From Tetraselmis striata (lineage: Eukaryota > Chlorophyta > Chlorodendrophyceae > Chlorodendrales > Chlorodendraceae): a stretch of 64,000 nt of DNA. The notes under the pieces were generated by a model, which did no database searches, was not told where the DNA came from, and worked only from the letters and a program-made list of their open reading frames with translations. Shown in pieces: positions 1 through 64,000 of the stretch. The stretch covers positions 1 through 64,000 of the forward strand of contig VCJN01000132.1 of the NCBI GenBank assembly GCA_006384855.1, read 5' to 3'. The first letter of the stretch is position 1. Each line of letters begins with the position of its first letter. The translations under genes were made by a program, and so were the position numbers.

Positions 1-761
1 GGCATTGATACTTCTCGGTCAGACCGCAGCCACTCCGCGCCCCACATGTGGCTGCACATGTACATCTGCAGCAAGAACCGTCTCGCTGGTAGGGTCCCTG
101 GCGCGAACTGCTCCGTTAGCCAGCATGACAGCTTCGCCTTCTCGATGTCGCATCAGTGGCAGGGGTGCTCGCATGACGATCCACCAAGGCCCCCGCACCC
201 AGCACCCCGCCCTCAAACCGTTCAGCCATGAACTCCTCCAGGTCCACTGCATATTCCGTTCCCAACCTGCGATGCGCGCTGTTGTCGTTGCCTTCCTGGG
301 TCCTCCTCGCTTGCGCTGTCAGGTGCATGGGTCGTCGTCGCCTCCATCCTCGTCGGAGCTCTGCGCCTCCTCCCACAACATGTTTGAAATGTCTGCCTCC
401 AATCTTTTCTCCTCTGCCTCGCAGCCACAGCCTGCAGCCTCATGTTGCCCGCTAGCTCGCTCGTTTAACGACACTTATCGTCCCGGCTCTAGGCTCGTCG
501 CCTTGATTGAGCTGCACGTTTCTGCCGTTCATCTTGATGCGTGATGCGTCGAGCTGCTCCTGGAGATGGGTGATAGTAGACTTGTTTGCATGCTTGATCG
601 GCGGCTTCTTGCCGACAGCCTGCAGCGGCTTCGCTGCCGACTTGCTCGCCGCGCCGACGACCGCCCCCTTCTTTGTGTGGGGGCACGATATCTTGCCGTA
701 GTTCTCGCGTAGTTCTCGGCTCGCGGCGGCAGCGGTGCAGTTCTCGCTGTGCGGCGCATGC
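1..761 (-). CDS. possible hypothetical gene fragment
   Basis: I do not recognise this product. On the minus strand a frame opens at an ATG near 761 and reads through a lysine-rich stretch ending near 452. A second open segment (about 440-330) is acidic, with the run SSDEDGGDDD. A third (about 310-120) contains EYAVDLEEFMAERFEGG. The changes between lysine-rich and acidic stretches look more protein-like than the plus-strand frames, and short introns could join the pieces. No catalytic motif is visible. The gene would run off the left edge of the window. It could also be a decayed transposon gene. Confidence is low. Confidence 0.25.
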
Positions 762-879
762 ATGGTGATCGGTGGAGCAGCATGTTTGTATTTGAAAAGC
801 AACACAAATGCCAACTGTTACATGGCTAGATCGGCGCGTTGAACAACCCGCCCTTGCCAAAGCCCACCACCCCACCTGC

Positions 880-1504
880 CCGGGGACCTTCCTAGGGGGC
901 TAGGGTTTGGGTTTGAGGCCATGAACATGCCCTAGGAAGAGTGTGGGGCCCTTGGGACCCAAGGTCTTGCTGGGGTGTGTAGGGCACCTTAAACATGCTA
1001 AAATTTTAAATTCAGTTTGCTGGATGTAGTCACTGTGTGGTATGCGGACGAAAAGATGAAACGAGTATGTACGTATCTCGCGGCCCGGCGCTAAGAGGGT
1101 TCTGCTTAAATGTTGGCTTTTTCCTTCCCCAGTACCTGGTACTTTCCGTGCATTCTCCTGACGCTCTCCCTGTAACCAAAAAGTTAAGTATGTACGTACA
1201 GGTAGCGACCATGTACAGTCTGATTACAGCAGCCTGGCAGTACAATCTGACTCTTACAGGGTAGGCGGCGGGGCGGCAGGCGCGCGGATGCTGCTGCTGT
1301 AGGATGAGCAGGAGGCGGAGGATGAGAGAAGGATTTTGAATGTTGCACCCCGCGCCGCCGCGTCCACACGCCGCCTTCAGCGGGCTGCAGGGTGAACCTG
1401 CAGCACCACGGCAAGACACTGCTGCTGGCGACGGAAAGTGTAGCCGGTACATACACCTGCCTGTGCCAGCAGCTTCCCAGCGCTCTCCTTGATCATCCGA
1501 CAAT
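880..1504. other. intergenic, upstream of the acyltransferase
   Basis: No gene is seen here. The stretch holds the presumed promoter and 5' UTR of the downstream acyltransferase gene. A short segment near 1157-1182 (CTCCCTGTAACCAAAAAG) recurs inside the foldback at 61848-61924, so part of this spacer derives from a dispersed repeat. Confidence 0.4.
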
Positions 1505-3337
1505 ATGCCGCGACAGGGGATGTGGGCCAAGGCGAGCCAGTCGATTAACTTCATCACGACCATGTTCGTTTTCTGGTGGAGCTTCCCCCTGTCCAGTGCG
1601 GCCTTCTTCGTGAAGTGGCTGAACTTCACGGGAAAGAGGAATGACATGTTTCAGTGGTACGGCTCTGCGAGCTTCCTATTCACGCTTTAAGACGCAGCGG
1701 CACTGCGGAGACACGCAGCGGGATGACGCGCTGTGCCGCAATTGTCTCTGCGCTGGACAGGAGCAAGTTCATGCTGCACTTCATGCACACCCGGGTGAAA
1801 ATTGCCGGCACCCAGCGGATCGCATCGTCGGATGGAAAACCAATGATGTACCTGGCCAACCACCGGAGCTGGGCTGACTTCTTCATTGACGTGTACATCC
1901 TTGGGGGGCGCACGCTCATCATGAGCAGGTCAGCTTGCGCTCTGTGTGATGGCAGCGGCCAGCACAAACACCTGCTGGCGGGGAGGCATTGGGACACGCG
2001 GTGTCCATGCCTTACATGTGTACGTGTGTTCACAGAATGGCGGTGCTGTTTGCCTTTCCGGTGTTCATGGCGGGCGTGATCATCCTCAAGGGGGTTCTCC
2101 TGTTCCGGCGCGACCTCGTTCGAGACAAGGAGGTACGGCAACAGGCTCCATGGCAGCCATGTCGCACCGCTGACATTGATGATTTTCCGGATCTAGCAAC
2201 GCCTTGGCGGATGCAGCCTCAGCTATACCTTACCGTGAGCTGTGTGCATGTGCTGCAGAAGTTCAACAGCTGGCTCGATGAAGAAATCCAGCAGTCCCTC
2301 CTCAACGCCATGCTGGTGTACCCAGAAGGTGTGGCAATCGGTCCCACCTCCGCCACGTGGGCTCACGTGAGACGTGCGCGTTGCTTTGCGGGGAGATGCC
2401 TGGGCACGCTGCGGCATCTGCCACATTAAGACGACATGCGCCCCGTCATGTCAACACCAGGGCACAGGAACATAAAGCCCGACGCGCTGCCACTGAAGCG
2501 AGGGATGCTCCACTACGCGTACTCCAGGAAGATGCCTGTCCAGGTGGTCATCACAGCGGGCAAAGAGAACGTGCTGTCTGAGAAGGCAATGTCCACCGGC
2601 TTTGGCCAGGTGCTTGTCACCGGGTTTTCGGATGTCATCGACCCAAATAACTTCAAGGTATGGGCATCACAAAGCGAATGTGCTCGTGCGCTTGCTGCCA
2701 GCGTTGCGGGCCAGGTCGAGGTACGCTATATTTGTATGCAGCATGCCTGTAGCGAGTGGCTGAAGGGATGCCTTTGCACAGGCTGGCGAGGACTTCATCA
2801 CCAAGGTGAGCGAGGTGTTCATGTCAGAGTGGGCGCGGGTCTACGGCCATGCCAAGAAGCCTGAGAGCCTGCCGGACTACAATCCGGCTGACAACCTGAT
2901 GGTATGTGGCATTCCCTGCGTGATTTAGCTGCCAATGCTGCGCGTCAGTGTTTCCCACATGCCAGGCTGCAAGTCAGTGTGTTGGGCTGTGCGTTGGGAT
3001 GCTGATCACAGCAGTTGCTTCTGTGTGCAGGTTTACGACTACCCGTTCAGCATGCGGCTGCACCTTGCCACTACTTTAGTGTTCTGTAAGCTGCTGATAT
3101 CCCTGCTTACTCAACAATCCAGCATACATGAGCAGGTCGAAAGCACCTTCTGTCCCAGCAGAATTGACAAGCCGCGTTGGTGCCTCGTCAGGTGGATACA
3201 TGCTCTTCCTCGCAGGCTTCCTGGCGGTCAAGGTATTGGGACCGGCGCTGTGTGTAGCGTTCGGAGTGCTGTCCGTGAGCTGCTTAGGCTACGCGCATCT
3301 CTACCCCGAGTTAACTCACACAGGGAAGAACATGTAG
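1505..3337 (+). CDS. LPAT: 1-acyl-sn-glycerol-3-phosphate acyltransferase (LPAAT, ER type)
   Basis: The product transfers an acyl chain to the sn-2 position of lysophosphatidic acid to give phosphatidic acid, the precursor of membrane and storage glycerolipids. Eight exons are read: 1505-1656, 1719-1928, 2036-2132, 2259-2328, 2461-2657, 2782-2901, 3031-3085 and 3192-3337. All introns are GT-AG and the total of 1047 nt closes at 348 codons plus stop. The catalytic H(x4)D block NHRSWADFF lies in exon 2. The substrate-binding block YPEGHR is rebuilt across the exon 4/5 junction, followed by LPLKRGMLHYAY. Hydrophobic segments occur at the N-terminus (FVFWWSFPLSSAAF), after the HxxxxD block, and at the C-terminus. 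There is no obvious chloroplast transit peptide, which favours the ER LPAT2/3-like type over the plastid enzyme. The start is the first in-frame ATG after a stop. Confidence 0.9.
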
Positions 3338-3726
3338 CTATTATGAGCGGCGACCTACGACATCGGCGTCGTCCACACACCCCAGTCATAGCGCACCAGG
3401 CGGCTATGATTGTAGCTGTAATACACAAGGCAAGGCAATTGCCCCCTCTCGCAGCTTGCGCGGAAGCTGTCCTCCGATGATATGATGTGCAGACTCCACT
3501 GGGAAAAGCCACCCCCAGTGCCGTGCTCTGATGAATAAAACCCAACGTTCAGTGCCTGCCCAGCACTACATGCATGGTTTGTGGGATGCCAGGGCCCATG
3601 CGCGGGCCTGCACATTGCCGTAGACCGTGCAGCGGGAGCACTGATGCGTCACAAGGAGGGCGCGGCACGCATCTATCTATAGACCCCCTCGCCTGTCCCC
3701 CCCTGCGGGCAAGCTCACTGGGCGCA

Positions 3727-6062
3727 TCATTGCCGCAGCACAATTGCACCGCCAGCTTCACGCCACGCTTTGTGGTTGTCCGCGTCAAGCTCCCGCGCCT
3801 CTGCTGTAAGAATGTCATTCTTGTCCAGGAAGAATGTGACTTCGATCTTTGGAATGTACTGCAAGTGGCGGGTCGCGCGGAAATGTGTCAGGATAAGGGG
3901 CAGGCCTCGATTTAGTTGCTTTATCAGGCTCTTCATGTAAAACAGTGCCAGATGTTTTCAAATGAATCCCAGTTGCCAGGCTTGGTTGAGCAGGCTGGCC
4001 CAGCTTGGCGGGCATTCACGCAGGGTGAGAGGAAGGTGGGGTGGGGGGGGGTGGGGGGGGGGGGGGGGGGGGGGGGGGATTACCCTTCCCACGGGGGGGA
4101 TATTGATGATGTCAAACTGACCCAGCAGGTCGTTCTTGGATGCGTTGTACTCAAAGCCATGAAACACCAGAATCGAAGTCTAGACACAAGCGCAAGTCAG
4201 CCCACCAAGTCACCCCCCTCGTGCTTGCCCCGCCCAACCAACATGCCATGCTGTTCCAAGATAATTATGCCAGCGTGGCTACCTGCGTCTGGTTGTCATG
4301 CACTGTTGTGAAGACTTGCCGGCCCATGGTGGGCGGCGCAGCGATGGCCGGGATGAGCACGTGAAAGACGTCGTCCTCAATGGTTTTGTAGCCATCCACG
4401 ATGACCTTCTCCACGCCTAGGTCCATTCGCGGATGAGGCACCTACCCAAGCAGGGAGCGGAGCGATGGCGCATTGGGGAGGGATTAAGGGAAAGGGGGTG
4501 AGGTGAGAGGGACGAAGGTACGCTTGGTTGGGGGGTGGGGGAAGGATGCCAAATCCATTCGAGGGCAGGCGGGCGTTCGGCACAGAGCGCAGCAGCGAGT
4601 CAGACCGGCCTACCTTGATGCCAATAGGGCTGACAAGCGGCGCATCAACATCCTGCACCTCCTTCGGCAGGTACTCGGTTCTGTAAGTGGTGTCACCTGA
4701 TGCACATGGTGGGGGCACCTCAGGACACTGGGCCTCATCCACACAGTCCCTCCACTGAAATGCTGCAATGCCCACAGCCCACAAGGAAGCTGCAGAAGGA
4801 AGCCCGCGAGGAAGCCTCCTCAGTCTCTCTGCACGCTCTCTTCATATTCAACAGGCCACAAGGCTTACCCAGGAACGGCACTGGTGCCGGGTTGACCTCC
4901 TCCTTTGGCACCTTCTCCGGCAGCTCCTTGGGAACGAAGAAGTGGTTGTGCGTCGTGGTCTGCAAAGCAATCACATGCCATCAGCACAAGCACAGAACAG
5001 TCACGTCCTGCGCGGACCTGCACACTCAAGGTGCACCTGCACGCCGGTGAGAACTGGTGTGAGGGCTGTGGGCGAGGCTTTACATGCACACGGGATGCCG
5101 CTGGCTCCCAATCCCTCTCTGCCGGCGGGCCTTTGTTGATGATGCTCGTCTTTGGCGGGAAGTGGTCCCGATAAGTCGGGATGTCGATCTGAGAGATGAG
5201 GTCCTCAGGGTTCAGGGGCGCGGCAGGGCGTGTCGGTGGCGGTGGGCCAGGCTGGACCTGCTCCGGATCCGTGAATTTTTCCCTGGTGCGACACGCATGC
5301 ACAAACCATCAGATACGCCACTGACTGGCTATCTATTGGACACCACCCGCCATGGGGAGACTACATGCACCCCGGCAGGGGGTCATCTGGGCAGCAGGCA
5401 TGGATGCCCACAATCGCCTGTTTGAGCGGGAAACACACTGGTGCAGCGTGGTGTCATCGATCACTGGCGCGGGCTCCCATTTCGCAGGCATATTCGGCTC
5501 TCGCTCATCCGGAGCCTCCTTCGGCGGATAATGAGCAGTATACGTGGTGGTCGCATCAAACGGTACCCCGCTGGCCGGTGGCCGCGGCAGGCCTTCGGGC
5601 TCCGGGATCGGCTTCTCGGGAAACTGCAGTCTGCACGGCGGAGGGCGGAGTGCTTTGGTTGAGGGCTGCAATGATGAAACAGGAGCACAAATGTTTTCGC
5701 AACGTACTTGGGAGCAGGAGGGCACTCACTGGTATGTGGTGGTGAAGTCCTTCTTGGGCCATGGGTCGTAGATAGTGATTTCCCTTGTCTGTGGCGAGCA
5801 CAACAGATGTTCAGCGAAGAACTCCGGGTGCGCATCTCCCTCGCGGGGCAGAGTATCCACTCATGCGCTGTCCAAACTGCCATCCAGAGCCGCATGCCTA
5901 AACATCACCAGTGCCTTGCTCGGCGACCGAGCGCACCTCATAGTACCACTTCTGGGCGGTGTCCTTATTCACCACATGGGGCTCAGCCTCGTATGGTCCC
6001 TTGCTTTCATCGAAAACCAGGGATGCTAGCGAAGCTTGCGTCAGCCTGACGCTGTCGTCCAT
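3727..6062 (-). CDS. Mn-repeat (SAXO-like) axonemal protein with C-terminal HSP70 substrate-binding domain
   Basis: Nine exons on the minus strand (6062-5937, 5788-5730, 5630-5439, 5282-5090, 4959-4869, 4696-4614, 4441-4283, 4179-4093, 3858-3727) give 1122 nt, or 373 aa, with every phase matching. The first ~245 residues carry about five spaced repeats of the kind found in SAXO/FAM154 microtubule-inner proteins: TTYQ, TTYTAHYPPKEAP, PTYRDHFPPK, TTTHNHFFVPKELP and TTYRTEYLPKEV. The last ~125 residues match the HSP70 beta-sandwich in order: HVLIPAIAAPPT, QVFTTVHDNQT, NDLLGQFDIINIPP and IPKIEVTFFLDKNDILTAEA. The HSP70 ATPase domain and helical lid are absent. From the repeats I infer a structural protein of the ciliary axoneme; the HSP70-like part may bind a partner rather than fold clients. 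I cannot match it to a named FAP protein. The repeat family assignment is less certain than the HSP70 part. Confidence 0.8.
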
Positions 6063-6888
6063 GATGACTTTTGCCGCCGAGTTCAACCTAATGCAGCACT
6101 GCGTGACACCAAGCAGCCGCCAGTTAGTCCGTAGCCGAAGGTTGACAGCGCCCCTTGCACGTTTATTTGCTGACTTCCTAGCGCATGCCTCGAAGAGGCG
6201 AGCAGGCTAAGCCGACGCCAAGGTCCCCCGTGCGTTGGCAGCCATCAGCCAGACACGCGCTCGGAGCAGTGTCCTACGCATCGGCTGCACATGGTGAGAC
6301 AGCGAATTCAAGAAAACTTCTGTCGCCCCACACGGGAGAGCGGCCTACCCGCGGTGCTCTCGGCGACCCAACTCGACGCGCGACACGCTCCGCTGCTCGG
6401 GACAGTCGTCGTGCACTAGCGTCGCTAGAATACCTGGTCCTCTGATTCGAACGTGCTACCAGCAAAGCTGATGGGGCAGGAGATATCTGCCCACAAGGGT
6501 AGCCTGCGTTTCTGTTCTTGCACGCAGCAAAACAACGGATGCCATGTTCCTCGCGCGGCATGTTCGCTACGTCATGGCATGTCGATGTTCGTCGGCATGG
6601 CCACATCCCACCTGTCAGCCTGTGGGCCTGCTGGCGAGCAGATAGGGTTGACTTGTCTGGCCTGCGATTTAACCGTTAACAAATAATTAAACGATTGTTC
6701 CCGTCTTTTAGTATTCCCCCTTGTATAACTGATGGAGCGACTAATGATGGAGGCCGGCGTCCGGTATTTGGTACCCGTAGTAGATGAGGGGCTGCAGATG
6801 CAGGGTTTCACTGGTGCCAGTCCTCTCCCGGGAAAAGGTACTATACTCGTTCCTGCTGTATTTGTATTATTAATTTAGCAGGTCTGTG
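6063..6888. other. intergenic / promoter side of the Mn-HSP70 gene
   Basis: No open frame with recognisable content is seen. The part next to 6062 should contain the promoter of the minus-strand Mn-HSP70 gene. The right part becomes AT-richer towards the LINE tail at 6889. Confidence 0.4.
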
Positions 6889-7000
6889 AATGGTTTTTTT
6901 TTATTACATCAGGGCTTTCAAAAATGCGCACTGCAAACAGAACTAAAAGCAACTATGAAAGGTTGCCAGCAAAAGAGAGACATAAGCCTGAAACCAAGGT
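6889..7000 (-). mobile_element. 5'-truncated LINE-A 3' tail
   Basis: Read on the minus strand, this ends in TGATGTAATAAAAAAAA, a green-algal TGTAA signal followed by a poly(A) tail. It matches the 3' end of the LINE copy at 7205-7413 (shared blocks around AGCCCTG, AGTTCTGTTTG, GGCTTATG). Only about 110 bp are present, as expected of a strongly 5'-truncated LINE insertion. Confidence 0.65.
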
Positions 7001-7109
7001 GATACGTGAATGGTTATTACGGTATAGCGACTAACTTATTCAGGAATACATTTATATTATATGAAGGAAATTACTGTATGTATAATAACTTTAGATAGCA
7101 GTATATTAC

Positions 7110-7200
7110 ATTAAAGACCTCGTTGTCTGTCCGCTCCGTAGAGCGGTGATCTTATCATGGCATCCCCGGATCGATTCCCGGCTCTCTCATTCCAGGGCAA
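7110..7200 (+). other. possible tRNA-like (SINE-type) fragment
   Basis: Around 7167-7183 the sequence GGATCGATTCCC resembles a tRNA B-box, with a candidate stem GAGCGG upstream. No cloverleaf with a matching acceptor stem can be drawn, so it is at most a degraded tRNA-derived repeat. Confidence 0.2.
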
Positions 7201-7204
7201 TATC

Positions 7205-7413
7205 GACCGGGGCCGTTTTGTTTTTTTACACCAGGGCTTTAAACATAGGCGCACTACAAACAGAACTAACAACAAACATGATAGGTTGCCAACCAAAGAG
7301 AGACTCACATAAGCCAGAAACCAAGGTCGAGCAGGAGGCCAGGGAGTCAAAAACCCAGAAAGAGTCAAGGGAACCACGACCTCGCCAAGCTGCCAGGAAC
7401 CAAAGGGTCAAGG
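7205..7413 (-). mobile_element. LINE-A copy, 3' part (left half of an interrupted element)
   Basis: On the minus strand this is the 3' UTR of a LINE, ending in TGTAAAAAAAC at about 7205. It is collinear with the 3' UTR of the LINE at 29228-29737 up to position 7413, where the match stops at a transposon end. The match resumes at 12551. The two halves therefore form one LINE copy split by the 7414-12550 transposon. Confidence 0.75.
7411..7413. repeat. target-site duplication AGG (left)
   Basis: AGG at 7411-7413 directly before the CACAGC transposon end is repeated at 12551-12553 directly after GCTGTG. The uninterrupted LINE copy near 29640 has a single copy of the site. Confidence 0.8.
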
Positions 7414-7450
7414 CACAGCATATCCTCGTATTCTACGCGCGGGCATTTTA
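7414..7450 (+). repeat. left transposon terminus (bipartite)
   Basis: CACAGC lies at 7414-7419 and GGGCATTTTA at 7441-7450. The CATTTTA block occupies positions 31-37 from the end, exactly as at the other terminus. Confidence 0.65.
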
Positions 7451-7911
7451 ATATAGCGCACTCGCGGGACAACGAGTACAAATACGGCCTCCCCTGCGGC
7501 GTTGCGGCAGAACCTACTCACGCCTCGACCCATGACCAACCACCCTGACCGTGCATCCCCGTGTGGTCGCGACTGGTGACCAAACTGGAGAAGTGCGCTC
7601 TCAACCCTAAAACTTGGCGCCGGGTGCGAGCAGTCGTGCGGAGGTGGCGTCAGCCGTCTGAACGGCGAGCGGCTGGCGGCTGCAGGTGTGATCCGCGTCC
7701 TTTATTTGCCGACTCACCCGCCCAACTGCACCTGCTGGTAAAGCACACGGCTCCATGTAGACCTCCGATGCGGTGGCCGTTTTTTTCGAAACACCTTCTT
7801 TAGTACCAAACCTGGCTAGCTACGTGGGGGTTTGGGGAGTTTTGTCGTTTCGACAGAGAAATAGGCGTTCGCCTGACCACCCCTTTGGTGGCTGTTTTGT
7901 TACAGTTGGCT

Positions 7912-9252
7912 ATGGCGGCAGCAGCCGCCCCCGCGCTGCAGCAAGAGGGCCCATGTCTATTTTGCCTTTCCGAGCAGTTCAACGACGAGTACGGATCGCA
8001 GCCCACCCGCTGGGTCAACCACTCGTGCAGCAACTGCCTAGGCCCTTTGGTAGCGTCAGTGGACCTCGTGGAGCAGGACGAATGGGAGACACTCTTCCAT
8101 GCCGCATGCTTCGAGGAGATGGGTCGCGACTTCAAGATTTCCAACGCGGCGAAGAGCGTCAAGCTTCGCGGCTTCCCCCCCAGGCTGATAACCACCTGGA
8201 TGGCTCACGTAAAGAGCGACGCAAGCAACGGCAGTGACCCATGGGACAGGGAGCTGCGCGTGGTGAGATACTGCGAGCGTGGCAGTTGCGAGAAGCCGGG
8301 GGTGGGCTGCAAGGTGCGCGGATGGAACTTCCACACTTATCGCGCGATGGAGCTGTTGGGCGGGTTTCATCACATCCGCCAGACGGGCAAGGACAAGGGT
8401 TATGGGAACATCAGGCGGAGAAGAAACAGCCTCAAGATTATGGTGCCGCCTGGGACCCTTGTGGAGCGGACCTGGAAGAACCCCAACGGCGTTATCTCGT
8501 CAGAGGTAACCTTCACGTTCAGCACAGCTAAGGTGGTGGTTACTGAGGACCCACCAACCACCTGCAAGCCCAAGATGTCAGCCGCCCACCCACTTGACAC
8601 GTCTTTAGAGACAGCAAGTCTCTCTAGGTACCCACACATCCCCCCTTGGGCCTGCAGCCAACGGGACTATGTGCAGTTCAAGTTCCAGCAGTCTTTGCTA
8701 CAAGAACCGGAGATATTTATCGCGCAGCTGGAGCTGCCGCACGTGCAGCACCTACTTAATGCGGCAGCCACCTGGAAGTTCCCGGAGCCCACCATGAGGC
8801 AGGGGTGGGACAGAAAAGGCTTTTTGCCACGCATGCCTGCCACAGCGAGGGTGTTCCAGCACCCTCTCCTCACTAAAGCAAAAGCAGGCTTTGACATGCT
8901 TGCAGATGGCAAGCGTATGCTGGCAGAACATGCTGCGAAGGATGCAAAGAAGGTGGCACTAGCAGCGAAGAAGAAGCAGGAGGAGGCCTACCTGGAGAAG
9001 CGGAACGAGCGGCTGCGGCAGCTTGTCATGCCAGATGGGCGAGCCAACCTAAAAAAGTTCCATCAGTATTCGCCCAGCAAGAACCCAATGTTTAACGGCA
9101 TGCACAAGGCAGCTGGAGTGAAGAATGCCATGGAGCTGTCAGCAGTCCCACCCCCTGCTAAAACGCCATATCAATATGATCACTGGCTTACTGACTTTAT
9201 GCAGCGGCCAGAGAACGCCATGCTGAGGCGTTCAAAGCGGAGGAGGCGCTAG
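7912..9252 (+). CDS. transposon-borne zinc-binding protein, 446 aa
   Basis: This is an uninterrupted ORF inside the CAC-ended transposon. I chose the ATG at 7912 because the open frame upstream has only a GTG. The N-terminus has a treble-clef-like cysteine/histidine pattern: C15-x2-C18, H37, C39-x2-C42 and H63-x2-C66, resembling RING/PHD or PARP-type fingers. The middle contains CERGSCEKPGVGCKVRGWNFHTYRAM and a WDRKGF region. A coiled, lysine- and alanine-rich stretch follows (about residues 340-370), and the extreme C-terminus is RRSKRRRR, a likely nuclear localisation signal. I recognise no family. By analogy with two-gene CACTA elements it may be an accessory DNA-binding protein, but this is inference. 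A TGTAA signal follows at about 9295. Confidence 0.75.
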   Translation: MAAAAAPALQQEGPCLFCLSEQFNDEYGSQPTRWVNHSCSNCLGPLVASVDLVEQDEWETLFHAACFEEMGRDFKISNAAKSVKLRGFPPRLITTWMAHVKSDASNGSDPWDRELRVVRYCERGSCEKPGVGCKVRGWNFHTYRAMELLGGFHHIRQTGKDKGYGNIRRRRNSLKIMVPPGTLVERTWKNPNGVISSEVTFTFSTAKVVVTEDPPTTCKPKMSAAHPLDTSLETASLSRYPHIPPWACSQRDYVQFKFQQSLLQEPEIFIAQLELPHVQHLLNAAATWKFPEPTMRQGWDRKGFLPRMPATARVFQHPLLTKAKAGFDMLADGKRMLAEHAAKDAKKVALAAKKKQEEAYLEKRNERLRQLVMPDGRANLKKFHQYSPSKNPMFNGMHKAAGVKNAMELSAVPPPAKTPYQYDHWLTDFMQRPENAMLRRSKRRRR

Positions 9253-9293
9253 CTGGCGGTTGTAGCTGTGAGGCAACTAGGCAGCAGTGGGAA

Positions 9294-9315
9294 TGTAACA
9301 ATGTTATTCATTACA
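9294..9315. terminator. convergent polyadenylation signals
   Basis: TGTAA on the plus strand near 9295 lies about 40 nt after the zinc-finger ORF stop. TTACA near 9311 reads TGTAA on the minus strand, about 10 nt after the transposase stop at 9322. The two genes therefore appear to share one short convergent 3' region. Confidence 0.5.
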
Positions 9316-9321
9316 AAAGTT

Positions 9322-12248
9322 TCATTCCATCTTTGCACGTTTCAGTGCACGGGACTGGTTGAACTGGTGGGAGGGGTACTTGTGCTGCAAGCTGGCTTGT
9401 GCCTGCACATGCCCCTCCCTTTTGGCCTTTGACACATGGCCAGTGCCAGTGACAGGCCTGCCCTTTCGCCGGCCATGCTGCCTGCGGGATGGCTTGCCGC
9501 GGTACTTCAGCAGCATGTGCAGCCGGCTCATCACCACCCCAGACACATTGCCCTTTCTAGCAGACCGCTTTCTAGCAAAGAATTTGGTCATCTGATGCAT
9601 GGCTTCAGCCCCCTGGCTGCACCATTTCATCAGCCCTCCCCACTTTCTAACTAGGTCGCCCATGTGGCATGACATGATGTGCATGTATACTGTCACATCA
9701 GTGTCAACCGCAACCTCTAGGTAGGCAGCTATGAATTCAGAGCCTAACCTCTCTAATTCTTGAGCATGTGCCTCCACTGATGCAGGATCGTTGTCATCGC
9801 ATCCTCTTGTGACAGCATCATTGAAGAGGAAGAACATCTCCCAAACAGTCAATGCATCAAGGTAAATGTCACGGTTTACCTCCCCCTCCTCATGCTTGTC
9901 GATGGCGATTTCGAGGATGTTCTTGAAGTTGTCCAACAGCAGACGGCATGTCGCGCCAGGCCAACTCTCAGCAGAGACGTTGAGCTTCTTCACGTCCTTC
10001 TCAGTTTGAAGGTAGATGTCCTCGCTGATAACCAGCTTCAGGTTGTTATAGCACCATTGCCCCACCTCTTGCAGCTTCTCCGTGGTGCAATGCTCCTGAA
10101 TGGTGTGCAAAAAGATTTGCGGCACCACCCGGAGCATGTTGTGCAGGATGTCTGCGATGTAGTACATCACTGTGGGGAGGCAGATGTAGGGAGGGCGTCC
10201 CCTGCACTGCCCATAGTGCTTCTGCTGCTCCGTCTGGCGCTTGTTGGTGCTCCAGCCATCGACTGATGGCTGCACGCTTGATGGACTGATCTTGGCATCA
10301 CATTCTACAGTGTAACAATAATGCATAAGTACATGACCATCACATAATGAGTCCCACATGCAGCACACATCAGATGGAAAAACACATTACCTGCTGCAGG
10401 GCAATCATATGTGTAGTCCAGCACCTCGTGCGCAAGCTCCACCATCCGCTCGATGAACCGCTGTGGCAGCCCACCATGTGCCGCCCATGCTGCCTTGGAT
10501 CTGTGCAGAGTGCCCTTGGGTGCCATGCAGTAGATGCATGGATACAAGGATGAGCATCCACACAGTCCTAGCCATCCGTTGAGCAACTTCAAGTCGCCGC
10601 CCATGCACACCTCCACTCCATGCTTCTTGCCGTCTACCATCAGCCCCTCAGCCAGCAGGGTGTCAATCTGTTGAGGCAGGGTAGGGAGGGTCTTCATGAC
10701 GTCCTCGTAGCAATCATCACGCAGGAAGAATGCGCATGGCAGGTTGTTCTCCACGGAGTTGACCAGCAGCCCCTCCTTCCCCTTCACTCCCACCACTGAT
10801 TCATCATCATACACAATCTGTGGCAATGATAGCAAGCACATTATCACTCACATATGTCTATGTAACAGCATGCAACAACACATGTATACAATGTAACACC
10901 GACATGGCATGCATACCTTCACAACAACCACTGTTCCATTTGCCCTTGTAGATGTGAAAATTCCTGATGCATCAGCAATCACTTGGATGCGCAGTATGTC
11001 CCCTGGTTTGATGACCTTTGCCTTCAACAAGGTGCGGACGCGCTGCTGCAGCACCAATCTCAATTGAAGGGTGGAGGTTATCAGGTCGTCTGAGGTCTCC
11101 AACCCCACCAAGTTCAGCTCATCCTTCTGCTGGCCCAAGATGATGTCAAGAGATGAAAACTTGCACATGAGAGACCCAGCAGGCAACACATGCCTAACTA
11201 GTTTCTCCAAGTCCGGGTCCCAAACGTGTGACGCAAGATTGATAAGCCGCTGGTACCCATCTTGCGATAGCCGCAAGTCCGTATAGATTTGCAACCCATT
11301 GTGCAACCACAACGCTCGCACAGACATCAAGGCTCGTTCCTCTGCTTCTTTGAAAACATTCTTGAACTGTTTTGAGCGCAAGATGGTTGAGACTAGCTCA
11401 GGGTATCTCGCCAGTAGTGCGCCCAAGATGAAGCGGGGTGTGTGCGCAGCCCTCACTCCCGCTGGCTGCCCCACTAGGTCCTCTTCCTTCTCAATCTGCT
11501 CCCACTCCTGAGGCGGCGGCGGCTGTTTCTGCTTCTTCGCTGTGCCAGCATCATCGCAGTCGTCCGCTGCCTGGCTGTCGCTGTCGCTGTCACTATCTAC
11601 GACCGTCTTTGTGTACATCTCCCTCCAACTGTCGTCGTCACCAACGATCTCTGTGAGCCAGTTCTCTAGCATGTCGACCTTGCGGCCGATGTGCTTCCGG
11701 ATCGTCGCGTAGTTGCGCGCCTCCCTGAGTTTATAGACCAGCCCGCTCGGCCGTTCCCTCACCGACCGGTATGCCGCCGCCTCCTCACCACCAGAGTCAC
11801 TCTTAGAGCTGACCTCGTCGCCACTAGCATCGTCGGCAGGCTCGGGACAGTTGTATAGCTGCCGCACTTTGGCGCGGAGGCGTGATATCGCCTTATCCTT
11901 TTTCCGGCGCAGGATCGCATCCTCCTCGCGCTGTTTAGCCTCCTCTGCGAGCAGCGACCGCAACTCCTTCTCGACAGCCTTCTGTTTGTCCACCACCTCC
12001 CGCCAATACTGCTCTGCCACCTCCGCATCCACTGCTCGCTTGACCAAGTGTTTGAGTTGAGACCTCAAGTTTCCCAACTCGGTGCTGGCGCGGATCATGC
12101 GACGCGCATTCTCTGCGGCTCGCGGGCTGCTGATCGGCATTGCTGTTGCTGCTGCCGCCGCGCCGCCCGCATTGGTAGTTGCATTCTCCGCTGCCTGCCG
12201 GCGCTCGCGCCGTTCTGCAGCTCGCTGCTTCTTAGTCTTGAAGGCCAT
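9322..12248 (-). CDS. CMC-type transposase, 913 aa, three exons
   Basis: Exons 12248-10917, 10817-10391 and 10304-9322 (GT-AG introns) sum to 2742 nt and close in frame. The start chosen is MAFKTKKQRAAERRERRQ, a basic N-terminus. A longer open frame upstream is low-complexity. Residues ~40-190 are coiled and charged, and ~190-290 are acidic with DSDSDSDS. A probable RNase-H-fold core follows: IADASG at the end of exon 1, GGDLKLLNGWLGL at about residue 517 with the C-x2-C pair PCIYC (~538/541), then a DILHNMLRVVPQIFLHTI helix and the late block CSQGAEAMHQ in exon 3, a candidate final acidic residue. The C-terminus is strongly basic. The family call rests on motif order, CAC ends and the 3-bp duplication; exact catalytic residues need structure prediction. 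Confidence 0.75.
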
Positions 12249-12301
12249 AGCGCTGTTGTTGGGAGGCGTGTAGGATTGAGAGCCGTACGTAGTATCGGTG
12301 T

Positions 12302-12379
12302 CTGGACCAGTTGGCGCATGCACGGCATGCGCCGGTCCAGCGCGTACCGCCGCCGCCGCCCAGCGGCCGCGCCGCTGGG
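12302..12379. repeat. subterminal hairpins of the transposon
   Basis: One imperfect palindrome has arms CTGGACC and GGCGCATGC (12302-12321) pairing with GCATGCGCC and GGTCCAG (12325-12340). A second has CCCAGCGGC (12359-12367) pairing with GCCGCTGGG (12371-12379) across 3 nt. Both lie upstream of the transposase start within the right subterminal region and could be protein-binding sites. Confidence 0.55.
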
Positions 12380-12513
12380 CAACCCGCCGACCACGTACGG
12401 CCCCTGGGGTCCCGTACACACTGTACGGGCTCGGTATGATAGTATCATGCACGGGCGGGGTACCTACGGGCATGCTAAGGGGGTGTTACATTGGTACACA
12501 TGTACGCGTACGG

Positions 12514-12550
12514 TAAAATGTCCCAATTTTAAGCCAAAAACTGCGCTGTG
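12514..12550 (-). repeat. right transposon terminus (bipartite)
   Basis: On the minus strand the end reads CACAGC (12550-12545), with CATTTTA at 12520-12514, again positions 31-37 from the end. Confidence 0.65.
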
Positions 12551-13210
12551 AGGGAAGCACTGAAGCCAAGGAACGTCAAGAAAGACCGAAAGGGGAACAT
12601 GAAACCACATGAATGGGGACCACCGCCCCGGGGTGGGCCATCAGCCGCGGCGAGTACGCTTGCCGTCAATGACCCGGGTCATAGCAACACATGCCGACGA
12701 GCGACGCGACGCAGGCGCAGGAGCACCATCACGTGCCGCACGCGCGGCTGCGACCCCGCCAAGAACGTTGTCTGCATGTGCCATGTTGATGAGCAAAAAG
12801 ACACGGCGGCGCCACGCCGACAAGCAAGAGCTGGCCGATTTTCTGGCCAGTGTGTGTGTGGCTAGCTTTCGCGAGCTCCACCAATAAGAAGGCCTCAGCG
12901 TGCGGGGCCAGCGAGCCGAACTCGGAAACGGTGAAAGGAACAAAGCGAAGCATGCCGGCGGCGTTTCGGACACCCTCGTCATACTTATGGATTTTGTGGC
13001 GCTCTGCAGCCCGCAATAATGCAGTCGTTGGATCCGAGCTTGACAGTCATGCCGATCGACCGGGGCCGTGGTCCGGGCTTAATCCTTACATGGTTGATGC
13101 ATGAGCCCGTCGGGGCTTTGAAAGGGGAACGGTCTTTTGCTGTTATGGCTATGCCGCCAAACCTACCGGTACCATCAGGGGTACCACCGCAGTTGGCGCA
13201 CGACGTCAAG
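12551..13210 (-). mobile_element. LINE-A copy, C-terminal coding part (right half of the interrupted element)
   Basis: This continues the LINE whose 3' end lies at 7205-7413. On the minus strand it encodes the end of a LINE polyprotein: a stretch with AAGMLRFVPFTVSEFGSLAPHAEAF, then the 3' UTR from about 12660. The same protein block occurs at 20371-21310 and 29228-29545. Several frame changes show it is dead. Upstream of about 13050 it diverges from the 20.4-21.3 kb copy. Confidence 0.7.
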
Positions 13211-13320
13211 TCATGTCACTGACGTTGGCTTCTGCCGATACTGATGGCCCAGGGCGAACTATCCTGTACTTTTTGCAGGAATACTCCAGAATAACTGTAG
13301 GATAATAGTCGCGATATATA
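13211..13320. other. short unassigned spacer
   Basis: The stretch between the LINE-A copy and the LINE-B tail cluster shows nothing recognisable. Confidence 0.3.
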
Positions 13321-14209
13321 TGTAAGTATTATAGTTACATGAGCTAGTTGCAAAGGGCAATCAGGAAACCACTATATGGGTAGTATATGTAAGTGATATA
13401 GTTACATGAGCTAGCTGCAAAAGGCGATCAGGAAATCACCCAAAAAGGAAATATAGGAAACGTCCTTCAACAATTGCGAGGTGGAAACAGCACCAGAAGA
13501 GGGTGCGAAATGACCACGGGCAAACGCATCACACTTGGCCGTCTGCACTCCGGCAGAGAGAATGCCGCCCAAGGTACCATGCATGCAAGCAGAGACTCAC
13601 TGCAAGTAAGTAATATTTACATGAGCTAGCAGCAGAAGGCGATATCAAGAAATCACCACAAAAGGACAATCAGAAAGGTCCTCTACAACAACTGCGAGGT
13701 GGAAGCAATAGCAGGAGAAGATGCAGAATGGGCACGAGCTCACGCATCAGACTTGGCCATCTGCACACCGGCAAGAGAATGCCGCCCAGGGTACCATGCA
13801 CGCAAGCAGAAACCCGCTGCAACAGCCCCCGCTGTGTGCGCGACAGGTGACGGCGGAACTCAGCATGTTGGCTAGCGACAAAGTTCCGAAGTGCCTGAAC
13901 GGACTGACCACGAAGGAAGCATGAGGTCGGGGCGGAAGGACCTCCAGGGAAGTTGCGCATAGCCAACAGCACCGCGAAGATGTAGACCACCGTCAAAGAG
14001 GACTTCCCGAGATGGCCGCGGTCCTCAACCACAAAAAAGGTTGTACCGGTGAACACCCTGCACTGGGGCGGAAGACGCCCGGTCCGCTGCCAACTTACCC
14101 TGCTCCGCCTCGGTCGCCGCGATTCCCGGGGTGCACCAGCGGATGTCGTTGCTTCAAGTAGGGGTCGCGAAGGACACGCACGCGAAGTCGATCATGTAAT
14201 CGCCCGCCG

Positions 14210-14249
<40 letters not shown>

Positions 14250-14580
14250 ACCCACCCCGCCAGCGTCAAGTCCGACGGCCGCGAGCGGTCCGCTGGGCGC
14301 AGCCCACTCGTCTCAAGGGTCAAGTCGCCGGCTCCCGAGCGGTGCCTGTCAAGCACCGCCCCCGCATCAATTGCCACAGATGCAAGTAAGTTACATTATA
14401 ATTACATGATGAGCTAGCAGCAGCAGGCGATATCAGGAAGTAACCAGAAAAGGAAAATCAGAAAGGTCCTCTGTAAGTAAGTAATATATACTTACATGAG
14501 CTAGCAGCAGAAGGCGATATCAGGAAATCACCAAAAGAAGGATAATTAGCAAGGTCCTCTAAGTAAGTAATATAGTATCC
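13321..14580 (-). mobile_element. stack of 5'-truncated LINE-B 3' ends
   Basis: The LINE-B 3' end (plus-strand motif TTACATGAGCTAGC followed by AGAAGGCGATATCAGGAAATC) occurs at about 13338, 13403, 13618, 14403 and 14494, all in the same orientation. Each is followed by a different length of LINE-B: about 45, 210, 770, 80 and 70 bp. The longest (about 13610-14385) encodes on the minus strand VVEDRGHLGKSSLTVVYIFAVLLA, part of the LINE C-terminal domain. Repeated GTAAGTAAGTAATAT sequence lies at the junctions. This is a head-to-tail pile of truncated insertions into one another's tails. Confidence 0.7.
14210..14247. repeat. poly(C) tract, 38 nt
   Basis: An uninterrupted C run inside the LINE-B copy. 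The 18.9-20.3 kb copy has a shorter C run in the same position and the 51-52 kb copy has almost none, so the tract length varies between copies. Confidence 0.9.
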
Positions 14581-14913
14581 TTAATCTGTATTGCTGTAGT
14601 ATCAGAACGGGTACGCATCAAGATCTCGAAGATGGCCCGTACCTAAAATAATATCCTAATTAGGCGACTCTTACGCCACGGTGGATATCTTTTTCAGGAT
14701 AGCGGAGCAGCCGGTGCCGATCCAGCGAGCTGCAACTTCAGCTCGCTGCGCGCCAACCTAGTTCTTAAATGTCACCGACCCACCCACCTTTGCATCCACC
14801 CGCAACGCCAGTCAGTGGGTAGTCCCAGGTAGCGAGTCGCCTGTTGTGATAGATTTTCTTTCTCGTCTGAGACCGTCGGCGGCGCTTGTCGGAGCTTCTC
14901 TCGAGAGCCAAAG

Positions 14914-17744
14914 ATGATGATTTGCAGCTCGGTGCTTGCGGCGTCCGCCGTCCCTTGCAGTGCGGTGCAGCCGCAGGCCAAGACGGCCCGTCGCAGCAAG
15001 GCGCTTCTTGCAAGTCGCCAGACTCTTCGAGACCCCGTGAGCCGCCGCGGCTTCAGTTCCCCGAGCCATGTCGTGGTTGGGAAGAGCACCGTGAGCCGCA
15101 GGCACGTGGTCCGTATCTCCAACGCGTCGTCGCCCACGGTGGACGCTCCGACTGCTGAAGTCGGAGGCGCAGCCACCTACGACTGCGTTGTGGTGCGTAT
15201 CAACTGAGGAGGAAGCGCCGTCTTGCCACATTGTCTGTTATGTATACCGTGACAGTGATGCTGCTGTAAGGTCTCAGTGACTTGAATTTTGCTGTGTGTG
15301 GACAGGTTGGCGGGGGTATCTCCGGCCTCTGCACTGCTCAGGCGCTGGTGTCCAAGCACCGCGATGTCTGCGGGAAGGTTCTTGTGACCGAAGCCCGTGA
15401 GCGCGTGGGCGGCAACATCACTAGCATGTCCGATGACTCCTACCTGTGGGAGGAAGGCCCAAACAGCTTCCAGCCCAACGATGCCATCCTGTCCATGGCT
15501 GTACGCCCCCCGACGCCGCACAGAAAAACAAATGCCCTAGGCAGTCAATCAGCCTATTGCATTGATGGGAAGTTAGCCTTCCGGATCTGTGGGTGCAAAG
15601 AGTCGCAGTTGATTATTATACATTCTCTTCCCACATAGGCGCAGCAAGTGAAGCAAGGCCTGTCTTGCTCTGCTATCGCGGTGCAGGTCGAGGCCGGTTG
15701 CGACAAGGACCTGGTGCTGGGCGACCCCACCGCGCCTCGCTTTGTGTACTGGGACAAGAAGCTGCGGCCGACGCCATCTGGCCCGGATGTCCTGACCTTC
15801 GATCTCCTGACCATCTGGGGCAAGATCCGCGCCGGGCTGGGAGCTGCGGGCATCCTCAAGGCACCGCGTCCGGAAGGTAGTCCTGCCAGGACTGGCCTGT
15901 TGCAGAGCCACACACCTGCCTAAACGCGTGAAGGGGAAGAGTGTCATGACTCAGCACCAGCTGCACCATACCTGCACATGCACAGCGCCATCTGTTGGCG
16001 GCATACTTTGATACTGACACCGTGCGTATTGGTCCATCAGGCGAGGAGTCTGTGGAGCAGTTTGTCCGCCGGAACCTCGGCGATCAGGTCTTCGAGCGGC
16101 TGATCGAGCCATTCTGCTCCGGTGTCTATGCGGGCGACCCCTCTAAGCTGTCCATGAAGGCGGCCTTTGGCAAGGTGTGGCATCTGAGCTGCTGCCTGCT
16201 GCTGTGTTGGCGGTGCCATTGGGCAACCATCCGGGCGCTGCTGACCGGAAGCTGCCTTGCAGGTTTGGAACTTGGAAGACATCGGAGGCTCAATTGTGGG
16301 TGGTGCCATCAAGATCATCCAGAAGAATAAGACCGACCCTCCTCCTCCGCGGGACCCCAAGCTCCCTCCCAAGCCAGCTGGCCAGACCGTTGGCTCGTTC
16401 CGTGAGGGCCTGAAGATGCTGCCCGAGGCGATCGAGGCGAACATCTCGGACAAGATCAGGTAGGCTATGATTGGCAAGCTAGCCAAAGTACATCACGACG
16501 TGCACTCTGCACGTTCTTCATGTGCGCTCTCCATGGGCTTGGCAATGGCTGGCTGATGGCCGCTCCTACGCGTGCACACAGGTGTAACTGGAAGCTGTCC
16601 AAGATTGCCAAGTCCGGCGATCTGTACGTCCTGGATTACTCCACCCCTGATGGAGACGTCTCCATCAAAGCGCGCTCTGTGGCCCTGACGTGCCCATCCT
16701 ACGTGGCGGCATCGCTGCTGGAGGACGCAGCGGTATGTCTCTGGGGCGCCATACTATTAGGCATATGCAAAGCATGTGTTAGGCAGCTGGATAGTACAGC
16801 TTGGCAGGCGGCTGGCAGTTAACGGAAGCTTTGCTGCTCTGCGCAGGCTGATGCGGCCACTGCCCTGAGCTCTTTCGACTACCCCCCTGTCGCTGCCGTC
16901 ACCCTCGCGTACCCGCTCACGGCGTTCCGGGCGGAGCGCTTTGACGCCAGCGGAAAGATCCCTGGCTTTGGGCAGCTGCACCCGCGGTCGCAGGTACAGA
17001 AAAAGGGCCTGCTACTGCAGGTTTCCTTGCTGGAATACACGCCCGCTGGCAGCTGGGCGCCAGGAACTGAGGAGCGGGTGCCTTGTTGCGCAGGGCGTCA
17101 CTACGCTGGGCACCATCTACAGCTCGTCCCTGTTCCCCGGCCGCTGCCCCGAGGGCCAGCAGCTGCTCCTCAACTACATTGGGGGGTCGACCAACCGCGG
17201 CATTGTGAACCAGACCCAGGAAGAGATTGTTGCGCAGGTGACATAGCATGCTATGCACGCGATCTGACAGCGCCGACATATTCACCCCTGTCCTGCCACC
17301 GGCTGGGTTTTGCCATCACTGACTCCCCATTCCTGCTGTTATTTGTAATCTGTCTTGATTCCAGGTGAACAAGGACTTGCGCAAGGAGGGAATGCCTCTC
17401 AAGGACGATGCTCCCGAGCCTACCGTCGTGGGTGTCAGGGTCTGGCCCCGCGCTATCCCGCAGTTCAACGTGGGCCACCAGGACAAGCTTGATCAGGCTA
17501 CAGCCGCTCTGAAGGCGAACAACTTTGATGGTGTGCATCTGGGCGGTAACTACGTCGCTGGCGTGGCTCTGGGGAAGTGCGTAGAGTTCTCATGGGAGTA
17601 CGCGTCCAACATCGCCGCTTATGTGAAGGTGCTGCCAACTCGCACTCACACCTGCGCACCATGAAGTGTTTCGCACCCATCTGCCACTGCATGTGTGCTA
17701 AATTATAACGTGCTGCTGGCCAACAGGCTGCTGCGTCCAAGTGA
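14914..17744 (+). CDS. PPX1: protoporphyrinogen oxidase, chloroplast
   Basis: The enzyme oxidises protoporphyrinogen IX to protoporphyrin IX with FAD and O2, the last step shared by haem and chlorophyll synthesis. Ten exons (14914-15192, 15306-15500, 15687-15876, 16041-16174, 16263-16459, 16582-16732, 16847-16993, 17094-17237, 17365-17628, 17727-17744) total 1719 nt, giving 572 aa. The first ~85 residues are Ser/Ala/Arg-rich, a chloroplast transit peptide. The FAD Rossmann motif VVGGGISGL is split by intron 1, followed by [10 protein letters not shown] and EEGPNSFQP. Family blocks [39 protein letters not shown] and [12 protein letters not shown] are intact, as is the C-terminal FAD motif ([19 protein letters not shown]). 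Length and order match plant and algal PPOX1. The start is the first of two adjacent ATGs. Confidence 0.95.
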
Positions 17745-18860
17745 AGATGCACACCACCGGAGCAGCAGCTCCTGATGCCCCCGTAGCAACTATCCCGGGA
17801 CAGTCTGAGCGCCTCGTTTGTGTGGTCTGGGCTTGATAGCGCGGCATCATGTGTAGTAGCCAAGGCCGACATGTGCCTGCTGGGGCGATACCATAGGACC
17901 AAATATGTAGAGTTATTCAGAAACACCCCTCAGCCAGTGCTTCTCATCATGTCCACAACTGGTGACGCAATGCCGCCACCTTGCAGGCGGGTAGAAGACT
18001 TAATCGATACTCTGAAGTTGCATATGTGCTGTAGTTGGTGCATGGTGGTTGTATTGTTGATAATGCCCGGCAGGCAGCAGCAGACCTGGCTGATCCAGGA
18101 ACCAAAGGAAAGGAAGGCCCATGCGGTAGCGCAGGTGGTGTCATGTGCAGTGCCTACTAGTCGAGCTTTTGAGGCTCAGCGTATTGGGACCAAAACAACC
18201 AAGATGATTGTCATGGTCGTGGTGCAGTCGTAGTCGCCCAGCAGCGCCGCGGCGGCACCAGTAGGCGGTGCGCGCAGGGGGAAACGGCGGACGCCTGCGA
18301 ACGTTGCCGCACTGGCTGAAGACTACTGGCAAGCTGCTGCGACATCAATCAATGCAGGGGTAACTGCGCATGGTGCTCAAGTAAGGCAAGGATTTAAAAA
18401 GAGGATTAACACATTTTTATTATACATCACCGATTTTTCTCACTTATAGGGGGTTTATAAATCTTATCTTAAGGTAGGATTGTACTTATTTACATGCTGA
18501 AAGGATGACAGGATTATTTATCCTCACAAGGCGTATCCGTATATAAGGATTACTGATAAATAATCCTCTGACGACAGCAGCAGCACAAAGACAGGGGATG
18601 TATACCCAGGCGAGCCGGGGACGTCAATGGTCTGTTTTGCCGACTTCGGACCTGTGGTGATAGTGGCGGCGAAACGATGTTTTGGAAGGGGCGGCACGCC
18701 CGCGTGCGTCGCGCGGTCTCCGCGGCGACGTTATGAATAATTTGGAATTCTTACGACTTAATCCCCGCTGGGTTTTTGATGCTAAACGGGTGGACGGGCC
18801 AGCTATATTACGGCCCGGAGGCACAACCCCGCATAAGGCAGAAGGCGAAGGAAACCACCA
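17745..18860. other. intergenic, AT-rich in part
   Basis: No gene is seen. 17745-18360 is the 3' flank of protoporphyrinogen oxidase; no clear TGTAA was spotted close to the stop. From 18370 to 18570 the sequence is unusually AT-rich and contains a perfect foldback. The rest to 18860 runs into LINE-B. Confidence 0.4.
18510..18567. repeat. perfect 13-bp inverted repeat (MITE-like foldback)
   Basis: AGGATTATTTATC (18510-18522) pairs exactly with GATAAATAATCCT (18555-18567) across a 32-nt loop that itself contains GTATCC/AAGGAT. It sits in a local AT-rich island. Confidence 0.7.
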
Positions 18861-20310
18861 CTCAGTTATATAGTTACATGAGCTAGCTGCAAAAGGCGAT
18901 CAGGAAACCACCCGAATAGGCAATAGGAAACGTCCAATACAACAGTTGCAAGGTGGAAGCAAGACTAGAAGAGGGTGCGGAATGAGCACGGGCGAACCCA
19001 TCAGACTTGGCCGTCTGGACTCCGGCAGCGAGAATGCCGCCCAAGCAAGGTACCATGCACGCAAGCAGAGACTCGCTGCAACAACCCCCGCCGCGTGCGC
19101 GACATGTGATGGCGGAACTCTGCGGGCTGGCTAGCGACTAAGTTCCGAAGAGCCTGGACGGACTGACCACGAAGGAAGCATGAAGTCGGGGCGGAAGGAC
19201 CGCTAGGGAAGTAGCGCACAGCAAGTAACACCGCGAAGATGTAGACCACCGTTAAAGCGGATTTTCCGAGGCGGCCGCGGTCCTCAACCACAAAAGGGTA
19301 GTACCGGTGAACACCATGCACCGGGGCGGAAGACGCCCGGTCCGCCGCTAGCTTGTTGCGCTCCGCCTCGGTCGCCGCGATTCCCATTGGTGCACCAGCG
19401 GGGGTCGTTGCCCGAAGTGGGGGTTGGGGACGACAGTTCCGGACACGCACGCGAAGTCGATCATGTAATCGCACGCCGCCCCCCCCCCCCCCCCCCCCCA
19501 CCATGCCAGCGTCAAGTATGACGGCCGCGAGCGGTCCGCCGGGCGCAGCCCACTCGTCTGAAGGGTCAAGTCGCCGACTCCCGAGCGGTCCCGGTCGAGC
19601 ACCGCCCCCGCTTCGATCGCCACGGAAGCCCACAGGTTTTTCAAAGCGGTATGCATGCGGTGCTTGTAGTTCGCAACGGGGAAGATGGGCAGATTATCCA
19701 CGACGAAATCCGTGGCATTCCGGTTCGAGACATCCGTAGAGCGAAGCCATAAGGGGTCAATCCCACACGTGGGGCCAGGACATGTATGTGACAAGCGCGG
19801 AACACCCGCGCGGGCGAAGGCCCACCACCCGCGCAGCGGCGGCCGAATAAGAAGCATGGGGAATTTTGCTGGCTGACTCGTGATCCGCCTAGAAAAGCGA
19901 TAGGGAGCCCGGCCCGCATGCGTTGTACAAGCGCAGGGTATCAAGGCGCGAGGCCGCGGCACCTACACGCTGGAAGCCAAGAGCGAGGGCCAACAAGTCA
20001 CGCAAGCGAATCGCACGGCTGAGGTGGCGTTGGACAACCATGGTCCTCGTGGGTTGATCATCGGAGGCAGCACCCGTACCCGTACCCGTACCCGAGGGCG
20101 GAGCTGTAGTACCGCCTGGCTGAAGTTCTAGTAGGGAAGGAGATGCCACTGCTGACGGAGGGGGTGCCACTCATTTGCGGGGCGACGGTATCTTGAGAGC
20201 TACAGAAGCGCATGTAGTAATAGTATTGGCAGTCCTCGTACCACCGATAGGAAGCGATTGCCGGGCAGCAGAGGCGGCCTCACCAGTACCAACTCCATGG
20301 GGAGTGCCCG
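18860..20310 (-). mobile_element. LINE-B copy, C-terminal half
   Basis: On the minus strand the copy reads from about 20310 to the TTACATGAGCTAGC tail at 18870. The coding blocks, in order, are VVQRHLSRAIRLRDLLALALGF; KHRMHTALKNLWASVAIEAGAVLDRDRSG; SGLRPADRSRPSYLTLAW; then VVEDRGRLGKSALTVVYIFAVLLAVRYFP. The LRPADxxL...DF sequence followed by a downstream FVxE block fits the nuclease-like C-terminal domain that follows reverse transcriptase in many algal non-LTR elements. Frame changes show it is inactive. A C-run at about 19483-19499 lies inside. Confidence 0.65.
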
Positions 20311-20370
20311 TAAAATATGTCGTGACGCGCAGTCCTCCGCTAGTGCTCGTACCCATACGGGCCGTAGTAC

Positions 20371-21310
20371 CAGCTGACGGATCCGGTGCTTGTTTTTGGC
20401 CTCTGCCCTAAAGTTGCTCCCCTCCAAGCGCTCCCACGTTGCCCGTGCCGGCTGCTCGGCCGCCGGGGCTGAGCCGGCGTATGCAATGCGCTCGGCGGCC
20501 GACCTCCAAGCTATCCCGCATTACTCGGACTTCCCCTTTCACTCCATGCGCAAAGTACAGGAAACCCTGAACCACCGCATTCACACGGTCCGTTTCGCAA
20601 AGCTTGCTGCGCGTATGCCTACAAGCGGCCCTGACAGCAACCGCTTCCGAGGCCGCCCATTACGCGCTTCGACAACGTTCCTGGTGACGGATCCTCCAAG
20701 CGAGGGTCGCCTTGTTGAAGTCCGTGAGCGTTCCCCTGAGTACTACGATTCCATGTTCCGCGTTGCCGCTTGCCGCCCATTTGGCCTCCCGGCGGCTCCT
20801 GTCCTCTCCCTTGGCGAGCCATGCTCTTGTGCTTTTTGCTCCTTCTCGGTACAAGGTATGCTGGCCCGTTTTGAGGAAGTTGGCGTGGAATTCACTCCTT
20901 CAACTTGGGCGGTCGCATACGCTGATCACGTGGCACGTTGCTCTGGGGGCGACTCCAATCACGCCGCACACAAGTGGGCGGCACATGGCCTTTCCGACAT
21001 TTGCCACAACGTGAAGTAAGTCCGCGATGGGCGTGTGTGTCCAGATCCTCACGGACCCGTCGGTGCGTGTTTCTCTTCCGAAGGGCAGCGACGGCCGGCC
21101 GGCCGATGTTGGGCTTTTTGGGTATGGCGGTATCCGCGGGAACATAGTTGTTGTCGATACCACCATTGCCCCTATCCTCGGCGTGTCAAGCTCGGATCCA
21201 ACGACTGCATCGCGGGCTGCAGAGCGCCACAAAAATCCTTAAGTATGACGAGGATGTCCGAAACGCCGCCGGCATGCTTCGCTTTGTTCCTTTCGCCGTT
21301 TCCGAGCACT
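20371..21310 (+). mobile_element. LINE-A copy, zinc-knuckle and nuclease-like C-terminus
   Basis: An open frame (about 20390-21019) carries CSCAFC...DHVARC, a CCHC-like zinc knuckle. The next frame has GRPADVGLFGYGG...VVVDTTIAPI, the RPADVxL...VDxT signature of the nuclease-like domain of non-LTR elements, then AAERHKNPKYDEDVRNAAGML and FVPFAVSE. The 3' part matches 12551-13050 (reversed) almost base for base. The domain order zinc knuckle then nuclease-like domain suggests an R2/NeSL-type or Dualen-type LINE; the reverse transcriptase is not in this fragment. Confidence 0.65.
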
Positions 21311-22330
21311 GTGAGATTCAGATGTGACATACAGGTGACGAAGCACTACTACTAGCGACTATTATTTATCCGTGAAGGCTGCTGCTGGTGGCGGCACGTC
21401 CATTTAGTTACGTGCGAGTACATCCGGCGTTATTGCCGGCGGGCGATAAATCCTTTTTGTCATCATTCTGGTAGTCGTACCAGCCCGGTGAAGCGTACAT
21501 GGCACTGACGTACAAGGTACAAGGTTGTCCGTGTGGTACCGGGTAGTACGCGATATATTTATTACGCCGGTACCGGGGATGTAGTACCCGGTACCCGCGG
21601 TACCCGGGCACGAGCCCTAGTCGTCCTGTGGATAACTACGACTATTAGTACATGGGAGCGCAAATCGCAGCCGTACGTACTTGGTAACACTGGGGAATTT
21701 GTAGTACTAGTACTGCTGATCGGGCCTGCCAGCCGTCCGATCAAAGGTCATCAGATGGGCGGTTTGGCTGCCATGTTTTGCCAAAGAGTGCTCACGTTAC
21801 ATAAATATTCGCGAGGGGGAGGGCGGGGGCAGGCAGCGGTTTGCCGAAGAATGATTGAATTACAATATTCGCGACAGCTGCCATCGGGGGATGTGGCCCG
21901 GGGGGGGGGGGGGGGGGTGCGGGGGCGGGGGGACCACGCCCGCCCCGCCCCCCCCCGCCCCCCCTCGCCGCCAGCCGCTCCCGCCTGGGGGGGGGGGGGG
22001 GGGGGGGGGGGGGGTAAAGGGGGCGGGGGCTACTGCTTGTTCTTGTTCTTGCGTGCCCGGGGGACCCTCCGCTTCGACGATCTCGCTGCCTCCGCCTCCG
22101 CCTCCGCCTCCGCCTCCGCCTGCGCCTCCGACTCCGCCTCCGACTCCGCGACCGTCAGTTTCTTACCTCGGCGTTTCTTCACTGGCCTCTTCCGCTTCTT
22201 GTCATCCGTCAGTAAGTGTCTTCACCACCCCGGGAGGCTGTGCCGTCGACGACGCCGCCATGAGCTTCCTTACCTTGGCGTCGGGACGCCCCCTGTGCCC
22301 AGACACCCACAACAAGCCACAATCGTTTCG
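21311..22330. other. unassigned repeat-rich stretch with G/C runs
   Basis: The region contains G runs at about 21900-21918 and 21989-22013 and a GCCTCC hexamer array at about 22083-22125. On the minus strand 22030-22210 reads DDKKRKRPVKKRRGKK, then alternating E/A repeats, then SSKRRVPRARKNKNK, which looks like a charged protein segment. There is no start, family or continuous frame, so I annotate it only as possible remnant coding sequence. Confidence 0.25.
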
Positions 22331-22333
22331 CCT

Positions 22334-22790
22334 TTAAGCGGTTGAGGATGCGGCCTCCTCGGCCACCACGAGTTGCGCCGCTGGCACTGTGGAAGCCTTG
22401 GCGTTGAGGTGGGCCTTACGGCGCTCCCGGACGAACTTGCGCGCGGCACAAGTTAGCCACGAGTGGGTGCGTGCTAATGCGGAGGATGGAGTGTTTTGTT
22501 GCGCGCCCACCTTGTCACGGGTTTCCTCATGTCTTTCTCGTCCTCCTCGATGCCGGCGGCGCGGACACGCGAGACAACAAGGCTCGCCGCCCACTTTTGC
22601 CCGGGGGGGCGAGGTCGGCCATGGCGCTGTGAGCGGTGAAGGGGGGGGGGGGGGGGGCGGGGGGGGGGGGGGGGGGGGGGGGGCGCGGCCGAGGTGGAGA
22701 AACTAACACCCAGTCGACGACCGCCTTCCGCAGCAGTCAACGACACATCGGAGGCGAGGAGCAGCGCGCCACTACTATTTATATGCACGT
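22334..22790 (-). pseudogene. remnant of an unrecognised minus-strand gene
   Basis: Minus-strand segments MADLAPPGQKWAASLVVSRV...EEDEKDMRKPVTRW (about 22622-22500) and THSWLTCAARKFVRERRKAHLNAK (about 22470-22400) look coding but lie in different frames. A poly-G interruption at 22641-22683 lies upstream. Together with the charged segment at 22030-22210 they could be one decayed gene. The function is unknown. Confidence 0.25.
22641..22683. repeat. poly(G) tract (17 + 25 nt, one C between)
   Basis: Two G runs separated by a single C, at 22641-22657 and 22659-22683. Confidence 0.9.
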
Positions 22791-22914
22791 ATTGTCAAGA
22801 GCTAGTCGGTGCGGCATTGTGTCGGTGTAATTTCGCAATGTTTATTGTTGAAGTAGCACGGCGTAATGGATACGGCGAGTGAATCCGGGATAATGTGTGC
22901 GACGAATGTGCGCG

Positions 22915-22965
22915 CGCAGCGTTGTGCGGCGGTGTGCGGCGGTGTGCGGCGGTGTGCACCGATGT
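22915..22965. repeat. short GTGTGCGGC array
   Basis: The unit GGTGTGCGGC is repeated about four times just before the ~370-bp satellite. Similar GATGTGCGG repeats occur at 28975-29012. Confidence 0.5.
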
Positions 22966-23078
22966 TAATATAGTGTGAATATTATATCGGCCGTAGACGA
23001 TCAGGTCTGGCAGCACCGCCCGTGCTTGTAAATAAGCGACAATGGGTCTAGTCTCCCGCTAGTCTGTGCACCGCAAGT

Positions 23079-24240
23079 GCACTCCGCAAGCCTCGCCTCC
23101 ATCCGCGTCGGAACCGGTAGCGCGCTAGTAAGTGTTGTTGTGTGCGCACATCGTGACAACATTACACGGTGGCAATTGCAATTATTAGCGGTGGATAATG
23201 TGAAGGCGTTTTCGAAATCGACAGAGAATGAGGCGGTGCTGGCGGAGTGCATTGGCGGTGCACATAATAGCGTGTTGCTGGGGTTTTGGCTGCATCGGAC
23301 GCCGTATTCCCACCCATCCGGCACGGAATGTCCGGTTTTCACACATTTGTGTGTTAATAAAGCAGTGTGAATATTACGCGTCTTTTACGCCGGGTGGATG
23401 GGCATCCGGCGTCCGATGCACCCCAATTATTTGCAGCACGCTACTCTACGCACCCCCAACGCACTCCGCAAGCCTCGCCTCCATCCGCGTCGGAACCGGT
23501 AGTAAGTGTTGTTGTGTGCGCACATCGTGACAACATTACACGGTGGCAATTGCAATTAGCGGTGGACAATGTGAAGGCGTTTTCGAAATCGACGGAGAAT
23601 GTGGCGGTGCTGGCGGAGTGCATTGGCGGTGCACAGAATAGCGTGTTGCTGGGGTTTTGGCTGCATCGGACGCCGTATTCCCACCCATCCGGCACGGAAT
23701 GTCCGGTTTTCACACATTTGTGTGTTAATAAAGTGTGAATATTACGCGTCTTTTACGCCGGGTGGGTGGGCATCCGGCGTCCGATGCACCCCAATTATTT
23801 GCAGCACGCTACTCTACGCACCCCCAACGCACTCCGCAAGCCTCGCCTCCATCCGCGTCGGAACCGGTAGTAAGTGTTGTTGTGTGCGCACATCGTGACA
23901 ACATTACACGGTGGCAATTGCAATTAGCGGTGGGTAATGTGAAGGCGTTTTCGAAATCGACAGAGAATGAGGCGGTGCTGGCGGAGTGCATTGGCGGTGC
24001 ATAGAATAGCGTGTTGCTGGGGTTTTGGCTGCATCGGACGCCGTATTCCCACCCATCCGGCACGGAATGTCCGGTTTTCACACATTTGCGTGTGAATATA
24101 TATAGTGTGAATATTACGTAGGCGTCTTTTACGCTGGGTGGATGGGCATCCGGCGTCCGATGCACCCCGAATCTCACCAACACGCTACTCTACGCACCCC
24201 CAACGCATTCCGCCAGCCCCCCCTCTTTCCGCGCAGGTCC
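23079..24240. repeat. tandem ~370-bp satellite, three copies plus partial
   Basis: The start GCACTCCGCAAGCCTCGCC recurs at 23079, 23461 and 23829, with a diverged fourth start near 24206, giving periods of about 382, 368 and 377 bp. The copies are nearly identical. Each unit holds an imperfect foldback: GGCTGCATCGGACGCCGTATTCC pairs with a later GGCATCCGGCGTCCGATGCACC. The open frames seen across the array simply repeat the unit and are not genes. Confidence 0.85.
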
Positions 24241-25105
24241 TACGTTCCATTGTATGTATATACATACGTACATGTATTGCTCCGAAACCAGCCCAAACTT
24301 TATGAGTGCACAAGTGTAAATGGGGGGGGGGGGGGGGGGGGGATGTGGCGGCGGGGCATCCACTCACACATACCCCGGCGATGCATGACAGATATTACAT
24401 GCCGTGGCGGGTCGGCGGGCCGACCCGGCGGGGGGGGGGGGGGGGGGGGCGTCTATTCAACACGTGCGACAGTGTCGTTTCGTGGAGCAGTATATGTGCC
24501 CGGCCTCATTTATACCGCCCCCCTACCTGCGCTGCATGGTCTACCCCTAAGAATTACTTAGCACAAACCGCCATTACTTAATAGGAACCTAGCACAGCCA
24601 GGCTTATATGCCCGCTTTCCCGATCAACTTGTACGCACTTTCCGTCCCTCAACCGCCGGACATGGGGGTTAAGCCGCCAGCCTCGGCAGTTGCTTAGCCA
24701 GACTTGGCATCCCGTACCGTGTCCATGGCTTCGCAGCTCTGCCGCTGGCACACGCCGAGTCCGGCGCTTGCTGCCGCGGGGTTGCGCACGCATGCACGCA
24801 CGGTAATACGCCGCCGACGCCGCCACGCTTACTTCCACCACCTTCGCCAGCCGCAGCTTCGCACGCCTTTCCGCCGACATACGAAACGCACGAATCCCCC
24901 CCCGTCCCCGCGTCATGTATATTATATTCGAGGCGACTATGCGGGGCGCAGCACACGCCGCGGCGTGGGTCGGCGGAGCGACAGGCGGCGGGAGCCCTAA
25001 TGGCCGGGCAGTATCCACACCCACACAGGCACCGCCGCTCACCTCCGACGCGGATGAACCGCCTCCCAAAGGAAACATGCCGGTTGGCGGTAAGCCCAGC
25101 AGGCG
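24241..25105. other. unassigned, with G runs at ~24321-24341 and ~24430-24449
   Basis: Both strands have GC-driven open frames of 150-180 codons, but none shows a recognisable motif. No feature is supported other than the homopolymer runs. Confidence 0.3.
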
Positions 25106-25108
25106 TGC

Positions 25109-25810
25109 GTGGGGTGCCGGCGCCGGTACTGGTGCGACGGAGCTGTCGCGTCAGGAACCGCACCGAATGTGGAGCAACACATGGCGGTGCCGGCCCCACC
25201 TATGTCTAGGGCCACCTCCTCACAACACCCCGCCACGACGGCGTCGGCCACCGCCGACGGCGCCGTTGCGGGGGGGGACGCCCTGCCAGGCGACGATGAG
25301 GCGCCTGGTGCGCCGCGTCAGGAGGCGGAGGAGGCCGTGGTCGAGGCGACTGATCGGGCTGAGGGGGTTGTCGAGGCGAGCGAGGCTGCGCTCGCGCCAC
25401 CCGCCCCGCAGCCACCTGCGGGACATGCCGACTTGCTCGTCGCCATGTTGACCGGAGCACTACGAGCAGTGGCGGGAGGCGGCCACATGCACTATCATGT
25501 GCGTGTCCTGGCCGGACGCCCGTCATGCGTGGACTGCGGCCAACGGACGGACTGGGAGTGTTGCTGCGACGGCACCCCGGCTTTGTGCGGCCCCAAGTAC
25601 CCATGCATGGCGACCCATCAGTGGGCAGTCCCCTGCCCGACCACGGCCACGGTGAGGGCGGAGTTCCGCCATGTCAGGGACGCGTTCCACGACGCGACTC
25701 GCGCCGCCGTGTGTGAGGCTTCCGAGAAGGCACGCGCGGCTGGTAGGGTGCGCAGGGTGAAGCGGCGGACGGCCCAGGAGCTGAAGGAGAGCGAGACATG
25801 CCGTCAGTGA
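25109..25810 (+). CDS. cysteine-rich ORF, possible piggyBac-type zinc domain
   Basis: The open frame of 233 codons has an Ala/Glu-rich first half and a cysteine cluster at about residues 135-165: CVDCGQRTDWECCCDG...LCGPKYPC followed by THQW. Spacing of the C-x2-C, C-x-C and late C pairs is reminiscent of the C-terminal cysteine-rich domain of piggyBac transposases. A basic C-terminus follows (RVRRVKRRT). No upstream transposase core was found. It may be a domesticated or truncated fragment, or an unrelated zinc protein. An ATG at the exact start is not certain. Confidence 0.35.
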   Translation: MGCRRRYWCDGAVASGTAPNVEQHMAVPAPPMSRATSSQHPATTASATADGAVAGGDALPGDDEAPGAPRQEAEEAVVEATDRAEGVVEASEAALAPPAPQPPAGHADLLVAMLTGALRAVAGGGHMHYHVRVLAGRPSCVDCGQRTDWECCCDGTPALCGPKYPCMATHQWAVPCPTTATVRAEFRHVRDAFHDATRAAVCEASEKARAAGRVRRVKRRTAQELKESETCRQ

Positions 25811-25844
25811 GGTCGGGCGCAATGTCATTGGGTGGGGCACACGG

Positions 25845-25987
25845 ACGTGTAAAACTTGCACTTTGCGCGTACTGCTGGGTTACATCCAGGCTGCGTCACA
25901 CTATGCAACCGGAAAGGCTGCGTTGCTACTGCAAACAATGCGACGCCTCACTCTGTAGCAACCGCTGCCGCGCCTATCCCACAGCCG

Positions 25988-26021
<34 letters not shown>

Positions 26022-26185
26022 CGCGGGATCCCCGCCATCAGCAGCTTGCACTTGCACTTTGCGCGTACTGCTGGGTTACATCCAGGCGGCGTCACACCGG
26101 AAAGGCTGCGTTGCTACTGCAAACGATGCTACGCCTCACTCGGTAGCAACCGCTGCCCCGCCCATCCCACTCGGGATGCTGAGAG
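25845..26185 (+). repeat. duplicated ~125-bp zinc-finger-coding segment
   Basis: CACTTTGCGCGTACTGCTGG starts at about 25859 and again at about 26054; each copy runs about 125 bp with few differences, and a poly(C) run (about 25991-26020) lies between. The first copy encodes CAYC...CYCKQCDASLCSNRC, another cysteine-rich finger like that in the ORF at 25109-25810. Confidence 0.6.
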
Positions 26186-26699
26186 CAGCTAAAGGGCACC
26201 GGGGGCGGGGCAAGAGGGAGCAGGGCCAATGATTGTGGAAGAGCGGGGACCCGCTTGCATGCCATCGTATAATATCTTGCACAATATCTGTTGCTGCACT
26301 CATATCTCACATCACTAGCTTAGCTATAGTGATCCCCCCCCCCCCCCCCCCCCCGCACCGCGTACGCACAAGCCTGGGCATACGCATCAACTGCCCGCCG
26401 GGATGAGAAACTGGTATTGGTAGTGTGTCTGTGGGGTGGAGGGGGGGGGCAAAAGAGCTGCCAATTGCTGCCAAGCTGGTGCGTTACATTGGGGCAGGCG
26501 CTGGGCAGACAATTGGGGCTCGCTTCAGAGCATTGTCTAGTGCCTATGCGGCTGCGCCGCCTCCGCTGCATGCAGACTCTGCGGGCTCACCAGCACCGCC
26601 ACCTCAGTCATGCGGCCCTGCATCCCGCAGCCCGCCGCCGTCAGCCAGATCAGAGGTATCCAGAAGCCAGTGCTGGGGTTGTTGCGGCATGACCGCATA
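26186..26699. other. unassigned, with C run at ~26334-26354
   Basis: No supported gene. The right end may contain the tail of the degraded transposase-like gene on the minus strand. Confidence 0.3.
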
Positions 26700-28663
26700 G
26701 TTTTCAGCGGCTGCCGTCCACAGCTTGTAATGCATCCCTTTCCGCCGATTCCGCTGTATGCGCTGTCTTGGCGCCGCGCTGCCCCGGCCGCCGCTGTCTT
26801 GGCGCCGCGCTGCCCCGGCCGCCGCTGTCTTGGCGCCGCGATGCCCCGGCCGCCGCTGTCTTGGCGCCGCGCTGCCCCGGCCGCCGCTGTCTTGGCGCCG
26901 CGCTGCCCCGGCCGCCGCTGTCTTGGCGCCGCGCTGCCCCGGCCGCCGCTGTCTTGGCGCCGCGCTGCCCCGGCCGCCGCGCCTTGGCGCCGCGCTGCCC
27001 CGGCCGCCGCGCCTTGGCGCCGCGCTGCCCCGGCCGCCGCGCCTTGGCGCCGCGCTGCCCCGGCCGCCGCGCCTTGGCGCCGCGCTGCCCCGGCCGCCGC
27101 GCCTTGGCGCCGCGCTGCCCCGGCCGCCGCGCCTTGGCGCCGCGCTGCCCCGGCCGCCGCGCCTTGGCGCCGCGCGGGGTATCGAGTCCTCCCCTCCCCA
27201 GTGAGCGCGTCCACCTGCGCCTTGCGCTCGGGGCCGTCCTCCTCCGTCACCACATTCTGCAACCCCCACCGCGTGACGAACCACGCAGCTCCTTGCATGC
27301 GCTTGTACATGTGCCCAAGCACCGCCTAGGGACGCGAAGCTCCTTCTCGGTCATGATCGCCTTCACCCGGGCCTCCTCGAGCAGCGGACCGGCGTTAAGA
27401 ATGGAAAACGTTTCCATGTGGTGCAAGCAGTCCTCCATGACCCAGCCGGACTGCACCGTCACCTTGCCTGACCCTGCAGTCATGGAGGGGAATGCCGTCA
27501 CGCCCACGCCCACGCCCACGCTCACGCCCGGGGGGGGGGGGGGGGGGGGGGGGGGGTTACCTTTCGATTCTTGGACACTGCAAACGAAGGGCGCAACCCG
27601 CGTTCAAAGTTGCTGGGTATCGGGACTAAAGCCTGGCGCCGGTCTTCCTGCTTCATAGCTCGGAATCCAATGTGGCCCTGCACGGTGACAAATTTCCTCC
27701 AGAAGTCCCTTCCCAAGCCAAAAAAAAACAGGTGGAACGGCGCGAGGGGGAAGAGGTTGATCATGTTGACATAGCCCAGGACCACATGCACATGGCACAC
27801 GCCATGGCAGCCAGTGTTCTGCTTGGCCTCCGCCAGCCGGGTTGTGTTGAACGCACGCCGGGCAAGGTGCGTGATTCACTGGACAAGTCATCGCCTTGAT
27901 GGACGGTTACCAAGCGAGCCTCCCCGTCCGCATCCACAGTGGGGTGCTCCTGGGCAGCCGCCATAGCCTCCACAACCTGCCACGCCGACCGGGTGGGTGC
28001 GTGTGATTCCATACAACCGCAGGTGAGTGGTGCCACCAGCACACAGGCCGGGCCCACTCACCTCTGAACGCAGAAGGTCCACAATGTCACCGTCCTCGAA
28101 AACAGCGCGCCACTGGGTCGCCCCGCCGTAGTCCTCCAACACCCACTCGGTAACGACGCCGGTTATCACGCCGTAGTGCCATACTCCCCGGAACTTCTTG
28201 GCGATGACCTTCATGTAGAAGTCGCCGGGATCGCCTTTCCATATCACGCCCTCATCGCGGGTTCGACGCCCGCCGGCGGCCACGCAGGCGCGTCGATGTC
28301 CATACCGTCTTCGCCAACGGGGTCCTCCCCCACGCCCATCACATCGTCCACCTTCGAGCCGCCGTCGTCCGAGACCGGCGCCGGCGGGCCGTTTCCGACG
28401 GCTGCAGCTACTCCTGCTGCCGCGCTTGTTGCTGCTGTTGCTGCTGCTGCTGCTGCTGCCGCCCCTGCTGCTGCTGGTTGTGATAAGGCGGCCTTGCGGC
28501 GCAACTTAGCCGCACGCTTCAACGAGTGGCTACAGTTCGGGTATTTCCGGAAGTGCCGCTCTCGCGCCGTCCTTTCACTACTACCCGTCACGATGCCGTG
28601 GCAGTGCTTGCATGTGTACACGCCATCCTTCGACACACTCGCTATCCATCCCTTTGCCGGCAT
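26700..28663 (-). pseudogene. second transposase-like gene with N-terminal zinc finger, decayed
   Basis: The minus-strand start at 28663 encodes MPAKGWIASVSKDGVYTCKHC...RHFRKYPNCSH, a BED-like C-x2-C...H...H finger, then a basic and an Ala-rich linker. A frame change near 28275 leads to a Tudor/agenet-like segment, GDFYMKVIAKKFRGVWHYGVITG...WRAVFEDGDIVDLL, ending at a GT donor near 28062. Further segments read HVHVVLGYVNMINLFPLAPFHLFFFGLGRDFWRKF (27800-27690) and LGHMYKRMQGAAWFVTRWGL (27320-27260). The G/YVNMxxxFxLxPFHxxxxGLxxDFW pattern resembles the mid-region of CACTA-like or KDZ-like transposases. Internal poly-G and a minisatellite disrupt it. It could be host-derived, but a transposase origin is more likely. 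Confidence 0.45.
26767..27175. repeat. 30/31-bp GC-rich minisatellite, about 14 units
   Basis: The unit is CTTGGCGCCGCGCTGCCCCGGCCGCCGC plus TGT or GC. The left seven units are 31 bp and the right seven are 30 bp. The 30-bp class keeps the minus-strand frame of the overlapping transposase-like gene (ten-residue repeat ARRQGAAAGA); the 31-bp class rotates all frames, so apparent long ORFs on the plus strand are artefacts. Confidence 0.9.
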
Positions 28664-28679
28664 GCCTGCTGCCGCGCGC

Positions 28680-29227
28680 GGGGGGCGGGGGGGGGGGTTG
28701 AGAGTTGGGGTGGATGTAACCCACCACCGGCAGGCAACACAGATGCGAGTGCGCGGCTGTCCGCGCTTGATTCAACGGTGAGCGGCGGTGACCGTGAGGC
28801 GACCCCGTACTTCATGCGCGTGCTGGGGCGTTACACAATCATCAACAGTTAGGGCGGCTGCATTAAAACGCGCACCTACGAACACCACCTACCGCCTACC
28901 ACCTACCGTACCACCTACATCCGCCCACACCTCCGCCCGTCGTGCCGCACATCGCGGCACACCGCGGGGTCAGCGGTCAGCGATGTGCGGTCAGCGATGT
29001 GCGGCGATGTGCAATGAGTGCGTACATCCGCCTGTACTTAGCCCGGGTGCTCCGCGTCGGCGGGCGACACGCGAGCCCGCGTGCGCATATCAATTTGATG
29101 AAATTATGGAAACGAGAAATTCATATAGTACTTTACAGGTCGCGCGCGATAGTCGTCGCTACTGGGTATGAAATCCACGTCCCTCGTCCGTCCCGTATCG
29201 TCCCCGTATGTCGTCGTTCGTCACCAG
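28680..29227. other. unassigned, simple repeats
   Basis: No gene seen. Contains a G run (28681-28699), a CCACCTACCG array (about 28880-28925) and GATGTGCGGTCAGC repeats (28975-29012). Confidence 0.35.
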
Positions 29228-29737
29228 TAGGGCACATTTACGTCACATCTGAATATCACAGTGGAGTTTGGCTCGCTGGCCCCGCACGCCGAGGCTTTCT
29301 TGGTGGAGCTCGCGAAAGCTAGCCACGCACACACTGGCAAAAAAATCGGCCAGCTCTTGTCTGCGTGGCGCCGCCGTTTCTCCTTGCTCATCAACATGGC
29401 ACATGCCGACAACGTTCTACTTGGCGGGGTCGCGGCCGCGCGCGCAGCACGTGATGGTGCTCCTGCGCCTGCGTCGCGTCGCTCGTCGGCATGTGTTGCT
29501 TTGACCCGGGTCATTGGTTGCAAGCGTACTCGCCGCGGCTGATAGCCTACCCCGGGGCGGTGGTCCCCATTGGTTTCATGTTCCCCTTTCGGTCTTTCTG
29601 GTCGTTCCTTGGCCTCAGTGCTCCCCTTGACCCTTTGGTTCCTGGCAGCTTGGCGACGTCGTGGTTCCCTTGGCTCTTCCTTGGTTCTTGGCTCCCTGGC
29701 CCCCTGCTCGACCTTGGTTTCTGGCTTATGTCGTGGG
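29228..29737 (+). mobile_element. LINE-A copy, C-terminus and 3' UTR
   Basis: Plus-strand frame 29261-29542 reads EFGSLAPHAEAFLVELAKASHAHTG...RRRFSLLINMAHADN, the LINE-A C-terminus, ending at a stop. The 3' UTR to about 29737 matches, reversed, both 12551-12660 and 7310-7413. It is the uninterrupted reference for the empty transposon site (GTCAAGGGGAGCAC near 29640). Confidence 0.7.
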
Positions 29738-29759
29738 AGCCAAATTGGTGAAAATGACC

Positions 29760-30075
29760 GTTTTGTCCAACATGTCCCGGGTGAAAGTGGCCTAGCCCAC
29801 AGGGGCACCAAGCACCTTGATTCCGGACGAGAAGGCTGCAACACCATGCAACAAATGCCCAAAAGGAAGGGCGCCGAACGGGGACGAAGAGCCAAGCTGA
29901 CAATACGCATGTCGTTTGCGAATGGTGACGCTTAACCCAAAGGCGGCAAAAGCGGACGGGGCCACCCAGCACGTAGCAAGCGCAAGTCCGTCACTAGTGC
30001 CGAGCACGTTGGCGTCGTCAGAGAAGGCCGCTAGCACTGAGTGACGGGGGGCAGCCGCGGCGATGCGAGAATAGA
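29760..30075 (-). mobile_element. LINE reverse-transcriptase fragment
   Basis: Minus-strand frame reads RIAAAAPRHSVLAAFSDDANVLG...FAAFGLSV and then GIKVLGAPVG. The FSDDANVLG block matches the catalytic (Y/F)xDD region of LINE reverse transcriptase, followed by the usual GLxV segment and the VLGxPVG block. It is a short isolated fragment. Confidence 0.6.
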
Positions 30076-30084
30076 TGAGAGAAC

Positions 30085-33000
30085 AATCATCGACCCTCGG
30101 GATTGGGAAGACCTCTTGCCCCGGGCGTACCAAGACTGCCCCCCCCCCCCCCCCCCCCGTCGGGCGCCACACGCCCGAGCATGTGGCGGCCCCGTAACGA
30201 CGAGGCCGACCGCTATCTCACTGAGGCCAACAAGATTGCGTCGCGCGACGAGTACCGCCACCTGCTGTGCTATGGCGTCTACCACGCCGCCGCTAACGCG
30301 GCGGCTAAGACAGCTCTGGCTACGCTTCGCGCGCCCGATACCCCCACCCAAGACCGCGTCGACGCCCTCGACCTACTCGACGCCGCGCGTCGCACGCTTG
30401 AAGCAGTGGGCGGCGCGGATGAGGCCAGGCTCACCTACCTTCGACGCTTCAAGGCCAAGAAAGCCCTCATCACCCACAGAGGCGGGAGCAGCAACGCCGC
30501 GAGGCGGACGCCAAGAACCGCGACAAGAACGGCGGCAGGACCGACGACAAGATTCGCGACTGACGGTGTGGCGCGCCGCGCCGACAGATGTTGCCCCGAC
30601 TCCGACTACATGCGTCACCGCGTAAGGCGGAGTTGGCGGAACTGGCGAGACATCGGCGCGAGCACGCAAGTGACGAGCTGGATACGGGATGGCGTACGCG
30701 TGCCTTTCCGCTACAACCGGTGTCCCCCAAGGTTCAACCAAGGCGTCTCGTTCAACGACGCAACCCCTGCCCAACTCAAGTTCCTCACCGCCGAACTAAG
30801 ACGCTTTACGGCGGCCGGCGCGTGGGATGGGAGAAGTCGTCGTGCGCATGGTGGGTGTCCCGGGCGTTCTTCGTTCGGAAGCCCGGCGACAACCAGTGGC
30901 GTTTCATCATCGACCTCCGCGTGCTCAACACCTTCTGTGCGCGCAAGCGACTACGGATGGAAACACTCATGGGCGACCGACACCTGACCGCGAAAGGGGA
31001 CTACATGTTTTCGTTCGACCTGCAAGATGGCTTCTATGCCCTGGGCATTGCGCCCTCCGACCGCGACTACTTCACAGTCAACATCCGCGGGACCTTCTAC
31101 TGGCTTGGCAGCCTTCCCATGGGCTGGTCGGTCAGCCCCTACTACTTCACGACGTTCACGATGACGTTCGTCAAGCACCTACACCCTCCGCCTACCCCCG
31201 CTGCGCCTGGCAATGTCCCGCGGTTGGGCCGCTGGCTGCGCCGCGGGCGGTGGAGGGGAGCGCGCATCTTACCATACGTCGACGATTTCTTGATGTTCGC
31301 CTCGTCGGAGCCGGAGGCGCTAGAGCTCCGCCATCGCGTCGCCGACTTGCTGGACAGCCTGGGCTTGCTGCGCAACCCCGCCAAAGGGCTGTGGGAGCCG
31401 GTCCAGTACGGCCAGCACCTGGGGGTGGACATCGACACAGCCACGGGATATTATTATGCCCCGGTGGACAAACTGCAGCGGCTCGCGCGCCAAGCCAAGC
31501 ATCTGCTGCAGCGCGCGGCCCGCGACGCCCGTTGGCTGCCCGTGCGGGAGCTGCAGTCGCTCGTTGGGCGGGCTCAATACCTTTTCTTGGCAATCCCGGC
31601 CGCGCGCTTCTACCTGTGGGAGCTCCACGACGTGGTGGGCTCCAAGTGGGGCGGCCGAGTGCGCATGACACACCAGCTGCGGCGCAACCTGCAGTGGTGG
31701 ACCGCCGTGCCGACTCATGCCAACGGCCGCCCTATCCACCGCCCTGTGGAGACGGCCTACATGCACTGCGACAGCTCCGGCTACGGTTGGGGTGCAGTGC
31801 TGAATGTCATGCTGGAGTCGCGGGGGTTCTTGGGGGCAGCCGACGAGCGCCAGCACATCACCTGGAAAGAAGTGAAGGCCGCTCGGCTGGCAGTGGAGTC
31901 TTTCCTGCCGCATCTCGCCGGTCGCCGCATGTTGCTGCACGAGGACAACCAGGCGGTGTGCAGCGTCCTTGCTGGCCTCACCTCCCGCTCTCCGGCGATG
32001 ATGGCGGAACTACACAAGCTATGGTACCTCCTGGACAGCAACGGCGTACACATCAGAGCCCGCTACATCCGGTCCGCCGTGAACGTCTGGGCGGATCGAT
32101 TGAGCCGACACCTCGACAGCGACGACTGGCAAACTGGACCCCGTCTTGTTCGCCGAGCTGGAGGCAATGTGGGATGCGCACTCCGTCGATCGGGTTCGCA
32201 TCAGCCCTGAACGCGATGCTACCACGCTACAACGCTGCGTGGTTGGACCCCGGATGCGAGGCGGTGGACTCCCTGCACCTGGCCGATGCGGAGTGGCGTC
32301 GCGAGAACAACTACTGCAACCCCCCTTGGCCGCTTCTGCCGGACATGGTGCAGAAGCTGCGCCAGAGCGGCGCGGCCGCCACCGTCGTGGCCCCTCGCTG
32401 GGAGGGCAAGGTGTGGCACCATGCACTTACCGAGATGGCGGTGGCGGAGCGCGTGGTACTGCCTCGCCGCGATCTTTTTCGGCCGGGGCGAAGGGAAGGG
32501 CGCGATATGCCCGGACCGCGGCGCTGGGCAGTGAGTGTCTTCCGTGTGCCATACCGTCATGGCTGCACCTGCGCCGCGGATCAGTGAGCGCAACCTTGGC
32601 GCTGTTCCCGGTACGAGGTGCTACGCCTGTCGTCAGGCCCGCGCGCGCCACGCGTGCCGCAGGCAAAATATCTGTTGGACATCCAGACCAGCGGCACGAA
32701 CCCGTGGGCAGCTACCATGCGTCCGTACATGCGTTCAGTACTAGGTAACGACCAACTCGGCGAAACGGCGCTTTAATTTATTTGTACGCGTCGGCGTGGG
32801 CAGATACTACCGCCAGTACGTACGGCAGTGCCATCCGTCCATTCCTACAGTTCAGCGCCGAGCAGGGTGTGCCGCCCCTGGATGACACGGCGGCAACCGT
32901 CGCGCGCTACATCGCGTGGCAGGGTTTGCGGGGGACGGTCAAGGCAGCCAGTCTGCAGCCTTACCTTTCCGCGATCAACGGTTTCTACCGCGACCACGGC

Positions 33001-34207
33001 GCGGAGCCGGTGGCGCAAGGCGACCTCATCAGCAAAGTGAGAAAGGGCCTCGCGGCATCGCAAGTTGAGCCAGACGCGCCTGGGGTCCGCACCGACGTGC
33101 CCGCCCGGTTGATCACACGGACGTTGCGGCTGGCGGAGACCCTGCGTGAGGAGTTGGGACCCACATGGACCCACGACCGGCTTCCTCGTATCCTCTTGTT
33201 CCGCGCCGCGATGGCAGTCGTTGCCATGTATGTGTTCTACGCGCGTGGCAAGGCCGGCGTAGCCTACAAGACGGGCGGTTTGACGGTTACTGCAGATGGT
33301 ACAATCCTATTGTACCATCGGGACCGAAAAGGCAGACGCGGGCAGCACCGTGACCGTAAGTTACAGTGCCAGATCCCGGCGCGCGCGCAGCCCCGGATTG
33401 CGGCCTTGGTGCTCTATTTTGATGCCGCACGCGCAGTATACTGCGGTCAGCGCGGACTGCCAGCAACCCGGTGGGCAGTGACCCACGACGAGCCGGCGGC
33501 ATCGTGGACATCGGCCACCGTTACAGACTAGTTGCAGCTAGTGGCACATATGTTGGAGGAGCACCCGCCTCCCGGGTTTGTGTGGACGTCACACTCTCTC
33601 CGCAAGGGCGCGGCCACTGCGGCGTACGCCATCGGCGTGGTGCTGCAGAAGATCAAGCACTTTGGCGGCTGGGCGCAGTTGTCCAGCGTCGTGCTCGACT
33701 ACATCGATCCCACGGCGCTGCCGTGTGCGGCATCGTGGCAGCTCTTCGGTTGGCTTACCCCTTGGGGTGGGCCGCCAGCGACAAGCTGCCCGCCCATGGG
33801 CGGCATGATGGCAAACGCGGCCCCACAATGGTTAAATGGTCATATTGGTAATATAGAGGTTTGATTACACCGGGCTATTCTGTTACCGGTACTGGTAACG
33901 TTAAGATTCTACAGAAGTTTGAATGCTAGCTACCAGTACATGTACTCGCAGTAGTACGCGTACCGCTTGGACTTCCCGATGTCCAGCGGCGCTAGCGACA
34001 GCATGCGACAGCCCTGCTACATGACGCACCCGGATCACGAGGGGAGTCCACCTTCTGCCTTTGCGCCAGCTGGCCAGCTAGCGCAACCCACCAACCCCGC
34101 TATGCGACTCTTTTCATTGCGGACAGTACGCCCCGTGGGCCTACTCACACCCAAAAATGTAAGAGATTCACATCTTTGGCAACGCGGCCCCACAATGGTT
34201 AAATCGG
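30085..34207 (+). mobile_element. DIRS/PAT-type (Kangaroo-like) YR retroelement A, broken
   Basis: Fossil retroelement. Parts in order: end of a gag-like ORF (to about 30600), reverse transcriptase plus RNase H (about 30800-32100), tyrosine recombinase (about 32780-33760), and a right-hand repeat block (33800-34207). The reverse transcriptase shows DLQDGFYALGI and ILPYVDDFL; the recombinase shows the HSLRKGAATAAY block. The right end carries the short repeat GCGGCCCCACAATGGTTAAA twice, flanking a longer repeat, as in split direct repeat elements. No left-hand repeat copy was recognised. It looks broken, with a few disruptions. High similarity to element B at 47-51 kb suggests a fairly recent origin. 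Confidence 0.85.
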
Positions 34208-35218
34208 CGGATGCCGCGGTTCCTACAGTGGGCGCATTCCTCGCGCGTTTTGTTGACGAATTATAATTTCTGCCTAAGGTCCACTTATCTAATAGTGCGT
34301 AGCGTGTAGCCCTCTAAAGACCATGTGCCAAAGCTATCGGACATATCCCGTCTCCTTTGTATTTTCTTTTTTGATTTATAGTAACCCACCCCCCCCCCCT
34401 CCCCTCCCCCCCATCCCTACCCGTACTCTCATCCGCTCTGGCCGGGCATTCCTTATGCTTTTTAGGGGCCCATACAAACCCAACTAGTCTCCCTCCTAAC
34501 GATAGCTGCCGCCCGCTATCCCGGCGGTTGCAGCTAGAGCGGACTCACGGATGTCCCCTCCCCTTCCACCCCATCCCAACCGGCAGAGCTGCAACGCCCC
34601 GGCTGAGGCAACCGAGGCGTCCCGCTGGCAGCGCCGTAGATGCTAGGCTCAGGGGCGGTCGGGGGCGTTGCGGTTAGCCAAGCTCGTGATGTGCCTCGTC
34701 CGGGAAGGGGCAAGGGCTTCGGCTGGTCCCGGTGATCTGCTGTGCGGGAGGGGTCTACAGGCCGGCAGCGGTGCTGGTGCCGGCCCGATGTGCGTCGCGA
34801 GTGGGAGGTGGCTGCGCTCGAGCTGTTGTGATCTCCTCGACCAGGGCAGCCATATTGCGGCGATCGAGTAGCCGTTTGCCGCGGGCCACCGGAAGAACGA
34901 CGCGGCGGCTCGCGGCCGGGTGCCCGATGCGGGCGCTTTAGTGGGGTATGGGGACTGATTCGTGGGGTTAGCCGCCATCCAGAGGTGTCAACAAGACGCG
35001 GCGGGGGCTGCGTAGCGTGCTGCGGCCGGGCGGGAAGGGCTCGGGAGAGGGTTGGGTGGGCTGTATGGCGGGTCGAGGGCGAATGTCGAGGCGGGCGCGG
35101 GGGGCGCGGCGGCGGCGGCCGGTCCGTAGGCGGCCGCGGCCGTTTGGCTTGATTACTGGTCGGGTCAGCAACCGCGGGCCGGCCCTCACCGGTGGGGCAG
35201 GGACGACCATGTCGGTCA

Positions 35219-35250
<32 letters not shown>

Positions 35251-36060
35251 ATGGTTGGGAGCGGAGAGGAAGAACTCCCCCGCTGGCAGAGGTGGCGCGG
35301 TATCGGCCGGAGGCCGGTCGCTCGCGCTCCTAGTACGTGCGGCACATTGGAGTGGGCGCTGGTGCCTACGTCGGTGCCGGCACGGGGCCGCGGAAAATCG
35401 GAGTAGGCTGGTCGTGTACGGGGGCCCGGATCTCGCACCGGTGGCGCCTGGAAGCGGCGGCTCCGGCGAAGCCGAGGCTAGCACCTCCGGGGCAGTTAGC
35501 GTGGCGGCGCGTCGTTGACGGCGAGCATCGGATCGTAGCTGGGGAGCGGGCGTCTTCGGCCGCTCCAACGAAAAACACCAATCGCGGAAAAGCTATCGAT
35601 CGTTTTAAGAGCACGCGGGGGCGCGCGCGCAGTTTTGTCGGCTGGCACACCGGTTTCTCCAGGGTGTGCACATCTTGGGGCTTGAATTTGCGAGGCGAAT
35701 GTGTAGCGGTGGGGTGCGGCGGCTCGATATGCCGATGGCTGAAGGGGGTGGGGGTTTGGAGGTCATGGTGGCGGCGGGCATTCGGGAGAGGCCACACTCC
35801 GCAGACTTTATCCTCTTGTGCCGCGAAACTGCGTAAAGTACTACTTCCCTTAGCACCGTAAAAATCGGCGGAAAAGTATGAAGTCCGATACGAACAATTT
35901 AACTAATAATTCTACTCCTACCGACAGCTGTTGCGATATCTGAAGCAGCTAGAGAAGCGTTGCCCTCCAACCGGAGACAACCGCAGAATCAACGGAAGAA
36001 GAAGATCAAGCGACACTAGGTCAGGGTATAGTGGGCCGCGGGGGTCGTAGGAACCTTGGC
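34208..36060. other. GC-rich unassigned region
   Basis: Long frames exist on both strands (for example 34534-35568 minus), but they are Pro/Arg-rich, driven by base composition. A GGTCTC hexamer array lies at 35219-35250. A C run is at about 34389-34399. I see no supported gene. Confidence 0.35.
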
Positions 36061-36699
36061 GTTCCCACTACAAATAGTTAGGTATACGCCATCTACACGT
36101 GGAACCTGATTGGCGTAGCGAATCCGGAATACGACAAGTAGTGCATGCACACGGCACTATTCCACACCATCGTCCGCGCGCATAAACTGCAAGCCTCCAC
36201 ACGTACCGAGCGCCATTCTCCTCGTCTTCCCGCGCTGGAAGCACGCGCCCCACAACAAGCAATGTCTAACGCGCACTTCCCACACACACAACTATTGTGC
36301 AGCCTTCCGGCGGACTGTCGGACGTTCCTCCCTCCGGACCAACAAACCGGACGCCCCACCCAGACACCGGACGACACTAAGCGGATGATTTATCTATTTC
36401 TTTTGGCCAACCACTAGCACGCCCTGAACAACATGTCCAACCCCGACATCACATCCACACTGGGACGGGCGCTGCGGCAGATGTAAGGCACCAACGGTTC
36501 TTTTGGACACCGCCCCGCCTCACCGCCCTCGCATTACTACACCCCGCACTCCGCCGGAATCCACCTGCCGGTGCCGGAGAGGCTCCCCTACTACACTGTG
36601 CCCCCGGCGCTGAAATATAGTCTCGTCCTCACCACGGGCACCCTCGCGTGGGATTGGCGTAGCTTCACCTAGCCACAAGGACGACTCGCTCGTTGCCGG

Positions 36700-38280
36700 C
36701 AAACCAATACTGGGCGTGGTGGCAGTACGACCGGACACGGACGAAACAATCCGCATTCAAGTATTCGGACCGGTCCCGCAGCACGATCACCATGGCGGAA
36801 CTGGCACGAATCTCAGGGGGCGCGCGCATCATGCGCAAAACCTCCACACAGACAGTGCATGCTCCCTCCGGCTCATTAGCAATGGCATCCGCCATCCGCA
36901 TGCGCCCCGACACCATCCGCATAGGGACGCGATACATGCCGCTATCGCACAAATCAAGTCCCGAGCGGAGGCTGGAGTCGCCACACGCCAAGGCAAGGTC
37001 AAGGCACACATCGGAAACATCGGAAACGAGATGGCGGACAAGGGGGGCAACGGGGTGGCCAACGGAACCCTCGTCTCCATGTTATATTACTCTGACGGCC
37101 TACAAATCCCACCGGGAGGTAAGTACGCATAGCCACAAACATGGTCGATTGATCACGGCGAGGAGCGGGTCAACCCCTACGTCGGTCTGCACACGAACGC
37201 CATGAGACCGACGAGGAACGCGGTGGGAGCGGACGAGACCCGCAGCATGAAGCACAACACCCCCTCGAGTCCGCGGCGGAACATGGAGCACTATTCGAAT
37301 TCCATAGGAAGTACCCGGAGCTCACGCATGCTCCGTACACCCACAAACCAGAGTTCATGTACGGGGTAGGTAGTGCACAATATACGCCTCATGACAGGGA
37401 GAGCCCCCCGTCATGTGCCTTCCTTGGCCACCCTATCATAAGCACCGGACATATGGTCTCGTGCGAACTTCTGAACGGCATGGCGCAGGATCGACACTAC
37501 AACACAGGGAAAATAGTGTTGAAAGCCACGGAGAGGGCGAACGAGAGCCAGTAGTGGCAGACACTGATAGCGGACTTCGGGAACAAGTCCATTAAGGCCT
37601 TTTTAGCCTCGTCGTCTCTCGTCATTGAGGAGCTACTCGCAATCCCAGACGCAATGGAGCTCGAACCTTCACCTCCGAACGCCGGCTCGACGCGCCGGGT
37701 CGGTGACACGGAAGGCGAGGACGACGGCAACCTCATCCGGATCCCAGTCCACATATCGGACTCCGTCCTCCACGCTCTAAACAGCCCCAACAATGCAAGC
37801 AGCCGGACATATTGCGAGCCGTCAACCCGGCCAGGCAGAAGTCCATGGATGGTGGAGGGCTCGGACTTTGCATGAGCCGAGATCTTCCAAATTGCGGAAG
37901 AGAAGTTCCGCACCGACCAAAATATGGAGACGGTGCACGACGGCACATATACAAAGTACTATGAGCCGCTCGCGCAAGCCCTGCGCGACGAGTGGCCGGG
38001 ATGTGAGGTGCAAATCATCCCACTCATCATGAGCCGCATTGGCACCCCGCACAAGTCCACTGTCAAGGGTCTGACACTGCTCATGCGCCCATGCCGCTCA
38101 AACCCACCGGAACAAACCCCGGCGGAGGTCACTGCCCTCCGCAAGTGTATGCGTATCCATGCAGTGCAATATCTGCACATGATACTCCAGGTATACAAAA
38201 TCAAGCACCGCCTACATGCCCGCGGCCCACACCGACACAACAACAAAAGCACCGGCAAAAGGAAAGCTCCGGGATAAACC
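36700..38280 (+). mobile_element. LINE-C fragment with RNase H
   Basis: Plus-strand segments read HTDSACSLRLISNGIRHPH...HPHRDAIHAAIAQIKSR, then KVKAHIGNIGNEMADKGG (about 36840-37050). This is the TDS...KxH-GNExAD signature of the RNase H domain carried by some LINEs. A downstream segment (about 37890-38280) reads LAQALRDEWPGCEVQIIPLIMSRIGTPHKS...KCMRIHAVQYLHMI, a C-terminal block common in algal LINEs. The segments lie in different frames, so the copy is dead. The left limit may extend to about 36100. Confidence 0.6.
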
Positions 38281-39520
38281 GCCACTCGCTCGGGACCGAG
38301 GCCACGAAAACGCCTCCGCCGGGTCGCCCGGAGGGCCGGGGGACGGGGTGGGGGAGGGGGTGGCAAGGACGGCACCAATCTCTCAAAGAACAAGTATTTG
38401 GCTTTCAGAGGGCTGCACGCTACGCACTATTTACATTGCGGACCCTGTACGGGTTCGTGCCATCCGGCCATTAGACAGCTAACATGTTTAGCATCAAAGA
38501 CTAAGCGGGGATAAAGTTGTAAGAAATTTCAAATTTCAAACTAGGAGGTGTGCTGCAAGATCCGGCTCAGTTCCGGCTTTTTAGTCGCTGAGATATCGAC
38601 AAGATTCCCGTCTCGCCTCTACCCGCTCTAGCACCCATCACCCCTGCCCGACCGTATCATGGCACCCAGCCCGAGTAGCCCAACATGGGCTGAGGGAGGC
38701 GCTCACCTCGGAATCCCAACATCGTTGGTCGCCGAGTTACGCAGTGTGGGAAGGGACAGACACTCCGCGATTGATGGGCGACGCCGTTTACTAAGCGTTG
38801 CCGAGGGGCACAAGGATCTCTTCGTGCTGGGCAGCAGGGACGACGCCACTCCGAGCTGGCCATATTGGCATGTCAACTCCCGGGCCGAGAGCACTTAGTA
38901 GCGCTAAACTCAGCCGACCAGACACGTCATGTGGCAATGTATGACAGCATGTGGGTGCGTTTTTCGGGCAACGACCTGCGGTCGGCTCGGTGCGGTGCAC
39001 CGTAATAGGATAAGATGTGTTGAACTCCCTCTCGCTCTCGTCTCGCCTACACCCGCTCCGTTGGCACCATGGCTCGTAGCGCAAGCTGCGCAATAGGGGC
39101 TGAGGGGGACGCTCACCTTGGAACCCCAGCGGAGCTTAGAGGCTGAGATGCGCAATGTGGGAAAGGGCGGACACACCGCAATGGATTTGCTGTGCCGCAT
39201 ACATAGCTTAGTCCGCGAGCCATCGTTCGCGCCTCCAGCCACGCGACTTCCGTTGATCGTCGCAGACTTACATCCGCCGACACCCCAACAGCCGAGCCAT
39301 GCCCCTTCGTCAAGTGTAGTGCAGCGCGACCCAACACGGTCTATTGGTATCGGTGGTATAGGCCCGGGTTGTATATTATGTAGGAAACCCCGCCTGCGGC
39401 GGGGGCGAAAACCCCCGCCTGGGGCGGGGGTTGGGGGGGGGAGGGGAAAAAAAATAGAAAGTGCGGTCTCAAACAAGCATTTTCGCTTTAGGTTTCGCCA
39501 TTCTGGCTCCCAAAATGCAG
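38281..39520. repeat. duplicated ~110-bp segment about 430 bp apart
   Basis: CTCGCCT(C/A)(T/C)ACCCGCTC...GGGCTGAGGG...GCTCACCT(C/T)GGAA...ATGCGCAATGTGGGAA occurs at about 38612-38760 and again at about 39042-39170, moderately diverged. No gene is seen in this stretch. Confidence 0.5.
39386..39433. repeat. two adjacent GC hairpins
   Basis: CCCCGCC-TGC-GGCGGGG is followed by AACCCCCGCC-TG-GGGCGGGGGTT, then a G-rich run and an A run. Confidence 0.55.
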
Positions 39521-39521
39521 A

Positions 39522-39830
39522 TTAAGGCATTAAGTTCGGGTTTTCAGCCAAATACGCGCGACGAATCTCGTCCCCCTCCATGCTCGCCACGAAACTGCGC
39601 TTGGCCACCTCGGCCTTGCGCGCTTTCTCCTTGCACTTGAACTTACCATTCTTGTTGAGCTTGAGATGATCCATGACCTTGTCCCTGCGAGAAACTCGTG
39701 AGGGCAGTGGGGGCAACGCCACCGATTCGTGTCTGGATCGTGGCGAATATCCTCCAGTCGCCCAGGGCGACCGCCCCCATCGCCCGGCATGCGCGCTGCG
39801 CCGATCGAGTGGCGACGGTCTAGACAACTC
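39522..39830 (-). pseudogene. zinc-finger-like gene fragment, frame-broken
   Basis: One minus-strand frame reads GRLEDIRHDPDTNRWRCPHCPHEFLAGTR; the next continues VMDHLKLNKNGKFKCKEKARKAEVAKRSF...EIRRAYLAENPNLMP to a stop at 39522. Together they look like one protein with a C-x2-C finger and a basic helix, split by a frame change near 39690. The function is unknown; a transposase DNA-binding finger is possible. Confidence 0.35.
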
Positions 39831-39848
39831 GCATGCTAGAGGGGGGGG

Positions 39849-39850
<2 letters not shown>

Positions 39851-39883
<33 letters not shown>
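39851..39883. repeat. poly(G) tract, 33 nt
   Basis: Uninterrupted G run, preceded by a further eight G and one C. Confidence 0.9.
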
Positions 39884-39885
<2 letters not shown>

Positions 39886-39899
39886 GCGCCAACGTGTTA

Positions 39900-40450
39900 T
39901 GATAGTATCTATTGTTCGTAGCCCCGTAGAGATCGCTGTGTGGGCGAGCTGCGACACCTGCTGGGCCTGGCGGGGCCTGGGCTGCGACACGACTGCTGCT
40001 ACGGTGGTACCCGGTACGCGGCTTATCGCGCTGCTCCCCCCCCCCCAGCTGGCGCTGTTCAACATCATATGCTAGCGCGCCCTGCTCCACCTGCAGTTGG
40101 ACTGCGCCCGGGGGGTGGGACGCTGGGCAGTAAAGCAGAAAGTACTCGACCTACTCTTGGACAATGCAACTGGACTGCACGGAGGGGTCTGCAAGCGGCA
40201 GGCTCGGTCTGTAGGCCCCAAGCGCAGTCCAGTTTACAGATCCAGGGGGTTCAAATTAGTGTTCAGAGGGGTGTTCAAGGGGGCCAAAAGGCTTCGGGTG
40301 TGTATCGGTTTCATTACGCCCTTCAATGGCTGCCTGGGCCGGGGCTGGGCGTGACGGGGCGCCGGGAGGTGGGGTTCTGGGGGGCCGGGGGCCCGCGAGC
40401 GGAGTTCGTTATTGGGCGCCAAAGAAATTATATCATTATTAAGGATTAAT
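39900..40450. other. unassigned
   Basis: Plus-strand open frames of 80-170 codons overlap in different phases, without motifs. A local duplication involves the GGACTGC...CTCGGTCTG stretch (about 40095-40210). No gene supported. Confidence 0.25.
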
Positions 40451-40739
40451 TACATTATTATTGGATATACATAGAAATTACGTATATATACAGCTTAGAA
40501 TGCAATATGAGCAGCGCCCGCCCCGGCGCGGGTCCTCTCGTGGACGTTCCTACATAATATACTCACTCTCGCCCCCCCGCGCCTCCCCCCCCCCCCCCCG
40601 CGCTCCCCCGTCCTCGAGAACCCCCTGTTTCCCCCAAGGGTTCTGGAGGGCTCCAAAAACCCTCCTGCCCAGCGCATGCCTATACTACATAATATACAGC
40701 CCGGGTATAGGCCAACGAACTGTGAGCGGCCGTACTTAC

Positions 40740-43080
40740 CTCGTACCGGTGGTACCGTTGCCCCGCGCACGACCACGATGCGTATACGCCTACACGGGCG
40801 AATGGTTACTGGCAGATGGTCGCGTTGCTAGTGACGCCTCGCCATGCGAGGCGTGTAATACACGCGCCGCCGGTCTCCGAGGCGCTTGGGCACGTCACGC
40901 TCCAGCAAGGTGCCGGAGGGCATACGCACCCGCGGGCAGTCTCTGCGTGGGGAGGTGTATACTCGCACCGGTATACCTAGACCTAGCTTACCGGCAGCCG
41001 GTCGCGTTGATGCTTGATGACGCCTTGATAAGCATCGCAATTGCGTGCAGGTACCGGTACGCGCCGGCGTACTCCAAGCTGGAACAACGGGTGTTAACTC
41101 GGACACCGCCGTTGTCTATGGCGTAATCTTAATCATCCATGAGCAGCAGCTGAAGAAACCTCGTACATACCGTCGCATGATACACTATCGCGATGTATAG
41201 AGCGCATGTGCACCCACATGATGGACGATGTTAACCGCCGGCAGATGGTCGCTCTCACGATAATCTGTCATCGTATGCGGCTCGTACACACCGGAATGCC
41301 CTGCACGACTTGCGATTTAGTTCTCGTTGCGCTCCGGCAATATATGAGTCATGAGTCATGCGCACCTGTGGAGATCGGCACGGCGGGGGTAGGAAAAGTA
41401 CGTCGAACCAGCCTATTACCGGCAACGCATCACGTTGCTAATGACGTCGCGATGCGCGCAACATTGTACACGCTGGCGTACACCTTGATGGACATGCGGA
41501 TGTTTATCCGGGTGCCGTTGTCTACGGCGTAAGCTAACTATATGAGGATCAGCCGAAGTGCTGCCGGTCTAATACATCGTACCGCGTCGCCCCATGCACG
41601 ATCGCGATGCGTACTTGTACGCTCACACGGACGACGCAAACCGGTAGTTGGTCCCTCGGTTGATGGCGCCCCGTCGTACGCAGCGCGTGCACGCCAGCGT
41701 GCCTTACACGACTTGTGGGGCGCTAGTCCTTCTTGCGCTTCGGCAATGTATCGGTCATATGCACCCGTGGAAATCGACATGGGGGTTGAAGAAATACGCC
41801 GAGGTAGCTTACTGGCAGCGGATCACGCTGCTGATGACGTTGCGTCGAGCGAAACTTCGTACACGCCGGCGTACACGTAGTTGCACTAGCGGGTGTTTGT
41901 AGTTCGGGCGCCGATAACGGGGTATAATCCAAAATCTCTGAGGGGCGGCCGAAGTACCCTCGTACCGTCGCGCCACGCACGGCCGTACGCTCGCTCGAAC
42001 GAAGTTTACCGGCAGATGGTCTCTCAGCTGCTGAGTGCGCCCGGTCGCACGCTGCTCGCAAACGGCAGCGTGCCATGCATAGCCTGCAAAAAGCTAGTTT
42101 TCGTTGCGCTCCGCCTATGGGTCTATATATCATACGCATCCGGCGGGATCGACATGAGGGGCCGGAGAAAGACGTCGAACTCTAGCTTGCCGGCAGCTTT
42201 CAACTACTGATGACGCCTCGATGGGCGCGACTGCATACACGCCTGCGTACACTCACTCGGCCAACGGCTGTATGTTTTTCGGGCGCCGTTGTCTACGGCG
42301 TAACTTTAATCTTTGCTGAAGGTCAATAGCCGAAATAACCTCGTACTGATACCGTCGCGCCACGCACGATCCCGATGCGAACGGCCGTAGTGGTACGCTT
42401 GCTCGGACGAAGTTTGCCCTACGCCGATTGCCTCGTACAACAGCGACACGCGCGATCGCGATGCGTATTATTATACGCACTACTCGGACGAAGGTAACTA
42501 GCAAATGGTCCCTCTATAGATGACGCTCCGTCGTTCGCGGCGCGTAAACGCCGGCGTGCCTCGTAGGACCTGCGAGGCGCTAGTTCTTGTCGCACCCCAC
42601 CTGTTGGTCCCATGCACCCGCGGTTATCGGCACGGGGGTCGGAGAAATATCCAAACGAGCTTGCTCGCAGCGGATCACCATGCTGATGACGCTGCGATGA
42701 GCGCAACTGCGTACACGCCGGCGTACACCTAGCCGGACCAGCGGCGACTAAATCCGGGCGCCGTTGTCTACATCTGTGAGAACAGCTGGAGTAACTTCGT
42801 ACTTTCGCTCCCCGCACGAGTATTGCGATGCGTACGCTCACTCGGACGAAGATACCGGGCAGGTGGACCCTCAGGTGATAACGCCCCCCCCCCCCCCCCC
42901 CCCTTGTAGTGGCGCCTATACACCGGCGTGCCTTGCAACACATGCACGGCGCTAGGTGTTGAGGCGCTCCACCTATAGGTCGAACATATATACGGACCCG
43001 GCGAGATCGGCATGATGGGTCGCAGCAGTACCTCGGACTAGCTTTCCGGTAGCGTTTCAGGTGCTGAAGATGCTGCGATG
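40740..43080. repeat. degenerate ~400-bp satellite, about six copies
   Basis: The landmark GCCGTTGTCTACGGCGTAA recurs at about 41105, 41515, 41910, 42285 and 42758, spaced about 410, 395, 375 and 473 bp. Other landmarks repeat in step (ACGCCGGCGTACAC, ACGATCGCGATGCG, CACTCGGACGAAG, GTTGCGCTCCGGC). Copies are strongly diverged, so it looks old. The ORFs within are by-products. Confidence 0.75.
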
Positions 43081-43149
43081 GGCATCACTAAGGTGGCGGA
43101 ATATTTTGCTCGCGGAGGGCTTGAAATATTGTCGCCCAGGTAGCCCCGT

Positions 43150-45300
43150 CCGAGGCTGACTGTGAAAAATTCGGTGAGGGGCGAGGTGTCCGTCAACGCA
43201 ACGCGGGCGGACAAGTGGGCGGCAGCAGTCCAGCCCTTCTATGATTTTGCATTGGCCACGGGGTGGGTGCCGGGCGGGCAGTTGGCCACGGTCGTGGGTA
43301 AGATGCATTGATAGTATTGCGCCGTTTTGTCTAGGCGGGGGCATGCCGGCTACTTGACGTAGTTCCATGCAGCGCGTGACACACTCCTCACCGACATGTC
43401 GTCGAGCTAGACAGATGAGTGGGACCCGGATGAGGTGTGTCGCGTCGGCGACCCGGGCATAGTGGGACTGCGCTGGGGGTTGGACATGTTACAACGCGAG
43501 TGCATGGTGCCGTTTGATCGAGGGGTTCAACCCGAGGACGTGGTACTCACGCGGCCGTTTTTGGGGGCGATAATGGACCGAGTGCACTACGGGACAAGCC
43601 GATTTTACATTTGCCGCGGGACGAAGCGGAATTATTGGCACCGTCGCATGAAGTACGACCCGAAGCGGGTGTATTGAGGATGATGCAGCCTTTCCACGAT
43701 TTCGAGGATTATTACGTCGGGCGCATCAGATTTTGGAGGCGGCGCCTGGTGGCGCAGTGGACGGATGCATTATGGCTTTGCGCAGCTAGAACAGATTCGT
43801 ACAAATCTCGGCGGGCCATCGAACATGCGTGAATTGTATCTCGTTCCGGACACGTTTCACCGGTATGGGCCGCGGTTATGCGGTAAACGCATTTTAACGA
43901 CTGGACAATGCAGCGGCGGCACGCGCGGTACATAAGGGCGGTTCGGTGTACCCCCACACCAACTAGTTGTTGCTCGCTTACCACAAAATGTGCCAGGCAT
44001 ACAATTTGTACGCAGAGGCATGACATATTCCGGGTAACGACAACGGTTTGGCGTACGATATGTCACGCTTAGAGGCGGGGCGGCTGAGCGATCAAGATTG
44101 GCGGCCGCTGCTGGCTATCTTCCATTGCAGTCCTTACCGAGGTCGGACCCTTCGACTTGGATACGTGCTCCGACCCCCTCCGGCGGAACGCTTATACTGC
44201 GCGGTCTTTTGGTCGGCAGTCGACTGTTGTCTTCTACATAAGTGGCGGAACCGGCATGCTTACCGCAACATGCCGTTCGCGGTGATCAAAGCGATTCTCG
44301 AACATTTTTCCTGCCGAGTTGCATGCGATCCCAACCACGACGCAGGCCACGTTCGTGCTGCCAACGTGGTTCTCCATACCGGTGTGAAACCCGCTCGGCA
44401 TGGGCCGCTTCGTGGGTTATTTTCGGGAGGACAATGCTATGTTTTCACACCCGGACGGGCACTGGCACTTCGCGTCGCGAGAGCAACCGGAACCGCAGAA
44501 GCACGTTTTTTAGCGGCCCCACACAGTGGGGCTTCGTACGAATTCGCATCCCTAATGTGTAGTTGGAGGGCAGCGCCAAGCAGGACGTCGATCTGTATCG
44601 CATGTTAGGCAACATGCATGCGGAAAATCTATTGTTGCGCGGACTGTGGGATGGCTTGTGCGCGAGCTGCGCAGGGCGAAGAGACGCCGGTACGCCTAAA
44701 CGGTTTATATGCACATCGTGCAGTTTGTGATGTGGAGCAACTGGTAATGCCGCAGAATGGACTAGACTAGGGCAGTTGATGGCGGATCACGTGGAAGCAC
44801 AGCGCCCAAGGACTTCGTCCAGGGAAACTTACGAGCGTCGCTGGCCATTTTCTAGCGCGCTTCTGCACTGCCAGAGGTGTGTCACTTCCTACAAGGGTGG
44901 GATTATTGCGAACATTTTTTGCACATTGCATTTTTGATCTTAAGCATCAACCTTCAACGGTAGGCGCTAGAATAGTCTCCATCGATGATTGGCATGGTCG
45001 CTAGCATCGGTCGCCGTCACGCGCCGGATGGTCGCTGGCCAATTCTTGCTAGGAGGCGGCAGTTAGGGAATGATAAAGGTGGTGGCCAAGTGGGTTGTAC
45101 GCAAGGCCGGCACACGTCATGCACTCGATTCTGTCGAAATCCGCAATATTTTCTTGCGGGGTCTCAACCTCAGCCGGTCACATGGTTTCCACCAGCGGTT
45201 GTGCCTTGTCACATACAACGCACCTAGCTGGGGGGTGCCTAATCGGAGATATAGCAAAATATACATTTCGCGGTACGTTGTTTAGTACTCTAGAATAGTG
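43150..45300 (+). pseudogene. decayed mobile-element coding region, tyrosine-recombinase-like in part
   Basis: Plus-strand coding-like segments run through this stretch. One region (about 44770-45000) has the layout of the N-terminal domain of tyrosine recombinases (SSRETYERRW...PSTVGARIVSIDDWHG). Earlier segments (about 43440-43680 and 44050-44600) are not recognised. It is treated as a fossil: broken by many disruptions, probably old, and either a Crypton-like or a DIRS-like remnant. Confidence 0.35.
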
Positions 45301-46194
45301 TATCGTGCTTATCCCTTATTCATATTTCGCTCGAGTAGTGCTGCGTAGCGGTGCGCGAAAACGGCTTCCTGTCGGCCGCAATTGCGGACGGGCAGTGCCC
45401 GTTCGGCTCAGGGAGGCGGGCGATGTTCACGGCCTCATGCCCGAGCCGAACGGGCACCACCTGCCCTAGAAATCGGATAGGTCCATAGCCTATCTCATTT
45501 GGATGCTATACAAACATTGAGCTAGAGGTCGGGGGCTCCAGCAGGGACGGTTCCCCCAATTCAAAAAACATGACAATGTGTATGGCTTTGCTTGCCTCTT
45601 CTATGCCAATGCATTATGGAGGGTGTGTAATGATTGTAGGCACAAGTGTAAACAAAATGCATTTGCCTAGACTCAACTGAAAAATGCAGTTGGATCTTGG
45701 AACTCGCGTTTTCGGAAATACACTCCCGGCCTCAACCCCTCCCGCGGGAGCGGCTGAGGTAGCTCTCATCTTATCGATCATATGAGCCCTAGTAGTAAGG
45801 CCCATACGCAGGGCTGCCGCCCGCTGGCGGTAAGCTTGCGGTCAATCTCGGTCGATGCCGGCCCGATGGGGCCGACCGACCCGGATTTCCGCGCTATCGA
45901 CCCCATCCCGCATAGGCATCCCCTGCCATCCGCAGCTTACTATTTAGCCCGCCACACATGTACCGTCCCATGGCCGAGCTCCTAGGGGTGCGTTCGAGCC
46001 CATGAGTGGCCCATGAGGAGGTCGGTGCGCGGTGTCCCATGTCCCCCCGTATTTTTGAGCCGAGATTAGATAAACGGGCTGAATGGGGGGCCGGTCAACC
46101 ACTTGATCGTCTTCCTCGGGGCTGCCAAACAGGGTCCTCGAGCAGTGTGCGGAACATTTCGGAACGGTAGAAAGAATTAAACGCGTTCTCGGTG
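45301..46194. other. unassigned, contains a perfect foldback
   Basis: No gene is seen. GTGCCCGTTCGGCTC (45395-45409) pairs perfectly with GAGCCGAACGGGCAC (45443-45457) across 33 nt. Confidence 0.45.
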
Positions 46195-46998
46195 TTAAGC
46201 TGCACCAAGACTAGGGATGGATCCGAGTCTAGGAGAGATCGCACAAGGAATTGAACTAATTCCGCGCCGCCCTAAACGCCAAAACCGAAATGGCCGCGGG
46301 CGGCAAGCCATTGGGCGATGGGCTCGCCATGAGCGCGCAAGAGGACGCGAATAGCGTACCGGACGAGCATGCTGCTGATGAATGGTTGGAGAAACTTGTA
46401 GGAGCTCGTTCTTCCGACCGAACCCCCTTGCTGTTGTAGGAGCGTATTTCCTCCAATAGAAGCCACCAAGTGACGCCATCGCGGGCGATCGCCCCGACCA
46501 TTCCCCGACCATGTATATCCCCCCCCCCCCCCCCCCCCCCTCACCCACCCCACCCTCCCCCGCCCGGCTTGTTTCCTCGGCGTACAGCTCCTGCGCGTCG
46601 CGGCCGAGGACCTTGAGGGGCGCGGGGCGCGGCGGCCTCTTGGCAGGCACACCCGGCGCGCGACGGCGGGCTAGGCGCGTCGCGCTTGCGGCCTTGCGGG
46701 CTGCCCCCTCCGCAGGGGAGGCCAGCATGGCTCGTGCGGCTTTGTTCGGCTCGAGGGGGGGGGGGGGGGGGGGGAGGGCACATGACCCGAGGAGGCTTCG
46801 GGCATAGCTGCCGGCGGGGCCGGCCATCCCGTAAAGCATGAGCAGTTGCTGCGGCTGCGCATCGCTTAGGCCGCCCGGCCCGACATGCACGTCTCCAGAC
46901 GCGAGCCGCTGGGTCGGGGTATGACGATGCGTGGTTGGAGGAGGAGGCCGCAGCGGCCGTATTGTTGCGCGCGTTCGAGGGCGTATTGCGCGTCCCAC
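46195..46998 (-). CDS. hypothetical ORF, low confidence
   Basis: The minus-strand open frame of 267 codons includes GGLSDAQPQQLLMLYGMAGPAG and KVLGRDAQELYAEETSRAG, which look less compositional than neighbouring frames. It also contains polyglycine and polyproline from a C run (about 46519-46540) and a G run (about 46757-46774). No family recognised. It may be chance GC-driven coding or a transposon remnant. Confidence 0.2.
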   Translation of the reverse strand: MGRAIRPRTRATIRPLRPPPPTTHRHTPTQRLASGDVHVGPGGLSDAQPQQLLMLYGMAGPAGSYARSLLGSCALPPPPPPLEPNKAARAMLASPAEGAARKAASATRLARRRAPGVPAKRPPRPAPLKVLGRDAQELYAEETSRAGEGGVGEGGGGGGGIYMVGEWSGRSPAMASLGGFYWRKYAPTTARGFGRKNELLQVSPTIHQQHARPVRYSRPLARSWRAHRPMACRPRPFRFWRLGRRGISSIPCAISPRLGSIPSLGAA

Positions 46999-47071
46999 GC
47001 ACTCCTTTCATTTGCGAATCATAACTTGGGGTCAGCTGCGGGTGCTAGACCGTCGGAGAAAGGCCCGGTTT

Positions 47072-50000
47072 AATGGCCATATTGGTAATATAGAGGTTTG
47101 ATTACACCGGGATATTCTGTTACCGGTACTGGTAACGTTCAGATTCTACAGTAGTTTGAATGCTAGCGACCAGTATCTGTACTCGCAGTACGCGTACCGC
47201 TTGGACTTCCCGATGTCCAGCGGCGCTAGCGACAGCATGCGACAGCCCTGCTACATGACGCACCCGCACCACGAGGGGAGTCCACCTTCTGCCTTTGCGC
47301 CAGCTGACCAGCTAGCGCAATGGCGTCGCACCTCTCGTAGGTGTGCAAGGTGTGAATATCTCTAGGAGTGGACGGTCTCGACGACTAGTCTTCCACCACG
47401 ACACTTGCGCACGCTACGATGGCAAACGGCAAGAAGGCGGCAGACCCTACGAAGGCAACGCCAACCGACAGTTTGGCCGTAACGCCCGCGGAGCCGACAG
47501 AGACGACACGGGACACGACAACGCTTGCGTTACTGCAAGGGCTGGTGTTGAAGGTGGACGCTTTATCGACCCGCTTGGACGAACAAGACAACAACAAGCA
47601 CAAGGAGCAGCGCGACATTCCCTCGGACGACGACGAAGTCGGCGAGAGTGGCAAGGAGCCGGAGCACGACGCCCGGACAACCGCTGCTACGGGGGGCGCG
47701 CGCGACGCCGCGGCCGTGTTCATCGACCCTCGGGATTGGGAAGACCTCTTGCCCCGGGCGTACCAAGACTGCCCCCCCCCCCCCCCCCCCCCCCCGTCGG
47801 GCGCCACACGCCCGAGCCTGTGGCGGCCCCGTAACGACGAGGCCGACCGCTATCTCACTGAGGCCAACAAGATTGCGTCGCGCGACGAGTACCGCCACCT
47901 GTTGTGCTATGGCGTCTACCACGCCGCCGCTAACGCGGCGGCTAAGACAGCTCTGGCTACGCTTCGCGCGCCCGATACCCCCACCCAAGACCGCGTCGAG
48001 GCCCTCGACCTACTCGACGCCGCGCGTCGCACGCTTGAAGCAGTGGGCGACGCGGATGAGGCCAGGCTCACCTACCTTCGACGCTTCAAGGCCAAGAAGG
48101 CCCTCACCCACAGAGGCGGGAGCAGCAACGCCGCGAGGCGGACGCCAAGAACCGCGACAAGAACGGCGGCAGGACCGACGACAAGATTCGCGACTGACGG
48201 TGTGGCGCGCCGCGCCGACAGATGTTGCCCCGACTCCGACTACATGCGTCACCGCGTAAGGCGGAGTTGGCGGAACTGGCGAGACATCGGCGCGAGCGCG
48301 CAAGTGACGAGCTGGATACGGGATGGCGTACGCGTGCCTTTCCGCTACAACCGGTGTCCCCCAAGGTTCAACCAAGGCGTCTCGTTCAACGACGCAACCC
48401 CTGCCCAACTCAAGTTCCTCACCGCCGAACTAAGACGCTTTACGGCGTCCAGCGCGTGGGATGGGAGAAGTCGTCGTGCGCATGGTGGGTGTCCCGGGCG
48501 TTCTTCGTTCGGAAGCCCGGCGACAACCAGTGGCGTTTCATCATCGACCTCCGCGTGCTCAACACCTTCTGTGCGCGCAAGCGACTACGGATGGAGACAC
48601 TCATGGGCGACCGACACCTGACCGCGAAAGGGGACTACATGTTTTCGTTCGACCTGCAAGATGGCTTCTATGCCCTGGGCATCGCGCCCTCCGACCGCGA
48701 CTACTTCACAGTCAACATCCGCGGGACCCTCTACCGGCTGTGCGGCCTTCCCATGGGCTGGTCGCTCAGCCCCTACTACTTCACGACGTTCACGATGACG
48801 TTCGTCAAGCGCCTACGCTCTCCGCCTACCCCCGCTGCGCCTGGCAATGTCCCGCGGTCGCGCCGCTGGCTGCGCCGCGGGCGGTGGAGGGGAGCGCGCA
48901 TCTTACCATACGTCGACGATTTCTTGCTATTCGCCTCGTCGGAGCCGGAGGCGCTAGAGCTCCGCCAGCGCGTCGCCGACTTGCTGGACAGCTTGGGCCT
49001 GCAGCGCAACCCAACCAAAGGGCTGTGGGAGCCGGTCCAGTACGGCCAGCACCTGGGGGTGAACATCGACACAGCCACGGGATATTATTATGCCCCGGTG
49101 GACAAACTGCAGCGGCTCGCGCGCCAATCCAAGCAACGGTTGCAGCGCGCGGCCCGCGACGCCCGTTGGCTGCCCGTGCGGGAGCTGCAGTCGCTCGCTG
49201 GGCGGGCTCAATACCTTTTCTTGGCAATCCCTGCCGCGCGCTTCTACCTGTGGGAGCTCCACGACGTGGTGGGCTCCAAGTGGGGCGGCCGAGTGCGCAT
49301 GACACACCAGCTGCGGCGCGACCTGCAGTGGTGGACCGCCGTGCCGACTCAGGCCAACGGCCGCCCTATCCACCGCGCTGTGCTGGAGACGGCCTACATG
49401 CACTGCGACAGCTCCGGCTACGGTCGGGGTGCAGTGCTGAATGGCGGCTGGAGGCGCGGGGGTTCTTGGGGGCAGCCGACGAGCGCCAGCACATCACCAG
49501 GAAAGAAGTGAAGGCCGTTCGGCTTGCAAAATATCTGTTGGACATCTAGACCAGCGGCACGAACCCGTGGGCAGCTACCATGCGTCCGTACATGCGTTCA
49601 GTACTAGGTAACGACCAACTCGGCGAAACGGCGCTTCATTTGTACGCGTCGGCGTGGGCAGAGACTACCGCCAGTACGTACGGCAGTGCCATCCGTCCAT
49701 TCCTACAGTTCAGCGCTGAGCAGGGCGTGCCGCCCCTGGATGACACGGCGGCAACCGTCGCGCGCTACATCGCGTGGCCGGGTTTGCGGGGGACGGTCAA
49801 GGCAGCCAGTCTGCAGCCTTACCTTTCCGCGATCAACGGTTTCTACCGCGACCACGGCGCGTAGCCGGTGGCGCAAGGCGACCTCATCAGCAAAGTGAGA
49901 AAGGGCCTCGCGGCATCGCAAGTTGAGCCAGACCCGCCTGGGGTCCGCACCGACGTGCCCGCCCGGTTGATCACACGGACGTTGCGGCTGGCGAAGACCC

Positions 50001-51054
50001 TGCGTGAGGAGTTGGGACCCACATGGACCCGCGACCAGCTTCCTCGTATCCTCTTGTTCCGCGCCGCGATGGCAGTCGTTGCCATGTATGTGTTCTACGC
50101 GCGTGGCAAGGCCGGCGTAGCCTGCAAGACGGGCGATTTGACGGTTACTGCAGATGGTACAATCCTATTGTACCATTGGGACCGAAAAGGCAGACGCGGG
50201 CAGCACCGTGACCGTAAGTTACAGTGCCAGATCCCGGCGCGCGCGCAGCCCCGGATTGCGGACTTGGTGCTCTATTTTGATGCCGCACGCGCAGTATACT
50301 GCGGTCAGCGCGGACTGCCAGCAACCCGGTGGGCAGTGACCCACGACGAGCCGGCGGCATCGTGGACATCGGCCACCGTTACATACTAGTTGCAGCTAGT
50401 GGCACATTTGTTGGAGGAGCACCCGCCTCCCGGGTTTGTGTGGACGTCACACTCTCTCCGCAAGGGCGCGGCCACTGCGGCGTACGCCATCGGCGTGGTG
50501 CTGCAGAAGATCAAGCACTTTGGCGGCTGGGCGCAGTTGTCCAGCGTCGTGCTCGACTGCATCAATCCCACGGCGCTGCCGTGTGCGGCATCGTGGCAGC
50601 TCTTCGGCTGGCTTACCCCTTGGGGTGGGCCGCCAGCGACAAGCTGCCCGCCCATGGGCGGCATGATGGCAAATGCGGCCCCACAATGGTTAAATGGTCA
50701 TATTGGTAATATAGAGGTTTGATTACACCGGGCTATTCTGTCACCGGTACTGGTAACGTTAAGATTCTAGTGTGAATGCTAGCTACCAGTACATGTACTC
50801 GCGTTACGCATACCGCTTGGACTTCCCGATGTCCAGCGGCGCTAGCGACAGTATGCGACAGCCCTGCCACATGACGCACCCGCACCACGAGGGGAATCCA
50901 CCTTCTGCTTTTGCGCCAGCTGGCCAACTAGCGCAACCCACCCACCCCGCTATGCTACCCTTTGCAATGCGGACAATACACCCGTGGGCCTACTCACACC
51001 CAAAAATGTAAGAGATTCACATCTTTGGCAAATGCGGCCCCACAATGGTTAAAC
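47072..51054 (+). mobile_element. DIRS/PAT-type (Kangaroo-like) YR retroelement B with split direct repeats, broken
   Basis: Fossil retroelement. Parts in order: left repeat A1 (47072-47321), gag-like ORF (from 47419), reverse transcriptase/RNase H (about 48430-49500), tyrosine recombinase (about 49580-50620), then short repeat B1 (about 50655-50697), A2 (50697-50937) and B2 (about 51016-51054). The order A1-body-B1-A2-B2 is the split-direct-repeat layout of PAT-like DIRS elements such as Volvox Kangaroo. It looks broken by a few disruptions and is closely similar to element A at 30-34 kb. The right end abuts a LINE-B copy. Confidence 0.85.
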
Positions 51055-52260
51055 GGCCATTCCCCATGGAGTTGGTACTGATGAGGCCTCTGCTGTCCAC
51101 CAATCGCTTCCTATCAGTGGTACAAGTACTTCCAATACCGTTTCTACATGCGCTTATGTAGCTCTCAAGATACCGTCGCCCCGCGAATTAGTGGCACCCT
51201 ACTAGAACCGCAGCAAGGCGGTACTACAGCCCCGCCCTCGGATACGGGTACGGGCGCTGCCTCCGATGATCAACCCACGACCATGGTTGTCCAACGCCAC
51301 CTCAGCCGTGCGATTCGCTTGGGTGAATTCGTGGCCCTCGCTCTTGGCTTCCATCGCACGGGTGCTGCGGCCTCGCGACTTGATGCTCTGCGCTTGTGTA
51401 GCACGTGCGGGCCGGGCTCCCTATCTATCGCTTTTCCAGTCGGATCACGAAATTAGTCAGCCCGCAAGATTCCCTATTTTGCTTATTCGGCCGCCGCTGT
51501 GCGGGTGCTTGGCCTTCACCCGCGCGGGGGTTCTGCGCTTGTCACACGCCCTGGCCCCACGTGTGGTATTGACCCCTTATGGCTTCGCTGTACGGTTGGC
51601 TCGAACCGGAACGCTACGGATTTCGTCGTGGATCATCTGCCCCTCTGCCCCGTTGCGAAGTACAAGCACCGCATGCATACCGCTTTGAAAGACCTGTGGG
51701 CTTCCGTGGCGATCGAAGCGGGGGCGGTGCTCGACCGGGACCGCTCGGGAGTCGGCGACTTGACCCTTTAGACGAGCGGGCTGCGCCCAGCGGACCGCTC
51801 GCGGCCGTCAGACTTGACGCTGGCGGGGTGGGGGGGCCCGGCGTGCGATTACATGATCGATTTCGCGTGCGTGTCGTCCCCAACCCCCACTTCGGGCAAC
51901 GACCCCCGCTGGTGCACCAATGGGGATCGCGGCGACCGAGGCGGATCACAACAAGGTGGCGGCGGACCGGGCTTCTTCCGCCCCGGTGCAAGGTGCTCAC
52001 CGGTACTACCCTTTTCTGGTTGAGGACCGCGGCCGCCTCGGAAAATCCGCTTTAGCGGTGGTCTACATCTTCGCGATGTTACTTGCTGTGCTCAACTTCC
52101 CTGGGTGTCCTTCCGCCCCGACTTCATGCTCATTCCGCACCCTCGTCTTCTGGTGCTGTTTCATCCACTGCGCAATTGCTGTAGTGAACGTTCCCCATTG
52201 CCTGTTCGGGTGGTTTCCTGATCGCCTTGATTTGCAGCTAGCTCATGTAAATATAATTAT
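51055..52260 (+). mobile_element. LINE-B copy, C-terminal half
   Basis: This matches 18870-20310 reversed, from CCCCATGGAGTTGGTACTG to GCAGCTAGCTCATGTAA. Plus-strand blocks include HLSRAIRLGEFVALALGFHRTG, KHRMHTALKDLWASVAIEAGAV, and VEDRGRLGKSALAVVYIFAMLLA. The homopolymer present in the other copies is nearly absent here. Frame changes show it is dead. The left boundary is the end of the DIRS-type element. Confidence 0.65.
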
Positions 52261-52274
52261 AAATATAACCTATA

Positions 52275-52515
52275 ATTACTTCGAAGCTCCTTTCCTGTCG
52301 GCGCCTTCACATTACATTCGGCCTAGTGCCGCTATTGGAGTGGCCCGGGATTGTGTGCTGGGGAGAGCGTCCCTACTGCGTGGAGCGGCGGCTGGCTGGT
52401 GGGGATGCCTGGTCGGAGGCTACCTGTACCATTGCGGTTCCCGCCTCTGTTGGCCCGTAGCTGGATTTCCTTCTGGATTTCCTTCTGGATTTCTGTGTGG
52501 ATTTCTTGAATGTTG
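52275..52515 (+). repeat. dispersed ~235-bp repeat, copy 1
   Basis: ACTTCGAAGCTCCTTTCCTGTCG through to TTTCTTGAATGTTGC, matching 62040-62275 in reverse orientation. It ends in the GCTAGCTCATGTAA tail type of LINE-B and may be a LINE-B-related 3' end. TTCCTTCTGGA is duplicated internally. Confidence 0.6.
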
Positions 52516-52533
52516 CGTCTAGCTCATGTAATC

Positions 52534-52960
52534 ATTATAGTACATGAGCCAGCAGCAGAAGGGGATATCAGGGAATCACCAAAAAAAGGACAGTCAGAGA
52601 GGTCCTCTGTAAGGATATGTACCACACAAATCCCCATGTGGGTACCCAGTGCCTGGTGCGTTTTGCGCAGTATCCTTACAGTTGGTGCTTCTACGCACGC
52701 GGATCCGGGTTCGATCCCGCGGAGAACCATAAATGATATGATATCCCGCAAGGTTGGACAACCCGCGATCCGCGGATCGCCACCGAATCCAAGCCGAAAC
52801 GTTGCTGGAGGAGGTCCTCCATCCTATGGGGGGGGGTGGAGTGTAAGGATATGTACCACACAAATCCCCATGTGGGTACCCAGTGCCTGGTGCGTTTTGC
52901 GCAGTATCCTTACATCCTCTACAGCGACTGCTCATTCCCCTACCTCTTGGGTTGAGCGGA
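52534..52960 (-). mobile_element. LINE-B 3' tail carrying the small LTR element
   Basis: TACATGAGCCAGCAGCAGAAGG (about 52541) starts a LINE-B tail. The sequence GGTCCTC at 52601-52607 continues after 52914 as TCCTCTACAGCGACTGC, matching the tail copy near 13675. The small LTR element lies exactly between. Confidence 0.55.
52608..52914 (+). mobile_element. 307-bp SMART/TRIM-type LTR retroelement
   Basis: Two identical 73-bp terminal repeats (52608-52680 and 52842-52914) begin TGTAAGGATA and end TATCCTTACA, so they have TG...CA ends and a longer terminal palindrome. The element is flanked by a 5-bp duplication TCCTC (52603-52607 and 52915-52919). A primer-binding-site-like TGGTGCTTCTACGC starts 2 nt after the left repeat, inside a tRNA-like stretch containing GGTTCGATCCC. 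A purine tract GGGGGGGGGTGGAG lies directly before the right repeat. The 161-bp interior has no coding capacity. It looks whole for its class, and identical repeats imply a young, non-autonomous copy. Confidence 0.8.
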
Positions 52961-53019
52961 GGAAAAGGAGAGCCGCGTCCGAAATCGCCTGGAATACGCG
53001 AGAATTGATACCGGTTGCA

Positions 53020-53310
53020 ATACGGTTTTATCACGGATTTTTAGGCGTCCGTCCTCCGTCCTCCGTCCGTCCTCGTGTGCTGCGTCTTCGTGAATGAACC
53101 GTCATACGTTCGATCTGTGCTCGTTTGATTTCTAGGCACTCCTACCACAGTCCGTAAAAATCCTGCGACTAGGACGGATCTATCGTGAATTATACCGGAA
53201 ACATACTGCAAAAATCACGAATGTCCGTCCTTCGTCCTCCTGTGCTGCGTCTTCGCGTATGAACCGTCATACGTTCGATCTGTGCTCGTTTGATTTCTAG
53301 GCACACCTCC
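53020..53310. repeat. tandem duplication, ~166-bp period
   Basis: GTGCTGCGTCTTCG(T/C)G(A/T)ATGAACCGTCATACG and the following TTCGATCTGTGCTCGTTTGATTTCTAGGCAC occur at about 53077 and 53242. CGTCCTCCGT repeats precede each. Confidence 0.65.
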
Positions 53311-53685
53311 GACGACGGCGAGATTCTATATGGATGCGCGTGTATTCTAGCCCAGGCACGTCATGTATTCGTCTGAAACGCCAAAATAACGCGGTACCGC
53401 AGCGCGTTTTTACTGCTGAATCGGCAAGCGAGACTCGCCCTCTATATTTATACAGCGACTATATACACGGTGGTCCGAGGATATGTGCTGTATTAACATG
53501 ATGCTGTAAAAAGGGGTCGCCGCGGTGCGGGGGCAGTCCGCCGACCCGGGGCCCGGCGTCCGTCGACGGACGGGCGACGGTCGAACGGCGGCGTCCGGCG
53601 TCCGGTGCCGGTACAGGCGGCGGGCGTGGCGATTCGCGCCGTGCCCGCCCCGTAGACCTGACGACCGGCCCGACCTGCGCGGCCT

Positions 53686-54004
53686 CGTGCGGGATGCGGG
53701 CCGCCCGTGGGCGGCTTGTACTGTATTGCTGATTTTGCAGGGCTGCCTTTTTTTTTTTGGGGGTAATACCACTTTTAGCGGTGGGTTGTGTACCGGCCTT
53801 TTTGTAATGCACACCAGTGGTCGGCGGCCCGCTTTTACGCGGCTTGCAGATTTTTGAATCTGTTTTACAAAATAATACGTCTCTTTTGAAAAATAAATTA
53901 CTGACAAATCTAACGCTAAAAGCATTGTTACCCGGAAACAACAGTATTATTACAAGATCAACACTACTGTACAAGCCGGCGAAAAGCGGCCCGCATCCCG
54001 CACG
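53686..54004. repeat. 319-bp foldback / MITE candidate
   Basis: CGTGCGGGATGCGGGCCGC (53686-53704) has an exact inverted partner at 53986-54004. The similarity continues inward (CGGCTTGTACTGTA against TACAGTACAAGCCG-like sequence, and GGGTAATACCACTTTTAGCG against CGCTAAAAGCATTGTTACCC). The interior is AT-rich with a T run (53750-53759). No coding sequence is seen. Confidence 0.6.
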
Positions 54005-54669
54005 GCCGCACCACGCTCAACCCAAGAGGTAGGGGCACCTCCACAAATCCCCGGCGCGAAGCGCCGCTTAGTATGAATATATTATCACTTATTACTATTA
54101 TTAGGGAGCGGCGCGCCGCGTCGTCACGCGCCGTCACGCCGATGACAACACGTCGTCGTCGTCGCTCCCCCGGCCGGGCCGGCGGCGGCGGCGCCGATAA
54201 CCAAATAACGCGATGAATGCAATCGCCGACTGAGTCCAGCCAGGCGACGATGGGGAATTGCTAGCGAAGTTGTTCGCGTCGTCAGTGCCTTTCGCGGATT
54301 CCTGCCTTGCTCGGCAGTGCGGGTTTCTTGTTGGAGCGAGGCCTAGTCGCTGAGGCCGGCCTTGCTCGCCGAGCAGTGCCACTACACATGCTCGTCAGCC
54401 TTCTCAGCGGCAGCCGACTCGTCTCACAGGCCGCGTTCGTCGCCGGCAGAGGCGCCGCCCGGAGACGCGCCCCTCGCCCGGCATTACTCTCCAGGGGTAG
54501 TGAAAACACCCGAGAAGTTTCTGCTCTGTCTCGAAAACCCCCCGACGGCCCACGGTTGGGAAATTCTCTGAGCGGGGAGGTCCTCGTTTCGAGCGCGCGT
54601 CCTGATTGGCGGAGGAACGCTGCATCCTTTCCGCAGCGCGGTAGTATCTCCGCTGGGGCAGGGGAGGCT
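54005..54669. other. intergenic, upstream of tRNase Z
   Basis: No supported gene. GC-driven open frames occur on both strands. The right half should hold the tRNase Z promoter and 5' UTR. Confidence 0.4.
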
Positions 54670-57600
54670 ATGGGGAAGAAGGACAAGTCAGCTGCCAGGG
54701 GCAGTGGAAAGGACAGCAGCAACACGTGTGCCCATGTTCAGGTGTGGCGAGGAGTACACCGTGCTGTACGATGATGACAGCAGCTTCAGGGCAACAACAC
54801 CGTGCTACATAACCATGTATATGATAAACTATGTGTCTTAATCTGCCCGCCATTGTATCGCGCTGCATAGCCTGTGCGGGGACCGAGGCCCGCGACGCTA
54901 TATATGAAGTTGTCAGCCTCGAAGCAGGGAGAGGCCTGGGCCCTCCAGGGCTGAGGTGTGCCTCTCCACTGCCGGCGCCAGATTCTGGGAGCCGGCGGGG
55001 ACGTCGGCGGAGTGCCCTCTGTACTGCTCTTCTTCGACCACAAACGCTTCGTTTTCAACGTCCCGGAGGGCTTCCAGCGCTACGCGGCAGAAACAAAGCT
55101 GAAGCTGAACAAGGTGCGGCCGTCCCATTGCCGGCTGCCGCCCGGAGGCATAGCGCCCCGTATCAGGGCTGACAGCTTCACTGCGGCGGTGGCGGCGTTC
55201 GGGTAGGTTTCGGCGGTGCTCTTCACGCAGGCAACCATGGAGACGGCGGGCGGCCTGCCGGGGATGATCTTGACCATGAGCGACCCGGATGAGCCGATGG
55301 ACCTGTCACTGTACGGTGAGACACGCCCGGATGCGCTGCGCTGCTGCTGCCACCGCTGCGTCCATATCTTTGCTGAGCCGCCGTCACGGGGGGGGGGGGG
55401 GGGGGGGGGGGGGGGTCGCAGGTCACACGGCGCTGCAGCCGCTGGTGGATGCGATGGGGACGTTCATCTCCAAGTCGCAGCTCAGCAAGATCGGGAAGAG
55501 CTTCCTGGCGCAGTCGTCGGAGCAGCCGCTCTACGCGGACCCCAGCGTGGCCATCCACTCGGTCGTCCTTTGTGCTGCGGGAGAGCACCCAGCCGGGCCG
55601 CCCGCAGGAGGTGAGGGAGAGGCGCCGGGCAGCGAGGTTAGGCCGCCTGACGCCAAGCGCCACAAAGCATCGCACGCACCGGAGGAGGCGGCCCTGCGCG
55701 TGGGCGGCGCCAGCGACGCGGTGTGTTACATAGCCAAGCTGGCGGACATCCCCGGGAAGTTTATGCCCGAAAAGGCGGCGGCCCTCAATGTGCCCCGAGG
55801 CCCTGCCTATGCGCGGCTGGTGAAGGGGGAGGAGGTGGAGTCGACCGACGGGAAGACTGTCCGCCCTGAGCAGGTGGGCTGCCCCACCACATTGCCACCC
55901 CTTCACACGCCAAGGCCCTCCGCACATCCCACGGCTGTGCATCCTGCCGTGGTGCAGTGCCTCGGGCATCGACTCCCCTGCTGCCTGCTGGTAGGTGCTC
56001 GGCCCGGGGGTACCGGGCCCGCTGGTCATAGTGGCGGACTGCCCCACCGTGGCCCACATTCCTTCCCTCAAAGCCAGCATCACACGCTCCGGGCGCGCCC
56101 CATCTGCCGATTCGCCGCCCAGTGACAGCGACGCGGCGGGCTCGGTGTGCGTGATCCACCTGTCTCCACATCAGGTGACCAACCCCCCTCTCCCCCCAGC
56201 CCAAGCTTGGCGTGCATGCGGGTCATGGCGGTGCTCTCCACCTGGTTGTAACCTGGTGCATTTTGTGGCTTGCTGACAGCGCGTCGGGCATGGTGTCCCC
56301 AGGTGGTCGCGGAGGAGGCGTACCAGGGGTGGATGGACAGCTTCGGGAGCAGCGCAACGCACATTGTGGCGTGCGAGTGCAGCGGGGAGACGGTGATGCT
56401 GTCTGCTGCGCGGCTGCAGGCGACTTTGAACACAATCGACGCGCGCGCCTTCCCCATGCACGTCCCAACCAGCACCGGCGGTGTGCGCCCCCCCCCCCCC
56501 CCCCCCCCCCCCCCGCCATGCAAACCTCCTTCAGATGTTGCTGGGACGGGGCCCTGGCTGCGTTCAGCAAGGCATGCTGAGCGTGCTTGTTGTGCGGCAG
56601 GGCCCACCGACCTCCCGCCAAATCAGGTGGCTGGCAGGAACCTGCTCAAGTTCCACCTGAGGCCGGCCTCACGCATCGGGATTGACGCCACAGAAGTACC
56701 CAAAGCGTTGCAGTTCAGCGATATTGCCGAGGCCGTGAAGAGCGATCCCGAGGTGTGGCAAGTGCTGGAGCAGGCAAGCAAGGCATGCGCGGCGCACCAG
56801 CTGGAGCATGCACCCCCCGCCAGCATAGCGGTGCGTGCCCTGACCATCTTCGCAGGGTTGCCGTCAACCTGGGCGAGCGGTGCCCTGCTGCCATGCCCTG
56901 TGCTCACCTGCCACAGGCTGACCTCTGTCACTGCGCGCATGTCTCATGGCAGAACATCCCAAGGGATGAGTGTGAGATCACTCTGCTCGGCACCGGTTCT
57001 TCCATGCCCAGCAAGTACCGCAACGTCACGGGCATCCACGTCAACCTGTTTCAGCGTGGAGGAATGATGCTCGACTGCGGGGAGGACACCTACGGCCAGA
57101 TGGTCCGGCGATTTGGCTTTGACGCCGCCCGCGAGTGAGTGCTGCCGGGAAAGCCCGCTCTCCCCCGCGGGCACGCCGTCGCGGTGCCTGCAGTCTGCGG
57201 GATGTGTGCTGACACTGGCGTCCGTGTGGCGCGCAGGGCTGTTGCCAAGCTGAAGCTGATTTGGATCAGTCACATTCATGCAGACCACCACGTGGGCCTC
57301 GCGCGCCTCCTTCGCGTGCGGCAGGTGCGCCGAACGCGCATGCCCACACGCAGCCGCACGGTGGAGCGCCGGCCACGTGTATGAGTGTACGCTTGTGTGT
57401 CAGTTCCCCACAAGATTCACCTGGTATTGTGTGGTGCGGCGCGCTCCGCAGGCCATCCTGGGGCGCAGCTGCGAGCCCATTGTCCTGGTCGGCCCCAAGC
57501 CTCTCCGCCAAGTATTGGTGTCGCTCGGTAGGCTGGAGGCACTGAGCTATATGTGGGTGGACGGGATCAATCTGGTACCTCCGCACAAACTCCCAGGTCC

Positions 57601-58593
57601 CCCACCCCCCCCCCCCCCCCCACCCCCAACTTCCTCTCCACCCGCCCCGGGCCCGGGGCCTTCTTGCTGTATCCCGTTTGGGAGGTTTGGGGGAGCACAC
57701 ATCAGGTAGCACAAGAGAAAGGTAAGGGATAATGGGAGAGCGCTCGTTACTCGTGTCATTCTGCGACACCCGCCATAGCACTCACTTTAGATGTGCTGTC
57801 AGAGTGGCACGTGGCAGACGAGGAGGGCGTCGCAGCTGTGCGCCAGTCGCTGGAAGACCTGGGCTTGGCAACCATGCACAACGTCCGCGCGGTGCACTGC
57901 GCGCACGCCTGGGGGGTGGTGTTTCAGTCCAAGCGCGGGTGGAAAGTGTGCCCCCCCCCCCCCTTCCCATCCTCCACTGCATGCAGCTCCTGTCCTTTGG
58001 TTGCCCGCGCTCGCATGACCGCCGCCTGCGCCTGCCCGGGGGTACAAGATACCACTTCCTATGGGCTCAGAGACTGATTGTCCATTCACAGGTCGTCTTC
58101 TCCGGCGACACGCGGCCGTGCCCAGACATGGTGGAGGCCGCGAAGGGCGTGGATCTGCTCATTCACGAGGCGACCTTTGACGACGGTGAGGGCTGCGCAT
58201 GACATGAGCCATGTCACCGACGCTTCCGTGACCGGTTCTCATGCGGGTCGCTGCCGCAGTGTGAGGTACCGGAGTATGCGGTGCGGGGAGGATGGGCTGG
58301 GCGGGGTGGCTGATGCAGACACGCCGCTATGTGCAGACATGGCGGCAGAAGCTCTTGCCAAGCGGCACAGCATGACATCGGAGGCTGTCGGGGTGGGGGC
58401 AGAGGCTGGCGCGTACAGGACGTTGCTCACGCATTTCAGCCAGCGCTACCCGAAGATTCCTGTCATTGCGCCGTCCTTTCAGGACTCGACATGCATTGCG
58501 TTTGACATGATGTCCGTGAACCTGGCGGATGTGGCGCGCCTGCCTGCGCTGGTCCCGGTGATGCAGCACATATTCAAGGATGTCACGGAGTAG
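54670..58593 (+). CDS. ELAC2: tRNase Z, long form (ELAC2-type)
   Basis: The endonuclease removes 3' trailers from pre-tRNAs. Exons: 54670-54741, 54982-55113, 55207-55315, 55422-55873, 55995-56174, 56303-56480, 56601-56830, 56917-57134, 57237-57324, 57452-57596, 57791-57945, 58092-58185 and 58337-58593, about 769 aa with all phases closing. Exon 10 could instead stop near 57532; both options keep frame. The N-terminal half holds a degenerate beta-lactamase fold (VQILGAGGDVGGVPSVLLFFDHKRFVFNV, METAGGLPGMILT). The C-terminal half is catalytic: LLGTGSSMPSKYRNVTGI, LDCGEDTYGQMVRRFG, the metal motif SHIHADHHVG, FSGDTRPC, HEATFDD and LLTHFSQRYPKIP. Several introns contain poly-G/C runs. No clear transit peptide was seen, so nuclear/cytosolic action is likely; dual targeting cannot be excluded. 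Confidence 0.93.
55389..55415 (+). repeat. poly(G) tract just upstream of a splice acceptor
   Basis: A run of about 27 G ends 3 nt before TCGCAG, the acceptor of intron 3 of tRNase Z. A run this close to the acceptor replaces the usual pyrimidine tract. Confidence 0.8.
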
Positions 58594-58988
58594 GCGGGCG
58601 AGCGACACACCTTGATGATGGGCTGTGACTCAGCATGCGTGCCATGTTTCCTCGGAGAATGGAAGGGTATGATAATGCCGCAGCGGCGCTGCCCAACTGA
58701 TGGCGGCCTCAGCTGCCTTGCTTCGCTGCTGAGGCCTGTAGAGGCTCCTCCATCGGGATTACCCCAAGCATGCAGAGCACTGCCAGGTGCCGACCCAGCA
58801 GCATTGTTTCTGCTCCAGTGGCGCAGGTTGTGATTTTAAAAGCTGCTCCCCTAAAACCGCCAGGAGCGTAATCCCCCCGTTTGCCCCAGGCAACCCTCTA
58901 CAACCAACTGGTTAAATTGCCTGCCAAGCAAACCCCCCCCCCCCCCCCCTCCCCCCCTTCACGGGGAACTAGTGCGGAAGAAACAGTA
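58594..58988. other. convergent intergenic spacer
   Basis: The spacer lies between the tRNase Z stop and the reductase stop on the other strand. It contains a C run (about 58935-58958) and no gene. Confidence 0.5.
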
Positions 58989-61472
58989 TCACAGAGTGGA
59001 CTGCCACGGCTTGCGCCCCGCCTTCACCGCCCTGCGCACAACCTTGTCCCAGCTCCAGCGGTAGTACATTGCCACCAGGACCAGAATGGGCGCGAGCAGA
59101 AAGTTGAGCACGGCTGACCCTGGCGCGGGGGAGAGGCCTGCCATCTTGGCGGCCAGCAGCTCTTGCCCAAAGTCCGGAGCCGGGATGTGGTAGGCGCCCT
59201 GCCGGATGCCGTTCACGATGTGCTTTGCCACCTGGAGCCCACAGCCCGGGCCAGATTCAACGGGCTAGCATGAGCATGGCTTACGGGGCTCCGTGACTGT
59301 CATGCGCAGGTAGCGGCTCCGGCAGCAGGGGGGGGGCGGGGGGTATGGACCTTCTCTGCAGACAAGAGCGCCTCGCCCGCCGAGATCTCGGCGCATTCCG
59401 GAGGCTGCGCACCCAGGCGGGAAGCGGACATTAGGCGGCGGCATCAGAAATGGCGGCGGGACACAGACTGCTGCGGGGAGGGCGATGGACGCAACCCCGC
59501 CACGCAGGCAGCAGTACCTTGGTCAGGTTCTCTGTCTTGTAGCCCGGAGTGTCAGTGTCCGGCGGATACGAAATGCTGACCTCCACGCCGGTGTCGACAA
59601 ACTACCCACACAGAAACCAGCAATCAGCCAGGTCAGTCATACAGACATGACAACTGCCTGAGATGAACCCCGTGGGGACCCCGTGGAGTCGACGGACGCC
59701 GGGCTCTGGGTCGGCGGGTCGGCGGACGCAGGGCTGTGCAATGTAGCGACTACTGCGATTGATCTTTGCGGCTCTCTGGATTCCACACTTCTGCAACGGG
59801 TCTACTTGTATATATATGTATATCTATATATATGTATGTATGTGTGTGTGTATGTACACATATATGTATATATCCGGTCCTATTAGGGACAGGCACTGGC
59901 GAGGCCGGTGGCGCGCCAATGGGTACCAGAAAGAGGGCTGCTCTCCACCTGCCTGGACATGGCCAATCCCAACAAGCATGAGCACGGGCGCGTGCAAGCG
60001 TTCCGTCGCAGCTGGTCGCACCTCATTCCGCAGGCAGTCAGCCAGGCCTCGCAGAGCCCACTTGGTGGGCGCGTATGATGAGAAGCCGCTGAACCCCACC
60101 AGCGAAAGGCCGGATCCGATGATGGCAATGTGCCCCTTGGAGCGGGCCACCATCCCAGGTGCAGCGACCTGGACAGCGTGACAGCTCAGCACACGGCATC
60201 ACAGCACCCCCTCCCCCCTGGAGGTGTGTGTGTGGGGGGGGGGGGGGGGGGCTTCAACATAGGACCCCACAGCATGAACATATACGAACAGGTGATTCAG
60301 CTTCACTTCAAGTAGATAAAGATTATGCATTAGTGACCCCAAGAATAGGTGTGTACAGGCCTTCACATGCACAGCATCTGAGCACGTTCTAGGTGCTGAT
60401 TGTTTTAGCCCCCCCCCACCCCTCCCCCCGATGCTATGCAGCTGGTGACACAGATGCGGCAGTGCGGAGGCTTGGAATACGACTCTGGCAGTCCGGGTCA
60501 TGTGGTGCAGCTCACCTTGATGGTGTTGACGGTGCCCAGGTAGTTCACCCGCATAGTCTCCTCAAACACCGCTGCCGGCTGCTCCATGAAGTATCCTGTC
60601 GCCCGCATGGAGGAGGACATCATCTCAGATGATGCAATCATTGCCTGAAATGGATGGGTGGAATGCTGCACATGCATGTCCGGCCCACCTGGCTTGGAAT
60701 AGCCAGCATTGCAGATGAGAACATCAACCGGTCCCAGGCACGCCTCCGCTTGTCCGAGCGCCCGCTTGACCTACAAAGGGCGTTGGCAGGTGGGGATATG
60801 CCGATGGTCGCCATTGCCAAAATGCCAGGTGAGATGACCACGATGCAGACGGCTGACATTGTGGTAATAGCATGCACCTGCTCCAGCGAGGTGATATCTG
60901 CGGAAAAACAAGCAACCTTCCCGGGAAGGTGCAAACTGGACGCCAGTTCCTCCAGCGCCGCTTTGGCTGCGTCTAATTTACTCTGATGGAATCACACCAG
61001 GCACTCAGTTGCCGCAACCTACCCCAATGAGTGCACCGCTGACAATGCGGCCTCCTCCCACAGCAGCAGCATTTCATATGTGCCGTACCGATGAGCCCCT
61101 CAGGACCGGTACGAAGGGCCACTAGCAGTACCTGCGTGCGCGCCACGAGGGTGACGCTAGCGCCTTGCTTGAGCCAAATCTGCCCAGATGTCGGAGCAGG
61201 AGTGCCGGCGGGAGGCGGTTATTGGTGAGGACGGGGTGGGCGGTTCAGGCGAGCACAGCATCACTGGACTTGCCCCAGGCACTTCTGCCGAGTACCCCCG
61301 TCTCCCACAAGGTGCTGGGCTCTCTCACCTCCCCCATGCTGCGCCCGATCCCCTCAGAGCCGCCTGTGACCAGGATGTGCTTGCGGGCAGGGTTCATCCG
61401 GGGCTTGCCTCGGAGCAACCACATGGCCAGAGGCGCCGCGCCGAGTGCAAGCTGGCAAAATATGCACGCCAT
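58989..61472 (-). CDS. KDSR: 3-ketodihydrosphingosine reductase
   Basis: The enzyme reduces 3-ketosphinganine to sphinganine with NADPH at the ER, the second step of sphingolipid synthesis. Exons on the minus strand: 61472-61329, 61179-61132, 60982-60878, 60770-60689, 60595-60516, 60168-60022, 59601-59518, 59404-59351 and 59231-58989; 987 nt, 328 aa, all phases closing. It is a classical short-chain dehydrogenase: nucleotide motif TGGSEGIG near residue 40, NAGYSKPGYF, VNYLGTV, catalytic serine in IIGSGLSLVG and the YxxxK pair in SSYAPTKWALRG. SISYPPDTDTPGY matches the family's PPDTDTPG block. A hydrophobic N-terminus (LALGAAPLAMWLL) and a C-terminal membrane segment (LNFLLAPILVLVAMYY) fit ER anchoring. 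The gene is convergent with tRNase Z. Plant homologues are called TSC10. Confidence 0.93.
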
Positions 61473-62039
61473 GCTTGGTGGGGCTGCTGCTGGTGTTTGG
61501 GCGAGGACCTAAGCACGCTGTCGGCCCGCAGGCGGATCGCACGGGTCGCGGCGAATCTTGCGCTTCGCTGGCGTGCCACTAAACCAGTCGGCGATGGCAG
61601 GAGGGGAGCAGGTCGATAGCCGGAATCAGTGATCGTGGTGACCCCGTTAGTGGTTGGCGACGCTACCGAGTCTGACCCTCGTGTCTGACCTCGACGACAG
61701 TGGCACAGCGCGCACCAGCGTGTGATGTAAAGTAGTTTGGTTACACGCACGGGGGAGAGTCGGTTGAATGTCAAGTAGCGACTACCCTAGTAGTGTAGTC
61801 GCTACTACGGGCGGAAAGCAGGGTGGCTGAAGAGCCGTCGATTACTTTTCTCTTGACGCTCGTTCTCCCTGTAACCAAAAAGACAAAATTACTTTTGTTG
61901 ACAGGCGGGAGAGCGTCAAGAGAATACACGGCTGGTAAAGTACCGAGGAAGGAAAAAGCCTACAGGCGTCGATCGGCGCGATGCGGGATGATGACAGCGC
62001 AGAGCCACGCGTACGGTACCGTGTTTGAATAATGATGAT
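61473..62039. other. promoter side of KDSR and a foldback
   Basis: No gene. The part nearest 61473 is the likely promoter and 5' UTR of the reductase. The foldback at 61848-61924 lies further out. Confidence 0.4.
61848..61924. repeat. 14-bp perfect inverted repeat (foldback)
   Basis: TTCTCTTGACGCTC (61848-61861) pairs exactly with GAGCGTCAAGAGAA (61911-61924), with further inner pairing of CTCCCTGT and ACAGGCGGGAG. Part of the loop recurs near 1161-1182. Confidence 0.7.
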
Positions 62040-62275
62040 TACATGTGCTAGCTGCAATATTCAAGAAATCCATGCAGAAATCCAGAAGAAAATCCAGCTA
62101 CGGGCCACACGAGGCGGGAACCGCCATGACAGCCACCGATCAGGCATCGCCACCAGCCAGCCGCCGCTCCACGCAGTAGGGACGCTCTCCCCAGCACACA
62201 ATCCCGGGCCACTCCAATAGCGGCACTAGGCCGAATGTGATGTGAAGGCGCCGACAGGAAAGGGGCTTCGAAGTA
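62040..62275 (-). repeat. dispersed ~235-bp repeat, copy 2
   Basis: Reverse-oriented match to 52275-52515, starting at TTACATGTGCTAGCTGC, a LINE-B-like tail. Confidence 0.6.
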
Positions 62276-62359
62276 GAGGTCTCGCAGCAAGGAGCGGAAG
62301 TGGGGGGGTCCAACCCATAACGGGGCGCCACGGGCGTGCAACAGACCCAGCGACCCAGA

Positions 62360-62555
62360 CCCAGATCCGCCGCCAGCTCGGTCGCGTCCCCTTCCGCCTA
62401 ACGTAGAACGCCAGCAACGACGTAAGACGCCGGTGTCCAGCCCGCGTTGTTCCGCCCAGCGCCAGATCCGCCGCCAGCTCGGCCGCGTCCCCTTCCGCCG
62501 AACGTAGAACTCCCAGCAACGACGTGAGACACCGGTGTCCAGCTCACACTGCTCC
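62360..62555. repeat. ~105-bp tandem duplication
   Basis: GATCCGCCGCCAGCTCGG(T/C)CGCGTCCCCTTCCGCC...GACACCGGTGTCCAGC-type sequence occurs at about 62365 and 62466, with few differences. Confidence 0.6.
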
Positions 62556-62837
62556 TCCGCGGCAGTGGCAGCACGGGCGGGGCCAAGGCTACCAAGGCGC
62601 CACCCGTGCACGATCCCCGCCCCCATGCCCAGCCGGGGGTGGAGGCGGAGGAAGGGCCCGCGATTCCGAGGCCCGAGGACGGTCGTCGGGCCCGCCCAGG
62701 CGGTGGGTGGGTGGGTACCTGTGTATGTACCTGTTTGAATACCTGTGAGCATTTACTAAAAGCCCCCAACCGCTAAGGGTAAGGCCACTCAATAAGAATT
62801 GTTAGTGTGTTTTAGGTGCCATATCTCACTCAAAACA

Positions 62838-62839
<2 letters not shown>

Positions 62840-62868
<29 letters not shown>
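62840..62868. repeat. poly(G) tract, 29 nt
   Basis: Uninterrupted G run. Confidence 0.9.
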
Positions 62869-63105
62869 ATTTGGTAGCTGGCCCTGCATGGCGCAAAGTT
62901 TTGATGCTAGTAATTTCCGCTTTGCTTACCGGCTCCACCTAACCGCCGTACCGTACACACCGCACAACCCTCACCAACACTGCCGCCGCCAGCGCCGCCT
63001 CCGGCGCGGCTAGGCCGGCATGTAGCTGTCGGCCCGAGCGCAAATACTTATCAGTCTATTACGCCTACCTCACGTCGCCAGTCTTCGGCTTAGTTAGCTG
63101 ATACC

Positions 63106-63609
63106 ATGTCGGTATCCACCAGGCACACCGTGAAGGTGGAGGTGAAGTGGGACGGCAGGGCGTTTTCCGCCGCTAGGCCCGTGCTCTATCCCCTAAAGCA
63201 TGGTTGGCTATAAAGGCCCGTACCGTTCGCGGCATGCTAGAGTATGCATTGAATGACCCGGACCCTAGCCTGTCCTTTGAGCTCGTTGAACACATTGCAG
63301 TGGTCGTCGTGGAGCATGAGTTCAACTCGCCATCCTCAGGCAAGAAGAGGCGGCGTGTGACTGGCGAGTCCGGTGGCGGCCGCATGCTTTCATGACAACC
63401 CGTGGGATGTGATGGAAGAGGTGCCCACTCGGCACTTCAAGTTCGACGTGATGCTACATGATGTCCGACGCGCCCGCACTCGGGTGGCCGACACCACTGC
63501 CTTGCTGCTAGCAGCCCAAACCAGCAGCAAACGCATGCACTACCTTGCTGCAAGATCCCCCAGAGATGCGAAAGAGCGGCTTCACAACCTGATTCTGGAC
63601 TGGCTATAG
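63106..63609 (+). CDS. unrecognised gene or pseudogene
   Basis: An ATG at 63106 opens MSVSTRHTVKVEVKWDGRAFSAARP. The coding character then moves to another frame (ARTVRGMLEYALNDPDPSLSFELVEHIAVVVVEHEFNSPSSGKKRRRV) and back again at about 63375 (ACFHDNPWDVMEEVPTRHFKFDVMLHDV...ERLHNLILDWL) to a stop at 63609. The three pieces read as one charged protein with a basic KKRRRV patch. I cannot place clean introns at the frame changes, so a decayed gene is as likely as a real one. The family is unknown. Confidence 0.4.
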
Positions 63610-63818
63610 TAGTATGTAGTATGCCCATGTAGTATGCTTTCCTTTGCTCGAACTTGCTAGCCTGCCTGCCCTGCTTCATGCACTGCCTCCACGTAGTGTG
63701 CATTGTCCAGTCCCCTCCCCTCCCGCGAACAACCCTACACGGCCCGCGCTATCGGTTGCTCCCTCAGACCTACTCTCGGAACTCATTGCAGCCACTCCCG
63801 CCGCTGGTCGAGTAGGAC

Positions 63819-64000
63819 AAAGCGCTGCGGCCAGCCGTGTTCAGCAAGCATCGCATGTATGTAGCGAGTGAGACGCTGCTATCCAAGATCCATTTCATCC
63901 CCAGCCGGAAAAACTTCAGCATTGGCAAGGCTGCAAACAATAGGGGGCAGGTGCTTTGCGACGAGACAGACTGCAAGAAGCCGAGATGCATTTACTCCAC
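63819..64000 (+). CDS. exon of an unknown gene, cut by the window edge
   Basis: After a possible CGAGTAG acceptor the frame reads DKALRPAVFSKHRMYVASETLLSKIHFIPSRKNFSIGKAANNRGQVLCDETDCKKPRCIYS and stays open to the last base. The C-x4-C-x4-C cluster could bind zinc. It may belong with 63106-63609. No family recognised. Confidence 0.4.

What the first reader, a model, noticed from the sequence alone, without database searches (positions are those of the whole stretch)
52608..52914. Extremely small, intact-looking LTR element (SMART/TRIM type)
The 307-bp element has identical 73-bp terminal repeats, TG...CA ends, a 5-bp TCCTC duplication, a primer-site-like sequence and a polypurine tract, and it interrupts a LINE tail. 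SMART elements of this size are best known from land plants. A young algal copy implies an active partner element in this genome.
Basis: partly seen in the sequence, partly recalled or inferred. Interest (0 to 1): 0.8.

Follow-up and report, generated by a model that had tools for sequence, protein, structure and literature searches.

The report
Tiny LTR retroelement insertion (TRIM)
A 307-base jumping element with identical 73-base ends has inserted into a repeat in what may be algal nuclear DNA; it looks like an ordinary member of a known class of miniature retroelements that has already been reported from algae.

Summary
At 52608-52914 two identical 73-bp direct repeats enclose 161 bp, with TG...CA ends and TCCTC on both sides. 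The strongest evidence is a related copy of the target repeat (13618-13695) that runs through the site with a single TCCTC, so the 307 bp arrived as one unit. Of 21 listed exact direct-repeat pairs (25 bp or more, 60-1500 bp apart) it is the only one with TG..CA ends and a duplication. A purine tract adjoins the 3' repeat. The primer site is not above background, and the LINE label was not confirmed. Other copies, an autonomous partner and the host could not be tested: no genome is held. Best explanation: a non-autonomous LTR retrotransposon of TRIM/SMART type. The kind is known: a 2016 survey reports TRIMs in Chlamydomonas, Volvox and Chondrus, and a smallest TRIM of 233 bp in a land plant. 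Less usual are a perfect 10-bp inverted repeat at the ends of each LTR and an exact Pol III box B after the 5' LTR; the latter supports only a low-probability Pol III reading, since no tRNA model matches.

The parts
52603..52607 (+). target-site duplication, left copy TCCTC
   Evidence: single copy in the related empty site 13618-13695
52608..52680 (+). 5' LTR, 73 bp, TGTAAGGATA...TATCCTTACA
   Evidence: identical to 52842-52914; 10-bp perfect terminal inverted repeat
52681..52841 (+). 161-bp internal region
   Evidence: no Rfam match at gathering score in the window
52683..52700 (+). possible primer-binding site TGGTGCTTCTACGCACGC; weak
   Evidence: position and TGG only; background 7.6%; no host tRNAs to compare
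52708..52718 (+). exact match to a recalled Pol III box B consensus, GGTTCGATCCC; function not shown
   Evidence: 35 of 20000 shuffles of the element hold one on the + strand
52828..52841 (+). polypurine tract GGGGGGGGGTGGAG next to the 3' LTR
   Evidence: 13 of 14 purines; 0.62% of window positions reach it
52842..52914 (+). 3' LTR, 73 bp
52915..52919 (+). target-site duplication, right copy TCCTC
52541..52602 (+). left flank: target repeat, related to units at 13618, 14409 and 14493
52920..52931 (+). right flank: target repeat continues, TACAGCGACTGC (10 of 12 match the unit at 13618)

Best explanation
A non-autonomous miniature LTR retrotransposon (TRIM/SMART type) inserted at a TCCTC site in an older repeat. 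Shown: the anatomy, and insertion as one unit with a 5-bp duplication. Inferred from established LTR-element biology: an RNA of the element is primed by a host tRNA at a site after the 5' LTR, copied by the reverse transcriptase of another, autonomous LTR element, the second strand starts at the purine tract, and that element's integrase joins the TG/CA ends to a 5-bp staggered cut.
For: Identical 73-bp direct repeats, TG..CA ends, 5-bp TSD; a related empty site with one TCCTC; the only such pair among 21 listed exact direct-repeat pairs; purine tract at the expected place; size and layout like the 292-bp SMART FRetro129 with 85-bp repeats, TGT..ACA ends and 5-bp TSD (PMC3281118, passages).
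Against: No second copy in the window and 0 matches to three strict patterns in viral contigs and one in genome contigs; no eukaryote genome could be searched, so this is weak. Primer site not above background. No autonomous partner seen. The 10-bp perfect inverted ends of each LTR are longer than the 4 bp given for SMART LTRs and would also fit a DNA transposon. Two short target units happen to share the element's first six bases or nearly so after TCCTC.
Confidence: 0.85

Rival explanations
1. A composite DNA-transposon structure: the 73-bp unit is itself a miniature inverted-repeat element with 10-bp ends, and two copies moved together with the 161 bp between them.
For: Each 73-bp unit has perfect 10-bp inverted ends; of 333 TG..CA 73-mers in the window only these two exceed 7 bp. 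TGTNR..YNACA ends also occur in Ginger DNA transposons (recalled, not tested).
Against: Neither unit has its own duplication on the inner side; only the outer pair has TCCTC. No solo 73-bp copy in the window. A purine tract sits at the LTR-element position.
Confidence: 0.08
2. Local duplication: the 73-bp repeats arose in place from the target repeat rather than by insertion.
For: The window matches of two short target units (14409-14477 and 14493-14567) run 6 bp into the element; the first continues after TCCTC with TGTAAG as the LTR does.
Against: The unit at 13618-13695 has one TCCTC followed directly by the 3' flank. The LTR has no significant match to target units.
Confidence: 0.03
3. A Pol III-driven TRIM (TRIMp3-like): box B at 52708 promotes an RNA that starts late in the 5' LTR and stops at the T4 of the 3' LTR, giving a very short R region. 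This is a sub-case of the best explanation, not an alternative to it.
For: Exact box B; the only runs of 3 or more T on the + strand of the element are the T4 in each LTR; the length lies near the 311-bp lower limit given for Helenus.
Against: No tRNA family match at E<=10. Box A is at chance: 34 of 35 box-B-bearing shuffles do as well. In Helenus the tRNA-like part lies in the LTR, here in the interior. One exact box B also occurs elsewhere in the window, at 28260.
Confidence: 0.08

Closest known systems
SMART (FRetro129 and homologues, grasses)
   Same: 292 bp, identical short direct repeats, TGT..ACA ends, 5-bp TSD, no predicted protein (PMC3281118, passages)
   Different: 85-bp repeats and a 122-bp interior there; 4-bp inverted LTR ends there, 10 bp here; sequence relationship not tested
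TRIMs of plants and algae
   Same: Structure and size class; reported in Chlamydomonas, Volvox and Chondrus; smallest 233 bp with 52-bp LTRs, in Cajanus cajan (PMC4717578, passages)
   Different: No sequences of those families were held for comparison, sizes of the algal ones not seen; copy number here unknown
Helenus / TRIMp3
   Same: 5-bp TSD in plant and fungal Helenus, similar minimum length, a box B (PMC10886601, abstract, Results and Discussion)
   Different: Box B lies in the interior; no box A above chance; no tRNA model match
Retrozymes
   Same: Non-autonomous elements with LTRs (search listing of PMC4918200 only; the rest recalled)
   Different: No hammerhead among Rfam matches at E<=10

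Membership tests
TRIM | short direct terminal repeats with TG..CA ends | tested here: met
   73 bp, 73 of 73 identical
TRIM | 4-6 bp target-site duplication and insertion as one unit | tested here: met
   TCCTC; related empty site
TRIM | very small and without retrotransposon proteins | tested here: met
   307 bp. Six stop-to-stop frames of 62-195 aa overlap it; none of the six has a Pfam match above cut-off, two have chance-level ones, E 1 and 0.11
TRIM | polypurine tract before the 3' LTR | tested here: met
   13 of 14 purines, 0.62% background; poly-G runs are common in this DNA, so moderate evidence
TRIM | primer-binding site complementary to a host tRNA | tested here: inconclusive
   TGG two bases after the LTR, background 7.6%; no tRNA gene in the window and no host tRNA set
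TRIM | dispersed multicopy family and an autonomous partner | not testable with these tools
   no genome held; no other copy in the window
SMART (grass family) | sequence homology to FRetro129 | not tested
   no SMART sequence was held
Helenus | tRNA-derived sequence with boxes A and B inside the LTRs | tested here: not met
   box B is internal, at 52708; no tRNA match at E<=10; box A at chance
Retrozyme | hammerhead ribozyme in the LTRs | tested here: not met
   4 weak Rfam matches at E<=10 in 52500-53000, none a hammerhead

The most novel reading that the evidence does not exclude
A Pol III-transcribed miniature LTR element whose promoter lies just inside the 5' LTR, over the primer-site region, and in which a single T4 in the LTR ends the RNA and leaves an R region of only about ten bases: a TRIMp3 layout with the promoter outside the LTR.
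Probability: 0.08. Interest if true: 0.55.

Novelty: new member of a known kind. Interest (0 to 1): 0.25.

Why it matters
It adds a very small, intact-looking candidate, with a clean related empty site, to a known class. If the host genome holds more copies, it could serve as an insertion marker and as a test of how little sequence an LTR element needs in order to be moved in trans.

Tried and rejected
Searching the window's own genome: none held. LTR-start, inverted-end and internal patterns in viral contigs: 0 matches each. An LTR pattern in genome contigs: 0. The inverted-end pattern TGTAAGGATA..TATCCTTACA in genome contigs: 4 prokaryote stretches; about 6 are expected by chance in 257 Gb at even base composition (my arithmetic), and BLAST of LTR, interior and whole element against all four loci gave no hit at E<=0.01 (first run). 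Reverse transcriptase of the second DIRS-like element as bait in viral contigs: 0. A target-repeat pattern in viral contigs: 0. These collections hold viruses and prokaryotes, so the zeros say little about a eukaryote element.

The cloverleaf fold of the 73-bp LTR (z -4.06, 1 of 200 shuffles as stable) was dropped as separate evidence: with the 10-bp ends kept and the middle shuffled, 83 of 1000 fold as well. ARAGORN on 52581-52940 at loosened thresholds gave 4 overlapping low-scoring calls on both strands, 0 in -mt mode and 846 with introns allowed: noise. The weak mir-320 match at 52916-52975 (20.4 bits, gathering score 55.5, E 0.044) was set aside as chance or an inverted repeat.

Full report
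Observation. The element at 52608-52914 is as described: two identical 73-bp direct repeats enclosing 161 bp, TG...CA ends and TCCTC on both sides. In a BLAST at E<=10 neither the LTR nor the interior has a significant match elsewhere in the window; the best are 10-16 bp. A script listed 21 maximal exact direct-repeat pairs of at least 25 bp, 60-1500 bp apart, after leaving out repeats of one or two letters; allowing up to 7 bases of trimming at each end, only this pair has TG..CA ends and a 4-6 bp duplication. Diverged LTR pairs would have been missed.

Insertion. Joining the flanks with one TCCTC gives a sequence that aligns to window 13618-13695 at 69 of 79 columns with one gap, across the junction. 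After TCCTC the right flank matches 10 of 12 bases; the chance of that at a given place is about 4e-5 (my arithmetic). Aligned with five other target units, three run through the site, of which only that at 13601 reads TCCTC there (the others TCCTT and TCCAA); the two short ones (14381, 14472) leave the 3' flank at or just after TCCTC. Against the cleanest reading of the left boundary: the matches of these two short units run 6 bp into the element, and one of them continues TGTAAG, like the LTR. I take this for coincidence, since nothing further aligns.

Target. It is a repeat with several copies in the window, but six open frames within 51205-52519 gave no Pfam match at E<=1 (which received 8 of the 40 frames listed). 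Its class is open. The right flank stops matching the unit at 52931, and a 22-bp perfect inverted repeat begins at 52937 (partner 54014-54035), which suggests another element there.

LTR-element signals. The 14 bases before the 3' LTR hold 13 purines, reached at 0.62% of window positions on the + strand (1.2% and 0.96% for 15 and 16 bases); poly-G and poly-C runs are frequent in this DNA, so this is moderate evidence. TGG begins two bases after the 5' LTR, but TGG at offsets 0-3 occurs at 7.6% of positions. ARAGORN finds no tRNA in the window and no host genome is held, so no primer can be named. Six stop-to-stop frames cross the element; Pfam gives none above cut-off and two chance-level matches, E 1 and 0.11.

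Unusual features. Each LTR ends in a perfect 10-bp inverted repeat; of 333 TG..CA 73-mers in the window only these two exceed 7 bp. SMART LTRs are given with 4 bp. The LTR folds as a cloverleaf (z -4.06), but 83 of 1000 controls that keep the ends are as stable. The whole element has z -5.3, the interior alone -1.65, with 11 of 200 shuffles as stable. An exact box B, GGTTCGATCCC, lies at 52708-52718; 35 of 20000 shuffles of the element hold one on the + strand, a figure that ignores that I chose the motif after looking. With one mismatch allowed the window as a whole holds no excess of such sites (13 against 15.65 expected), and a second exact one lies at 28260. Box A candidates score 5 of 8, as in 34 of the 35 shuffles with box B, and cmscan lists no tRNA at E<=10.

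Literature. SMART: 292 bp, 85-bp repeats, 5-bp TSD (PMC3281118, passages). TRIM survey of 48 genomes: TRIMs in Chlamydomonas reinhardtii, Volvox carteri and Chondrus crispus, none in four other algae; smallest 233 bp with 52-bp LTRs in Cajanus cajan (PMC4717578, passages). Helenus, Ajax and the TRIMp3 proposal (PMC10886601; abstract, Results and Discussion read). Sequences classed as TRIM, defined there as under 4 kbp and not checked by hand, in the haptophyte Tisochrysis lutea (PMC5963040, passages). The other papers were seen as listings only.

Host. Frames at 15270-15635 and 15950-16327 match protoporphyrinogen oxidase (TIGR00562, E 1.8e-17 and 2.2e-21; 63.1 and 76 bits against a whole-protein cut-off of 97.85), a third at 16823-17365 weakly (E 6.8e-4), a fourth at 17787-18230 not. 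The second also matches solved protoporphyrinogen oxidases (best E 1.3e-8), the third does not. Successive frames match successive profile parts, which fits a split gene. Window 30564-33528 holds a reverse transcriptase (E 3.8e-11) and a frame with weak, below-cut-off tyrosine-recombinase matches; a second copy at 47720-51057 is 96-97% alike by DNA, its proteins not scanned. This fits a eukaryote, possibly an alga; the organism was not identified.

Conclusion. A real insertion, most likely a TRIM-type LTR element (0.85), ordinary in kind. Copy number, activity and partner remain untested. The checked facts moved one figure: the Pol III rival went from 0.10 to 0.08, to agree with the novel case and with the second exact box B at 28260.

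Noticed in passing
15270-17365: Successive open frames matching successive parts of protoporphyrinogen oxidase, as in a split gene; the third match is weak. The best clue to a eukaryotic nuclear genome.
   Followed up: partly
30087-34208 and 47720-51057: Two copies, 96-97% alike, of what looks like a DIRS-type element; the first has a reverse transcriptase and weak tyrosine-recombinase matches, the second was not scanned.
   Followed up: partly
52937-52958 and 54014-54035: 22-bp perfect inverted repeat pair about 1.1 kb apart, starting just past the target homology; may be the ends of another element.
   Followed up: partly
13389-14567: Target-repeat units of about 217 bp, and shorter ones of about 90 bp that break off at or just after TCCTC, the same place where the element inserted.
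   Followed up: partly
23079-24233: Tandem array of a 368-bp unit, 3.1 copies.
   Followed up: no
26767-27175: Minisatellite of a 30-bp unit, 13.4 copies.
   Followed up: no
window-wide, e.g. 14210-14258, 22641-22683, 39841-39883: Eleven listed poly-G/poly-C runs of 27-49 bases.
   Followed up: no
53094-53139 and 53259-53304: 46-bp exact direct repeat, copies 165 bp apart, without TG..CA ends plus duplication.
   Followed up: no
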